DNA from: Deltaproteobacteria bacterium
GTDB lineage: Bacteria > Myxococcota_A > Polyangia > Polyangiales > Houyiibacteriaceae
Direction: 5' to 3'
Assembly (NCBI GenBank): GCA_004283055.1
Contig: SHLP01000002.1
Span: 66,753-108,213, forward strand
Length of the DNA: 41,461 bases
Shown here: piece after piece, positions 1-41,461 of the stretch
How positions within the stretch are numbered: position 1 is the stretch's first letter
Layout of the letters: each line of letters starts with the position of its first letter
Made by a program: the position numbers and the translations under genes
The notes under the pieces: generated by a model
Seen by the model: the letters and a program-made list of their open reading frames with translations, nothing else
The model's database searches: none
Told to the model about the DNA's origin: nothing

Positions 1-1292
1 TTCGGTTCGACCATCGGAAAGAGCGAGCTGATCGCATCGAGAAGCTGGAGCGTGATCGCGCCGCGAAAGAACTGCAGCTGCGGGTACGTGCTCTCGAGCT
101 GACTGCTCAGCCGACGAAGCTCGTAGGGGATGTCCCCGAATCCGTCGCGGTCCATGTCGTAACCGGCATAGTCATCGAAGGAGTTTCCGTCCCATTCGAC
201 CCCCAGCGCGTCCCCGCCGCCTTCCACCTGGAGCTGCGAACGATTGCTGACGAACTGGTTGCCCCGAAATGCATTGCGCTTCTCGCTCGAATGCATCAGC
301 ACCGCGACCTCCGAATGAAAGAACGCGTTGTCCTCAAATGCGTTGAAGTCTTCGGGTTCGAGCGGTGCGGTGTCCATGTAGACGCCCTTGGTGTTTGCGA
401 TGAACGCGTTGCCCGTCACCGTCAAGTTGCCGGACTCCTTGATGCCGAGCCCCATGCCGCCCGGGCCCGTCGACCGCGCGAGGAGGTTGTCGCGCAGCAT
501 CAAGTTCCGGCTGTACATGATGAAAATGCCGACCACGTTGTCGATATAGCGGTTGCCTTCGACGTGGTTGTCGTGGCTGTACATGAAGTGTGTGCCGTAT
601 CGGCTTCGGACGACCGTGTTTCGAACCAGTCGATTGCGGCTGGAGTACCAAACGACCATGTCGCGGCATCCGAGGACTCGATTGTCCCGAACCACGGAGT
701 CTCGCGTCTCCCAGAGTCGAATGCCGTCGCCTCGAAGGCCGAGAGGGCCGTCGTCGGGGCCCTGAACGACGTTGTTCAAGATCGATGCCCGGTTGGCCTT
801 TTCGATCAGCAGCCCAAAAGCCGCACCCTGAACCCGAACGCCCTCCACGCGGACATCGTCGGCAACGACGTGAACCGCTGCATCGAGCGTGTCGAAGCGG
901 CCGCCGCTGCCGTCGACGGTCAGCCCCGCGAGCGCCGCGCCACCCCCTTCGATTTCGATCGTCGTCCCCTCGCCCCCAGAACGAATCACCGCATCTCGGG
1001 GACCCCATATCTCGACACGCTTCGCGATCGTCAACGGGCCGGCGTAGGACCCGGGCTCGAGACAGAGCACCGCTCCCTCCCGAGCGCCGTCGACGGTCGA
1101 CTGCAGGTTCGACCCTGCAGCGACCGTCAGGCAGTCTGCGGGCCTGGGCGGAGCGGGAAGCGGCGCAGGCGCAGAAACACGAGGCGCGGCCTTAGACGCA
1201 CATGCCGCAATCGTGATGAGCCCGACCACGCACCAGCACGCACGGCCGGGAGCGTTCAGCCCACGGCCGACTCGTGCGGCGCCTCGGATCAA
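1..1292 (-). CDS. nosD: NosD-like periplasmic copper/maturation protein, lipoprotein, C-terminus cut by window edge
   Basis: Read on the minus strand the frame is open from 1292 to the left edge (430 codons, no stop seen). It begins with a TTG whose last two bases overlap the nosZ stop (TTGA), preceded by a GGTGGA ribosome site, which is why I chose this start. The N-terminus has arginines, a hydrophobic stretch and a lipobox (IAAC, Cys near residue 32), followed by a Pro/Ala-rich linker. The body is a right-handed parallel beta-helix: repeated short rungs such as NNVVQG, DNRVLG, RNTVVR, GNRYID, DNLLAR and GNAFIA, typical of the NosD/CASH family. NosD is needed for assembly of the copper sites of nitrous oxide reductase in the periplasm. 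The family is usually 400-450 residues, so little is missing. Lipid anchoring is predicted, not proven. Confidence 0.9.
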   Translation of the reverse strand, partial: MIRGAARVGRGLNAPGRACWCVVGLITIAACASKAAPRVSAPAPLPAPPRPADCLTVAAGSNLQSTVDGAREGAVLCLEPGSYAGPLTIAKRVEIWGPRDAVIRSGGEGTTIEIEGGGAALAGLTVDGSGGRFDTLDAAVHVVADDVRVEGVRVQGAAFGLLIEKANRASILNNVVQGPDDGPLGLRGDGIRLWETRDSVVRDNRVLGCRDMVVWYSSRNRLVRNTVVRSRYGTHFMYSHDNHVEGNRYIDNVVGIFIMYSRNLMLRDNLLARSTGPGGMGLGIKESGNLTVTGNAFIANTKGVYMDTAPLEPEDFNAFEDNAFFHSEVAVLMHSSEKRNAFRGNQFVSNRSQLQVEGGGDALGVEWDGNSFDDYAGYDMDRDGFGDIPYELRRLSSQLESTYPQLQFFRGAITLQLLDAISSLFPMVEP

Positions 1293-3259
1293 CTCGGTTC
1301 CACCAAGAGGTAGCCGGCCATCTCGAGGTGAAGGGCCGAGCAGAACTCGGTGCAGTAGAACGGGAACGTCCCCTCTCTGTCGGCCGTGAAGGTGATGTCG
1401 ACGTGCTTGCCAGGCTCCAGGCTGCTGTGGACGTTGTACGAGCCCACCGTGAAGCCGTGCGTCGCATCGTGGGCCTGTTCCACATTGGTGATGTGAAGGT
1501 GGACCGTGTCGCCCTTCTTCACGCGGACGATATCCGGGGTGAAGTGGCTTCGCACCGAGGTCATGTAGACGTGGACGTCCTTACCCTCGCGCTCGATGCG
1601 CTCTTTGCCGGCGGTGACCGCGTTGGGATTGGGCTCGTCGGTGACGACGTCGTAGCCAGCGGGCTTGTAGACGTCGACCGGGTCGAGCTTGTCGGCCTTG
1701 ATCATCTGGGCATAGTGCGGCTCGCCGAGCGGAAGGGGCATGTCGTAGATGAGCTGCATCGGTTCGCTGTTGATGTTGATCAGCTGGAAGTTCTGCGGAA
1801 GCAGAGGACCAACCTTCGAAAAGCGATCGAGCGCCCACTTGTTCATCGCAATCAGGTAGCCGCCGTCAGGGCTGACGGTGTCACCCTCGGCCGCCACGAT
1901 GTGGCCGACGTTGTAGTGAACTTTGACCTTCTCGAGGACCTTGAGGTCTTTGAGCGACCACTTTGCGACGGTCGATTCGATGAAGACCGACGTGTACGCG
2001 TTGCCCTTGTCGTCGTACTGCGTGTGAAGCGGACCGAGGCCGATTTCGACTTGCCCTCGGATGCTGTCTGCAAAGGGAAGAATCGGGACGCCGTATTGGT
2101 CTTTCCCTTCGTATTTCTTGGCGTCGATGAGACCCTTGAGCTTCTCGAAGCTGTAGACCGTGGCGTGCGTGTCGAGCTTGCCTGAAACCACGAGCTCCTT
2201 GCCATCGGGCGTGACGTCCACGCCGTGCGGGCTCTTCGGCTCGCCTACGAGGTGCAATAGACCCTCGGCGTTGGTGGTCTCGAGCGAGATGACGTCCATG
2301 CCGGCAATCTTCGTGGTCTTGCCAGCATTTCGAACGGCCTCGGCTTTCTTGAGGTCGATGATGTGCAGGTAGTCCATGTCGTTCTGGGACGCTCCCGACT
2401 CCATGGGAGGGTTGCCTTCCATCGTGCCTCCCCAACTCATCTCCGTGTTGAACGAGTTGATGAACACCCAACCCTCGCTTGCGAGCTTTCCGGCGTCTGC
2501 GAGATCCTGCATGTATGGAGGAAGCTCCATCGCAAAGGATTTGGCGCGATCGATTCTCCCCTTTTCGCGATCGAACTTCCAGAAGATCACCGCGCCGCGG
2601 TACTTGTCCTGGTACTCCTCGATTGGTGCGTAGCCGCCGCCCAGAGGCGCGGGGTACTGGCTCGACTCGACGACGTACTCGGTGTTCGGTGTCACGAAGG
2701 TCGCGCCGTGGTCACTCTGAATGAGCGTCGAGGTCACGATCTCCTTGGTGACGAAATCGTGCAGGTCGACGACCGCGATGCGGGCGTTGGCCTTGTCGTT
2801 CACGAAGACGAACTTGCCGTCGAATTCACCGTTGGTCTCGGACAGCGCCGGGTGGTGCATGTCACCCCAGGTCATCTCCTTGCCAAAACGGCTGCCTCCT
2901 TCGAGGACCGCATTCGACTGGTCTCCATAGCCGTAGCCCTGCCAAGGCTCCGGCGTGAAGACGCCGACGTACTTCAAGATACGCATCGACGGGACGCCAA
3001 TGACGATCATGTTGCCGCCGTGACCACCCGACGCGAAGGTCAGGTACGTGTCTTTTTTGCCCGTGGGCGTGTAGGTCTGAAGCGCCGCGCTCACATCGGC
3101 TTCGTTGAGCCCGCGCTGCTTCATCAAATCGGCAGTCGAGCTCGCGGGCGCCTGTGACACCTGTGCTGTCTGCTGTGGGCCGCATCCAATGCAGGCCATC
3201 GCAGCCAACAGAACCCCGATACTTGGTGCGCTCAACGCACCAATCCTGTTGAACTTCAT
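1289..3259 (-). CDS. nosZ: nitrous-oxide reductase, clade II (Sec-type)
   Basis: 656 residues. It reduces N2O to N2 in the periplasm using a CuZ cluster in an N-terminal seven-bladed propeller and an electron-entry CuA site in a C-terminal cupredoxin domain. The CuA motif is intact near the C-terminus: Cys636, Cys640, His644, Met647 (CTEFCSALHLEM), with an upstream ligand region around DATHGF. The CuZ region carries DMHHPAL. The N-terminus (MKFNRIGAL...) has one Arg and no twin-arginine motif, so export is by Sec, the hallmark of clade II NosZ. The signal ends AMACIGC, which may be a lipobox. I chose ATG at 3259 because AGGAG lies 5 nt upstream; a GTG immediately before it is too close to that site. 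It sits between a cytochrome c gene and nosD, overlapping nosD. Confidence 0.97.
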   Translation of the reverse strand: MKFNRIGALSAPSIGVLLAAMACIGCGPQQTAQVSQAPASSTADLMKQRGLNEADVSAALQTYTPTGKKDTYLTFASGGHGGNMIVIGVPSMRILKYVGVFTPEPWQGYGYGDQSNAVLEGGSRFGKEMTWGDMHHPALSETNGEFDGKFVFVNDKANARIAVVDLHDFVTKEIVTSTLIQSDHGATFVTPNTEYVVESSQYPAPLGGGYAPIEEYQDKYRGAVIFWKFDREKGRIDRAKSFAMELPPYMQDLADAGKLASEGWVFINSFNTEMSWGGTMEGNPPMESGASQNDMDYLHIIDLKKAEAVRNAGKTTKIAGMDVISLETTNAEGLLHLVGEPKSPHGVDVTPDGKELVVSGKLDTHATVYSFEKLKGLIDAKKYEGKDQYGVPILPFADSIRGQVEIGLGPLHTQYDDKGNAYTSVFIESTVAKWSLKDLKVLEKVKVHYNVGHIVAAEGDTVSPDGGYLIAMNKWALDRFSKVGPLLPQNFQLININSEPMQLIYDMPLPLGEPHYAQMIKADKLDPVDVYKPAGYDVVTDEPNPNAVTAGKERIEREGKDVHVYMTSVRSHFTPDIVRVKKGDTVHLHITNVEQAHDATHGFTVGSYNVHSSLEPGKHVDITFTADREGTFPFYCTEFCSALHLEMAGYLLVEPS

Positions 3260-3390
3260 CACTTCTCCTCACTTCCCTCAGCGAAAGGGAAATCCCTTGC
3301 GACGACGCCCTCGAGCGAAAGGGGCCTCTTCTCACCGCTCTGCGCAGAAGCGCGGTGCGAGAGATACGCCATTCAGACGAAAAACGCGAG

Positions 3391-3816
3391 CTATTTCGCG
3401 AGACCCCTAACCAGCTTCACGAGCTCAGCGACGACGTCGGGCTTCGCGTCGAGGTCCGGATTTGCGGGCATCGTCGCCGCCTTGCCCACCGCGGAGCCCC
3501 CGTAGATGATGATCTTCCGAATGTGCTCGTCGTCGACCGACGCCTGCCATTCGTCAGAAGTGAGATCTCGTGGCTTCGGATCGAGCGCGGCCGAGCCGGC
3601 GCCGTCTCCCTTGCCGCCTGCGCCATGGCAAACGGTGCATCGCCCCTGGAAAATCTCAGATGCCTCTGCGACGGGGTCGGTCGCGGGTTCCGCGGCCGGC
3701 GTCGGAGCAGCTGGCGGCTCCGCTGCCTTAGGCTCAGCGGGCGCCGCCTCCTTCGGGGTGCACCCCGAAACGCCAACGACCAATCCAATGAGCAGCCCGA
3801 TCCACTTTGCACGCAT
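3391..3816 (-). CDS. monohaem c-type cytochrome lipoprotein of the nos cluster
   Basis: 141 residues. Signal peptide with lipobox VSGC (Cys19), then a Pro/Ala/Glu-rich flexible linker of about 35 residues, then a class I cytochrome c domain: haem motif CTVCH and a likely axial Met in ATMPAN. The start is set by a strong AGGAGG seven bases before the ATG at 3816. It is the first gene of cytochrome c - nosZ - nosD; the gap to nosZ is 131 bp. Clade II nos clusters often encode c-type cytochromes, and the natural inference is that this protein feeds electrons to the CuA site of NosZ. That role is inferred from position only. Confidence 0.88.
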   Translation of the reverse strand: MRAKWIGLLIGLVVGVSGCTPKEAAPAEPKAAEPPAAPTPAAEPATDPVAEASEIFQGRCTVCHGAGGKGDGAGSAALDPKPRDLTSDEWQASVDDEHIRKIIIYGGSAVGKAATMPANPDLDAKPDVVAELVKLVRGLAK

Positions 3817-4014
3817 ACGTCCTCCTGGTTCGGCGGAGTCTAGGCTCACCCGCTCCGCGAGCAAACCCCCGCCCGAAGACCCAGAACCGCCCCGCCGCAG
3901 CACGGCGCAGAATTTTCGCCCAGATCAAGAAAGCCGGATTTGGCGTGCCTCGATTGAGAGGCGTGCGTCTATACTCCGCTCGCGCTTGGAGGAGGCTCCT
4001 GCGGGGAGGTTGTG

Positions 4015-4581
4015 ATGAAAGAGCTAATGAGAATCGTGATCATCGGAGGGCTCCTCGCTGGGCTCGCCATCGCCGGCTGCAAAACGCAGGAGGCAGCACC
4101 CACCGCGCCCGCTCCAAGCGCAGAGGCCGCCCCAGCAAAAAAGGTGTCCAACGTTCCGCCGCTGCACGAAAAGAACATCGTGAGTCTTGCTCTTGGCTCC
4201 GAGGATCACACGACCTTGGTCGCTGCGCTGAAGGCCGCGGATTACGTGACCTCGGTCGCGGCATCCGGCCCGCTCACCGTCTTCGCGCCAACGAATGACG
4301 CATTTGCGAAGCTGCCGGAAGGCACCGTCGAGGATCTGGTCAAGCCAGAGAACGTGAAAACGCTTCGCGAAATCCTGAAGTACCACGTCACCACTTCCGC
4401 CATTCAGCCGAGCTGGTTCAAGGAAGGACAGACGCTGTCGATGGCCAATGGCAAGAAGACCACGATGCACGTGAACGGTGAAGAGCTTTCGCTGAACGAC
4501 GCGAAGATCATCGCGCGCATCGACGCCGAGAACGGGATGCTGTACGTCGTCGACACCGTGCTACTTCCCCCTGAGGAGTAG
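4015..4581 (+). CDS. FAS1 (fasciclin) domain lipoprotein
   Basis: 188 residues. Lipobox IAGC (Cys22), Ala/Pro-rich linker, then one complete fasciclin domain over about residues 55-188: the H1 motif LTVFAPTNDAF, the central YHV, and the terminal H2-like NGMLYVVDTVLLP. FAS1 domains are found in secreted or surface adhesion proteins; in bacteria the partner is generally unknown. ATG at 4015 was chosen over the adjacent GTG at 4012 because GGAGG then has a 5-nt spacing. It is transcribed away from the nos genes from a shared 198-bp spacer and is followed 8 bp later by the GH5 gene, so these two may be co-transcribed. A link to denitrification is not shown. Confidence 0.9.
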   Translation: MKELMRIVIIGGLLAGLAIAGCKTQEAAPTAPAPSAEAAPAKKVSNVPPLHEKNIVSLALGSEDHTTLVAALKAADYVTSVAASGPLTVFAPTNDAFAKLPEGTVEDLVKPENVKTLREILKYHVTTSAIQPSWFKEGQTLSMANGKKTTMHVNGEELSLNDAKIIARIDAENGMLYVVDTVLLPPEE

Positions 4582-4589
4582 GCCGTCGA

Positions 4590-6092
4590 ATGACGAGCTA
4601 CTCGGCGTGGCCTCCGGCTCGTACACTTCGACTCGCTGCGAGTCTGAGCCTGCTGGCACAGCTGTTCGCGTGCAGCGATGGCAGCTCGCCGGCCTCGCCC
4701 TCCGAGCCCATCGAGGACGGGACCTATTTCGTCCGGGACGGCGACGGCCGTGCGGTGATTTTGCGCGGCATGAACATCATGAGCTCGGCAAAGGGGCACC
4801 CCGAGCGTCTTCCCGACCTCCAAGCGGAGGACGTGGAGCGCTACGCCCGACTCTGGGGCTTCAACGTGGTCCGCTACCTGATCTTCTGGGACGCGGTCGA
4901 GCCGTCGCCAGGCGAATACGACGACGCGTATTTCGACAAGACCGAAGAACGGCTCGACTGGTTTGCGGACAACGGGGTCCACGTGATCCTCGACATGCAC
5001 CAGGACGTTTACGCCGCACGTTTTTGCTGTGATGGCGCACCCGAGTGGGCAATCGAAGACGACGACCTGCCCTTCGATCAAAACCCGGTCTGGTCGCTGA
5101 ACTACTTTGCGCCCGCCGTGATGGCGGCCTTTGACAATTTCTTCGAGTATCCGGGGGAGCACAGCGATCTGCAGGACCACTTTGCGGACGCCTGGGCCGC
5201 CGTGGCCGAACGCTTCAAAGACCACCCGGCCGTCCTAGGCTACGATATTTTAAACGAGCCCTCACCGGGGTCGGTTTACGACGCGCGGGACATCACGGTC
5301 ACCCTTCCTGACGGCGCCGCCGCCGATTTCGATCGGACGCTATTCACGGATTTCTACCGCAGGATGATCGCGTCGATTCGCGCAGTCGACGAGGACGGTT
5401 GGATCTTCTACGAACCTCGCGTCGCAGCCCCGGCGAACGGGCAGCCATCGTTCATCCTCGAGCTCGAAGATCCGCGCGAAGGCGAGCCGCGCCTCGTATA
5501 CGCACCCCACCTCTACTCGGTTCAGTTCGAGTTCAACCAGGCCTACGACCCGAGCTCCGACGTGACGCTCGCCAACTGGGAGGCCAACCGCAACGTCGAG
5601 ACCAGCTTGCAGAACGCGCCGCTGCTGCTCGGCGAGTGGGGCTTCGACCCGAATTGGCCCAATGCCGAGCTCTTCATGCGCGAGCTGCTCGACATGGGTG
5701 ACCGGATGATGCTGGGCTGGACCTACTGGTCCTACGACCCGGGCGGCTGGGGCATCTGGGAGCGAGACGAGCAGGGGCAGTTCGTCGAGCGGGAAAACGC
5801 CGATCAGCTGGTGCGGCCGTACCCGCAGCGCGTCGCCGGCGTGCCGCGTTCGTTTTCGTACAATCCCGATACGCGCAGGTTTTCGCTCGCATTCGACCCG
5901 TCTCCATCGGCAACGTTGCCGACCGAAGTTTACGTGCCGGCGAGCCGGCACTACCCGGACGGCTGGTCCCTTCGAGGATGTGAGGAAGCAAGCGGTTGCA
6001 GCTGGACATGGGATGCGAACCTGGACATTCTTCAGGTTCTCACCCCCAACCAGACCGCCCGGGTCGAGCTGACGATCACTCCGGGCGGCTAG
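4590..6092 (+). CDS. glycoside hydrolase family 5, endoglycoceramidase-like lipoprotein
   Basis: 500 residues. Lipoprotein-type signal (LFAC, Cys28), then a GH5 TIM barrel: RGMN near 60, DMHQD near 135, acid/base Glu223 in LNEP, and nucleophile Glu349 in LGEWG, followed by a C-terminal beta-sandwich domain. Length, the spacing of the two catalytic Glu (126 residues), and the C-terminal domain match endoglycoceramidases, which split the bond between the oligosaccharide and ceramide of glycosphingolipids. Family membership is firm; substrate is inferred. Other GH5 beta-glycosidases remain possible. Anchored outside the inner membrane, it would act on lipids of other organisms or on the cell's own glycolipids. 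It lies in one run with FAS1 upstream (8 bp) and an SDR downstream (19 bp). Confidence 0.88.
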   Translation: MTSYSAWPPARTLRLAASLSLLAQLFACSDGSSPASPSEPIEDGTYFVRDGDGRAVILRGMNIMSSAKGHPERLPDLQAEDVERYARLWGFNVVRYLIFWDAVEPSPGEYDDAYFDKTEERLDWFADNGVHVILDMHQDVYAARFCCDGAPEWAIEDDDLPFDQNPVWSLNYFAPAVMAAFDNFFEYPGEHSDLQDHFADAWAAVAERFKDHPAVLGYDILNEPSPGSVYDARDITVTLPDGAAADFDRTLFTDFYRRMIASIRAVDEDGWIFYEPRVAAPANGQPSFILELEDPREGEPRLVYAPHLYSVQFEFNQAYDPSSDVTLANWEANRNVETSLQNAPLLLGEWGFDPNWPNAELFMRELLDMGDRMMLGWTYWSYDPGGWGIWERDEQGQFVERENADQLVRPYPQRVAGVPRSFSYNPDTRRFSLAFDPSPSATLPTEVYVPASRHYPDGWSLRGCEEASGCSWTWDANLDILQVLTPNQTARVELTITPGG

Positions 6093-6111
6093 TCTCCATA
6101 GAGAGGTCGCC

Positions 6112-6984
6112 ATGAGCAAGCTGAACGGTAGACGCGTATTGATCACAGGCGGAGCGCAGGGCATCGGCCTGGAAATGGCGATCAAGTTCGCGGGGCGCGG
6201 CGCGAGCATCGTGCTCGCAGACCTCGACGAGGAGAAGCTCGCCGAAGCCACGGCCAAGGTCGCGGCCCTTGGCGTTCCTGCCTGGGGCTTCGCGGTCGAC
6301 GTCACCAATCCTGCGAGCATTGCAGCGTTCAAATCACAGGTCGACGCCGAAGCAGGTCCGATCGACGTCCTGGTCAACAACGCCGGGGTCGTCTTCGGCG
6401 GGCCGTTTACCAAGACGCCGCTCGACGATCACTTCAAGACCTACGAGGTCAATACGCTCGGCTTGGTGGCGATGACCCACGCGTTCTTGGACGACATGGT
6501 CGCGAGGCCCGAAGCCCACCTGGTCACCATCGCGAGCGCATCGGGCTTCATCGGGCTGCCCTACGGTTCGAGCTACGCGTCGAGCAAGTGGGCTGCCATC
6601 GGGTTCTCCGAATCGATTCGCGCCGAGCTCAACGTGGAAGGCCACAAGCACGTGCACGTGACCATCGTCTGTCCGAGCTACATTGGCACAGGCATGTTCA
6701 AAGGCGCCGAGGCCCCCAAGGCCACACAGATCCTCGAACCGGACTTCATCGCCGAAAAGGTCGTCGAAGCCGTCGAGCACAACTCGGTGTACGTCAAAGA
6801 GCCCTGGATGGTGAAGATCACCCCTCTCCTGCGCGAGCTCCTGCCGACATCCCTCTACGACCAAATCTCCCATCTCTTCGGCGCCGACACATCGATGGCG
6901 CACTGGACGGGTCGACGCGGAAAAGCCGAGCCGGAGGCCCCGGAGCAAACAGCCAGCAGCGATCAGCCCGAAGCCGAGCGGTAG
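6112..6984 (+). CDS. short-chain dehydrogenase/reductase (classical SDR)
   Basis: 290 residues. Rossmann fold with TGGAQGIG at 12-19, the NNAG motif near 89-92, and the catalytic Ser142 with Tyr155-xxx-Lys159. ALADLDEEK after the second strand (Asp near 37) suggests NAD(H) preference. A C-terminal tail of about 30 residues is Glu/Ala-rich and likely disordered. It follows the GH5 gene by 19 bp and its last 22 bases overlap the end of the convergent TetR gene. The substrate cannot be told; lipids or hydrophobic alcohols are common for this type of SDR. Confidence 0.92.
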   Translation: MSKLNGRRVLITGGAQGIGLEMAIKFAGRGASIVLADLDEEKLAEATAKVAALGVPAWGFAVDVTNPASIAAFKSQVDAEAGPIDVLVNNAGVVFGGPFTKTPLDDHFKTYEVNTLGLVAMTHAFLDDMVARPEAHLVTIASASGFIGLPYGSSYASSKWAAIGFSESIRAELNVEGHKHVHVTIVCPSYIGTGMFKGAEAPKATQILEPDFIAEKVVEAVEHNSVYVKEPWMVKITPLLRELLPTSLYDQISHLFGADTSMAHWTGRRGKAEPEAPEQTASSDQPEAER

Positions 6985-7577
6985 CGCGCGAGAAACGTCT
7001 CGACGAGCTCGCGCGTCAGTCGCTCACGGGTGGTGGAATCCATCTGCCCCTCGAGGAGCTGCGGCCAAAAAAGCACGCCGGCCGTCATCTTTCCGAACAT
7101 GTGGGCTGCAAGCTCCGGATCGGGGACCAGGAGACGACCGGCTCGATGGGCCTCGCGGAGCCAATTGGCGAGGACGCTCTCATCCTCGGCGACCCTTGCG
7201 ATGACTTCCCTCAAGAGCTCCGGCTGCTTGATGTAGACGCCGAGCACCACGCGGGTCAGGCAGCGCGCGGCCTTGTCCTCGGAGAGCAGCGTCTTGGCCC
7301 GGACGAAGTCGCTGAGCTGCTCTTCGAGAGAGCGGCCGGGGTCCCATCTGACCTGATTGAGCTCCGTCGCTTCATCGAAGAGCCTCTCGACCACCGCCTG
7401 GAACAGCGCCTCTTTGCTGCCAAAGTGATTGTAGACCGTGCGCTTCGAGGCTCCCGCCAGCTCGGCGATGCGGTCCATGCTCGTCGATTCATAGCCCTCG
7501 TCCCGAAATGCAGCGGTCGAGGCGGCCAAAATGGCGTCGCGCTTGGCGATGATCCGTGATTCTCTCTGTGTTTCCAT
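6963..7577 (-). CDS. TetR/AcrR family transcriptional regulator
   Basis: 204 residues. N-terminal TetR DNA-binding domain over about residues 10-60 (AILAASTAAF, then the recognition region GASKRTVYNHFGSKEALF), followed by an all-helical ligand-binding domain. ATG at 7577. It is divergent from the START-like gene across a 140-bp spacer that holds two 16-bp palindromes (7594-7609, 7640-7655), one just upstream of its own start, so autorepression and control of the divergent gene are likely. Its end overlaps the SDR gene by 22 bp. The inducer is unknown; the neighbours suggest a lipid-like molecule (inference). Confidence 0.93.
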   Translation of the reverse strand: METQRESRIIAKRDAILAASTAAFRDEGYESTSMDRIAELAGASKRTVYNHFGSKEALFQAVVERLFDEATELNQVRWDPGRSLEEQLSDFVRAKTLLSEDKAARCLTRVVLGVYIKQPELLREVIARVAEDESVLANWLREAHRAGRLLVPDPELAAHMFGKMTAGVLFWPQLLEGQMDSTTRERLTRELVETFLARYRSASG

Positions 7578-7593
7578 GATGTTAGCTTCAAAC

Positions 7594-7609
7594 TACACTG
7601 ATCGGTGTA
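7594..7609. promoter_or_regulatory. palindromic operator 1, likely for the adjacent TetR regulator
   Basis: TACAC-N6-GTGTA, 16 bp, with only the two bases flanking the central GATC breaking the symmetry. It lies 17 bp upstream of the tetR start codon. The same half-site recurs in operator 2. Confidence 0.7.
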
Positions 7610-7639
7610 TTTTGTTCTTGACCCCAATCGAATCGGAAC

Positions 7640-7655
7640 TACACTGTGTAGTGTA
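7640..7655. promoter_or_regulatory. palindromic operator 2, likely for the adjacent TetR regulator
   Basis: TACACT-GTGT-AGTGTA, a perfect 6-bp inverted repeat with a 4-bp centre. It shares the TACACT/GTGTA arms with operator 1, 46 bp away centre to centre, and lies 62 bp upstream of the START-like gene. Confidence 0.7.
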
Positions 7656-7717
7656 ATCCATAGAGGCCCGGACGCAAGCCCTGACGGTTCGAGCCCTTGC
7701 GATCGAGGAGATTGGTA

Positions 7718-8350
7718 ATGCGAAATAGCCCTAGATTGAGCCGCGGCGCGATGAACCTGACTGCCCCGATGGCGCTGTTCCTCAGCGCATCGATGGTCGG
7801 CGCACTCCCCGGTCACGCGTCTGCTACTGACGCCCAGGAAGAGAACGCAGGAATTTCGACCATGCAGATTCCAGAGCAGGGTTCCGAAATCTCCAGCGGT
7901 CGCGCGGTGATCGTCGTGGACAAGCCGATCGACGAAGTGATTCCCATCATCCTCGACTACGCGAATTACGTGCGTTTCATGCCCAACTTCACCAAGTCGA
8001 GGGTCCTCGCACAGCGAGGCAGCCGGGCGATGGTGTACATGGAAGTGAGCGTCGCCAGGGGGATGTATACCCTGTACGGGCAGCTGAACCTCTCGGAGCG
8101 GCCGCAGGACGGTGCATCGCGCGTCGTCGAGGGACGGCTCTTGGACGGCAACATCGACGCGTTCAACGCGACCTTCACCCTCACCCCGGTCGCCGACGGC
8201 GCTCGCACGGAAATCGACTTCAAGATCTACGTCGACCCAGCGCTCCCTCTTCCGTCGTCCGTTTTCAGCCGAGAGAACGAGCGAGCGGCCGGTCGAACCG
8301 TCCGAGCCCTGCGTGCCAGGCTTGCCGAAGCGCCAGGGGGCTCCGCCTGA
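7718..8350 (+). CDS. exported START/SRPBCC-like lipid-binding protein
   Basis: 210 residues. Signal peptide with a hydrophobic core (MALFLSASMVGAL) and a likely cleavage after HASA. The mature part has the SRPBCC/START pattern: opening strands (SGRAVIVVDKPIDEVIPIILD), the helix around YANYVRFMPNF, then a run of antiparallel strands and a long C-terminal helix rich in Arg. This fold binds hydrophobic ligands. The start at 7718 has GAGGAG 8 nt upstream. It is transcribed from the spacer that carries the two TetR operators, so it is probably the main target of that regulator. Ligand and partners are unknown. Confidence 0.78.
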   Translation: MRNSPRLSRGAMNLTAPMALFLSASMVGALPGHASATDAQEENAGISTMQIPEQGSEISSGRAVIVVDKPIDEVIPIILDYANYVRFMPNFTKSRVLAQRGSRAMVYMEVSVARGMYTLYGQLNLSERPQDGASRVVEGRLLDGNIDAFNATFTLTPVADGARTEIDFKIYVDPALPLPSSVFSRENERAAGRTVRALRARLAEAPGGSA

Positions 8351-8446
8351 GCGCTCGGCGCAGCGTTGGAACTCCAACGATGCGGAGGCGCGGGGGGCGG
8401 ACGCGAGGCGGATGCCCGGGCCACAATTCAGAGCGAATTCGGCTGC

Positions 8447-8474
8447 TTGACAGGGGCGATACTCACGCTATCCC
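8447..8474 (+). promoter_or_regulatory. sigma-70-like promoter of the tRNA-Asn gene
   Basis: Perfect -35 TTGACA (8447-8452), 16-bp spacer, weak -10 TATCCC (8469-8474). The predicted start of transcription is a few bases before the mature tRNA. Confidence 0.5.
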
Positions 8475-8484
8475 TCGCAGCCAT

Positions 8485-8560
8485 TCCAGCGTAGCTCAGT
8501 TGGTAGAGCGGGCGACTGTTAATCGCTTGGTCATAGGTTCGAGTCCTATCGCTGGAGCCA
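8485..8560 (+). tRNA. tRNA-Asn (anticodon GTT)
   Basis: 76 nt cloverleaf including an encoded CCA end. The 7-bp acceptor stem is TCCAGCG with CGCTGGA. The D arm reads AGCTCAGTTGGTAGAGC. The anticodon loop is CTGTTAA with GTT at 8518-8520. The T arm reads TAGGTTCGAGTCCTA, and the discriminator is G before CCA. It stands alone between the START-like gene and ackA. Confidence 0.97.
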
Positions 8561-8567
8561 GTTTGGA

Positions 8568-8591
8568 GGCCTTCTCGAGAGCTAAAAGGCC
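8568..8591. terminator. possible terminator between tRNA-Asn and ackA
   Basis: Inverted repeat GGCCTT / AAGGCC (8568-8573, 8586-8591) with a 12-nt interior, followed on the plus strand by a T-rich stretch (ATCTTGTTT). The ackA stop codon lies in its loop. The stem is short, so this is tentative. Confidence 0.3.
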
Positions 8592-9841
8592 ATCTTGTTT
8601 CGACCAGCCGGTGCGGGCCCATCGCCCGCTGGCTGCGACCCTGGGTGAATACACCGCAGGGCCTGTTCCGCGATCTCTAGCTCCTCATTGGTGGGTACGA
8701 CGAGCACCGCGACAGGGGCGCCTTCTCGCTGGATTTCGCGGCTGCCCCTCTTCCGTGCCCGATTGCGGGTTTGGTCGAGCTCCACTCCGAGCGCACCGAG
8801 TCCTTCGCAGGCCCGTTCCCGGATGTCCGGGGAGTTTTCGCCTACGCCGGCTGTGAAAACGATGGCGTCCACCTGGCCTAAGGCCGCCGTGTACGCACCG
8901 ATGTACTTGCGTATGCGATAGACGTAAACCTCGAGCGCTAACCGCGCACGTGAGTCCCCGGCTGCTTCGCGTTGGAGGACATCGCGCAGGTCGCTGACTC
9001 CGCAGAGGCCTTCGAGGCCGCTCTCACCGTTGAGGTCGGCGTCGATCTCATCGACGCTCATTCCTCGCTGACGCGCCAGGTAGATGAGCACACCGGGGTC
9101 GATGTCGCCAGGGCGCGTCCCCATGACCAAACCCTCTAAAGGGGTCAAGCCCATGGAGGTATCCACGCTCTTGCCTTTCTCGATCGCGGTCACGCTGGCG
9201 CCGTTGCCCAAGTGAAGCACGATGAGGTTGAGCTCGCGGAGCGGTCGGCCGAGCTGCAGGGCGGCCTGATTCGCGACGTACGCATGAGAGGTCCCGTGGA
9301 AGCCGTAGCGCCGAACGCCGTGGGCCTGGTACCATGCCTCGGGAACTGCGTAGCGATAGGCGTGTGGTGGAATGCTCTGGTGGAATGCCGTGTCGAAGAC
9401 GGCGACCTGGGGCACGTCCGGCCGGCGGGCCATCGCTACCTCGATGCAGAGTAGATTCGCCGGATTGTGCAGGGGCGCGAGCGGGGAGAGCTTCCGAATG
9501 GCCTCGATCACCGGTTCATCGATCACGCGGGGGTCCCGGAACTCCTCGCCGCCATGCACGACCCGGTGTCCGATACCGATGAGCTCGCCGCCATCTTCCG
9601 CTCCAGCGCCATCGTCGAGCAAGCTCATGATCCGGTCGAGGGCAGCTGCGTGGTCGGGTAGCTCGCTGTCGGTGACCTCCTCGTGGAGCGCCCCGGTCGA
9701 ATCCCGCTGCCCGTGAACGAGTCGGCTGCCCGGTTCGCCGATCCGCTCAGCGGCTCCCTTCGCCAGCAAGCTCCGCTCGCGCATGTCGAAGAGCTGGTAC
9801 TTGATCGAAGAGCTTCCGGAGTTGAGAACCAGAACCCTCAC
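8582..9841 (-). CDS. ackA: acetate kinase
   Basis: 419 residues; makes ATP and acetate from acetyl phosphate, or the reverse, in the cytoplasm. The ASKHA fold begins with LVLNSGSSSIKYQ, and other family signatures are intact: GHRVVHGG (phosphate loop with catalytic Arg), FDTAFHQ, YGFHGTSHAYV, HLGNGASV, DTSMG.TPLEG, and TAGVGENS near the C-terminus with a GxGEN nucleotide motif. The start is GTG at 9841, whose bases overlap the pta stop (GTGA), so translation is coupled to pta. The C-terminal tail past residue 400 is Pro/Gly-rich and not conserved. Confidence 0.97.
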   Translation of the reverse strand: MRVLVLNSGSSSIKYQLFDMRERSLLAKGAAERIGEPGSRLVHGQRDSTGALHEEVTDSELPDHAAALDRIMSLLDDGAGAEDGGELIGIGHRVVHGGEEFRDPRVIDEPVIEAIRKLSPLAPLHNPANLLCIEVAMARRPDVPQVAVFDTAFHQSIPPHAYRYAVPEAWYQAHGVRRYGFHGTSHAYVANQAALQLGRPLRELNLIVLHLGNGASVTAIEKGKSVDTSMGLTPLEGLVMGTRPGDIDPGVLIYLARQRGMSVDEIDADLNGESGLEGLCGVSDLRDVLQREAAGDSRARLALEVYVYRIRKYIGAYTAALGQVDAIVFTAGVGENSPDIRERACEGLGALGVELDQTRNRARKRGSREIQREGAPVAVLVVPTNEELEIAEQALRCIHPGSQPAGDGPAPAGRNKMAF

Positions 9842-11937
9842 GACTGGCTCGACGAGCTCTGAGCCTGGATGGCCGTGACGGCCACGGTGTTCACGATGTC
9901 GGGCACCGTGCACCCCCGGCTCAGATCGTTGACCGGCTTTTTCAGACCCTGAAGGACCGGCCCGATGGCCACCGCCCCGGCCGAGCGCTGCACGGCCTTG
10001 TAGGTGTTGTTGCCCGTATTGAGGTCGGGGAAGATGAATACGGTGGCGCTTCCGGCCACCTCGCTGTCCGGAAGCTTCTTGCGCGCCACCCCGGCGTCGA
10101 CGGCTGCGTCATATTGCATGGGACCTTCGATCAGAAGATCGGGGCGACGAGCCCGCGCGATCTTGGTCGCGTCGCGCACATGAGCCACATCCTCGCCGTC
10201 ACCGGAGCTGCCGGTCGAATAGGAGAGCATGGCGACGCGGGGCTCGATCCCAAAGGTCGCCGCGGTCTCCGCGGAGCTGATGGCGATGTCCGCGAGCTGC
10301 TCGGCGTTTGGGTTCGGGTTCACCGCGCAATCGCCATAGACCAGCACTCGGTCACGCAGGCACATCAGAAACACGCTCGACACGACCGAGACGCCTTTCC
10401 GGGTGCGAATGAATTCGAGGGCGGGACGAATCGTGTGCGCCGTCGTGTGGGCGGCGCCGGAGACCATCCCGTCGGCCAGTCCCTTGTAGACCATCATGGA
10501 GCCGAAGTAGCTCACGTCGCCCATGGCATCCTGGGCACGGTTCTCGGTCAGACCCTTGTGCTTTCTCAAGTCCAAGTACGTCTCCGCGAAGTCCGAATGC
10601 CAGTCCGACGTGAGCGGGTTCACGATACGCGCGCGGTCGAGTTGGACGCCCAAGGTGGAGGCCAACTCCCGAATCTCGGCCGCGTCGCCGAGCAAGGTGA
10701 GATCGACCACCCGCCGCCGTAGAAGAATCTCCGCTGCACGTAGAATGCGTTCGTCCGTCCCTTCAGGAAGAACGATGTGTTGGCGGCTGACCTTCGCTCG
10801 CTCGATGAGCTCGTATTCGAATCGCAGTGGCGTTACTCGGGACGAGTGGCTGACCTGAATGCGCTCGGTGAGCTCGGGAAGGTCGACGTGCTCCTCGAAG
10901 AGGCCGAGCGCGGTCGCGATCTTGCGGTCGTCTCCCGCGCGGATGGCCCCTCCCACTTGGTTCACCTTGGTGGCGGAGGAGAAGGTATCACCAGTGACTC
11001 CGATCACAGGCACCGCCGTGCGCCTCAGTCCCCTGATGAGTCGGGCAACCGGTTCCGGTGGCTCGAGCCCGCCGGTCAAGACGATAGCGGCGATGTTCGG
11101 AAAGGATTCAGAACGCACCGACGCCAAACAAGCGAGAACGACGTCCGCACGATCGCCGCCCGTGATCACAACCGACCCCGGCCGCAGGCGCGTGAGCACG
11201 TTGGGCAGCTGCATCGCCGCAACGGCGTACTCGTATGCGAGCCCGTGCAGGCGTTGCTCGTCACCAAACAGAAGCTTTCCGCCGAGGGCGGCCATCACCT
11301 GGGCGACGCTCGGATGACCGAGCGTTTGCTCCTCCGGCACCAGATACGCGGGGTCTTTTCCGCGCCATTTCTCGGCAAACGATTTCTCGACTTCTTCGAG
11401 CTGGTCGGGCGCGACTCGGTTGACCAGAGTCGCCACGATGGGGCAGCCCTCCCGTTCGAACGCCCGCCGGGCAGCGCGTACGTCCTCGAGAATTTCGTCG
11501 GGCTCACGGCCCTGACCGTTTGCCACGAAGAAAACCGGGATACCCAGGTGAGCGGCTACGCGCGCGTTGAATTCGAACTCGAACGCCGCTCCAACCCCGG
11601 TGTAGTCCGTGCCCTCGCAGACCACGAAGTCACACTGGGACTCCAGAGCCTTGTAGCGCCGAAGAATGCGCGCGAGCAGCTCGTCGGATTGATCGGACCC
11701 CGCCATGGCCCGCGCTTCATCGTAGGGGCCCCCGCTCGACGCCTCCGCGTCCTGCTTGAGCGCGTAGCGGTATCGCATGAGGGCGATTTCGCGATCGGTT
11801 TCCGCGCTCTCGCTGACCACGGGTCGGAAGAACCCGAGGCGTTCGACCCGTCGAGAGGCCAACTCCATCAAACCCAGCGCCGCCAGCGACTTGCCAGCGC
11901 GGGGTTGGATCGATGCGATGTAGATGCCCTTTGCCAC
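9838..11937 (-). CDS. pta: phosphate acetyltransferase, long three-domain form
   Basis: About 700 residues. It exchanges acetyl-CoA and acetyl phosphate and works with AckA downstream. Domains in order: an N-terminal P-loop/BioD-like domain (QPRAGKSLAALGLM) to about residue 240; a DRTGG-type regulatory domain (VVITGGDRADVVLA); and the catalytic PTA_PTB domain from about 380 (LPEGTDERILRAAEIL, then YSTGSSGDGEDV and FPDLNTGNNTYKAVQR). This matches the long proteobacterial Pta. GTG at 11937 gives the family-typical start MAKGIYIAS and has GGAGA 8 nt upstream; an ATG at 11967 would add ten residues. pta-ackA form one transcription unit. Confidence 0.95.
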   Translation of the reverse strand: MAKGIYIASIQPRAGKSLAALGLMELASRRVERLGFFRPVVSESAETDREIALMRYRYALKQDAEASSGGPYDEARAMAGSDQSDELLARILRRYKALESQCDFVVCEGTDYTGVGAAFEFEFNARVAAHLGIPVFFVANGQGREPDEILEDVRAARRAFEREGCPIVATLVNRVAPDQLEEVEKSFAEKWRGKDPAYLVPEEQTLGHPSVAQVMAALGGKLLFGDEQRLHGLAYEYAVAAMQLPNVLTRLRPGSVVITGGDRADVVLACLASVRSESFPNIAAIVLTGGLEPPEPVARLIRGLRRTAVPVIGVTGDTFSSATKVNQVGGAIRAGDDRKIATALGLFEEHVDLPELTERIQVSHSSRVTPLRFEYELIERAKVSRQHIVLPEGTDERILRAAEILLRRRVVDLTLLGDAAEIRELASTLGVQLDRARIVNPLTSDWHSDFAETYLDLRKHKGLTENRAQDAMGDVSYFGSMMVYKGLADGMVSGAAHTTAHTIRPALEFIRTRKGVSVVSSVFLMCLRDRVLVYGDCAVNPNPNAEQLADIAISSAETAATFGIEPRVAMLSYSTGSSGDGEDVAHVRDATKIARARRPDLLIEGPMQYDAAVDAGVARKKLPDSEVAGSATVFIFPDLNTGNNTYKAVQRSAGAVAIGPVLQGLKKPVNDLSRGCTVPDIVNTVAVTAIQAQSSSSQS

Positions 11938-12026
11938 GTACCGCTCTCCGGCGCCGGAGGATGCCATCGCGTTCCCATTCTTTCAATGAGGGGAGCCGGT
12001 TTTGCTTTTAGACTGACGCTCGCGGC

Positions 12027-13340
12027 CTAGCCGAGCTCGAGGCTGATGCCGACTACGAGCTGGTAGTCGTTCTTTTCGATAGGCGGAAGAGCCGGGTCTG
12101 CTGGCTGCAAGGGCTGCTCGGTCCTCAGGTAGAGGAACGCGAGATCGAGGTCGATGACGCTGGTGAGCTCGACCGAGAGATCGGCTTTGCCGGTATGGTT
12201 GGTGTTGCCGATCGTCGTGACGACCAGGTTGGTCAGCCAGCTGACCGTGAAGTCGATGTCACCCGTGATGTCGAAGTCCCAGTACGTGTAGAGCGGGATG
12301 AACGCGTCGTTCTGGGGATTTTTCGTGCCCGCGACCGGCGCCAGGGCATTCAAATACTGGTAGCCGATGCCCGTGATGAAGTCCCACTTGACCTTGGGCA
12401 TGTCGAAAATGTGAACGCCGGCACCTGCGGCCGGCGTAGCGCGAAACTTGATGTTCTGAAATCGGTCATTGAAGAGCTGACCGAAGGCCGGCGTCACCCA
12501 CCAGCGGCCGCCGAGGAAGACGTTGAAGAGAAACTCGCCCAGCTGTCGATTGACGTTCTGGACGCCGTTCGTCCTGCCAAACGTCGCGTTGTAGTTGAGG
12601 TCGAGCAGGGTGAGCCGATCCTCGCGACGCGTGTTGAACTTGATGTCGTACGTGAGCTGATCGGTGTTTCCGCGGTTCAACGTGAGGCCGAAGCGGAGCT
12701 TCATCGACCACCAGTCGCGCTCCTTTTCGCCCTCGATAATCGACTCGAGCTCGGCGCGTGCGAAAGTCTTCGTGCCTTCGTCGGTCTGGACGATGACTTG
12801 TTCGCCGGTGATGACCGCCGGGCCGGTCGCCGAAACCCGGTCATCGAACACGTAGGTGTTGACCTGGGGGGAGTGCACCAGCGCTACGTCTGCGAAATCG
12901 AGATTGAGCATGTCGAGCTTATCGCTGTCGAACTCCATCTTCTCGCCGCGCATGCGATCGACGTTGCCCTTGACCCATTCGCCCGACACCAGCTGCAGCC
13001 AGTCGAGGGTGTCGCCGAAGGGAATCACGTACGTCTCGCCGAAGCCTGATGCGGCCTGGCGCTGGATTTTCGCCATGCTCGCCTTCACGGAATCGATCGC
13101 GATGTTGGCGTCCATCGGCTCGGCGGGAACGCCGGCAGGCACGACGACCAGGTCCATGGGCGCAGTTTCGCCGGGAAGGTCGGCGGCGGACGCTTCTGAG
13201 GATGCTGCCGCGGGAGGCGCTGTCTCCTCGGCTTGCGGCTCTTCCGCTGCCGCGCTTCGCGACCAGCTTACGATCACCAAGAGAGCCAGCGAGGCTGTCC
13301 AGACAGCCCTGCGAGCGCGATTAGCGGAGATTTCCTTCAT
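12027..13340 (-). CDS. DUF481 family outer-membrane beta-barrel protein
   Basis: 437 residues. Sec signal peptide ending near AAA-EE, an Ala/Glu/Pro-rich stretch to about residue 90, then a small strand-rich region (GDTLDWLQLVSGEWVKG; VHSPQVNTYVF) and a DUF481 barrel from about 210 (WWSMKLRFGLTLNRGNT, then alternating strands with aromatic girdles, ending QLVVGISLELG). DUF481 proteins (E. coli YdiY type) are outer-membrane proteins of unknown role, some salt-induced. It is divergent from purE across 125 bp. Family placement is good; function is not known. Confidence 0.85.
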   Translation of the reverse strand: MKEISANRARRAVWTASLALLVIVSWSRSAAAEEPQAEETAPPAAASSEASAADLPGETAPMDLVVVPAGVPAEPMDANIAIDSVKASMAKIQRQAASGFGETYVIPFGDTLDWLQLVSGEWVKGNVDRMRGEKMEFDSDKLDMLNLDFADVALVHSPQVNTYVFDDRVSATGPAVITGEQVIVQTDEGTKTFARAELESIIEGEKERDWWSMKLRFGLTLNRGNTDQLTYDIKFNTRREDRLTLLDLNYNATFGRTNGVQNVNRQLGEFLFNVFLGGRWWVTPAFGQLFNDRFQNIKFRATPAAGAGVHIFDMPKVKWDFITGIGYQYLNALAPVAGTKNPQNDAFIPLYTYWDFDITGDIDFTVSWLTNLVVTTIGNTNHTGKADLSVELTSVIDLDLAFLYLRTEQPLQPADPALPPIEKNDYQLVVGISLELG

Positions 13341-13465
13341 AGCGAGCTGCTTATACGCAGCGGCAAGCGGATTGTAAATCGCGGCTGCCGAATTTGCCGA
13401 GCCCAGTCTCGACGGGTGACGATGCGCCGGCTTTGCGCTAAAAGCGACTGCGCAAAGGAGAAGAG

Positions 13466-13990
13466 GTGACGAGCAGCAAACTCAGTAAGAACGACACCCC
13501 CGTCGTCGCGATCCTGACCGGTAGCCCGAGCGACCTTCCGGTAGTCCTCAAGGGCCGCGAGGTTCTGGAAAGCCTCGGCATCCCGAGCGACGTACGGGTT
13601 CTGTCCGCGCATCGAACCCCGCGCGAAACAGCGGAGTATATCGCGGCAGCCGAAAAGCTAGGCGTGGAGGTCTTCATTGCCTGCGCGGGCATGGCGGCGC
13701 ACCTGGCGGGCGTGGTCGCAGCTCATACGACCCGCCCGGTCATCGGTGTTCCCATCGCCTCGGGCGCGCTCCAGGGCATGGATGCACTGCTCGCGACCGT
13801 CCAAATGCCTCCGGGCGTTCCAGTCGCCACAGTCGGAATCGACGGCGCAAAGAACGCGGCCTTCCTCGCAGCCCGCATCGTTGCGCTGACGCATCCAGAG
13901 TTGAGGGATCGGCTGCTCGACCAGCTCAGCGAGAGCCGGAAGCGCTATGATTCGCCGGACCCCGCGACCCCCGGCCAAGCGGCGACTTGA
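13466..13990 (+). CDS. purE: N5-carboxyaminoimidazole ribonucleotide mutase (PurE)
   Basis: 174 residues; rearranges N5-CAIR to CAIR in purine synthesis. PurE features: the phosphate/substrate loop GSPSDLP (usual GSxSD), the catalytic SAHRTP, a glycine-rich [14 protein letters not shown], and the GVP...[14 protein letters not shown] region. GTG start with AGGAG 5 nt upstream. purK, its usual neighbour, is not adjacent. The Leu after GSPSD, where Trp is common, is a mild divergence. The C-terminal 15 residues are variable and probably disordered. Confidence 0.93.
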
Positions 13991-14032
13991 CGCTCGATGC
14001 CGTGATCCTTATGCGCTCCGAGTAACCCTTCC

Positions 14033-15205
14033 ATGTCGCTCGGTCGCATTCTCATTTTCCTCGGCGTCATCTGCGGCTTGACGCTGGGTACACACTACTA
14101 CCTCTGGACGCGCCTGATCCGCGATCCAATGTGGCCGTCGCCTTGGCGCCAAGTAGCGACCATCGCCCTCGTCCTGCTGGCGTTGTCGATTCCCGCCTCG
14201 ATGCTGGCTTGGCGAGTCCTTCCGCGCCACATCGCGATCCCGGTCTCTTGGGTTGGCTACATTTGGATGGGGTCGATGTTCCTCTTGCTCGTGCTGCTCT
14301 GGGGCGGAGAGCTCGCGCGCTGGAGCTGGGTCAAGTATGCGAGCTTCGCCTCGGTGAACGGCGGTCGACGCGAATTTCTGGCCCAGGTGCTTGCCGGTAG
14401 CGTAGGCGCTTTTGGGCTCGCCCTCTCGGGCTGGGGGGTTTGGTCCGCGATTCGGCCGGTCGAGGTCAAACGCGTCGCCGTTCGACTCAAGAAGCTGCCG
14501 GAGCCGCTCAACGGGCTTCGTCTGGTGCAGCTCACCGACATGCACATCGGCCTCACAATCGGCGGTGATTTCGTCGAAGACGTAGTCGGTAAGGTCAATG
14601 CGCTCGAGCCGGACATCGTTGCGATCACCGGGGATCTGATCGACGGTTCGGTCGAAGACCTGGGTCCGGCGGTGGCTCATCTAGGAGAGATTCGAGCAAA
14701 GCTCGGCACCTACTTCGTAACGGGGAACCACGAATACTATTCGGGTGCGGACTCCTGGCTCGCATTCCTTCGAACTCTCGGAATCAAGGCGCTGCGCAAC
14801 GAGCGGGTAGAGCTCACGAAGAACGGTGAGACGATCCACCTCGCTGGCGTCGACGATTGGACGGCACATCGGTTTGGAGACGGCCATGGCTCAGACATGG
14901 CCCGCGCCATGGAGGGGCGTGATGCAAGCAAGCCAGTGGTCCTCCTCGCCCACCAGCCGGTGCATTTCGACGAGGCCCGCGAACATGGCGTCGACCTTCA
15001 GATCTCGGGCCACACGCACGGCGGCCAGATCTTTCCCTTTGGGCTGCTGACTCGCCTCGTGCAGCCTTTCCTGTCGGGCCTGCACCGGCGTGGCGACTCC
15101 CAGATCTACGTCAGCTCGGGCACGGGCTACTGGGGTCCGCCGATGCGAATCGCGGCGCCTGCAGAGATCACGCTCATCGAGCTCGACGGCGACGCCCTCG
15201 CCTAG
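14033..15205 (+). CDS. membrane-anchored metallophosphoesterase (YkuE/YaeI-like)
   Basis: 390 residues. Four to five N-terminal membrane helices (about residues 4-25, 40-60, 68-98, 120-145), then a calcineurin-like phosphoesterase domain with all metal-binding blocks: TDMHIG, GDLID, GNHEYY, the HQP segment and GHTHGGQ. Such enzymes hydrolyse phosphoesters, and some act on lipid head groups such as UDP-diacylglucosamine-like substrates. The substrate here is unknown. It starts 42 bp after purE on the same strand. Its end is 14 bp from the convergent TIGR01777 gene. Confidence 0.92.
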   Translation: MSLGRILIFLGVICGLTLGTHYYLWTRLIRDPMWPSPWRQVATIALVLLALSIPASMLAWRVLPRHIAIPVSWVGYIWMGSMFLLLVLLWGGELARWSWVKYASFASVNGGRREFLAQVLAGSVGAFGLALSGWGVWSAIRPVEVKRVAVRLKKLPEPLNGLRLVQLTDMHIGLTIGGDFVEDVVGKVNALEPDIVAITGDLIDGSVEDLGPAVAHLGEIRAKLGTYFVTGNHEYYSGADSWLAFLRTLGIKALRNERVELTKNGETIHLAGVDDWTAHRFGDGHGSDMARAMEGRDASKPVVLLAHQPVHFDEAREHGVDLQISGHTHGGQIFPFGLLTRLVQPFLSGLHRRGDSQIYVSSGTGYWGPPMRIAAPAEITLIELDGDALA

Positions 15206-15219
15206 AGCGCCACGCAGAC

Positions 15220-16125
15220 CTAAAGGAGCGAATCGAGAGCAGGCTCGATGCTGGTGTGCTCCCAACGAAAACCGCGCACGTGCAGCGCGGTCGGAACGAC
15301 ACGTGCCCCGCCAATCAGCATTTCGTCGGCCATCTCGGCGCCGGCCCCGAGTCGGAGCGCAAACTTCGGAACGGGCAAGACGGTAGGACGGCTTAGTACC
15401 CGGCCCAAGGCCGAGGTGAAATCTGCGTTCGTGACGGGCGTAGGCGAAACGCAGTTCACAGGGCCTTCGAGCGCGTCGTTCTGTAATGCGAACACCAGTG
15501 CGGAGACTAGGTCTTCCAAGGTGATCCAGCTCATGTACTGACTGCCGTCACCAATCCGTCCGCCAACGCCGAACAGGAACGGCAGCTTCATCTTGGCGAG
15601 CGCTCCGCCTTCGGCCGCAAGCACGATTCCGATGCGTGGGTGGACGACGCGAATCCCGGCCTCGCGCGCGGGGTCTGCGGCCGCCTCCCACTGTCCGCAG
15701 ACCGACGCCAGAAAGCCGGAACCTTGGGCGGCTGTTTCGTCCAGGACCTCGTCGCCGCGGACGCCGTAGTAGCCAATCGCCGAGGCCGATACGAGGACCA
15801 GCGGCTTCGGCGAAAGCTCCGCGAGAGCGCTGGCAAGCAGCGCGGTGCCCTGGACTCGGCTGCTGCGAATTCTCGCCTTCTTCGCCTCGGTCCACCGACC
15901 CGACGCCACGTTGTCCCCCGCCAGGTGAATGACCCCAGTGACGCCCTGGAGACCCGCATGGTCGATCGTCCCGCCGTCCGGATCCCAGCGGACCTCGCCT
16001 TGAGCCCTCGGGGCTCGCCTCACGAGACGCAGGACCTCGTAGCCGTTTCGCTCTAGGGTCGGTACCAACTCGCTGCCGACGAGGCCGGAAGCTCCGGTCA
16101 CTGCGATTTTTTCGCGCTCCGCCAT
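15220..16125 (-). CDS. TIGR01777 family NAD(P)-binding epimerase-like protein (YfcH type)
   Basis: 301 residues. Extended SDR fold with TGASGLVGSEL at the N-terminus, HLAGDNV (family HLAG.N), SASAIGYYG with the Tyr of the active site, RIGIVL, and the C-terminal DUF1731-type end (ADEMLIGGARVVPTALHVRGFRW). Bacterial members are associated with cell division or nucleotide-sugar chemistry but no reaction is established. ATG at 16125. It is divergent from the GlgA-like gene across an 85-bp spacer. Confidence 0.94.
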   Translation of the reverse strand: MAEREKIAVTGASGLVGSELVPTLERNGYEVLRLVRRAPRAQGEVRWDPDGGTIDHAGLQGVTGVIHLAGDNVASGRWTEAKKARIRSSRVQGTALLASALAELSPKPLVLVSASAIGYYGVRGDEVLDETAAQGSGFLASVCGQWEAAADPAREAGIRVVHPRIGIVLAAEGGALAKMKLPFLFGVGGRIGDGSQYMSWITLEDLVSALVFALQNDALEGPVNCVSPTPVTNADFTSALGRVLSRPTVLPVPKFALRLGAGAEMADEMLIGGARVVPTALHVRGFRWEHTSIEPALDSLL

Positions 16126-16210
16126 GCATTAAGCCTGGACCAGCACGGGGGCAGCGCAAGCTGGTTTTCCACGTGGCCGCAGAGCCCAACAGTCGCTATG
16201 GTCAGGCACT

Positions 16211-17614
16211 TTGCGAATCCTCTTCATCGCCCCTCAAGCATTCACCTCGACCCGGGACGCCCAGGACGCGGCGACGCTGGCCAAAGTGCTTCGTCGCGCG
16301 GACCACGCGGTCGACCTCTTGTCTCCCCTCTACGGTCATATCGATACCGTGAAGCTCGCCTTGGCGCGCCGTCTCACCAAGCTCGAGTTCGATCTCGGTG
16401 GAAGACCCTGGTCGTGCGAGCTCTACACCGGACGAAACCCCGACGGCGTAGACCTCACCTTCATCGGGAATGAGGAGGTCCTTCTGTCGGCGGATTCGCT
16501 CACCGGCGAAGGGGGCCAGCTCGAGGCGTCGCGTATCGGCGTCTTTGCCAAAGCCGCCACGGAGCTCATTCGGCAGAACGCGGACAACTACGACATCGTT
16601 CATGCCCACGGCTGGGCGGCCGGCGCGGTAGTCGCGCGACTGCGCTCGGCGCTTCCCGACCTGCCTACCGTGCTCACCGTCTACGACGCCGCCGAGCAGG
16701 GTCGATTCGATTCGGCCGACGCCGACTGGCTCGAGCTCGGCGAGCAGGCCGTCGACGAGGCCGGCATCACGGTCTTGAAGGCCGGGCTCTTGAGCGCCGA
16801 TCAGGTCACGGCCCTCTCCCCCAACTACGCGCACCGCTTGCAGCGGCCCGACAGCGACCATCCATTGGGTCAGGTCTTTCGCGATCTCGGCTCCAAGGTG
16901 TCGGGGGTCCGCCACGGGATCGACCCCGCGTTTTGGAACCCCGCGACCGACGGCCATCTCCCCTCCCGATTCGACCCTTTCGACATGGACGGCAAAGACA
17001 AGTGCAAGGCCGAGCTTCAGCATGATCTGACCTTGCCAGTGCGGAGCGATGCGCCCCTGTTCGGCGCCATCGGGCACGTGGACGACGAAGGCATGGCGCT
17101 GCTCGCGAAAATCGGGCCGGACTTCTTGCGTAACGACGTGCAGCTCGTCGTTCAGCTCGAGGGCGACGGCGAGCTGGTGGCGATTTACGAAGAGCTTTGG
17201 GACCAGTGGCCCGACCGCATCCAGATCAAAACCGGCAACGACGAAGCGTTTCGGCACGCGCTCATCGGCGCCAGCGACTTCATCGCGGTGCCTGGCAGTG
17301 AGGCGCCGTCTGACAACATCCAAATGCTCGCGCAGCGATACGGCGCGTTGCCCATCGTCCACCGGGAAGGCGGTCTCGCCGACGAGGTGGTCGACTGCGA
17401 GGCCTCCTTGAAGACGGGCTCGGGTTTTCTCTATGACGAGCCCACCACGAGGTCCCTCCTCGCCACGATGCAACGCGCGACGGCCGCGTTCGCGAACAAC
17501 AAGGCCTTCCGCGAAATGCAGAGCAGGGTGATGCGCCTCGATCACTCCTGGGAGCGAACGACGCGCCTCTACGAGCGGGCCTACCGCGACGCGATCGCCG
17601 CGCACCGCAGCTAG
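16211..17614 (+). CDS. GlgA-like GT-B protein with missing catalytic residues
   Basis: 467 residues. The overall plan is glycogen synthase (GT5): MRILFIAPQ, YDIVHAHGWAAG near 128, TAVSP-like ALSPNYAHRL near 202, GIDPAFWNP near 236, and REGGLADEVVD near 385. However the residues that make GlgA work are changed. The ADP-glucose lysine motif KTGGL is replaced (R15 DAQDA), the Arg/Lys pair of SRLTxQKG reads GHVDDEG (H289), and the EPCGL motif with the catalytic Glu reads EAPSD (Ala365 at the Glu position). I infer an enzyme with altered activity or none. The TTG at 16211 is the start giving the family N-terminus; the ribosome site is weak. Its stop overlaps that of convergent tsaB. No other glycogen genes are nearby. 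Confidence 0.8.
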   Translation: MRILFIAPQAFTSTRDAQDAATLAKVLRRADHAVDLLSPLYGHIDTVKLALARRLTKLEFDLGGRPWSCELYTGRNPDGVDLTFIGNEEVLLSADSLTGEGGQLEASRIGVFAKAATELIRQNADNYDIVHAHGWAAGAVVARLRSALPDLPTVLTVYDAAEQGRFDSADADWLELGEQAVDEAGITVLKAGLLSADQVTALSPNYAHRLQRPDSDHPLGQVFRDLGSKVSGVRHGIDPAFWNPATDGHLPSRFDPFDMDGKDKCKAELQHDLTLPVRSDAPLFGAIGHVDDEGMALLAKIGPDFLRNDVQLVVQLEGDGELVAIYEELWDQWPDRIQIKTGNDEAFRHALIGASDFIAVPGSEAPSDNIQMLAQRYGALPIVHREGGLADEVVDCEASLKTGSGFLYDEPTTRSLLATMQRATAAFANNKAFREMQSRVMRLDHSWERTTRLYERAYRDAIAAHRS

Positions 17615-18333
17615 CTCGCAGCGCCCGGGTTCTGCGTCCGTTCGGGGAGCCTTGCGTCGCTCGGTCGAAGGTAGTTGGGTTCGAGCGAGTCAAGGTCGGA
17701 CGGCCCATCGATGCGAAACCTGTATCGCACTTCGGCAGCAATCGCTGAGGGCGTCGGCGCGTGCAGGTCCATCTGTGCTTCGTCGGGCTCGACGCCGAAC
17801 GCCGCCCTGATGAGATCTGCGTGCGGACGAACGCCCTCACCTCCGACATACAGCGGGCGGTCGCCCAGCCGTTCTCGAATCTCGTCGAACACGAGCGAGG
17901 GTGGCCCAAAGATTGGGGCCGCGAGCTCATCGACCATCGCATCGCCAATGAGGTATGCCGCGGCAAACACGTCGCCCCGGTAACCGGTCATCACAGGTAC
18001 GCGGACGCAATCTACGTCGCATTCGATCGCGCGAGCGAGCACGGCAAGCGAGCTCACCCCGACGATGGGCAATCCAAGCCCGAACGCGAGACCTTTCGCG
18101 GTGCCGAGACCGACCCGAAGACTGGTGAATCGACCCGGTCCGATGTCGACACCGATCAGAGAAAGCGATTCGCGTTCAACGCTCGCATCTGCCAATGCCG
18201 ATTCGATGTGCCCGAAAATATTCTCTCCGTGGCGAGCCTGAGAGCGCCATCGTGCGGAGCTGAGCGTACCGTCGTCGCGAGCGACCACGACGGTGCCGAA
18301 TTCGGTTGCGGTGTCGATGCAGAGGGTGGTCAT
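17611..18333 (-). CDS. tsaB: tRNA threonylcarbamoyladenosine biosynthesis protein TsaB
   Basis: 240 residues. ASKHA-fold partner of TsaD/TsaE in making the t6A37 modification of ANN-reading tRNAs. Typical N-terminal start (TLCIDTATEFGTVVVA), the HGENI-type motif (RHGENIFGHI), GPGRFTSLRVGLGTAKGLA, and a GYRGDVFAA segment. Length is normal. It is divergent from lepB with an 88-bp spacer. Confidence 0.95.
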   Translation of the reverse strand: MTTLCIDTATEFGTVVVARDDGTLSSARWRSQARHGENIFGHIESALADASVERESLSLIGVDIGPGRFTSLRVGLGTAKGLAFGLGLPIVGVSSLAVLARAIECDVDCVRVPVMTGYRGDVFAAAYLIGDAMVDELAAPIFGPPSLVFDEIRERLGDRPLYVGGEGVRPHADLIRAAFGVEPDEAQMDLHAPTPSAIAAEVRYRFRIDGPSDLDSLEPNYLRPSDARLPERTQNPGAAS

Positions 18334-18341
18334 GGGCTCGC

Positions 18342-18370
18342 TTGACGCATGCCTACCCGCAGACTAGCGT
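18342..18370 (+). promoter_or_regulatory. sigma-70-like promoter of lepB
   Basis: TTGACG (18342-18347), 17-bp spacer, TAGCGT (18365-18370), 51 bp before the lepB start. The same -10 hexamer and spacing are found upstream of nuoE. Confidence 0.45.
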
Positions 18371-18421
18371 CCGCGCCAGCAAAGTGCCCCGCGCGGGCTG
18401 CTTTCCGGTAGTCCCGCACGA

Positions 18422-19147
18422 ATGAGCAAACCAAAAGACAAAGCGGCTTCGAAAGGGGCGCGAAAGGGCGACGGCTGGAAGTCGAATCTGCTGACGATCG
18501 GCGGCGCTCTGTTGCTGGCACTGTTCATCCGGGTAACTCTGTTCGAGGCCTTTGCCATCGACGGTCCCTCGATGGAGCCCACCCTCCTCGACGGTGATCG
18601 GGTCGTCGTCGCGAAATACCCCTTCGGCCTGTTCCTGCCCTTTACGAACGAAGCGATCGTAAACTGGGGAGGCCCGGATCCCGGCGATGTGATCATTCTC
18701 CACAGCCCCGCCGACAACGAGGATATCGTGAAGCGGGTCATTGGCATCGGCGGAGATGAGATTCTGATTCGCGATGGGAAGATCTCCCGCAACGGTGAGG
18801 TGCTGCAAACGGTGGACGTGGGCCCCTGCTCGGTCGAGGAACAGAAGAACCTGGACCCCACCTGCCGCGTCTACGAGGAAACGCTCGACGGTGATCCGCA
18901 CCGGATCAGCCATTCGAGGCACGACTTCCCGCTCGACCGCCTGCCGCTGAAGGTGCCTGAGGGCCATGTCTACGTGCTCGGCGACCACCGCGACAGCTCG
19001 AATGACAGCCGAAACCCGCTCATTGGCGCCGTCCCCAACTCACGCATCAAGGGCAAATCCTTGTTCATCTACATGTCCTGGAAGAACACGCGGGACTCGG
19101 TGCTCGAACGGATTCGCTGGTCGCGCGTGGGCAGCCCCGTCGACTAA
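18422..19147 (+). CDS. lepB: signal peptidase I
   Basis: 241 residues. Cleaves Sec signal peptides at the outer face of the inner membrane. One membrane helix (about 22-40) after a Lys/Arg-rich N-terminus, catalytic Ser50 in DGPSMEPTL, catalytic Lys104 in DIVKRVIG, and the conserved GDHRDSSNDSR near 190. A 40-residue insert with two Cys (GPCSVEEQ...PTCRVYEE) after the Lys box is seen in several proteobacterial LepB. The next gene starts 28 bp downstream. Confidence 0.97.
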   Translation: MSKPKDKAASKGARKGDGWKSNLLTIGGALLLALFIRVTLFEAFAIDGPSMEPTLLDGDRVVVAKYPFGLFLPFTNEAIVNWGGPDPGDVIILHSPADNEDIVKRVIGIGGDEILIRDGKISRNGEVLQTVDVGPCSVEEQKNLDPTCRVYEETLDGDPHRISHSRHDFPLDRLPLKVPEGHVYVLGDHRDSSNDSRNPLIGAVPNSRIKGKSLFIYMSWKNTRDSVLERIRWSRVGSPVD

Positions 19148-19174
19148 GCGCGCGGTCAGCTTTAGGGTGTCGGA

Positions 19175-20680
19175 ATGAGCGACCTCAAGGGCGAGATCTT
19201 GGCGCGGCTGCGCGACGAGATCGGAACAATCGACAAGGAGGCTCCAGAGTCGGTCGCCCTGCTGTACCCGAGCCCCTATCGGGTCGGAATGTCGTCGCTC
19301 GGCTATCAGACGATCTATCGCTCCATCAATTTGACGGAGGGCCGAGCCGCCCACCGGGCGTTTCTGCCTGATGATCTCGACGCCTGGCGACAGTCACGTG
19401 CGCCGCTCGTGACGCACGAGAAGCTCAGGCCCGTCTCCGACTACCCGATCATTGCGGTCTCAGTGGCCTATGAAACCGAGCTGGCCGGCCTCATCCAGTG
19501 CCTGCAGCTGGCGGGCATCCCCCCGCTCGCCGAGGAACGGAACGAGCAGCATCCGTTCATTCTCGCGGGGGGACCGCTGACCTTCAGCAACCCGCTGCCC
19601 CTGGCGCCGTTCGTCGACGCCGTCGTCATGGGGGAAGCCGATCAATCGGTGCACGAGGTCTTGAGTGTGATCTTCGGCTCGGATTCCAAAGACAGCGCGA
19701 TGCGCAGCCTGTCCAGGCACCCTCACGTCTTCGTCCCGAGCGCGCACGGCGATTTGCTTCCGCCCATCGACAAGACCGAGAGCGCCACCCTCCCCGCCTA
19801 CTCGCAGATCATCACCCCGCACACCGAGCTCCGGAACATGTTCTTGATCGAGCCCGAGCGCGGATGCCACCGGGGCTGCACCTATTGTGTGATGCGCCGC
19901 TCGACCAACGACGGCATGCGCATCGTCAAGATGGATCGCGTTCTCTCGCTCATCCCCGACGAGGCAAAACGGGTCGGTCTGGTGGGCGCCGCGACCACCG
20001 ACCACCCGCAGATCACGGAGATCGTCCATGCCTTGGCTGATTCGGGACGTGAGGTCGGCCTGTCTTCCCTGCGCGCGGATCGACTGAACGACGAGCTCGT
20101 TGCGGCCCTTCGCAGAGGCGGCCATCGCGTTCTCACCACGGCCAGCGATGGCGCCAGTCAGCGTATGCGCGACATCATCCAACGTAAGACCAGCGAAGAG
20201 CAGCTCCGGCGCGCGGCCGAGCTGGCGCGCCGCCACGCGATGAAACGTCTGAAGCTCTACGTCATGGTCGGCGTTCCCGATGAAACCGATGAAGACATCG
20301 ACGAGCTCATCGAGCTCGGAGGGGAGCTGTCTTCCCTCATTCCCCTCTCGCTCGGCGTCGCCCCCTTCGTCGCGAAGCGAAACACGCCGCTCGATGGCAG
20401 CCCCTTTGCTGGCATCCCCCTGGTCGAAGCGCGCCTTCGTCGGTTGCGTCGCGGGGTTCGCGGCCGCGTCGAGCTTCGTGCGACCAGCGCCCGATGGGCC
20501 TGGGTGGAATACGTGCTGGCTCAGGGAGGCCGGGCGGAGGGCCGGGCCGTGCTCGACGCCGTGCATGCAGGAGGCCGATTCGCGGACTGGAAGCGCGCAT
20601 TCAACGCGCTTCCGGAGCAGCGCCCTCGACGTCTACTCGTTCGGCCGGGCGACCGTCTGGGCCGCGCCAGAGCCGGCTAG
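19175..20680 (+). CDS. B12-binding-type radical SAM protein (TIGR03960-like)
   Basis: 501 residues. An N-terminal region resembling a B12-binding Rossmann domain (VALLYPSPYRVGMSSLGYQ; AGGPLTFSNPLPLAPFVDAVVMGE) precedes a radical SAM barrel with the cluster motif CHRGCTYC (CxxxCxxC) near 230. The downstream LRADRLNDELVAALRRGG and GVPDETDEDIDE segments are typical of this family, whose members often lie in or near tRNA/rRNA modification genes. The reaction is unknown. It is a likely second gene after lepB. Its end overlaps the convergent nuoN by 4 bp. Confidence 0.9.
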   Translation: MSDLKGEILARLRDEIGTIDKEAPESVALLYPSPYRVGMSSLGYQTIYRSINLTEGRAAHRAFLPDDLDAWRQSRAPLVTHEKLRPVSDYPIIAVSVAYETELAGLIQCLQLAGIPPLAEERNEQHPFILAGGPLTFSNPLPLAPFVDAVVMGEADQSVHEVLSVIFGSDSKDSAMRSLSRHPHVFVPSAHGDLLPPIDKTESATLPAYSQIITPHTELRNMFLIEPERGCHRGCTYCVMRRSTNDGMRIVKMDRVLSLIPDEAKRVGLVGAATTDHPQITEIVHALADSGREVGLSSLRADRLNDELVAALRRGGHRVLTTASDGASQRMRDIIQRKTSEEQLRRAAELARRHAMKRLKLYVMVGVPDETDEDIDELIELGGELSSLIPLSLGVAPFVAKRNTPLDGSPFAGIPLVEARLRRLRRGVRGRVELRATSARWAWVEYVLAQGGRAEGRAVLDAVHAGGRFADWKRAFNALPEQRPRRLLVRPGDRLGRARAG

Positions 20681-22164
20681 CTCATGAAGCTCGAGGCCGC
20701 CGAGACGGCCCAGTCGAGGTAACGGCCGGGCATGATTCCCATCTTGACCACGTAGTACGCCGACAGGACCAGGGCAGCAACCACGTAGATCGATTGCATC
20801 GGAACGGCGATCGCTTGCCCCTCTTCCGGCTCGCGCATGTACAGATAGACGATCACCTTGAGATAGTAATAAGCCCCGACACCGCTCGCGAGGACGCCGA
20901 GGACGGCGAGCCAGACCATGGGGCCGCCCGCCTGCACCGCGGCGCTGAACACGTAGTACTTCCCAAAGAACCCCGCTGTGGGAGGCATCCCGAGCAGGGA
21001 GAGAACGCCGATGACAAAAGGAAACGCTGCCATCGGATGTCGGCGGCCGGCGCCCGCGAGGTCGTCGTAGCTCACGGCCTCCTTCCCCTTGGATCCCATC
21101 AGAATCAAAGAGCCGAAGGCGAGGACATTCGAGACGGTGTACGCGGCGACGTAGAAGAGCACCGCGCTCACTGCGAACGCGCCGACTTCGTGAGCTGCCG
21201 CGATGCCAACGAGGATGTAACCGGCGTGCGCGACCGATGAGTACGCCAGCATGCGCTTGACGCTCGACTGGGCAAGCGCAGCGAGATTGCCGTACACCAT
21301 CGTCGCGATGGAGAGCAGGAAGATGACGGGCGTCCAGCCCGTATAGAGGCTCATGCTCGCCTCGTCTCCAAATGCTCCGACCAAGACGCGAATCAGGACC
21401 GCCACCGCCGCCGCCTTGACCGCTACCGACATGAACGTAGTCACCGGCGTCACGGCGCCCTCGTACGAATCGGGCACCCACATGTGGAAGGGCACGGCGC
21501 CGACTTTGAACGCGAGCCCAACGAGCAGCATGACCAGGGCCAACACGGCGAGAATCGGGTCGGCATCCCCTGCGGCGACGACTTCGCGGATGCCGGCTAG
21601 ATCGGTATGGCCTGTCGCGCCGTAGAGCAAGGCGCTGCCAAAGAGCAGAATCGCCGCCGCGAACGAACCCAGAAGGAAATACTTCACCGCGCCCTCCACG
21701 GCACGGGCGCTGGTTCGTCGGTAGGCGACGAGGGCGTAGGCGCCGAGGGACATCGTCTCGAGCCCGAGGAAGATGCTGAGTAGATCGACCGCGCGCGCGA
21801 GCACCATGGCGCCAAACGCCGTGAAGATGAGGAGCACGTAAAACTCGCCTCGCTCGAGGCCGTGCTCGCGAAGATAGCCGCCGGCCAAAAGTGCGGAGAG
21901 ACCTCCGCCGACACAAATGACGACGTCGAAGAGCAAGCCGAGTCGATCGGCTGCCAAATAGCGCGTGACGAGCTCCGGGGCCGCAGGGAGCTCCCCGCTC
22001 ACGAGCATGGAACCCGCGAGGGCAGCTCCTGCGAAGAGCGATGCGGCCGTGACCAGAGCTAGCTCGGATCGCTCGGCGCTAAAGGCATCGACCAGCATGA
22101 GCGCCAGCCCGGCGCCGACGAGGAGCAACAGAGGCGATACCCCCATGAAGTCAACGGCGCTCAT
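20677..22164 (-). CDS. nuoN: NADH-quinone oxidoreductase subunit N
   Basis: 495 residues, about 14 membrane helices; one of the three antiporter-like proton-pumping subunits of complex I. Family motifs are seen: the helix-5 Glu region FLGLETMSLGAYALVAY, the Lys helix VGLAFKVGAVPFHMWVPD, and KRMLAYSSVAHAGYILVG. Last gene of the nuo run, overlapping nuoM by ATGA. Length is normal. Confidence 0.97.
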   Translation of the reverse strand: MSAVDFMGVSPLLLLVGAGLALMLVDAFSAERSELALVTAASLFAGAALAGSMLVSGELPAAPELVTRYLAADRLGLLFDVVICVGGGLSALLAGGYLREHGLERGEFYVLLIFTAFGAMVLARAVDLLSIFLGLETMSLGAYALVAYRRTSARAVEGAVKYFLLGSFAAAILLFGSALLYGATGHTDLAGIREVVAAGDADPILAVLALVMLLVGLAFKVGAVPFHMWVPDSYEGAVTPVTTFMSVAVKAAAVAVLIRVLVGAFGDEASMSLYTGWTPVIFLLSIATMVYGNLAALAQSSVKRMLAYSSVAHAGYILVGIAAAHEVGAFAVSAVLFYVAAYTVSNVLAFGSLILMGSKGKEAVSYDDLAGAGRRHPMAAFPFVIGVLSLLGMPPTAGFFGKYYVFSAAVQAGGPMVWLAVLGVLASGVGAYYYLKVIVYLYMREPEEGQAIAVPMQSIYVVAALVLSAYYVVKMGIMPGRYLDWAVSAASSFMS

Positions 22165-23789
22165 CGCGCTCCCTCCTCGTCCATCGGCTGCGCCATGGCG
22201 AGGCCGCGCGCCGCTTCGAGCTTGAGCTTCAGCTCGTCGATGTCGATCAGATGCGGCTCGGAGGTGCGGCGCCCCTCATAGTAGCGAACGGTGAAGTCCG
22301 ACACGAAGGAGTCGACCGCGGGGTTCATCTTGTCCAGGAAAAACTTCGGATAGAGGCCAATCCAAAACACCATCGCCAAGAGCGGTAGAAGCGACAGCAC
22401 TTCGCGTCGGTTGAGGTCGGTGAGCGACTCATTTTCACTGTGCACGACCTTGCCCCAGAAAATGCGAAGCACCGCGTGGAGCATGTATACCGCCGCGAAA
22501 ATGACGCCGGTGGCGGCAAGCAGAGTCATCACGAACCAGGCCGAGCCGAAACCAATCGACGAACGCGAAATGAATGCCCCAGCCAAGATCATGAACTCAC
22601 CGACGAAGCCATTGGTGCCAGGCAGCCCGATGGAGCTCATGGTGATGATGACGAAGAATAGGGCGTACCAAGGCATCACCTTCGCAAGCCCGCCGAAGTC
22701 GTCGAGCAGACGCGAGTGCCGACGATCATAGATGGCGCCGACCAAAAGGAAGAGCGCGCCGGTCGAGATGCCGTGATTGATCATCTGCAGCATGGCGCCC
22801 GAAATACCGGTTCGGTTCATCGCGAAGAGGCCGAGCAGGATGAAGCCCATGTGGCTGACGGAGCTGTAGGCCACGAGTTTCTTCAAATCGCGCTGCACCC
22901 AGGCCGCATAGGCGCCGTAGATGATCCCGAAAACGCCGAGACCGGCGAGCACCGGACCGATGACCTGACTGGCCACCGGGAACAAGGGCATCGCGAAGCG
23001 GATGAAGCCGTAGATGCCGAGCTTGAGCAAGACGGCTGCGAGAATCACCGAGCCGCCCGTTGGCGCCTGGACGTGCGCGTCGGGTAACCAGGTGTGGAAG
23101 GGGAACATCGGCACCTTGATCGCGAAGGCCAAGGCAAATGCGGAGAACAAGAGGTATTGCGGCATGGCGGGCAACACCAGGGTCGACAGCTCTTGCAAAT
23201 CGAAGCTGTAGTGACCCGCGAGCTCCTTGTAGCTCGTCACCACGTACAAAATCGCGACGAGCATCAGCAAGCTGCCGACCATCGTATATATGAAGAACTT
23301 CACCGCGGCATAAACGCGGTCCTTGCCTCCCCAGACGCCGATGATGAGGTACATCGGCACGAGCATGAGCTCCCAAAAGACGTAAAACAGAAACAGGTCG
23401 AGAGCGACGAACGCGCCGAGCATCCCCAACTCGAGCAGCAAGAACGAAAAGGCGTACTCCTTGATTCGAGTCGTAATGCTTCCCCAGGACGCGTACAGGG
23501 CGATGGGCGAGAGCAAGGTCGTGAGAATGACGAGCCACAGCGAGAGGCCGTCGACACCGACTTTGTACGAGATTCCAAACGACTCGACCCAGCTCATCTG
23601 CTCGACGAAGAGGTACCCGGCTTCCGAATAGTCTGCGAAGACCAAGCGAAGGCTGAGAAGGAGCTCGACCAGCATGGCGCCGATCGAAAAGCGTCGGATC
23701 GAACCCTCCCAGCTTCTAGGCAGGAGAAGCACCACCAGGGCGCTGATCGCGGGAACGGCGAGGAGCCAGCTGAGTGAATGGCTCGTCAT
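22161..23789 (-). CDS. nuoM: NADH-quinone oxidoreductase subunit M
   Basis: 542 residues, about 14 helices; antiporter-like proton channel of complex I. Key segments: FYVFWELMLVPMYLIIG (essential Glu), FAIKVPMFPFHTWLPDAH, KKLVAYSSVSHMGFILLG, and MINHGISTGALFLLVG. A cytoplasmic tail of about 45 residues is charged. It overlaps nuoL and nuoN by 4 bp each. Confidence 0.97.
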   Translation of the reverse strand: MTSHSLSWLLAVPAISALVVLLLPRSWEGSIRRFSIGAMLVELLLSLRLVFADYSEAGYLFVEQMSWVESFGISYKVGVDGLSLWLVILTTLLSPIALYASWGSITTRIKEYAFSFLLLELGMLGAFVALDLFLFYVFWELMLVPMYLIIGVWGGKDRVYAAVKFFIYTMVGSLLMLVAILYVVTSYKELAGHYSFDLQELSTLVLPAMPQYLLFSAFALAFAIKVPMFPFHTWLPDAHVQAPTGGSVILAAVLLKLGIYGFIRFAMPLFPVASQVIGPVLAGLGVFGIIYGAYAAWVQRDLKKLVAYSSVSHMGFILLGLFAMNRTGISGAMLQMINHGISTGALFLLVGAIYDRRHSRLLDDFGGLAKVMPWYALFFVIITMSSIGLPGTNGFVGEFMILAGAFISRSSIGFGSAWFVMTLLAATGVIFAAVYMLHAVLRIFWGKVVHSENESLTDLNRREVLSLLPLLAMVFWIGLYPKFFLDKMNPAVDSFVSDFTVRYYEGRRTSEPHLIDIDELKLKLEAARGLAMAQPMDEEGAR

Positions 23790-26395
23790 CGAACGACCTC
23801 GGACCCGTGGGACATCAACGCGGCGTGGGGAGGAGCGTCCTCGAGCCAGAACGGCAGGGTGATTTCTTTGGTGGCGCGGCGGCTGTTGCCGAACGCGTTG
23901 CGCACCTCGACCGTCGCTTCGACCACCGGCCTCGAAAAGACGCGCGCGGGGCCGAGACGGCCGTCCTTGCCCATCGGCAAGCGAAGCTCTTTGCTGCCGG
24001 CCAACAGGGTCGGTGGATCGGGCCTGCGGAACACGAGGTCTTTGCCGTCCACCCGCACCTCGAAGCCTACGTCGTCAGGCCGAAGCGTTGCGGCAGGAGC
24101 CACCGCTTCGACAGGAAGCCGCACCCAATCTTTACCGACATCAATTCTTTTTTCGACGCCGGACCTGGCGTTCATGATGAACACGGCGACGTCACGGACG
24201 TCGCGCTTCTCGTACTCGAAGCTCGTTTCCGGGGCGTCGGCCCAGGCCGTTTCAAATTCGCCGTCCGAGTTGGCGTCCCATCGATACTCATAGCCGAGCC
24301 CTGGCGGAGTCGTGAGCCCAACGTTCTTGCCCTCGAACGTCGCTTCGATATGCGAACGCGGTGCCCAGAAGAACCCCAAGACCGCAACTACGCCCACGAT
24401 CATCACCGCCCCGTACATCTGAACGACGCCGTTCTGCAAACGGGAGAAGATGCGACCGGCTTCCCGGACGTTGAGGCTCGGCAGCTTGGTCATGATCGCG
24501 TCGACGAAGGTCATGTCGGCGCGGCCTGCGACGGTCGCCACCTGTTTGATTGGGTTCACGATGGTCGCGCCATAGAGCTCATCGACGCGCCATTTGTCGA
24601 AGGCAAGCTGGAAGAGGCGCTTTGGCATCCTCTCGGCCAGGGCATCGCGGCTCTTGTTGCGGTAGAGCAGCCATGCGGCGCTGATCCCGACGGCCATCGC
24701 GCCGAACGCAAGGCCCGATGCGAGATTTACGACGTGCATCTCTTCGGGAGCCGGCTGTCCGGCGACCGAGCTCTCCATCCAATGCATCCACCAGTTGGGG
24801 AGATGCGTCCCGGTGATGGGAACCAGGTGAGGAAGCCCGAGAAAGCCGGCAAACAGTGCGCCGAGGCCAAGCACGATGAGCGGAATGGTCATGCTCGGCG
24901 GCGACTCGTGCGGATGCGCGTCGTAGGGATGGTCGCCCAACTGGTCAGCGCTCCGATAGTCGCCGGTGAACGTCAGAAAGTAGAGTCGGAACATATAGAA
25001 CGCGGTCATCACCGCCGCCAAGGTCAAGCCGATGAGAGTGAACCAACCGACGGCGTGTTGTAGCGCGTCGTCGGGGCGGTAGATCTGGGCGGCCGCACCG
25101 AGGAGGATTTCGTCTTTCGAGAAGAAACCGCTCGTGAGCGGGAAGCCGGCGATCGCCAGGCAGCTCGCCAGGAACGTCCAGCGCGTGATCGGCAAGATCT
25201 TCTTCAGTCCACCGAGCTTGAAGATATCTGCATCCCCGTGGGCATGGACGGCGTGCATGACGGAGCCGGCGCCGAGGAACAGACAGGCCTTGAAGAAGGC
25301 GTGGGTGAAGACATGGAAGAAACCGGCGGCGAAGAAGCCGACGCCGACCGCGGCGAACATGAAGCCGAGCTGGCTTACGGTGGAGTAGGCGAGGATCTTC
25401 TTCATCTCGCGCTGGACCACCGCGATCGATGCCGCGAGCAGCGCCGTCGTTGTGCCGGTGACCGCGATGATCGCCATGGCCACGTCCGAGGTGATGAAGA
25501 GCGGCGACAAGCGGCAGCAAAGGTACACGCCCGCCGTAACCATGGTGGCGGCGTGAATCAGCGCCGAGACCGGTGTCGGGCCGGCCATGGCATCTGGAAG
25601 CCACACGTAGAGCGGAATCTGAGCGCTCTTACCGGTGCAGCCCAGAAATAGGAACACACAGGCGACCGTCGCGAGGCTGGGCATCACGCCCAGAATCCCG
25701 AACGGGAAGTCGGCCCGGAACTGGCCCCCGGTCGCTGCCGCGTTGATGTCGGTGAACTCGAACGAGCCTGCGACGCCCACCAAGATGAACATGCCGATCA
25801 GCACGCCGAAATCGCCGACTCGGTTGACGACGAACGCCTTGCGGCCGGCCGCGGCGTACACGCGGTTCTCGTACCAGAAGCCGATGAGCAGGTACGAACA
25901 AAGGCCGACGCCCTCCCAGCCCACGAACATGACGGGCAAGCTGCTTCCGAGAACCAGAATCAGCATCGAGGCCATGAAGAGGTTGAGGAAGCTCATGAAC
26001 CGCGGGTAGCCCTCGTCCTCGCCCATGTAGCCGATGCTGTAGAGGTGAATCAGGCCGCCTACGCCGGTGACCACCAGGGTCATGACGCCGCTGAGCGAGT
26101 CCATCAGAAACCGGACGTTGATGGCAACGACCTGGCCCCGAGGAAGCTTGATGGAGAACCACTCGTAGAACTGATAGATCAGCGCTGGATGCTCGACGTC
26201 GGGGCCTGCGAGCCCGTAAAGCTCGACAAACGCAGTCACCGCAAGTCCAAAGGAAACCGCGACCGACCCCACGCCCACGAGGGTGACCAGGGACTTGGGC
26301 ATGTAGCGCCCGAGCAAACCATTCACGACCGCCCCGCCCAGCGGGAACAGGATGATCAAAAGGAGCAGAATCTGCTGATTGGCTTCGTCGTGCAT
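23786..26395 (-). CDS. nuoL: NADH-quinone oxidoreductase subunit L with long soluble C-terminal extension
   Basis: 869 residues, against about 610-680 for most NuoL. Residues 1-680 are a normal NuoL: sixteen-helix antiporter fold (WEGVGLCSYLLIGFWY, KSAQIPLYVWLPDAMAGPTPVSALIHAATM, KKILAYSTVSQLGFM), the lateral helix and the final anchoring helix VMIVGVVAVLGFFW. Residues 680-869 are extra and soluble, rich in beta-type sequence; one part (YRWDANSDGEF...) looks like a PKD-type Ig fold. If NuoL topology holds, the extension lies on the periplasmic side. The frame is uninterrupted and codon use looks like the rest, so it is a real part of the gene. Overlaps nuoM by ATGA. Confidence 0.95.
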   Translation of the reverse strand: MHDEANQQILLLLIILFPLGGAVVNGLLGRYMPKSLVTLVGVGSVAVSFGLAVTAFVELYGLAGPDVEHPALIYQFYEWFSIKLPRGQVVAINVRFLMDSLSGVMTLVVTGVGGLIHLYSIGYMGEDEGYPRFMSFLNLFMASMLILVLGSSLPVMFVGWEGVGLCSYLLIGFWYENRVYAAAGRKAFVVNRVGDFGVLIGMFILVGVAGSFEFTDINAAATGGQFRADFPFGILGVMPSLATVACVFLFLGCTGKSAQIPLYVWLPDAMAGPTPVSALIHAATMVTAGVYLCCRLSPLFITSDVAMAIIAVTGTTTALLAASIAVVQREMKKILAYSTVSQLGFMFAAVGVGFFAAGFFHVFTHAFFKACLFLGAGSVMHAVHAHGDADIFKLGGLKKILPITRWTFLASCLAIAGFPLTSGFFSKDEILLGAAAQIYRPDDALQHAVGWFTLIGLTLAAVMTAFYMFRLYFLTFTGDYRSADQLGDHPYDAHPHESPPSMTIPLIVLGLGALFAGFLGLPHLVPITGTHLPNWWMHWMESSVAGQPAPEEMHVVNLASGLAFGAMAVGISAAWLLYRNKSRDALAERMPKRLFQLAFDKWRVDELYGATIVNPIKQVATVAGRADMTFVDAIMTKLPSLNVREAGRIFSRLQNGVVQMYGAVMIVGVVAVLGFFWAPRSHIEATFEGKNVGLTTPPGLGYEYRWDANSDGEFETAWADAPETSFEYEKRDVRDVAVFIMNARSGVEKRIDVGKDWVRLPVEAVAPAATLRPDDVGFEVRVDGKDLVFRRPDPPTLLAGSKELRLPMGKDGRLGPARVFSRPVVEATVEVRNAFGNSRRATKEITLPFWLEDAPPHAALMSHGSEVVR

Positions 26396-26399
26396 GGGT

Positions 26400-26702
26400 T
26401 CAGTACTTCAGCAGTCTTGCGTCGTCGGTGTCGATCGTCTTCTTGATTCGGTAATATGCGACGAGAATCGCCAGGCCGACTGCCGCCTCAGCGGCCGCAA
26501 CCGCGATCACGAAGAAGGCGAAGACCTGACCCTCGTGGTTTGCGGAGTGCACGCGATTGAACGCAAGCAAGACCACGTTCACGGAGTTGAGCATGAGCTC
26601 GATCGACATGAGCTGGATCAACATGTTGCGTCGGGTCAGAAACCCCGCTGCCCCGATGCCGAACAAGACGGCGGCAAGCGCCAGGTATGTGCCGACTCCC
26701 AT
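26400..26702 (-). CDS. nuoK: NADH-quinone oxidoreductase subunit K
   Basis: 100 residues, three membrane helices, the usual size. The two conserved buried glutamates appear in MSIELMLNSVN and AAAEAAVGLAI. Ends 4 bp before the nuoL start and begins 6 bp after nuoJ. Confidence 0.97.
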   Translation of the reverse strand: MGVGTYLALAAVLFGIGAAGFLTRRNMLIQLMSIELMLNSVNVVLLAFNRVHSANHEGQVFAFFVIAVAAAEAAVGLAILVAYYRIKKTIDTDDARLLKY

Positions 26703-26708
26703 CGTCGC

Positions 26709-27212
26709 TTACTCCGTCCGGCTCCGGGCGACCGCAACCGCGCCGACGATGGCCACCAAGAGAGTAATCGAGATCACTTCGAAGGGGACGAGCGCCTTCG
26801 AATAGATGGCCATGCCAAGGCCTTCGACGGTTCCAAACTCCTGAGATGCTGCTCCCCAGGGCAGATCGTAGTAGGCAAGCGAGGTCGAGACCGCCAAAAC
26901 GATCGCGATCGTCACGGCAAGGCTCATCGTGCGCGAGGCAATTCGCCCCTGAATCGGACCCACCTCGGCGGCCGGACCAATGAGCATGATGACGAAGACG
27001 AACAAGACGACGACGGCGCCGGCGTACACCAGGAGCTGAATGGCGGCCAAGAGCTGCGCATCCAGTGTGAGGAACATCCCGGCCAGCGAGACGATGTGAA
27101 CGAGAAGGCCGATCGCCGCGCGGAGCGGACGTCGCGCTGAAACCGTCACGAGCGCGCCAACCATCGAAAAAATGGCCGTCGTGACGAACAAGATGGTTCC
27201 GGCGCTGGTCAC
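26709..27212 (-). CDS. nuoJ: NADH-quinone oxidoreductase subunit J
   Basis: 167 residues, five membrane helices. The conserved third-helix segment LLVYAGAVVVLFVFVIMLIG is intact. GTG start overlaps the nuoF stop (GTGA), so it is translationally coupled to nuoF. Confidence 0.95.
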   Translation of the reverse strand: MTSAGTILFVTTAIFSMVGALVTVSARRPLRAAIGLLVHIVSLAGMFLTLDAQLLAAIQLLVYAGAVVVLFVFVIMLIGPAAEVGPIQGRIASRTMSLAVTIAIVLAVSTSLAYYDLPWGAASQEFGTVEGLGMAIYSKALVPFEVISITLLVAIVGAVAVARSRTE

Positions 27213-28585
27213 GCACGCCCCTCTAGCACCGCGCGGACACTCGTGTCGTGCCGGACACCGTCGGGCACCCCGCCGGACGCGGCTTCCATGAATTCCTCAC
27301 GGAATTTCTGGACCATACCGAGCATCGGCATCGCGGTGCCGTCGGCGAACGCGCAAATCGTGTTGCCCATCATGTTGTTCGAGATGTTCACCAGAAGCTC
27401 GACGTCCTCGACTTTGCCTCGGCCTTCGCAAAGGTTGTCCAGAACATCGACGAGCCAGCCGGTGCCCTCGCGGCATGGAGTGCACTGGCCGCAGGACTCG
27501 TGCTTGTAGAAGCGCATCAAATTGCGGCACGCCTCCACCATGTTGACGCTGTCATCCATGACGATGGCGCAGCAGGTACCGAGCATCGTGCCGAGTGCAC
27601 GATAGGTGTCGACGCCCATGGGCACGTCGATTTCGCTCTGGCCGTGCCATTTGTGGAGCGGATGCGCTTCGGCAGGCGCGTCGACCTTGCGGCGCGGATC
27701 GAGCACCGGCGTCGACGAGCCTCCGGGAATGACCGCCTTCAAAGGCCGGCCGCCGAGCATGCCGCCCGCATAGTCTTCGATGAGCTCCCGCATCGTGATC
27801 CCAACGGGCGCTTCGTACAGACCCGGGCTGTTCACGTGGCCGCTCACTCCGTAAATCCGGACGCCCCCATCGAGCGGAAGCCGGCTCAGCGAGGCCCAGG
27901 AGTCGCCACCCATCTCCACGATATCGGGAACCGAAGCGATCGTTTCGACGTTGTTCACGATCGTCGGCATTCCGAATGCGCCTTTGACCGCGGGAAAAGG
28001 CGGCTTGAGCCGAGGCTCACCTCGACGTCCTTCGAGCGAGTTGAGCAGGGCGGTTTCCTCGCCGCAAATGTATGCGCCTGCACCCGAGTGCACGTAAACC
28101 TCAATCGCATGGTCGACGCCGAAGGGCCGCTCGCCCAGGTACCCCGCCTCTCGCGCTTCCGCGATCGCCTGCTCGAGCCGGCCGATGGAAAACGCGAGCT
28201 CGCCTCGGACGTAGATGTAGGCCACGTGCGAGTCGATCGCGAAACAGGAGATGATCGCGCCCTCGATCAGCCGATGCGGGTCGAGATCCATGATGCTGCG
28301 GTCTTTGAAGGTGCCGGGCTCGCTCTCGTCCGCGTTGATGACGAGGTAGATCTCCTCGCCTTCCCGCTTGTTGAGGAAGCCCCATTTCACCCCGGCGGGA
28401 AAACCGGCGCCTCCGCGGCCGCGAATGTTGGCCTTTTTGACCTCTTCCTTGAGCTCGGCGGGTTTGCGGGTCGTCAGCGCTTCGCGGGCGACCCGGTATG
28501 CGCCGGCGCGTTCTGCATTGGCGAGCTTCCAGCTGTCTTCGATGCCGTACCGGGCGGTCAGCAAAGGCTTGGTCGGCTGGCTCAT
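27209..28585 (-). CDS. nuoF: NADH-quinone oxidoreductase subunit F (NADH/FMN site)
   Basis: 458 residues; binds NADH, FMN and cluster N3 in the peripheral arm of complex I. NADH loop GRGGAGFPAGVKWGF, FMN motif YICGEETALLNSLEG, and the N3 ligands CGQCTPCREGTGW with the fourth Cys in NTICAFADG. Overlaps nuoE by ATGA and is followed directly by nuoJ, so nuoG, H and I are not in this cluster. Confidence 0.98.
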   Translation of the reverse strand: MSQPTKPLLTARYGIEDSWKLANAERAGAYRVAREALTTRKPAELKEEVKKANIRGRGGAGFPAGVKWGFLNKREGEEIYLVINADESEPGTFKDRSIMDLDPHRLIEGAIISCFAIDSHVAYIYVRGELAFSIGRLEQAIAEAREAGYLGERPFGVDHAIEVYVHSGAGAYICGEETALLNSLEGRRGEPRLKPPFPAVKGAFGMPTIVNNVETIASVPDIVEMGGDSWASLSRLPLDGGVRIYGVSGHVNSPGLYEAPVGITMRELIEDYAGGMLGGRPLKAVIPGGSSTPVLDPRRKVDAPAEAHPLHKWHGQSEIDVPMGVDTYRALGTMLGTCCAIVMDDSVNMVEACRNLMRFYKHESCGQCTPCREGTGWLVDVLDNLCEGRGKVEDVELLVNISNNMMGNTICAFADGTAMPMLGMVQKFREEFMEAASGGVPDGVRHDTSVRAVLEGRA

Positions 28586-29235
28586 GAGTCGTCACCTTTC
28601 TCATCGGCCGGAGGCGGGGGCTGCGAAGCGAGCCGGACGGCCTCCCGACTGGGCGGGGGAGGCGCGGAGCTCACGGCGGCACCGCTGGCCCCATTCCCGC
28701 TCGAGCGGGGAGGAAAGCTCGCAAATGTAGCGAACTCCGCGGCGGCAGCCTCTCCGCCTTTCGCCGCGTGGGTGTCGATGATGCGGTCGAGGAGCTCGAC
28801 GTCCAGGTTTTCGTAGTAGTGGTCGTTGATCTGCACCATGGGAGCCTGACCGCAGGCGGCCAAACACTCGGCCTTGAGCAGGGTGAACTTCCCGTCGGAG
28901 CTGGTGTGGCCCGCGGTGCAGCCGAGCTTGGTCTCGAGATGGTCCTGGATCGCCTTGCCGCCGCGGAGGTCGCAGGAGAGTGTGCGGCAGACCCAGACGA
29001 CGTTTTCGCCAACAGGTTCGTCGAAGAACATCGTGTAGAAAGTCACGACCCCTTTCACGATCGAGGTCGAGAGCTCCAGGCGCGCCGCGACATATTCGAC
29101 GACTTCGGGGCTAATCCATCCATTCTGTCGCTGGCAGAGCCACAGGACGGGTAAGAGCGCCGCTCGACGCTCGGGATAGCGGGTCAGTATGTCGTCGACC
29201 TTTTGTTCGCGTTCCGGCGTAAGCGCAAAAGCCAT
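28582..29235 (-). CDS. nuoE: NADH-quinone oxidoreductase subunit E
   Basis: 217 residues. Thioredoxin-like protein carrying the [2Fe-2S] cluster N1a with the pattern Cys-x4-Cys (CRTLSC) and Cys-x3-Cys (CLAAC). The conserved part ends near residue 160; the last 55 residues are a Pro/Ser/Ala-rich tail not found in most NuoE. First gene of the run, 76 bp from the divergent gene at 29311. Confidence 0.96.
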   Translation of the reverse strand: MAFALTPEREQKVDDILTRYPERRAALLPVLWLCQRQNGWISPEVVEYVAARLELSTSIVKGVVTFYTMFFDEPVGENVVWVCRTLSCDLRGGKAIQDHLETKLGCTAGHTSSDGKFTLLKAECLAACGQAPMVQINDHYYENLDVELLDRIIDTHAAKGGEAAAAEFATFASFPPRSSGNGASGAAVSSAPPPPSREAVRLASQPPPPADEKGDDS

Positions 29236-29249
29236 AGCTAGGCGCCCGG

Positions 29250-29278
29250 ACGCTAGGCCCGCCGGGCTCCCCTGTCAA
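29250..29278 (-). promoter_or_regulatory. sigma-70-like promoter of the nuoE-N run
   Basis: On the minus strand, TTGACA (29273-29278), 17-bp spacer, TAGCGT (29250-29255). It would start transcription only about 8 nt before the nuoE ATG, giving a nearly leaderless message, and no ribosome binding site is seen there. Confidence 0.4.
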
Positions 29279-29310
29279 GCTCGTCAGAACAGTGGTAATT
29301 CCCCGCGCTG

Positions 29311-29829
29311 ATGACGGAAGAAGCAGGGCAAGCCCCTCCACGAAACATAGGGCTCTGGGTCGGCCTCGGATGCCTCGGCATCCTGGTCCTCTCCTGCTGC
29401 CTACTGACCTTCTGGGTGCAGTCCTACGGCATGCGATTCATTCTGGGACAGGGCGAGGGCACCCGGATGTGGATTTCGCGCGTGGTTCTCGTCGGCGCCC
29501 TCGAGGGTACGCGAAAGACCTGCGACAACGGGGTGATCAGCGAAGACGCGTTGCCTTGGTTCCACTCCAGGGTGCCGTCGGAGACTCGGAACCTGGCCTG
29601 CTCGCTCGATGAAGCGATGCTTCGGGAGCTCGCTTCGCCAGAGCGAAGTACGACCGCCCCGATCGAGCAAACGGACCGAGCCGCACTCGCTTCAGAGCTC
29701 GGGATGGACCCGACCCTATGCTTTGCGCACGGCACCGAGGACGTGAGCGCGCTTGGATGCTTCGTTACGGAAGGTGACTCTGGGGCAATCCCTTACCAGA
29801 TCATCGATCTGCGGCTGCGTCGTCAGTAA
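29311..29829 (+). CDS. unrecognised single-pass membrane protein
   Basis: 172 residues, no family recognised. A short polar N-terminus (MTEEAGQAPPRN), one hydrophobic helix at about 14-36 containing GCLG and SCC, then a soluble part with four Cys (TCDN, ACSLD, LCFAHG, LGCFV) that may form disulfides outside the membrane. Codon use is like its neighbours, supporting a real gene. Its last 29 bases overlap the end of the convergent lipoprotein gene. Function unknown. Confidence 0.6.
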   Translation: MTEEAGQAPPRNIGLWVGLGCLGILVLSCCLLTFWVQSYGMRFILGQGEGTRMWISRVVLVGALEGTRKTCDNGVISEDALPWFHSRVPSETRNLACSLDEAMLRELASPERSTTAPIEQTDRAALASELGMDPTLCFAHGTEDVSALGCFVTEGDSGAIPYQIIDLRLRRQ

Positions 29830-30430
29830 CTTCCAAAGGCGTTCGTCGGTAGGCCACGGTGAGCCCGGCGCTGCCAGGATGGCTGCGTGGGCGCAGCTGC
29901 AGCATCACGCAGGGCTCCGACCCATCCTCGGTCCTGCAGCTCATCAGGCCCGCGAAGGTGCGATGCTGCCGGAGCCCGTGCCAGTCGACGCCGACCGGGA
30001 CGTCTCTGTCCCTTGGATATCGAAGCGACGACACGGAACCGTCCCTCTCGATGAAGACGATTTCTGCCTGGAGCACGTTCGGGTCTTGTGAAAACGCCAA
30101 GTCGAACATCCGCCAAAACATTTCTTCCCCGCGCTCGAGCTGCGCCTCGGTGATGACCGTCCCCGATGTACGTAGTCGCTCGAGGAGCGGCTTCATGTTC
30201 TCGGGCAGTGCCTCTTCGTCTCCGTTCATGGCGCCGACGAGCATGCGTTTGCGCGTGACGTCGGTGCGCAGCTCGAGGAGCTTCAATGCCCTCGAACGAA
30301 GCTCGCCAAAGTGCTCGACGTAGGGCTGAGCGGCCCGCACGGCCTCGGCCCTGTCCGTACAACCGCCCAGAAGTGCTTGGAAGAGCAGCAGCCAAGCGCT
30401 GACGAGGACGCATCCAAAGCGGCGGCGCAT
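29801..30430 (-). CDS. unrecognised lipoprotein
   Basis: 209 residues. Starting at ATG 30430 gives a typical lipoprotein signal (MRRRFGC, hydrophobic core, LLGGC). The mature part begins with an alpha-helical segment (RAEAVRAAQPYVEHFGELRSR), and a later part with strands includes IVFIERDGSVSSLRYPRD and a Cys pair (SCRTEDGSEPC). No family recognised. An upstream start at 30466 would bury the signal and is less likely. It is divergent from mlaF. Confidence 0.6.
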   Translation of the reverse strand: MRRRFGCVLVSAWLLLFQALLGGCTDRAEAVRAAQPYVEHFGELRSRALKLLELRTDVTRKRMLVGAMNGDEEALPENMKPLLERLRTSGTVITEAQLERGEEMFWRMFDLAFSQDPNVLQAEIVFIERDGSVSSLRYPRDRDVPVGVDWHGLRQHRTFAGLMSCRTEDGSEPCVMLQLRPRSHPGSAGLTVAYRRTPLEVTDDAAADR

Positions 30431-30480
30431 GCGCCTTACAGTAGTCGACGAGACTCGCAAGCCCAACTAAAGTTCGTCCG

Positions 30481-31254
30481 ATGGCGCTCATCGAATTCCG
30501 AGGAGTCAAGAAGGCCTTTGGGCCGAAGGTCGTCTACCGCGACCTCAACCTCGAAATCCACGAGGGCGAGGTGATCACGATCATCGGTGGCTCCGGACAG
30601 GGCAAGAGCGTCATGCTCAAAATGCTGATCGGCCTCCTCGAAGTCGACGGAGGCGGCATCTACTTCGACGAGCAGCAGATTTCGGGGATCACGGAGGCAC
30701 AGTACGCGTCGGTTCGGCGGCGCGTCGCCATGCTCTTCCAAGCGAGCGCGCTTTTCGACTCACTCAATGCGAAGGAGAACGTCGCGTACGGACTGCGGGA
30801 GCAGCTCGACATGAGTGAGATACAGATCGCGGAACGGGTCCGCGAGTCGCTGAGCTACGTGGGACTGCCGGGCACCGAGGAGACCTGGCCTGCAGACCTC
30901 TCCGCCGGGATGAAGAAGCGGGTCGCACTTGCAAGAGCGCTCGCCATCCGGCCGCAGGTCCTGCTCTACGATGAACCGACGACGGGGCTCGACCCGATCA
31001 ACGTCACCCGCATCGCCGACCTCATCCAACATCTGAACGACACCCTCGATGTCACCTCCGTCGTGGTAACGCACGACATGGACACGGCGCTGGCGATCAG
31101 CGACCGCATTGCGATGATCCACGAAGGGTTCGTGATTTTCTCGGGAACGCCAGACGAGCTGAGGGCGTCGGACGTACCTCAGGTGCGCGACTTCATCGAG
31201 GGCAACGCTCCGGTCGACGAAGACACCGAAACTCTGCTAAGAAGCGCTGGGTAA
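30481..31254 (+). CDS. mlaF: ABC transporter ATPase of Mla/MCE lipid transport
   Basis: 257 residues. Walker A GGSGQGKS at 36-43, Q-loop in LFQASALFDS, signature LSAGMKKRVAL, Walker B LLYDEPTTGLDP and switch His in VTHDMD. The LSAGM signature and the early GGSGxGKS are typical of the MlaF/Ttg2A branch, which moves phospholipids across the envelope of Gram-negative cells with MlaE and MlaD. The MCE subunit gene follows 20 bp later. The permease gene mlaE, normally next to it, is absent. Confidence 0.93.
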   Translation: MALIEFRGVKKAFGPKVVYRDLNLEIHEGEVITIIGGSGQGKSVMLKMLIGLLEVDGGGIYFDEQQISGITEAQYASVRRRVAMLFQASALFDSLNAKENVAYGLREQLDMSEIQIAERVRESLSYVGLPGTEETWPADLSAGMKKRVALARALAIRPQVLLYDEPTTGLDPINVTRIADLIQHLNDTLDVTSVVVTHDMDTALAISDRIAMIHEGFVIFSGTPDELRASDVPQVRDFIEGNAPVDEDTETLLRSAG

Positions 31255-31274
31255 GGGGCTGAGCAGGGCAACAA

Positions 31275-32402
31275 ATGAAGACGACCGCCGGTACTCGCCT
31301 TCGCGTAGGCATTTTCGTAATCGTTTCCTTGGTCATCGGCGCCAGCGTTGCCTTTGCGATCGGCTCCCAGGAGAACGTTTTCTCAGCCAAGACTACGTAC
31401 TTCGCGATCTTCGATGACGTAGGCGGCCTGCAGAAGGGCAACACCGTCCGGGTGGCCGGCGTGAACGTAGGCTCTGTCACCGAGGTGAGCATCGGCAACT
31501 CGGGCCGAATTGAGGTCTACCTACGAGTAGTCGACGAGGCGACTCACCTGATCCGCGGTGAACCAGGTGCAGCGCTGCTTGGCGACGGGCCCAAGCCCAG
31601 TTTCGCCGCGATCGGCAGCAAAGGGCTTCTCGGCGATCGCATCGTCGAGATCACGGTCGGCTCCGATGAGTACCCGCCATGGGATCGCGAGCAAGCGATT
31701 CCCGTTTCGGTTGGCGGCGGCATCATGGCCTTGGCAGAACGCACGCTCGTCGAAGTTGAGGGGACGGCACACAACCTCCGACTTGCGACAGATCCGTTCT
31801 CCGATCAGGAGTTTTCGAACGACCTCAAGGAAACTGCGCGCAATCTTGCGAAGGCAAGTGGCGTCATCGCGAGCGGAGACGGGACAATCAGCCGTCTAAT
31901 GAACGACGCCGAGCTCGGGCGCGACGTCAAGGGCGCCGTGAAAGAGCTTCGCTCGGCGGGAAAGCAAGTCGCGCAGCTCAGCAAGAACCTCAACGAGATC
32001 ACCGAGGACATCCAGACCAACGAGGGCACCGCGAACGCGCTAATTTACGGAACCGAAGGCGCCGACGCGATTCGGAACATTCGAGATACCTTCGGCCAGC
32101 TGAACACGATCTTGACCGACGTTCGCGAGGGGGACGGCGCCGTCAATCAGCTCATCTACGGTGAGCTCGGCGATTCATTCATGGACAATCTCCAAAACGC
32201 GAGCGACGACATCGCGTTCCTCACCAAAGAGGCGCGCGAGGGCAAGGGCACCATTGGTGCGCTGCTGACCGACCCCTCGGTCTACGAAGACATCAAGCGA
32301 TTGGTGGGCGACCTCGAGCGCAACGACATTCTTCGAGCGCTCGTGCGCTACTCGATTCGCCGTGACGAAGGCCGCGAGCCGGTCGAAGTGACCGAACAGT
32401 AG
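31275..32402 (+). CDS. mlaD: MCE-domain (MlaD-like) phospholipid-binding protein
   Basis: 375 residues. N-terminal membrane helix (about 9-29), MCE domain at about 40-120 ([29 protein letters not shown]), then a long region of amphipathic helices to the end. The repeated GTANALIYG / GAVNQLIYG / GTIGALLTD segments (about residues 250-345) look like imperfect repeats that may form the helical barrel or needle seen in longer MCE proteins. It works with MlaF in carrying lipids across the periplasm. 4 bp before thyA. Confidence 0.92.
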
Positions 32403-32406
32403 ACCG

Positions 32407-33249
32407 ATGCGGGCATATTTGGATCTGCTGCGAAAGGTGCTCGACGAAGGCGTCGCGCGTGACGATCGTACCGGCACCGGCACGCGAAGCCTGTTCGGCT
32501 ATCAGATGCGCGTCGACCTGAGCGAGGGGTTTCCTTTGCTCACGACGAAAAAGCTTCACTTGAAATCGATCATCCACGAGCTGCTCTGGTTCGTGCGCGG
32601 ACAAACCCACGTTGGCGCCCTCCAAGATGTCGGTGTTTCGATTTGGGACGAGTGGGCGACGCCCGAACAGACCGCGCGTTTCGGTCGCAAGGAAGGCGAC
32701 CTCGGCCCGGTGTACGGGCATCAGTGGCGGAACTTCGGCGCGACCGAGCGGAAGGACGGCGGCTACGAGCGCGACGGGTTCGACCAACTCAGCTTCATAA
32801 TTGACCAGATCGCCGACAACCCGGACAGCCGCCGACTCATCGTCTCGGGCTGGAATCCGCGAGAAGCCGAGCGCGTCGCCCTTCCCCCTTGCCACACACT
32901 ATTTCAGTTTTTCGTGAGCGAAGGCCGACTGAGCTGTCAGCTTTACCAGCGGAGCGCCGACGTCTTTTTGGGGGTCCCCTTCAACATCGCCAGCTATGCG
33001 CTGCTCACCATGATGATCGCCTCGGTTAGCGATTTGAAGCCGGGCGATTTCGTTCACACGTTCGGCGACGTGCATCTGTACAACAATCACCTGGAGCAAG
33101 CGCGACTTCAGCTATCTCGCCAGCCTCGGCCTCTGCCCACGATGCACATCGACCCGTCCGTGCGGAGCCTGTTCGACTTCGAGTATGAGCATTTCCGACT
33201 GACGGACTACCTGCCCCATCCCCGAATCAAGGCACCGGTGGCCGTGTGA
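32407..33249 (+). CDS. thyA: thymidylate synthase
   Basis: 280 residues; converts dUMP to dTMP with methylene-tetrahydrofolate. Catalytic Cys162 in [10 protein letters not shown], the Arg segment [19 protein letters not shown]-type loop [23 protein letters not shown], and [20 protein letters not shown] are all present. About 15 residues longer than the E. coli enzyme. Coupled with folA through a GTGA overlap, a natural pairing because ThyA produces the dihydrofolate that FolA reduces. Confidence 0.98.
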
Positions 33250-33752
33250 CCGATGCCTTGGCAGCCCAAGCGCCGCTTGCATTGATCGTCGCGGTCGCGC
33301 GCAATGCTGTAATCGGCCGTGAGGGCGACCTACCCTGGCACATCCCCGAAGACCTCAAGCACTTCAAAAAGACGACTCTCGGGCACGCGATCATCATGGG
33401 CCGCAGGACCCACGATTCGATCGGCCGCCCGCTGCCCAAGCGCCGGAACATCGTCGTCACGCGGCAGCCAGCACTGGAGCTCCTGGGCTGCGAGCGGGCC
33501 GAGAGCCTCGACGAAGCCATCGCCCTAGCCCGAACCACCGACCCCTGCCCCTTCATCATCGGCGGCGCCAGTCTCTACGCAGAGGCCTTGCCGATGGTGA
33601 CCGAGCTCCATCTCACGAAGGTCGACGAGGACGTCGAAGGCGATGTGTATTTCCCGGAGGATCTGTCGGCATTCGAAGAGGTAGAGAGCCGGCGAGGCGA
33701 AACCCCAGGAGTCACTTTTTCCCTGCTGCGGCGCAAGACGCCGAATCGCTGA
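33246..33752 (+). CDS. folA: dihydrofolate reductase
   Basis: 168 residues. [32 protein letters not shown], with the substrate-binding acid (Glu in IPEDLKHFK), the NADPH segment [18 protein letters not shown], and [17 protein letters not shown] start inside the thyA stop. Its stop codon TGA (33750-33752) falls in the first unit of the left repeat array, so the array begins exactly at the gene's end. Confidence 0.97.
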
Positions 33753-34377
33753 ACGCTGAGCGCTGAACGCTGACACTGGCGCTGACACTGGCGCTGGCAC
33801 TGGCACTGGCACTGGCACTGGCACTGGCAATGACGCTGGCACTGACGTACCGGGGCTCGGAAAAAGGCGCGACACGGGGCTGCGCCGAACGGCTCGGCTT
33901 GCATTTGTGTTCGGACGCACTTGGGAGCTTTGACCACGCAAGCCTCGCCTCGACGCGCGCGCCAATCTGTGGTGGTTGCTGTTTTGCAGATTGGCACTTG
34001 CGACGTCGACTCCGCCCCATATCGCGCCTTTTTCCGAGCCCCTCGATACATGGACATTCATGGCGACGAGCGAGGCGTAAGGGTGCTTCCGCGAGCGCGA
34101 TGTCTACCGCTGCCACCTTCGTGCCCGGAACGTAACCGTACGCGATCGCGAGCTGAAGCCCTGCACGAACTTCCTTGGCGGACCCGCACGCCGACGCGAA
34201 GCGAGCTCTCGCGGTCCCGGCGTCGTTCCCATCCGCTTCGGCGATATTGAGCACGACGCTGTTCATAGCCCGATGGATCTGATCGAAGAGCGACCGATCC
34301 CGCTTCCGAACGACCGGAAGCACCTCCCGCAGCCCGCCTGCCGCCTGAAGCGCCCGTTGCTGAATGATAAGTCCCAT
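33712..34377 (-). CDS. four-helix-bundle protein of the S23 / Avd-like family, probably frameshifted at its end
   Basis: From ATG 34377 (AGGAG 7 nt upstream) the first ~98 residues match the S23 (23S rRNA intervening-sequence protein) family: SLFDQIHRAMNSVVLNIAEADGN, then ARARFASACGSAKEVRAGLQLAIAYGYV. The related Avd protein of diversity-generating retroelements has the same fold. The rest of the open frame, to 33712, is low complexity (SASASASVSV from the hexamer array) and runs through the inverted repeat, so it is not a real domain. The final family helix (LVAMNVHVSR) is found in another frame, so there is likely a 1-nt frameshift near 34076-34086. No function is established for stand-alone members. 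The gene lies between two repeat arrays. Confidence 0.65.
   Translation of the reverse strand: MGLIIQQRALQAAGGLREVLPVVRKRDRSLFDQIHRAMNSVVLNIAEADGNDAGTARARFASACGSAKEVRAGLQLAIAYGYVPGTKVAAVDIALAEAPLRLARRHECPCIEGLGKRRDMGRSRRRKCQSAKQQPPQIGARVEARLAWSKLPSASEHKCKPSRSAQPRVAPFSEPRYVSASVIASASASASASASASVSASVSVQRSAFSDSASCAAAGKK
33748..33846 (+). repeat. left array: three 7-mers and thirteen 6-mers (RCTGRC)
   Basis: Three 7-bp units (GCTGAAC, GCTGAGC, GCTGAAC) followed by thirteen 6-bp units, 33769-33846, mostly ACTGGC or GCTGAC. Variation is confined almost entirely to the first and fifth bases of the unit. The array starts inside the folA stop codon. The same unit in the same orientation forms the right array past the four-helix-bundle gene. 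Confidence 0.95.
33852..34042 (-). ncRNA. candidate structured RNA: 29-bp terminal helix around two inner hairpins
   Basis: The ends (33852-33880 and 34014-34042) are inverted repeats matching in 27 of 29 positions. In the minus-strand transcript both mismatches become G-U pairs; in the plus-strand transcript they are C-A mismatches. Inside are a 9-bp hairpin (33961-33969 with 33987-33995) and a 7-bp hairpin (33896-33902 with 33938-33944). The right arm starts directly after the last conserved helix of the four-helix-bundle gene. No known RNA family is recognised, and transcription is not shown. It could instead be the end of a mobile element. Confidence 0.45.
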
Positions 34378-34379
34378 GA

Positions 34380-34448
34380 GTGATCTCCTTTTTGCGAGTG
34401 GGTCGGGTTCACCCCAAGGACCCGGCGCACTCGCAAAAAGGAGATCAC
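34380..34448. repeat. inverted repeat with 21-bp perfect arms carrying two outward ribosome binding sites
   Basis: Arms 34380-34400 and 34428-34448 are perfect reverse complements (21 bp). The interior adds about nine more pairs, some wobble, around a 7-nt loop. Both arms end in AAAAAGGAGATCAC. On the minus strand this is the ribosome binding site of the four-helix-bundle gene; on the plus strand the same site precedes a three-codon frame (ATG at 34450, stop at 34459-34461). Any transcript entering from upstream would bury the site in the stem. Confidence 0.85.
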
Positions 34449-34486
34449 GATGACCAAGTAGAGTCACCAAAGCAGGTCACACCGGC

Positions 34487-34618
34487 GCTGGCACTGACAC
34501 TGGCGCTGACACTGGCACTGGCACTGGCGCTGCCACTGACGCTGGCGCTGGCGCTGGCGCTGTCACTGCCACTGCCGCTGTCACTGCCACTGCCACTGCC
34601 ACTGCCACTGCCGCTGTC
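34487..34618 (+). repeat. right array: twenty-two 6-mers (RCTGNC)
   Basis: Twenty-two tandem 6-bp units. The proximal half is mostly ACTGGC/GCTGGC and the distal half ACTGCC with GCTGTC. Only the first (A/G) and fifth (G/A/C/T) bases vary; CTG and the final C are invariant. The unit is in the same orientation as the left array. It ends 24 bp before the stop codon of the S41 protease gene. Confidence 0.95.
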
Positions 34619-34642
34619 ACCGTCCCCGCCACCAGCCCGTCC

Positions 34643-35956
34643 CTACCGCCCCATTCGCTCCTTCAGCGCGGCGTACGCCCGCTGCCCCTGGGGATCATCG
34701 GCGAAGATCTTGGGACTCGGTCCGGCCGATCGCGGGGCCGGCTGGCTGCGGACAACCCGCTTCCGCTTTCCCCGAACCCCCGCCGGCTGGGCCCGAAGAT
34801 GCCCCTCGAGCTCCTCCTCGCGCACTGGCTCCGGCTCGTCGGGGCGGCGGGGTTGTTCCGCGACGAGGTCGGGAGAGATGCCTTCGGCCTGGATGGAGCT
34901 TCCCGACGGAGCGAAATACCGGTATGTCGTCAACTTCAGCGCACTTCCGCCAGGAAGCTCGAAGACGTTCTGCACGCTGCCTTTGCCAAACGATCGAACC
35001 CCGACGAGAACGGCGCGGCGTTGGTCTCGTAGTGCACCGGCAACGATCTCCGAGGCGCTCGCCGTGTTCTCGTTGATCAAAACCACCAAGGGCCATTGAG
35101 GTCGGGTGCCCGCGCGACGCGCGGAGTATTGACTGATCATCTCGCCGCCTCGGCCACGCGTGCTTACGATCACCCCCGAGGAGAGGAACTCGTCGGCAAC
35201 GCCGACCGCTTCGTGCAGCAGGCCGCCCCCGTTGTCGCGGAGGTCGAGCAGCAGCCCCCTGACGCCGCCCTGCTTACGAAGCCGCACGACGGCCTCGTCG
35301 AGCGCGTCGCTGAGCTGGCGCGTGGTGTCGTCTTGAAATGCCTTGATGCGCACATACACCACGCCGTCTTCCAGCACCTGCATTTCAATGGGATCGACCT
35401 CGATGAAGGCCCTGGTGAGAGTGCGCTCTAGCGCTTTTTCCTGCCCTTCTCGACGGATGCTTACGGTGACGGGGGTCCCTGGCTCCCCGCGGATCCGGCG
35501 AACTGCCTCGTACATTCGCACATCGCGGGCGTCCTCTCCGTCGATGCTCAGAAATCGGTCGCCGGGTCGGAGCCCTGCCCTCGCGGCCGGCCCCCCGTCG
35601 AACACCGAGAGAACCGTAAGCCAACCATCACGCATCGAGACTTCGACCCCGACGCCTGCGAAGCGTCCCTCGGCGTCGCTTCGAAGTACTTGGTACTCGT
35701 TCGGGTCCAAAAAGACGCTGTGTGGATCGAGGGAATCAGCCAACCCCCGAATCGCACCGTAGACCAATGCTTCTTGATCGATAGGCTCCACGTAGCTCAC
35801 TTCGACGTACGCGAGGGCTCGCGCGAAAATCGACAGCGGCTCAAATGGACTGCGCCGCGCAGGCGCCTCGGATGACATCACCGCAACGAGAGCCAACGCA
35901 ACGATGGGAACGACGACCAAGCGTAGTCTTTTGCGGCCGGTTTTCTGACGGAACAT
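34643..35956 (-). CDS. S41 family C-terminal processing peptidase
   Basis: About 437 residues. Signal or membrane helix near the N-terminus (LVVVPIVALALVAVM), then the CTP pattern: GAIRGLADSLDPHSVFL, a PDZ domain (GRFAGVGVEVSM to PVTVSIRR), and the serine-lysine protease core with catalytic Ser in ENTASASEI and Lys in SFGKGSVQ. The C-terminal tail is basic and proline-rich. It acts in the periplasm, trimming C-termini of exported proteins. ATG at 35956 is preferred; a GTG at 36007 would place polar residues before the signal. Its 3' end faces the repeat arrays. Confidence 0.94.
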   Translation of the reverse strand: MFRQKTGRKRLRLVVVPIVALALVAVMSSEAPARRSPFEPLSIFARALAYVEVSYVEPIDQEALVYGAIRGLADSLDPHSVFLDPNEYQVLRSDAEGRFAGVGVEVSMRDGWLTVLSVFDGGPAARAGLRPGDRFLSIDGEDARDVRMYEAVRRIRGEPGTPVTVSIRREGQEKALERTLTRAFIEVDPIEMQVLEDGVVYVRIKAFQDDTTRQLSDALDEAVVRLRKQGGVRGLLLDLRDNGGGLLHEAVGVADEFLSSGVIVSTRGRGGEMISQYSARRAGTRPQWPLVVLINENTASASEIVAGALRDQRRAVLVGVRSFGKGSVQNVFELPGGSALKLTTYRYFAPSGSSIQAEGISPDLVAEQPRRPDEPEPVREEELEGHLRAQPAGVRGKRKRVVRSQPAPRSAGPSPKIFADDPQGQRAYAALKERMGR

Positions 35957-35975
35957 GGGCTTCAGACCTTTATCA

Positions 35976-36004
35976 TTGACACTGCTTCTATCCCTGGGTA
36001 GGAC
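35976..36004 (+). promoter_or_regulatory. possible promoter of the TIGR04563-like gene
   Basis: TTGACA (35976-35981), 17-bp spacer, weak TAGGAC (35999-36004). It lies about 65 bp before the small gene and overlaps the 5' region of the divergent protease gene. Confidence 0.3.
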
Positions 36005-36069
36005 CACCAGATACTTGAGCGGGGCTGGTGCGCCAGATGGTACAGCGTCCGCATGGAGGATTCTTCACG

Positions 36070-36270
36070 ATGTCTACCACCGATAAGCGCAAGCAAAGCC
36101 TCTACTTCCCGGAGTCAATGCTACACGACATCAAGCACGAATCGGCAAGGTTGGATCGCTCCCTCTCGTGGATCGTCCAACGCTGCGTGAAGATCGCCCT
36201 TCCGGAAATTCGCAAGTTGCCCTCCGTGAACGACATCCCGGACAGTCCGGACACCGACGCGAAGAAGTAA
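36070..36270 (+). CDS. TIGR04563-like small protein, possible ribbon-helix-helix regulator
   Basis: 66 residues. KRKQSLYFPESMLHDIKHESARLDRSLSWIVQ reads like a ribbon-helix-helix fold: a strand followed by two helices, as in CopG-type DNA-binding proteins. The family TIGR04563 is known from deltaproteobacteria with no set role. GGAGG lies 10 nt before the ATG at 36070. It ends 11 bp before the alpha/beta hydrolase start, so the two are probably co-transcribed. Confidence 0.8.
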   Translation: MSTTDKRKQSLYFPESMLHDIKHESARLDRSLSWIVQRCVKIALPEIRKLPSVNDIPDSPDTDAKK

Positions 36271-36281
36271 GCTCCAACCGC

Positions 36282-37169
36282 GTGGAGTACGAGCGCGAAG
36301 GCTTTGTCCAAGCAGCGGATGGGACCCGCCTTTTCTATGAGCTGCTCGGCGAAGGCGAGCCTCCCGTCATCCTGACCGATGGAATAGGCTGTGACGGGTT
36401 TGCATGGCGATATCTCGCCCCACGGCTCGCTCGGCATCACCGTGTGATCCACTGGCATTTTCGGGGCCATGGGCGAAGCGGGCCTCCTGAGGACTTCGCG
36501 CGATTGTCGATCGAGGATCTCGCAGACGATCTGAAGCGCGTCTGTGATGAGCTGGACGCCACGCGCCCGGTGATTATCGCGCATTCGATGGGGGTTCAGG
36601 TCGCCCTCGAGTTCTACCGGCAGAATCCAAACGGCGTCGCCGCGCTGGTTCTGATGTGCGGGACCTTCGGACGCATTACCACGACGTTTCACGGCACTGA
36701 CCTCTTGGACCAGCTCTTGCCAGGCCTCATGCGAGGGATGCGAATGTTTCCTGGCATTGCCCGTGCGGTCTGGGGGCGCGTTCCGGCCGCGATGGCGTTC
36801 CGCGTCGCCTGTGCCGGTCGCGAGCTGGACGCCGAACGGATCCAAGAGGAGGACTTCCATCGCTATTGGGAGCACGCTGCGCTGATGAATCCAGAGGTGT
36901 TCCTGCCCATGCTGGAGCACGCAGGCCGGCACGACGCGCGTGGCTTCCTCGCCGATGTCGACGTCCCGACTCTGGTCGTCGCCGCGGAGCACGACACGTT
37001 TACGCCCATGTCGCTTGCGGAGGAGATGGCTGGCGCGATACCGAACGCGGTGCTCGAGGTGATCGAAGGGGCGAGTCACGCAGCGCCCGTGGAGCAGCCC
37101 GATCTGCTCGGCGAGCACATCGAGGACTTCTTGACCGCGAGGCTCGGACTCGGCCGGAGCCGACCCTAG
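36282..37169 (+). CDS. alpha/beta hydrolase
   Basis: 295 residues. Alpha/beta fold with an HWHFRGHGRSG oxyanion segment, nucleophile Ser in AHSMGVQVA, acid in AAEHDTFTP and His in IEGASHAAP. Substrate unknown; esterases, haloperoxidases and lactone hydrolases share this pattern. The GTG at 36282 gives a family-like N-terminus (YEREGFVQAADGTRLFYEL), though the ribosome site is weak. Its stop overlaps that of the convergent FHA gene by 4 bp. Confidence 0.92.
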   Translation: MEYEREGFVQAADGTRLFYELLGEGEPPVILTDGIGCDGFAWRYLAPRLARHHRVIHWHFRGHGRSGPPEDFARLSIEDLADDLKRVCDELDATRPVIIAHSMGVQVALEFYRQNPNGVAALVLMCGTFGRITTTFHGTDLLDQLLPGLMRGMRMFPGIARAVWGRVPAAMAFRVACAGRELDAERIQEEDFHRYWEHAALMNPEVFLPMLEHAGRHDARGFLADVDVPTLVVAAEHDTFTPMSLAEEMAGAIPNAVLEVIEGASHAAPVEQPDLLGEHIEDFLTARLGLGRSRP

Positions 37170-38269
37170 TACTCGGCGCGGAACAGCTGCTGACCCATCA
37201 AGACGAAGGTGCCCTGGGGGACGTACGACTCGTTCGAAACTCGAACGAAAGTGCCGTTCGAGCTGCCGATGTCCGTGAGGAACAGGTGGCCAACCTCGGA
37301 ATGGATCCGGCAATGCAGGCCGGAGACATAGCCGTCCTCGGGAAACACCACGTCCCCGCGCTCGCGGCCCAGGTGAATCCCCTGAGGCGGGATGGGATAG
37401 CTGTTGCCGGTGGTCTCCCGGCCGATGAGAAGTGAGATGCGGCCCAGGTACCCGCGGTGTGGGCTGCCCATGTGCTGCGTGCCATCCGCCGCCGGCTCCG
37501 GCGCGCTTGGCGCGTCGAACCTCAGAATCTCCTGTCCGACGCGAAAGATGCTTCCGTCGAAGAGCTCGATGGGCACGTCGTGTTCGATGCGGATGTACAC
37601 TCCGTTGAGGCTTTCCATGTCTTTGACGACGAGCTGATCGCCTTCAAAGCGAAATTCTGCGTGCTCGGGCGAGAGGTATGCATCGTTGGCGAAGATGCCA
37701 CCGCTGCTCCGCCCGATCAGAGTCGGCCCTGCGGACAGAGGAAACATTTCGCCTTCGGAGCCGTCTGGTTGAATCAAAATCAGGCGCGCACGGGTGCCGC
37801 CTGGTTTGGGCGCTTCGGCAACGGCTGGAGCCGAGACCCTCTCCGCGGGCGCGGCAGCGGGAGCCTCACTGCCGGCTTCGTCGTGCAGGTCCTGTCCGCA
37901 CACGTGACAGAACCGGAAGTTTGCGGGAACACCCGCACCACAATGAGGACAGGGCGACGTCTGTTCCGCTAGAGGCGCGAGCTCTGCGGGCAAGGAGTCC
38001 CATCGCGGCTCGTCGGCTGGCTCGGGCCCGTCGGCCTCCGCGGGCGGCGGTCCCGGCTCCATCTCGGGCGCCGATGCAAACGCTTCGGCCTGCCCGGCTC
38101 GCGACCGCGGCGAGCTCGCAGCTCGGCCCGACCCGGACGAGCCGCCCGGAGGCGCATCGGTCGATAGCGAGTGCGGCTTGCCCGATGTACGCGGAAGCTC
38201 TGCACCACATCCAAGACAGAACTTGTAGTGGTCCTGGTTGTCCTTGCTACAGCGGGAACAGACAATCAC
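37166..38269 (-). CDS. zinc-ribbon / double FHA domain protein
   Basis: 367 residues. Two zinc ribbons: CSRCSKDNQDHYKFCLGCG at the N-terminus and CPHCGAGVPANFRFCHVCG near residue 110, separated by a Pro/Ala/Ser-rich linker. Two FHA domains follow: about 165-250 (TLIGRSSGGIFAND; SPEHAEF; SLNGVYIR) and about 275-367 (HLGRERGDVVF; SGLHCRI; SSNGTFVRV). FHA domains bind phosphothreonine; such proteins act with Ser/Thr kinases. GTG start overlaps the upstream FHA gene stop (GTGA). Confidence 0.9.
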   Translation of the reverse strand: MIVCSRCSKDNQDHYKFCLGCGAELPRTSGKPHSLSTDAPPGGSSGSGRAASSPRSRAGQAEAFASAPEMEPGPPPAEADGPEPADEPRWDSLPAELAPLAEQTSPCPHCGAGVPANFRFCHVCGQDLHDEAGSEAPAAAPAERVSAPAVAEAPKPGGTRARLILIQPDGSEGEMFPLSAGPTLIGRSSGGIFANDAYLSPEHAEFRFEGDQLVVKDMESLNGVYIRIEHDVPIELFDGSIFRVGQEILRFDAPSAPEPAADGTQHMGSPHRGYLGRISLLIGRETTGNSYPIPPQGIHLGRERGDVVFPEDGYVSGLHCRIHSEVGHLFLTDIGSSNGTFVRVSNESYVPQGTFVLMGQQLFRAEY

Positions 38270-39054
38270 GCCGTCACCTCCACTCGGAGCAGATTCCTAC
38301 CCAGAAACAGGTAGTCTCCATGGCTCAGCTCCCTCTCGCCCCTGATGCGAACGTAGGTCCCATTTTGAGAGCTCTCATCGATGAGCTCGAGGGATTCCCC
38401 GGACATCTCGACTCGGGCGTGCTTGGGCGACATGTAGAAGTCGTCCGGGAAGTTGATGTCGCATTCCTCGCGACCGATTTGCAACGTATGCTCGTGCGCG
38501 CAGCAGACGATCCCGTCCATGCCCCCTTCGAGGATCTGAGTTACACGGAAGGCACTGGGTCGCCTAGGAGAGGAATAGAAATAGGTTTGATCGGCTTCCG
38601 GGCCGGATGTGTCTTTGGGCGTCGCGTCGACCCGGAAGACCTGTTGACCGCAAAGGAAGTGACCGCCGACCTTGATCGGGGCAGCCCCTCGGACCCTAAT
38701 GTAGACGCCGTTCAAGCTCCCCTCGTCCCGGACCACGAGCTTCTCGCCTCGGTACAGGAAATTGGCGTGGCGAGGACTGAGCCAGGTGTCGCTTGGGAAC
38801 GGAATCTGATCGGCCTCTCGGCCTGCGATGTGCTCGGTCGCTTGCAGCAGATAGCTCAGCCCTTCGCCCATCGCCTCGTCGCCGCGAACGACGATGAGGC
38901 GGGCCTTCCCCGGCATCTGCAGAGCGCCGAAGAATTTGGTCTCGAGTGTTTGCGCTTCGATGGGGACGCCGGCGCCACAGGCCCCGCAGAACTTGTGCCC
39001 GGACGGAACCGCGCTTGCGCACTCCGTGCAGACGTAATTGCGAGCTTGCTCCAT
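38266..39054 (-). CDS. zinc-ribbon / double FHA domain protein, paralogue of the next gene
   Basis: 262 residues. One zinc ribbon (CTECASAVPSGHKFCGACG), then two FHA domains: about 60-145 (HIAGREADQIPF; SPRHANF; SLNGVYIRV) and about 185-262 (QIGREECDINF; SPKHARV; SQNGTYVRI). The SLNGVYIRV motif is shared with the downstream protein, so the pair arose by duplication. First gene of a two-gene coupled unit. Confidence 0.9.
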   Translation of the reverse strand: MEQARNYVCTECASAVPSGHKFCGACGAGVPIEAQTLETKFFGALQMPGKARLIVVRGDEAMGEGLSYLLQATEHIAGREADQIPFPSDTWLSPRHANFLYRGEKLVVRDEGSLNGVYIRVRGAAPIKVGGHFLCGQQVFRVDATPKDTSGPEADQTYFYSSPRRPSAFRVTQILEGGMDGIVCCAHEHTLQIGREECDINFPDDFYMSPKHARVEMSGESLELIDESSQNGTYVRIRGERELSHGDYLFLGRNLLRVEVTA

Positions 39055-39209
39055 GCCCTCGTTCCCCTCTTGGCCCGACCCCGGCAGCCGCCAATCCTAC
39101 GCGCAGTTGTAGGCCATCGAATCACCCCTAGTCAATCGGTGCTCTGCTTGGCAATTCCCGCAGGTAAACCGACTTTGCTTGTCTCGACGCTGCGGCTACG
39201 CTCTGGCGG

Positions 39210-39875
39210 ATGCGGCTACTGGCAGGCACTTTATTGGAACGGCCCCCGGGGCCCAAGTACTGCGCCGAGCTTCGCTTTGCCGAGCTTGCCCCCCGGGCCC
39301 CTTTGCCAAAGCCGGGCACACTTGCCGGTTGGCGCAAGAGGCTTCCCGATGGGTTCGAGCTTGCGCTGCGTGCGCCCGATCTCTGCTGGCAAGGCCGCGG
39401 AGGGCCGCTGCGCCCGAGCAAGGAGCTCGATGCCGGCATCCTCTGGCTCTCCGATGCGGCTGATGCACTGCAGGCCTCGATGGTCGTAGTCGCCACGAGC
39501 GCCGTGGTCACTACCGGGGCGCGAGATCGACAGCGGCTTCGGGACTTTTTCGCGCGTATTCCACCCAGAGAAGGTCGCCTCGTCGTCTGGAAGCCCACGG
39601 GCCTCTGGGAGCCCGAGGCCGTGCAATCCATGGCACGCTCGCTTGGCATACTCGGCGGCATCGACGCCATCGAACATCCGGCGCCGAGCGTCGACCTGAT
39701 CTATGCGACCTTGCTCGCCGAAGGCCTGCGGCGCTCGTTCTCACACGCGCAGCTTCTCGATGTTTGCGACAAGCTCCGAGGGGCAGGCGCATCGCGCGCG
39801 TATGTCACCATCGACTCGCCCCAGTCTTTTCGAGAAGCGCGCTTGCTCCAGGCCTTGTCTGAAGGCCGAGAGTGA
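39210..39875 (+). CDS. degenerate DUF72 (YecE-like) protein
   Basis: 221 residues. The N-terminus has the DUF72 pattern (CAELRFAELAPR; LAGWRKRLPDGFELALRAP, equivalent to the W...PDGFxFxxKxP core) and the later TIM-barrel strands (GRLVVWKPTG; SRAYVTID), but it is shorter than typical DUF72 proteins (240-300) and the GTSGW start is missing. Function of the family is unknown. GTGA overlap with the NFACT-like gene makes a coupled pair. Confidence 0.65.
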   Translation: MRLLAGTLLERPPGPKYCAELRFAELAPRAPLPKPGTLAGWRKRLPDGFELALRAPDLCWQGRGGPLRPSKELDAGILWLSDAADALQASMVVVATSAVVTTGARDRQRLRDFFARIPPREGRLVVWKPTGLWEPEAVQSMARSLGILGGIDAIEHPAPSVDLIYATLLAEGLRRSFSHAQLLDVCDKLRGAGASRAYVTIDSPQSFREARLLQALSEGRE

Positions 39876-41200
39876 GCCCGTGGAATGCGAAGGTCGCGCG
39901 CATTGACCAACCAGAGCCAGGCCTCCTCAGTCTTTCGGTTCGAGCCGAAGGCAGAAACGAAGTCCTGGTACTGGTCACGCTGCCCGGAGCTCTCAGGCTC
40001 GGCCTGATCGACGACCGGCCGCGCGGCGCGAGCGCCAGCCCCGCCCTCACCCAGCTCCGCCGACACCTCGAAGGAGCTCGGATAGAGTCCGTAGAAACGA
40101 GCCGACGGGCAGCGCGTGTGTCTCTGACTCGATCGGGCAAGACCCGCTATCTGATCGCTGCACCGAGCAAGCCGTACGGCGCCTGGTGGCTCTGCGAGAC
40201 CGACGGAACCGTGGTCGTTCGCTCGCCGGGAGCGCCGACCGCAGCCCCCGTCGAAGACGGTCATCTCGAATCACTGGACCGCGAGGCGCTACTCACCTCG
40301 GGAACGGAGGCGCTCGACGCCCATCGACGGCTCAGGCGGCAGCAGCTCGAAAGACTTCTGCAGCGGCACCTGAAACGGCTGGAGAAGAAGCGGGATGCGA
40401 TCCTCGAGGACCTCCGACGGGCAACCACGGCGGACGAGCTGCACCAGAGAGCGAGCCTGATTCTCGCGCATCTCTCGGAGATTCCCCCGAATTCAAGCTT
40501 TTTCGAGACAGAGAGCTGGGAGGCCGAGCCGCAGCCGATCCGGATCGAGCTCGAGCCGCCCAAGAGTCCGGCCGAGACGGCTCAGCAGCTATTCAAAAAA
40601 GCGAAACGCCTGAAGAGAGGCTTGGACGTGGCGCCGCTTCGCTTGGACTCGGTAGAAGACGAGATGGCAGAGCTCCGACGAGTCCAAGACGAGCTTACGG
40701 GCTGCTCCACCGAGGAGCTCAGAGCGAGACTCCAGGCGCTGGGCATTTCAACGACGGCCCCAAAGGAACGGGAGCGCAGACGTCGACAAGCGGGCGCACG
40801 CCTCCCGTACAGGGAGTTCCGTAGCAGCGATGCGTCTGTCGTCCTGGTTGGGCGAGGCGCTGCCGACAACGACCGCCTCACGCTTCGGATCGCGCGGCCT
40901 CACGATCTCTGGCTGCATGCTAGGGGCGTGACAGGAGCCCATGTCGTCGTTCCTCTAAGCAAGGGACAGTCTTGCTCATCCGAGACCCTCGTAGACGCAG
41001 CGACGCTCGCGGCTCATTTCAGCGATCTACGCGGAGAGGCGATCGTCGACGTGCTGTACACGCCTCGACGCTTTGTGCACAAACGCAGAGGCAGCCCGGT
41101 CGGCTCGGTCACCCTTGGGCGCGAGAAGGTAATCGCCGTGCGCATTGAAGCCGAACGACTGAAACAGCTCCTCGAAAACGAGCGGAAACAAGCGACTTAA
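39872..41200 (+). CDS. shortened NFACT (RqcH/NEMF-like) protein
   Basis: 442 residues against about 570 for RqcH. Recognisable parts: the NFACT-N region from KVARIDQPEPG to LRRHLEGARIE, a long coiled coil (about 145-290, ALDAHRRLRRQQLERLLQRH onward), and a C-terminal NFACT-R domain (YREFRSSDASVVLVGRG; HDLWLHARGVTGAHVVV). The helix-hairpin-helix part is missing, and the Asp-Arg pair that RqcH needs for alanine tailing reads RAAR. The conserved GRHSN segment is also lost. RqcH marks stalled nascent chains on the 50S subunit; whether this protein still does is doubtful. GTG start overlaps the DUF72-like stop. Confidence 0.85.
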   Translation: MSPWNAKVARIDQPEPGLLSLSVRAEGRNEVLVLVTLPGALRLGLIDDRPRGASASPALTQLRRHLEGARIESVETSRRAARVSLTRSGKTRYLIAAPSKPYGAWWLCETDGTVVVRSPGAPTAAPVEDGHLESLDREALLTSGTEALDAHRRLRRQQLERLLQRHLKRLEKKRDAILEDLRRATTADELHQRASLILAHLSEIPPNSSFFETESWEAEPQPIRIELEPPKSPAETAQQLFKKAKRLKRGLDVAPLRLDSVEDEMAELRRVQDELTGCSTEELRARLQALGISTTAPKERERRRRQAGARLPYREFRSSDASVVLVGRGAADNDRLTLRIARPHDLWLHARGVTGAHVVVPLSKGQSCSSETLVDAATLAAHFSDLRGEAIVDVLYTPRRFVHKRRGSPVGSVTLGREKVIAVRIEAERLKQLLENERKQAT

Positions 41201-41371
41201 ATAGCTAACGCCCCGGCCGTGAGCCAGGGCGCCAGCGGACGAACACCCCCCTGATTAAGAAAGAGGGATCGCCACGACAGACTGCGCGAAGGCCCGGAAT
41301 ACACAGGGCCTTAGGCCAGGGGCCACCAAAGGTGACCCCCCGGTGGACCCGGAGGTCTACCGCCTAGAAGG

Positions 41372-41461
41372 TTATTTCTTCTTGCGAGCCGTGCGCTTCT
41401 TGGTTGCACGCCGCTTCGTGGCGCGCTTCTTGGTCGCTCGCTTCTTCGTGGCGCGCTTCTT
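41372..41461 (-). CDS. C-terminal tail of a histone-H1-like Lys/Arg-rich protein, cut by window edge
   Basis: 29 codons on the minus strand to TAA at 41374-41372. The sequence is a tandem repeat of KKRAT, ending RTARKKK, open at the right edge. Such basic repeat tails are typical of bacterial histone-H1-like or AlgP-like proteins that bind DNA or RNA without sequence preference. The upstream domain is outside the window. The 171-bp spacer to the left holds one short hairpin (AGGCCC/GGGCCT, 41290-41311) and no gene I can support. Confidence 0.75.
   Translation of the reverse strand, partial: KKRATKKRATKKRATKRRATKKRTARKKK

Follow-up and report, generated by a model that had tools for sequence, protein, structure and literature searches.

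A conserved pseudo-glycogen-synthase of Myxococcota predicted to have outlived its GT5 catalytic site

The gene at positions 16211–17614 (+ strand) of the window, the whole stretch of 41,461 nucleotides analysed here, is, as judged from its sequence, a real and conserved pseudo-glycogen-synthase. The predicted protein of 467 amino acids is a homologue of the GT5 enzyme GlgA in which the catalytic residues have been lost although selection on the gene is purifying, a combination that characterizes pseudo-enzymes. It is very probably not a glucosyltransferase. For the statement as a whole, that a dead GT5 protein is kept for a non-catalytic binding or scaffold role linked to glucan, we estimate a probability of about 0.5; the putative glucan link is drawn from homology only. 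A literature search of titles and the beginnings of abstracts, with most subscription journals outside its scope, found no description of a bacterial non-catalytic glycogen synthase; starch synthases without catalysis are known from plants.

Sequence homology and loss of the catalytic residues

The open reading frame contains no internal stops and begins with a TTG codon, which is shared by the window gene and all 16 genus loci compared. The model TIGR02095 (glgA) matches residues 19–460 with an E-value of 4.4e-86 and 289.4 bits, below its cut-off of 328.45, and PF08323, the N-terminal GT5 domain, matches over its cut-off (2e-27); a Pfam scan of the window protein gave no match to the C-terminal family PF00534. 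Among solved chains, the closest by sequence are of the E. coli GlgA type. The first-pass annotation had described a glycogen-synthase-like frame with a TGGLADxV-type motif. Both features are recovered, the frame by near end-to-end homology to TIGR02095 and a two-domain layout in the alignment, the motif as GGLADEVVDC (residues 387–396) in the retained second glycine motif HREGGLADEVVDC (17360–17398, +), identified by alignment and genus comparison. AlphaFold2 yielded poor models, with a mean pLDDT of 46.5 for the full protein (from an alignment of 16 genus rows) and 36.6 for the C-terminal part. Because these models are unusable, the GT-B fold is predicted from homology.

A few bases upstream of the TTG codon, GCTATGGTC (16195–16203) does not differ between the window and any of the 16 genus loci compared. 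It could represent the -10 element of a near-leaderless transcript or, alternatively, part of the divergent yfcH promoter.

Seven positions were scored in the numbering of E. coli GlgA (b3429): K15, D137, H161, N246, R300, K305 and E377, which we take to be the functional residues of this enzyme. The exchange E377A nearly abolishes activity of E. coli GlgA, and a PDB chain with alanine at this position exists (3cop). In the alignment, the window protein retains none of the seven. The degenerate KTGGL loop reads TSTRDAQ (residues 12–18; 16244–16264) and is variable in the genus; the alignment, which is loose here, places S13 opposite K15. HDW is replaced by HGW (D137 to G134; 16607–16615), TVHNL by TVYDA (H161 to Y158; 16676–16690), GVLNGVD by GVRHGID (N246 to H235; 16904–16924), SRLTSQKG by GHVDDEG (R300 to H289 and K305 to E293; 17072–17092) and RFEPCGLTQ by SEAPSDNIQ (E377 to A365; 17297–17323), all on the + strand, and C379 of the E. 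coli enzyme corresponds to S367. The replacement of KTGGL, of the Arg/Lys pair of SRLTxQKG and of the Glu of EPCGL, as listed in the first-pass annotation, is borne out by this comparison. None of the seven residues is kept in 11 of the 17 genus rows, and the remaining six keep one (H161 or R300). Since each of the 17 rows retains at most a single position and selection on the gene is purifying, the catalytic loss exceeds what chance would produce.

Integrity, selection and gene order

Pseudo-GlgA is under purifying selection similar to that on its housekeeping neighbours. Its median pairwise dN/dS in the genus is 0.091 (39 of 120 pairs, with pS < 0.6, from 16 genus sequences, leaving out L050/L021 of genome G017), compared with 0.080 for lepB, 0.088 for nuoN, 0.094 for the radical SAM gene, 0.073 for a metallophosphoesterase, 0.115 for yfcH and 0.189 for tsaB. 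The gene was found in 18 of 19 genus genomes, in G004 as a contig-end fragment only. Genus copies are 76–93% identical to the window protein, and no internal stop occurs in those listed, in agreement with the earlier description of the gene as intact. The sole genus genome without the gene, G013, also gives just a weak partial match for tsaB (E 1.5e-4), so that the absence is uninformative and the stretch is probably unassembled.

In the copy of G017 (L050:5001-6272; L021), residues 362–401 including GGLADEVVDC are missing in frame, which is either a real deletion or an assembly collapse. An antisense reading frame of the same length (16202–17605, − strand, 467 amino acids) was rejected as a gene: stops occur in every antisense frame in 15 of 15 orthologues, and the frame is therefore regarded as an artefact of G+C content.

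The gene order around pseudo-GlgA is conserved. The divergent neighbour is yfcH (TIGR01777; 15220–16125, −), and the convergent neighbour is tsaB (TIGR03725; 17611–18333, −), whose coding end overlaps that of pseudo-GlgA by 4 bases. These are followed by lepB, encoding signal peptidase I (18422–19147, +), and by a gene for a radical SAM protein resembling TIGR03960, under the model cut-off (19175–20680, +). Outside the genus, the gene adjoins yfcH and/or tsaB in 18 fetched loci from 17 genomes of the families f1, f3, f6 and f9, several of which also contain lepB and the radical SAM gene. For five members of the same clade (L023, L027, L052, L053, L063) the yfcH/tsaB context is absent from the stretch fetched, in some cases due to a contig end.

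Of the seven scored residues, 0 to 3 are kept by the syntenic copies of 16 of these 17 genomes. The exception is G037 (f6), where the copy is split over two contigs (L064, L065) and, provided that both halves belong to one gene, keeps four of seven (K15, D137, H161 and E377), with R300 exchanged for Lys and K305 for Arg. This copy is possibly a half-way form between enzyme and pseudo-enzyme. It might be active, in which case the pseudo-GlgA locus would not be dead throughout. Three matches occur in genome G043: a syntenic dead copy (L034), a GlgA in which all seven residues are retained (L075) and one further match that is GT5-like.

The loss is concentrated in the former active site. The columns compared have a conservation of at least 90% across 68 catalytic-type rows (at least six of seven residues); on average, the residue is kept in 0.28 of 21 syntenic rows at 25 active-site columns versus 0.73 at 34 other columns (permutation p 5e-5), where two of the syntenic rows are from the genus, two are the halves of the G037 gene, and the active-site columns are our own list, compiled from motifs that we assume to mark this site. 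K305 is kept in no syntenic row and E377 in a fraction of 0.10. As the active-site columns drift and the other conserved GlgA columns hold, it is chiefly at this site that constraint has been relaxed.

Glycogen genes of the genome and the genus

Apart from pseudo-GlgA, PF08323 matches only one GT3-type and one GT4-type protein in the own genome; a catalytic-type GT5 was not found there, which leaves no true GlgA of this genome for the phylogeny suggested in the first-pass annotation, and no GlgC scored over the cut-off (best 41 bits versus 424.9). The same genome carries a cluster comprising a debranching enzyme (GDE), a GT4 protein, a GH57 protein and a GT3-plus-phosphorylase protein of 1454 amino acids, as well as a second GT3 synthase. 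Given this other glycogen cluster, GT5 catalysis looks dispensable. Across the 19 genus genomes, PF05693 (GT3) was found in 17, GDE_C in 14 and GH57 in 15, and TIGR01515 (GlgB) gave sub-cut-off matches only. In G007 and G009, two fragmented genomes of 90% completeness each that keep the pseudo-GlgA gene, none of the four markers PF05693, GDE_C, GH57 and TIGR01515 was found, which is mild evidence against a strict link to glycogen. Four genomes of other genera of f1 (G022, G024, G028, G032) contain a second GT5 with catalytic motifs, as assigned from motif patterns only.

The 1454-residue frame of the own genome (L156:8533-12894, contig C232) combines a PF05693 GT3 synthase, DUF3417 and a PF00343 phosphorylase, and joins enzymes of glycogen synthesis and breakdown in one polypeptide. 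PF05693 lies in frames of 1447–1505 amino acids in nine genus genomes including the own, in which alone the phosphorylase part was scanned.

Dead and catalytic-type copies across the phylum

Among the matches listed, 161 GlgA-type copies of the phylum and of E. coli were fetched, G037 being treated separately. Their counts of retained residues follow a bimodal distribution, with 0 to 3 of the seven kept in 66 copies and 5 to 7 in 95. Gaps were scored as not kept, and one or two of the scored positions are gapped in 15 of the 66 dead rows. In a tree of 59 chosen rows, calculated with the active-site columns masked, the dead copies are scattered. The dead copy L056 groups with the intact L030 and L051 (98/97 for the group), and the dead L115, L121, L128 and L123 stand beside the intact L099 and L104 (87/74). 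Parsimony requires at least six changes of state, suggesting that catalysis was probably lost repeatedly. The number of losses is uncertain, as the state counts are unrooted and do not distinguish gain from loss, 17 of the 56 internal branches are left open and two of the rows are very long. A single dead clade, considered after the tree had been seen, was weakly rejected (p-AU 0.028).

In family f12, the intact copies L058, L060 and L062 and the dead copies L112, L118 and L138 have common neighbour genes, so that live-type and dead forms occur in one and the same region. Dead copies elsewhere lie in other contexts, among them a pseudouridine synthase/peptidase M1 context in f12, FHA and FliN-C-like genes in f15 and a Ser/Thr kinase in f7. 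A function deduced from the neighbours was rejected on account of these differing contexts in f12, f15, f7 and other families.

The dead GlgA copies of f15 (L139-L141, L143-L146) and f7 (L079, L087, L089) are very divergent. Most of the f15 loci share the FHA and FliN-C-like neighbours and the f7 loci a Ser/Thr kinase-AAA gene; all ten copies contain the ARRL motif described below.

The ARRL motif

Within the N-domain of the window protein, residues 52–55 read ARRL (16364–16375, +), and this motif occurs in every dead copy that covers the site. In the pattern [RK]R[LI] at window residues 53–55, it is found in 66 of 66 dead copies versus 30 of 93 catalytic-type copies covering the site (the catalytic-type L137 and L203 do not cover it); the Fisher value for this contrast is descriptive only, since the rows are related by descent. 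All survey rows except that of E. coli were found with the ARRL-bearing window protein as query, a procedure that may hide dead copies without the motif. A sample drawn after the pattern had been seen contained [RK]R[LI] in 6 of 6 dead copies, all from f12, and in 12 of 25 catalytic-type copies with coverage. The pattern is also present in the G037 copy, and some of the dead copies carrying ARRL are only 25–27% identical to the window protein. With [RK]R[LI] at residues 53–55, the window protein belongs to the ARRL-type GlgA lineage as defined in this analysis.

Beyond this motif, 43 positions are conserved in the syntenic copies but occur in less than 60% of the other catalytic-type GlgAs. 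As 34 of these 43 are common to ten intact sister rows, the retained surface probably predates, in large part, the loss of catalysis.

Discussion

In the mechanism that we propose, the erased active site would no longer support glucose transfer, and selection would retain the two-domain scaffold for a non-catalytic role. The preserved surface including ARRL may serve to bind a partner or ligand, most plausibly a chain of alpha-glucan or an enzyme of glucan metabolism. Priming, localising or regulating the metabolism of storage glucan could be the outcome, akin to the function of plant SS5. This agrees with the view of the first-pass annotation that catalysis was lost and that the product may serve in binding or regulation: other residues occupy the catalytic columns, the Arg/Lys positions are variable, and the rest of the protein is under purifying selection.

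A broader and somewhat more tentative version, which we hold at slightly less than even odds, is that an ARRL-marked GlgA lineage had a more ancient non-catalytic function, which survived the enzyme on several occasions, and that it forms a bacterial counterpart of SS5. Such a protein would possibly act as a glucan primer, sensor or assembly factor together with GT3/GT4-type synthases. Many myxobacteria would then keep an erased GlgA with an unchanged ARRL motif, some of them in genomes in which no catalytic-type GT5 was found.

The most serious competitor, for which we see an appreciable but clearly smaller chance, is a scaffold re-used for a job unrelated to glucan, e.g. as a protein-protein adaptor or as a sensor of a ligand from general metabolism, with the GT5 origin being mere history. 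The gene neighbourhood fits this idea: the genes lying closest are yfcH, tsaB, lepB and that of the radical SAM protein, and, as the first-pass annotation had noted, no glycogen gene is present among the eight neighbours scanned (12.0–23.8 kb of the window). The retention of the gene in G007 and G009 and the lack of a catalytic-type GT5 and of an above-cut-off GlgC in the own genome point in the same direction. However, pseudo-GlgA stands alone between a divergent and a convergent neighbour, and adjacency therefore says little about its function. Moreover, the differing gene contexts of dead copies in other lineages imply that no single neighbour explains them, and the sharing of ARRL with catalytic-type GlgAs is suggestive of a retained surface that arose in glycogen synthesis.

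Considerably less probable is a protein that is still a glycosyltransferase, using another donor or a re-built active site. Several replacements hardly vary within the genus (G134 and H235 occur in 16 of 16 sequences, A365 in 15 of 16, Y158 in 14 of 16) and could constitute a new active site, the syntenic relative G037 keeps four of seven residues, and archaeal GT5 enzymes accept several NDP-glucoses according to a review (PMC11046441). These points are opposed by the variability of the Arg/Lys positions within the genus (H, S, R, G or D at 289; E, D or A at 293) and by the near-complete loss of K305 and E377 from the syntenic rows. A figure legend of the same review depicts Lys, Arg and Glu as the implicated catalytic residues of this GT-B group (PMC11046441). 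Since no alternative set of residues is fixed at positions 289 and 293, the other donor considered in the first-pass annotation is unsupported, though it keeps a small probability.

A decaying pseudogene or a sequencing or annotation artefact, which the missing catalytic motifs and the in-frame loss in the G017 copy might suggest, is extremely improbable and is refuted by the selection and synteny results, namely stop-free genus copies at a dN/dS of 0.091, their 76–93% identity and the same locus kept across four families.

If a non-enzymatic function was inherited within the preferred reading of a dead GT5 kept for binding or scaffolding, it could be dissected by comparing catalytic and dead copies of the ARRL type, with the repeated losses serving as natural replicates. 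The ARRL motif would offer a putative but concrete handle on the role of pseudo-GlgA. For genome annotation, the results imply that many of the Myxococcota proteins entered as 'glycogen synthase' by homology probably do not synthesise glycogen.

Comparison with known systems

The window protein resembles bacterial GlgA (GT5; E. coli b3429) in its full-length homology, the second GGLAD motif and scaffold residues. It differs from GlgA in that none of the seven catalytic positions is retained, the TIGR02095 score lies under the cut-off and PF00534 does not match, and its genome differs by the lack of a GlgC over the cut-off. Similarity to chain 3fro, which we take to be GlgA of P. abyssi, is remote (phmmer E 3e-6). 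A non-catalytic glycogen site and trimer formation via the N-domains are described for the P. abyssi enzyme in the review (PMC11046441).

Plant SS5 (SSV), as portrayed in three publications, has no transferase activity and acts via a glucan-binding domain and MRC (PMC7582286, PMC10801857, PMC11772324). Common to both cases would be a relative of starch synthase that is devoid of transferase activity and kept beside active glucan synthases. However, SS5 is eukaryotic and located in chloroplasts with MRC, PTST2 and SS4, whereas the window genome shows no active-type GT5 to assist; the likeness is proposed as an analogy.

A further comparison is provided by the ARRL-type catalytic GlgAs of Myxococcota (e.g. 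L030, L051, L058, L094-L102, L184-L186, L189-L192). These differ from the window protein in keeping seven of seven residues, from which they are presumed to be active. In common with it they have the [RK]R[LI] pattern and, as judged from ten of these rows, a large part of the conserved surface.
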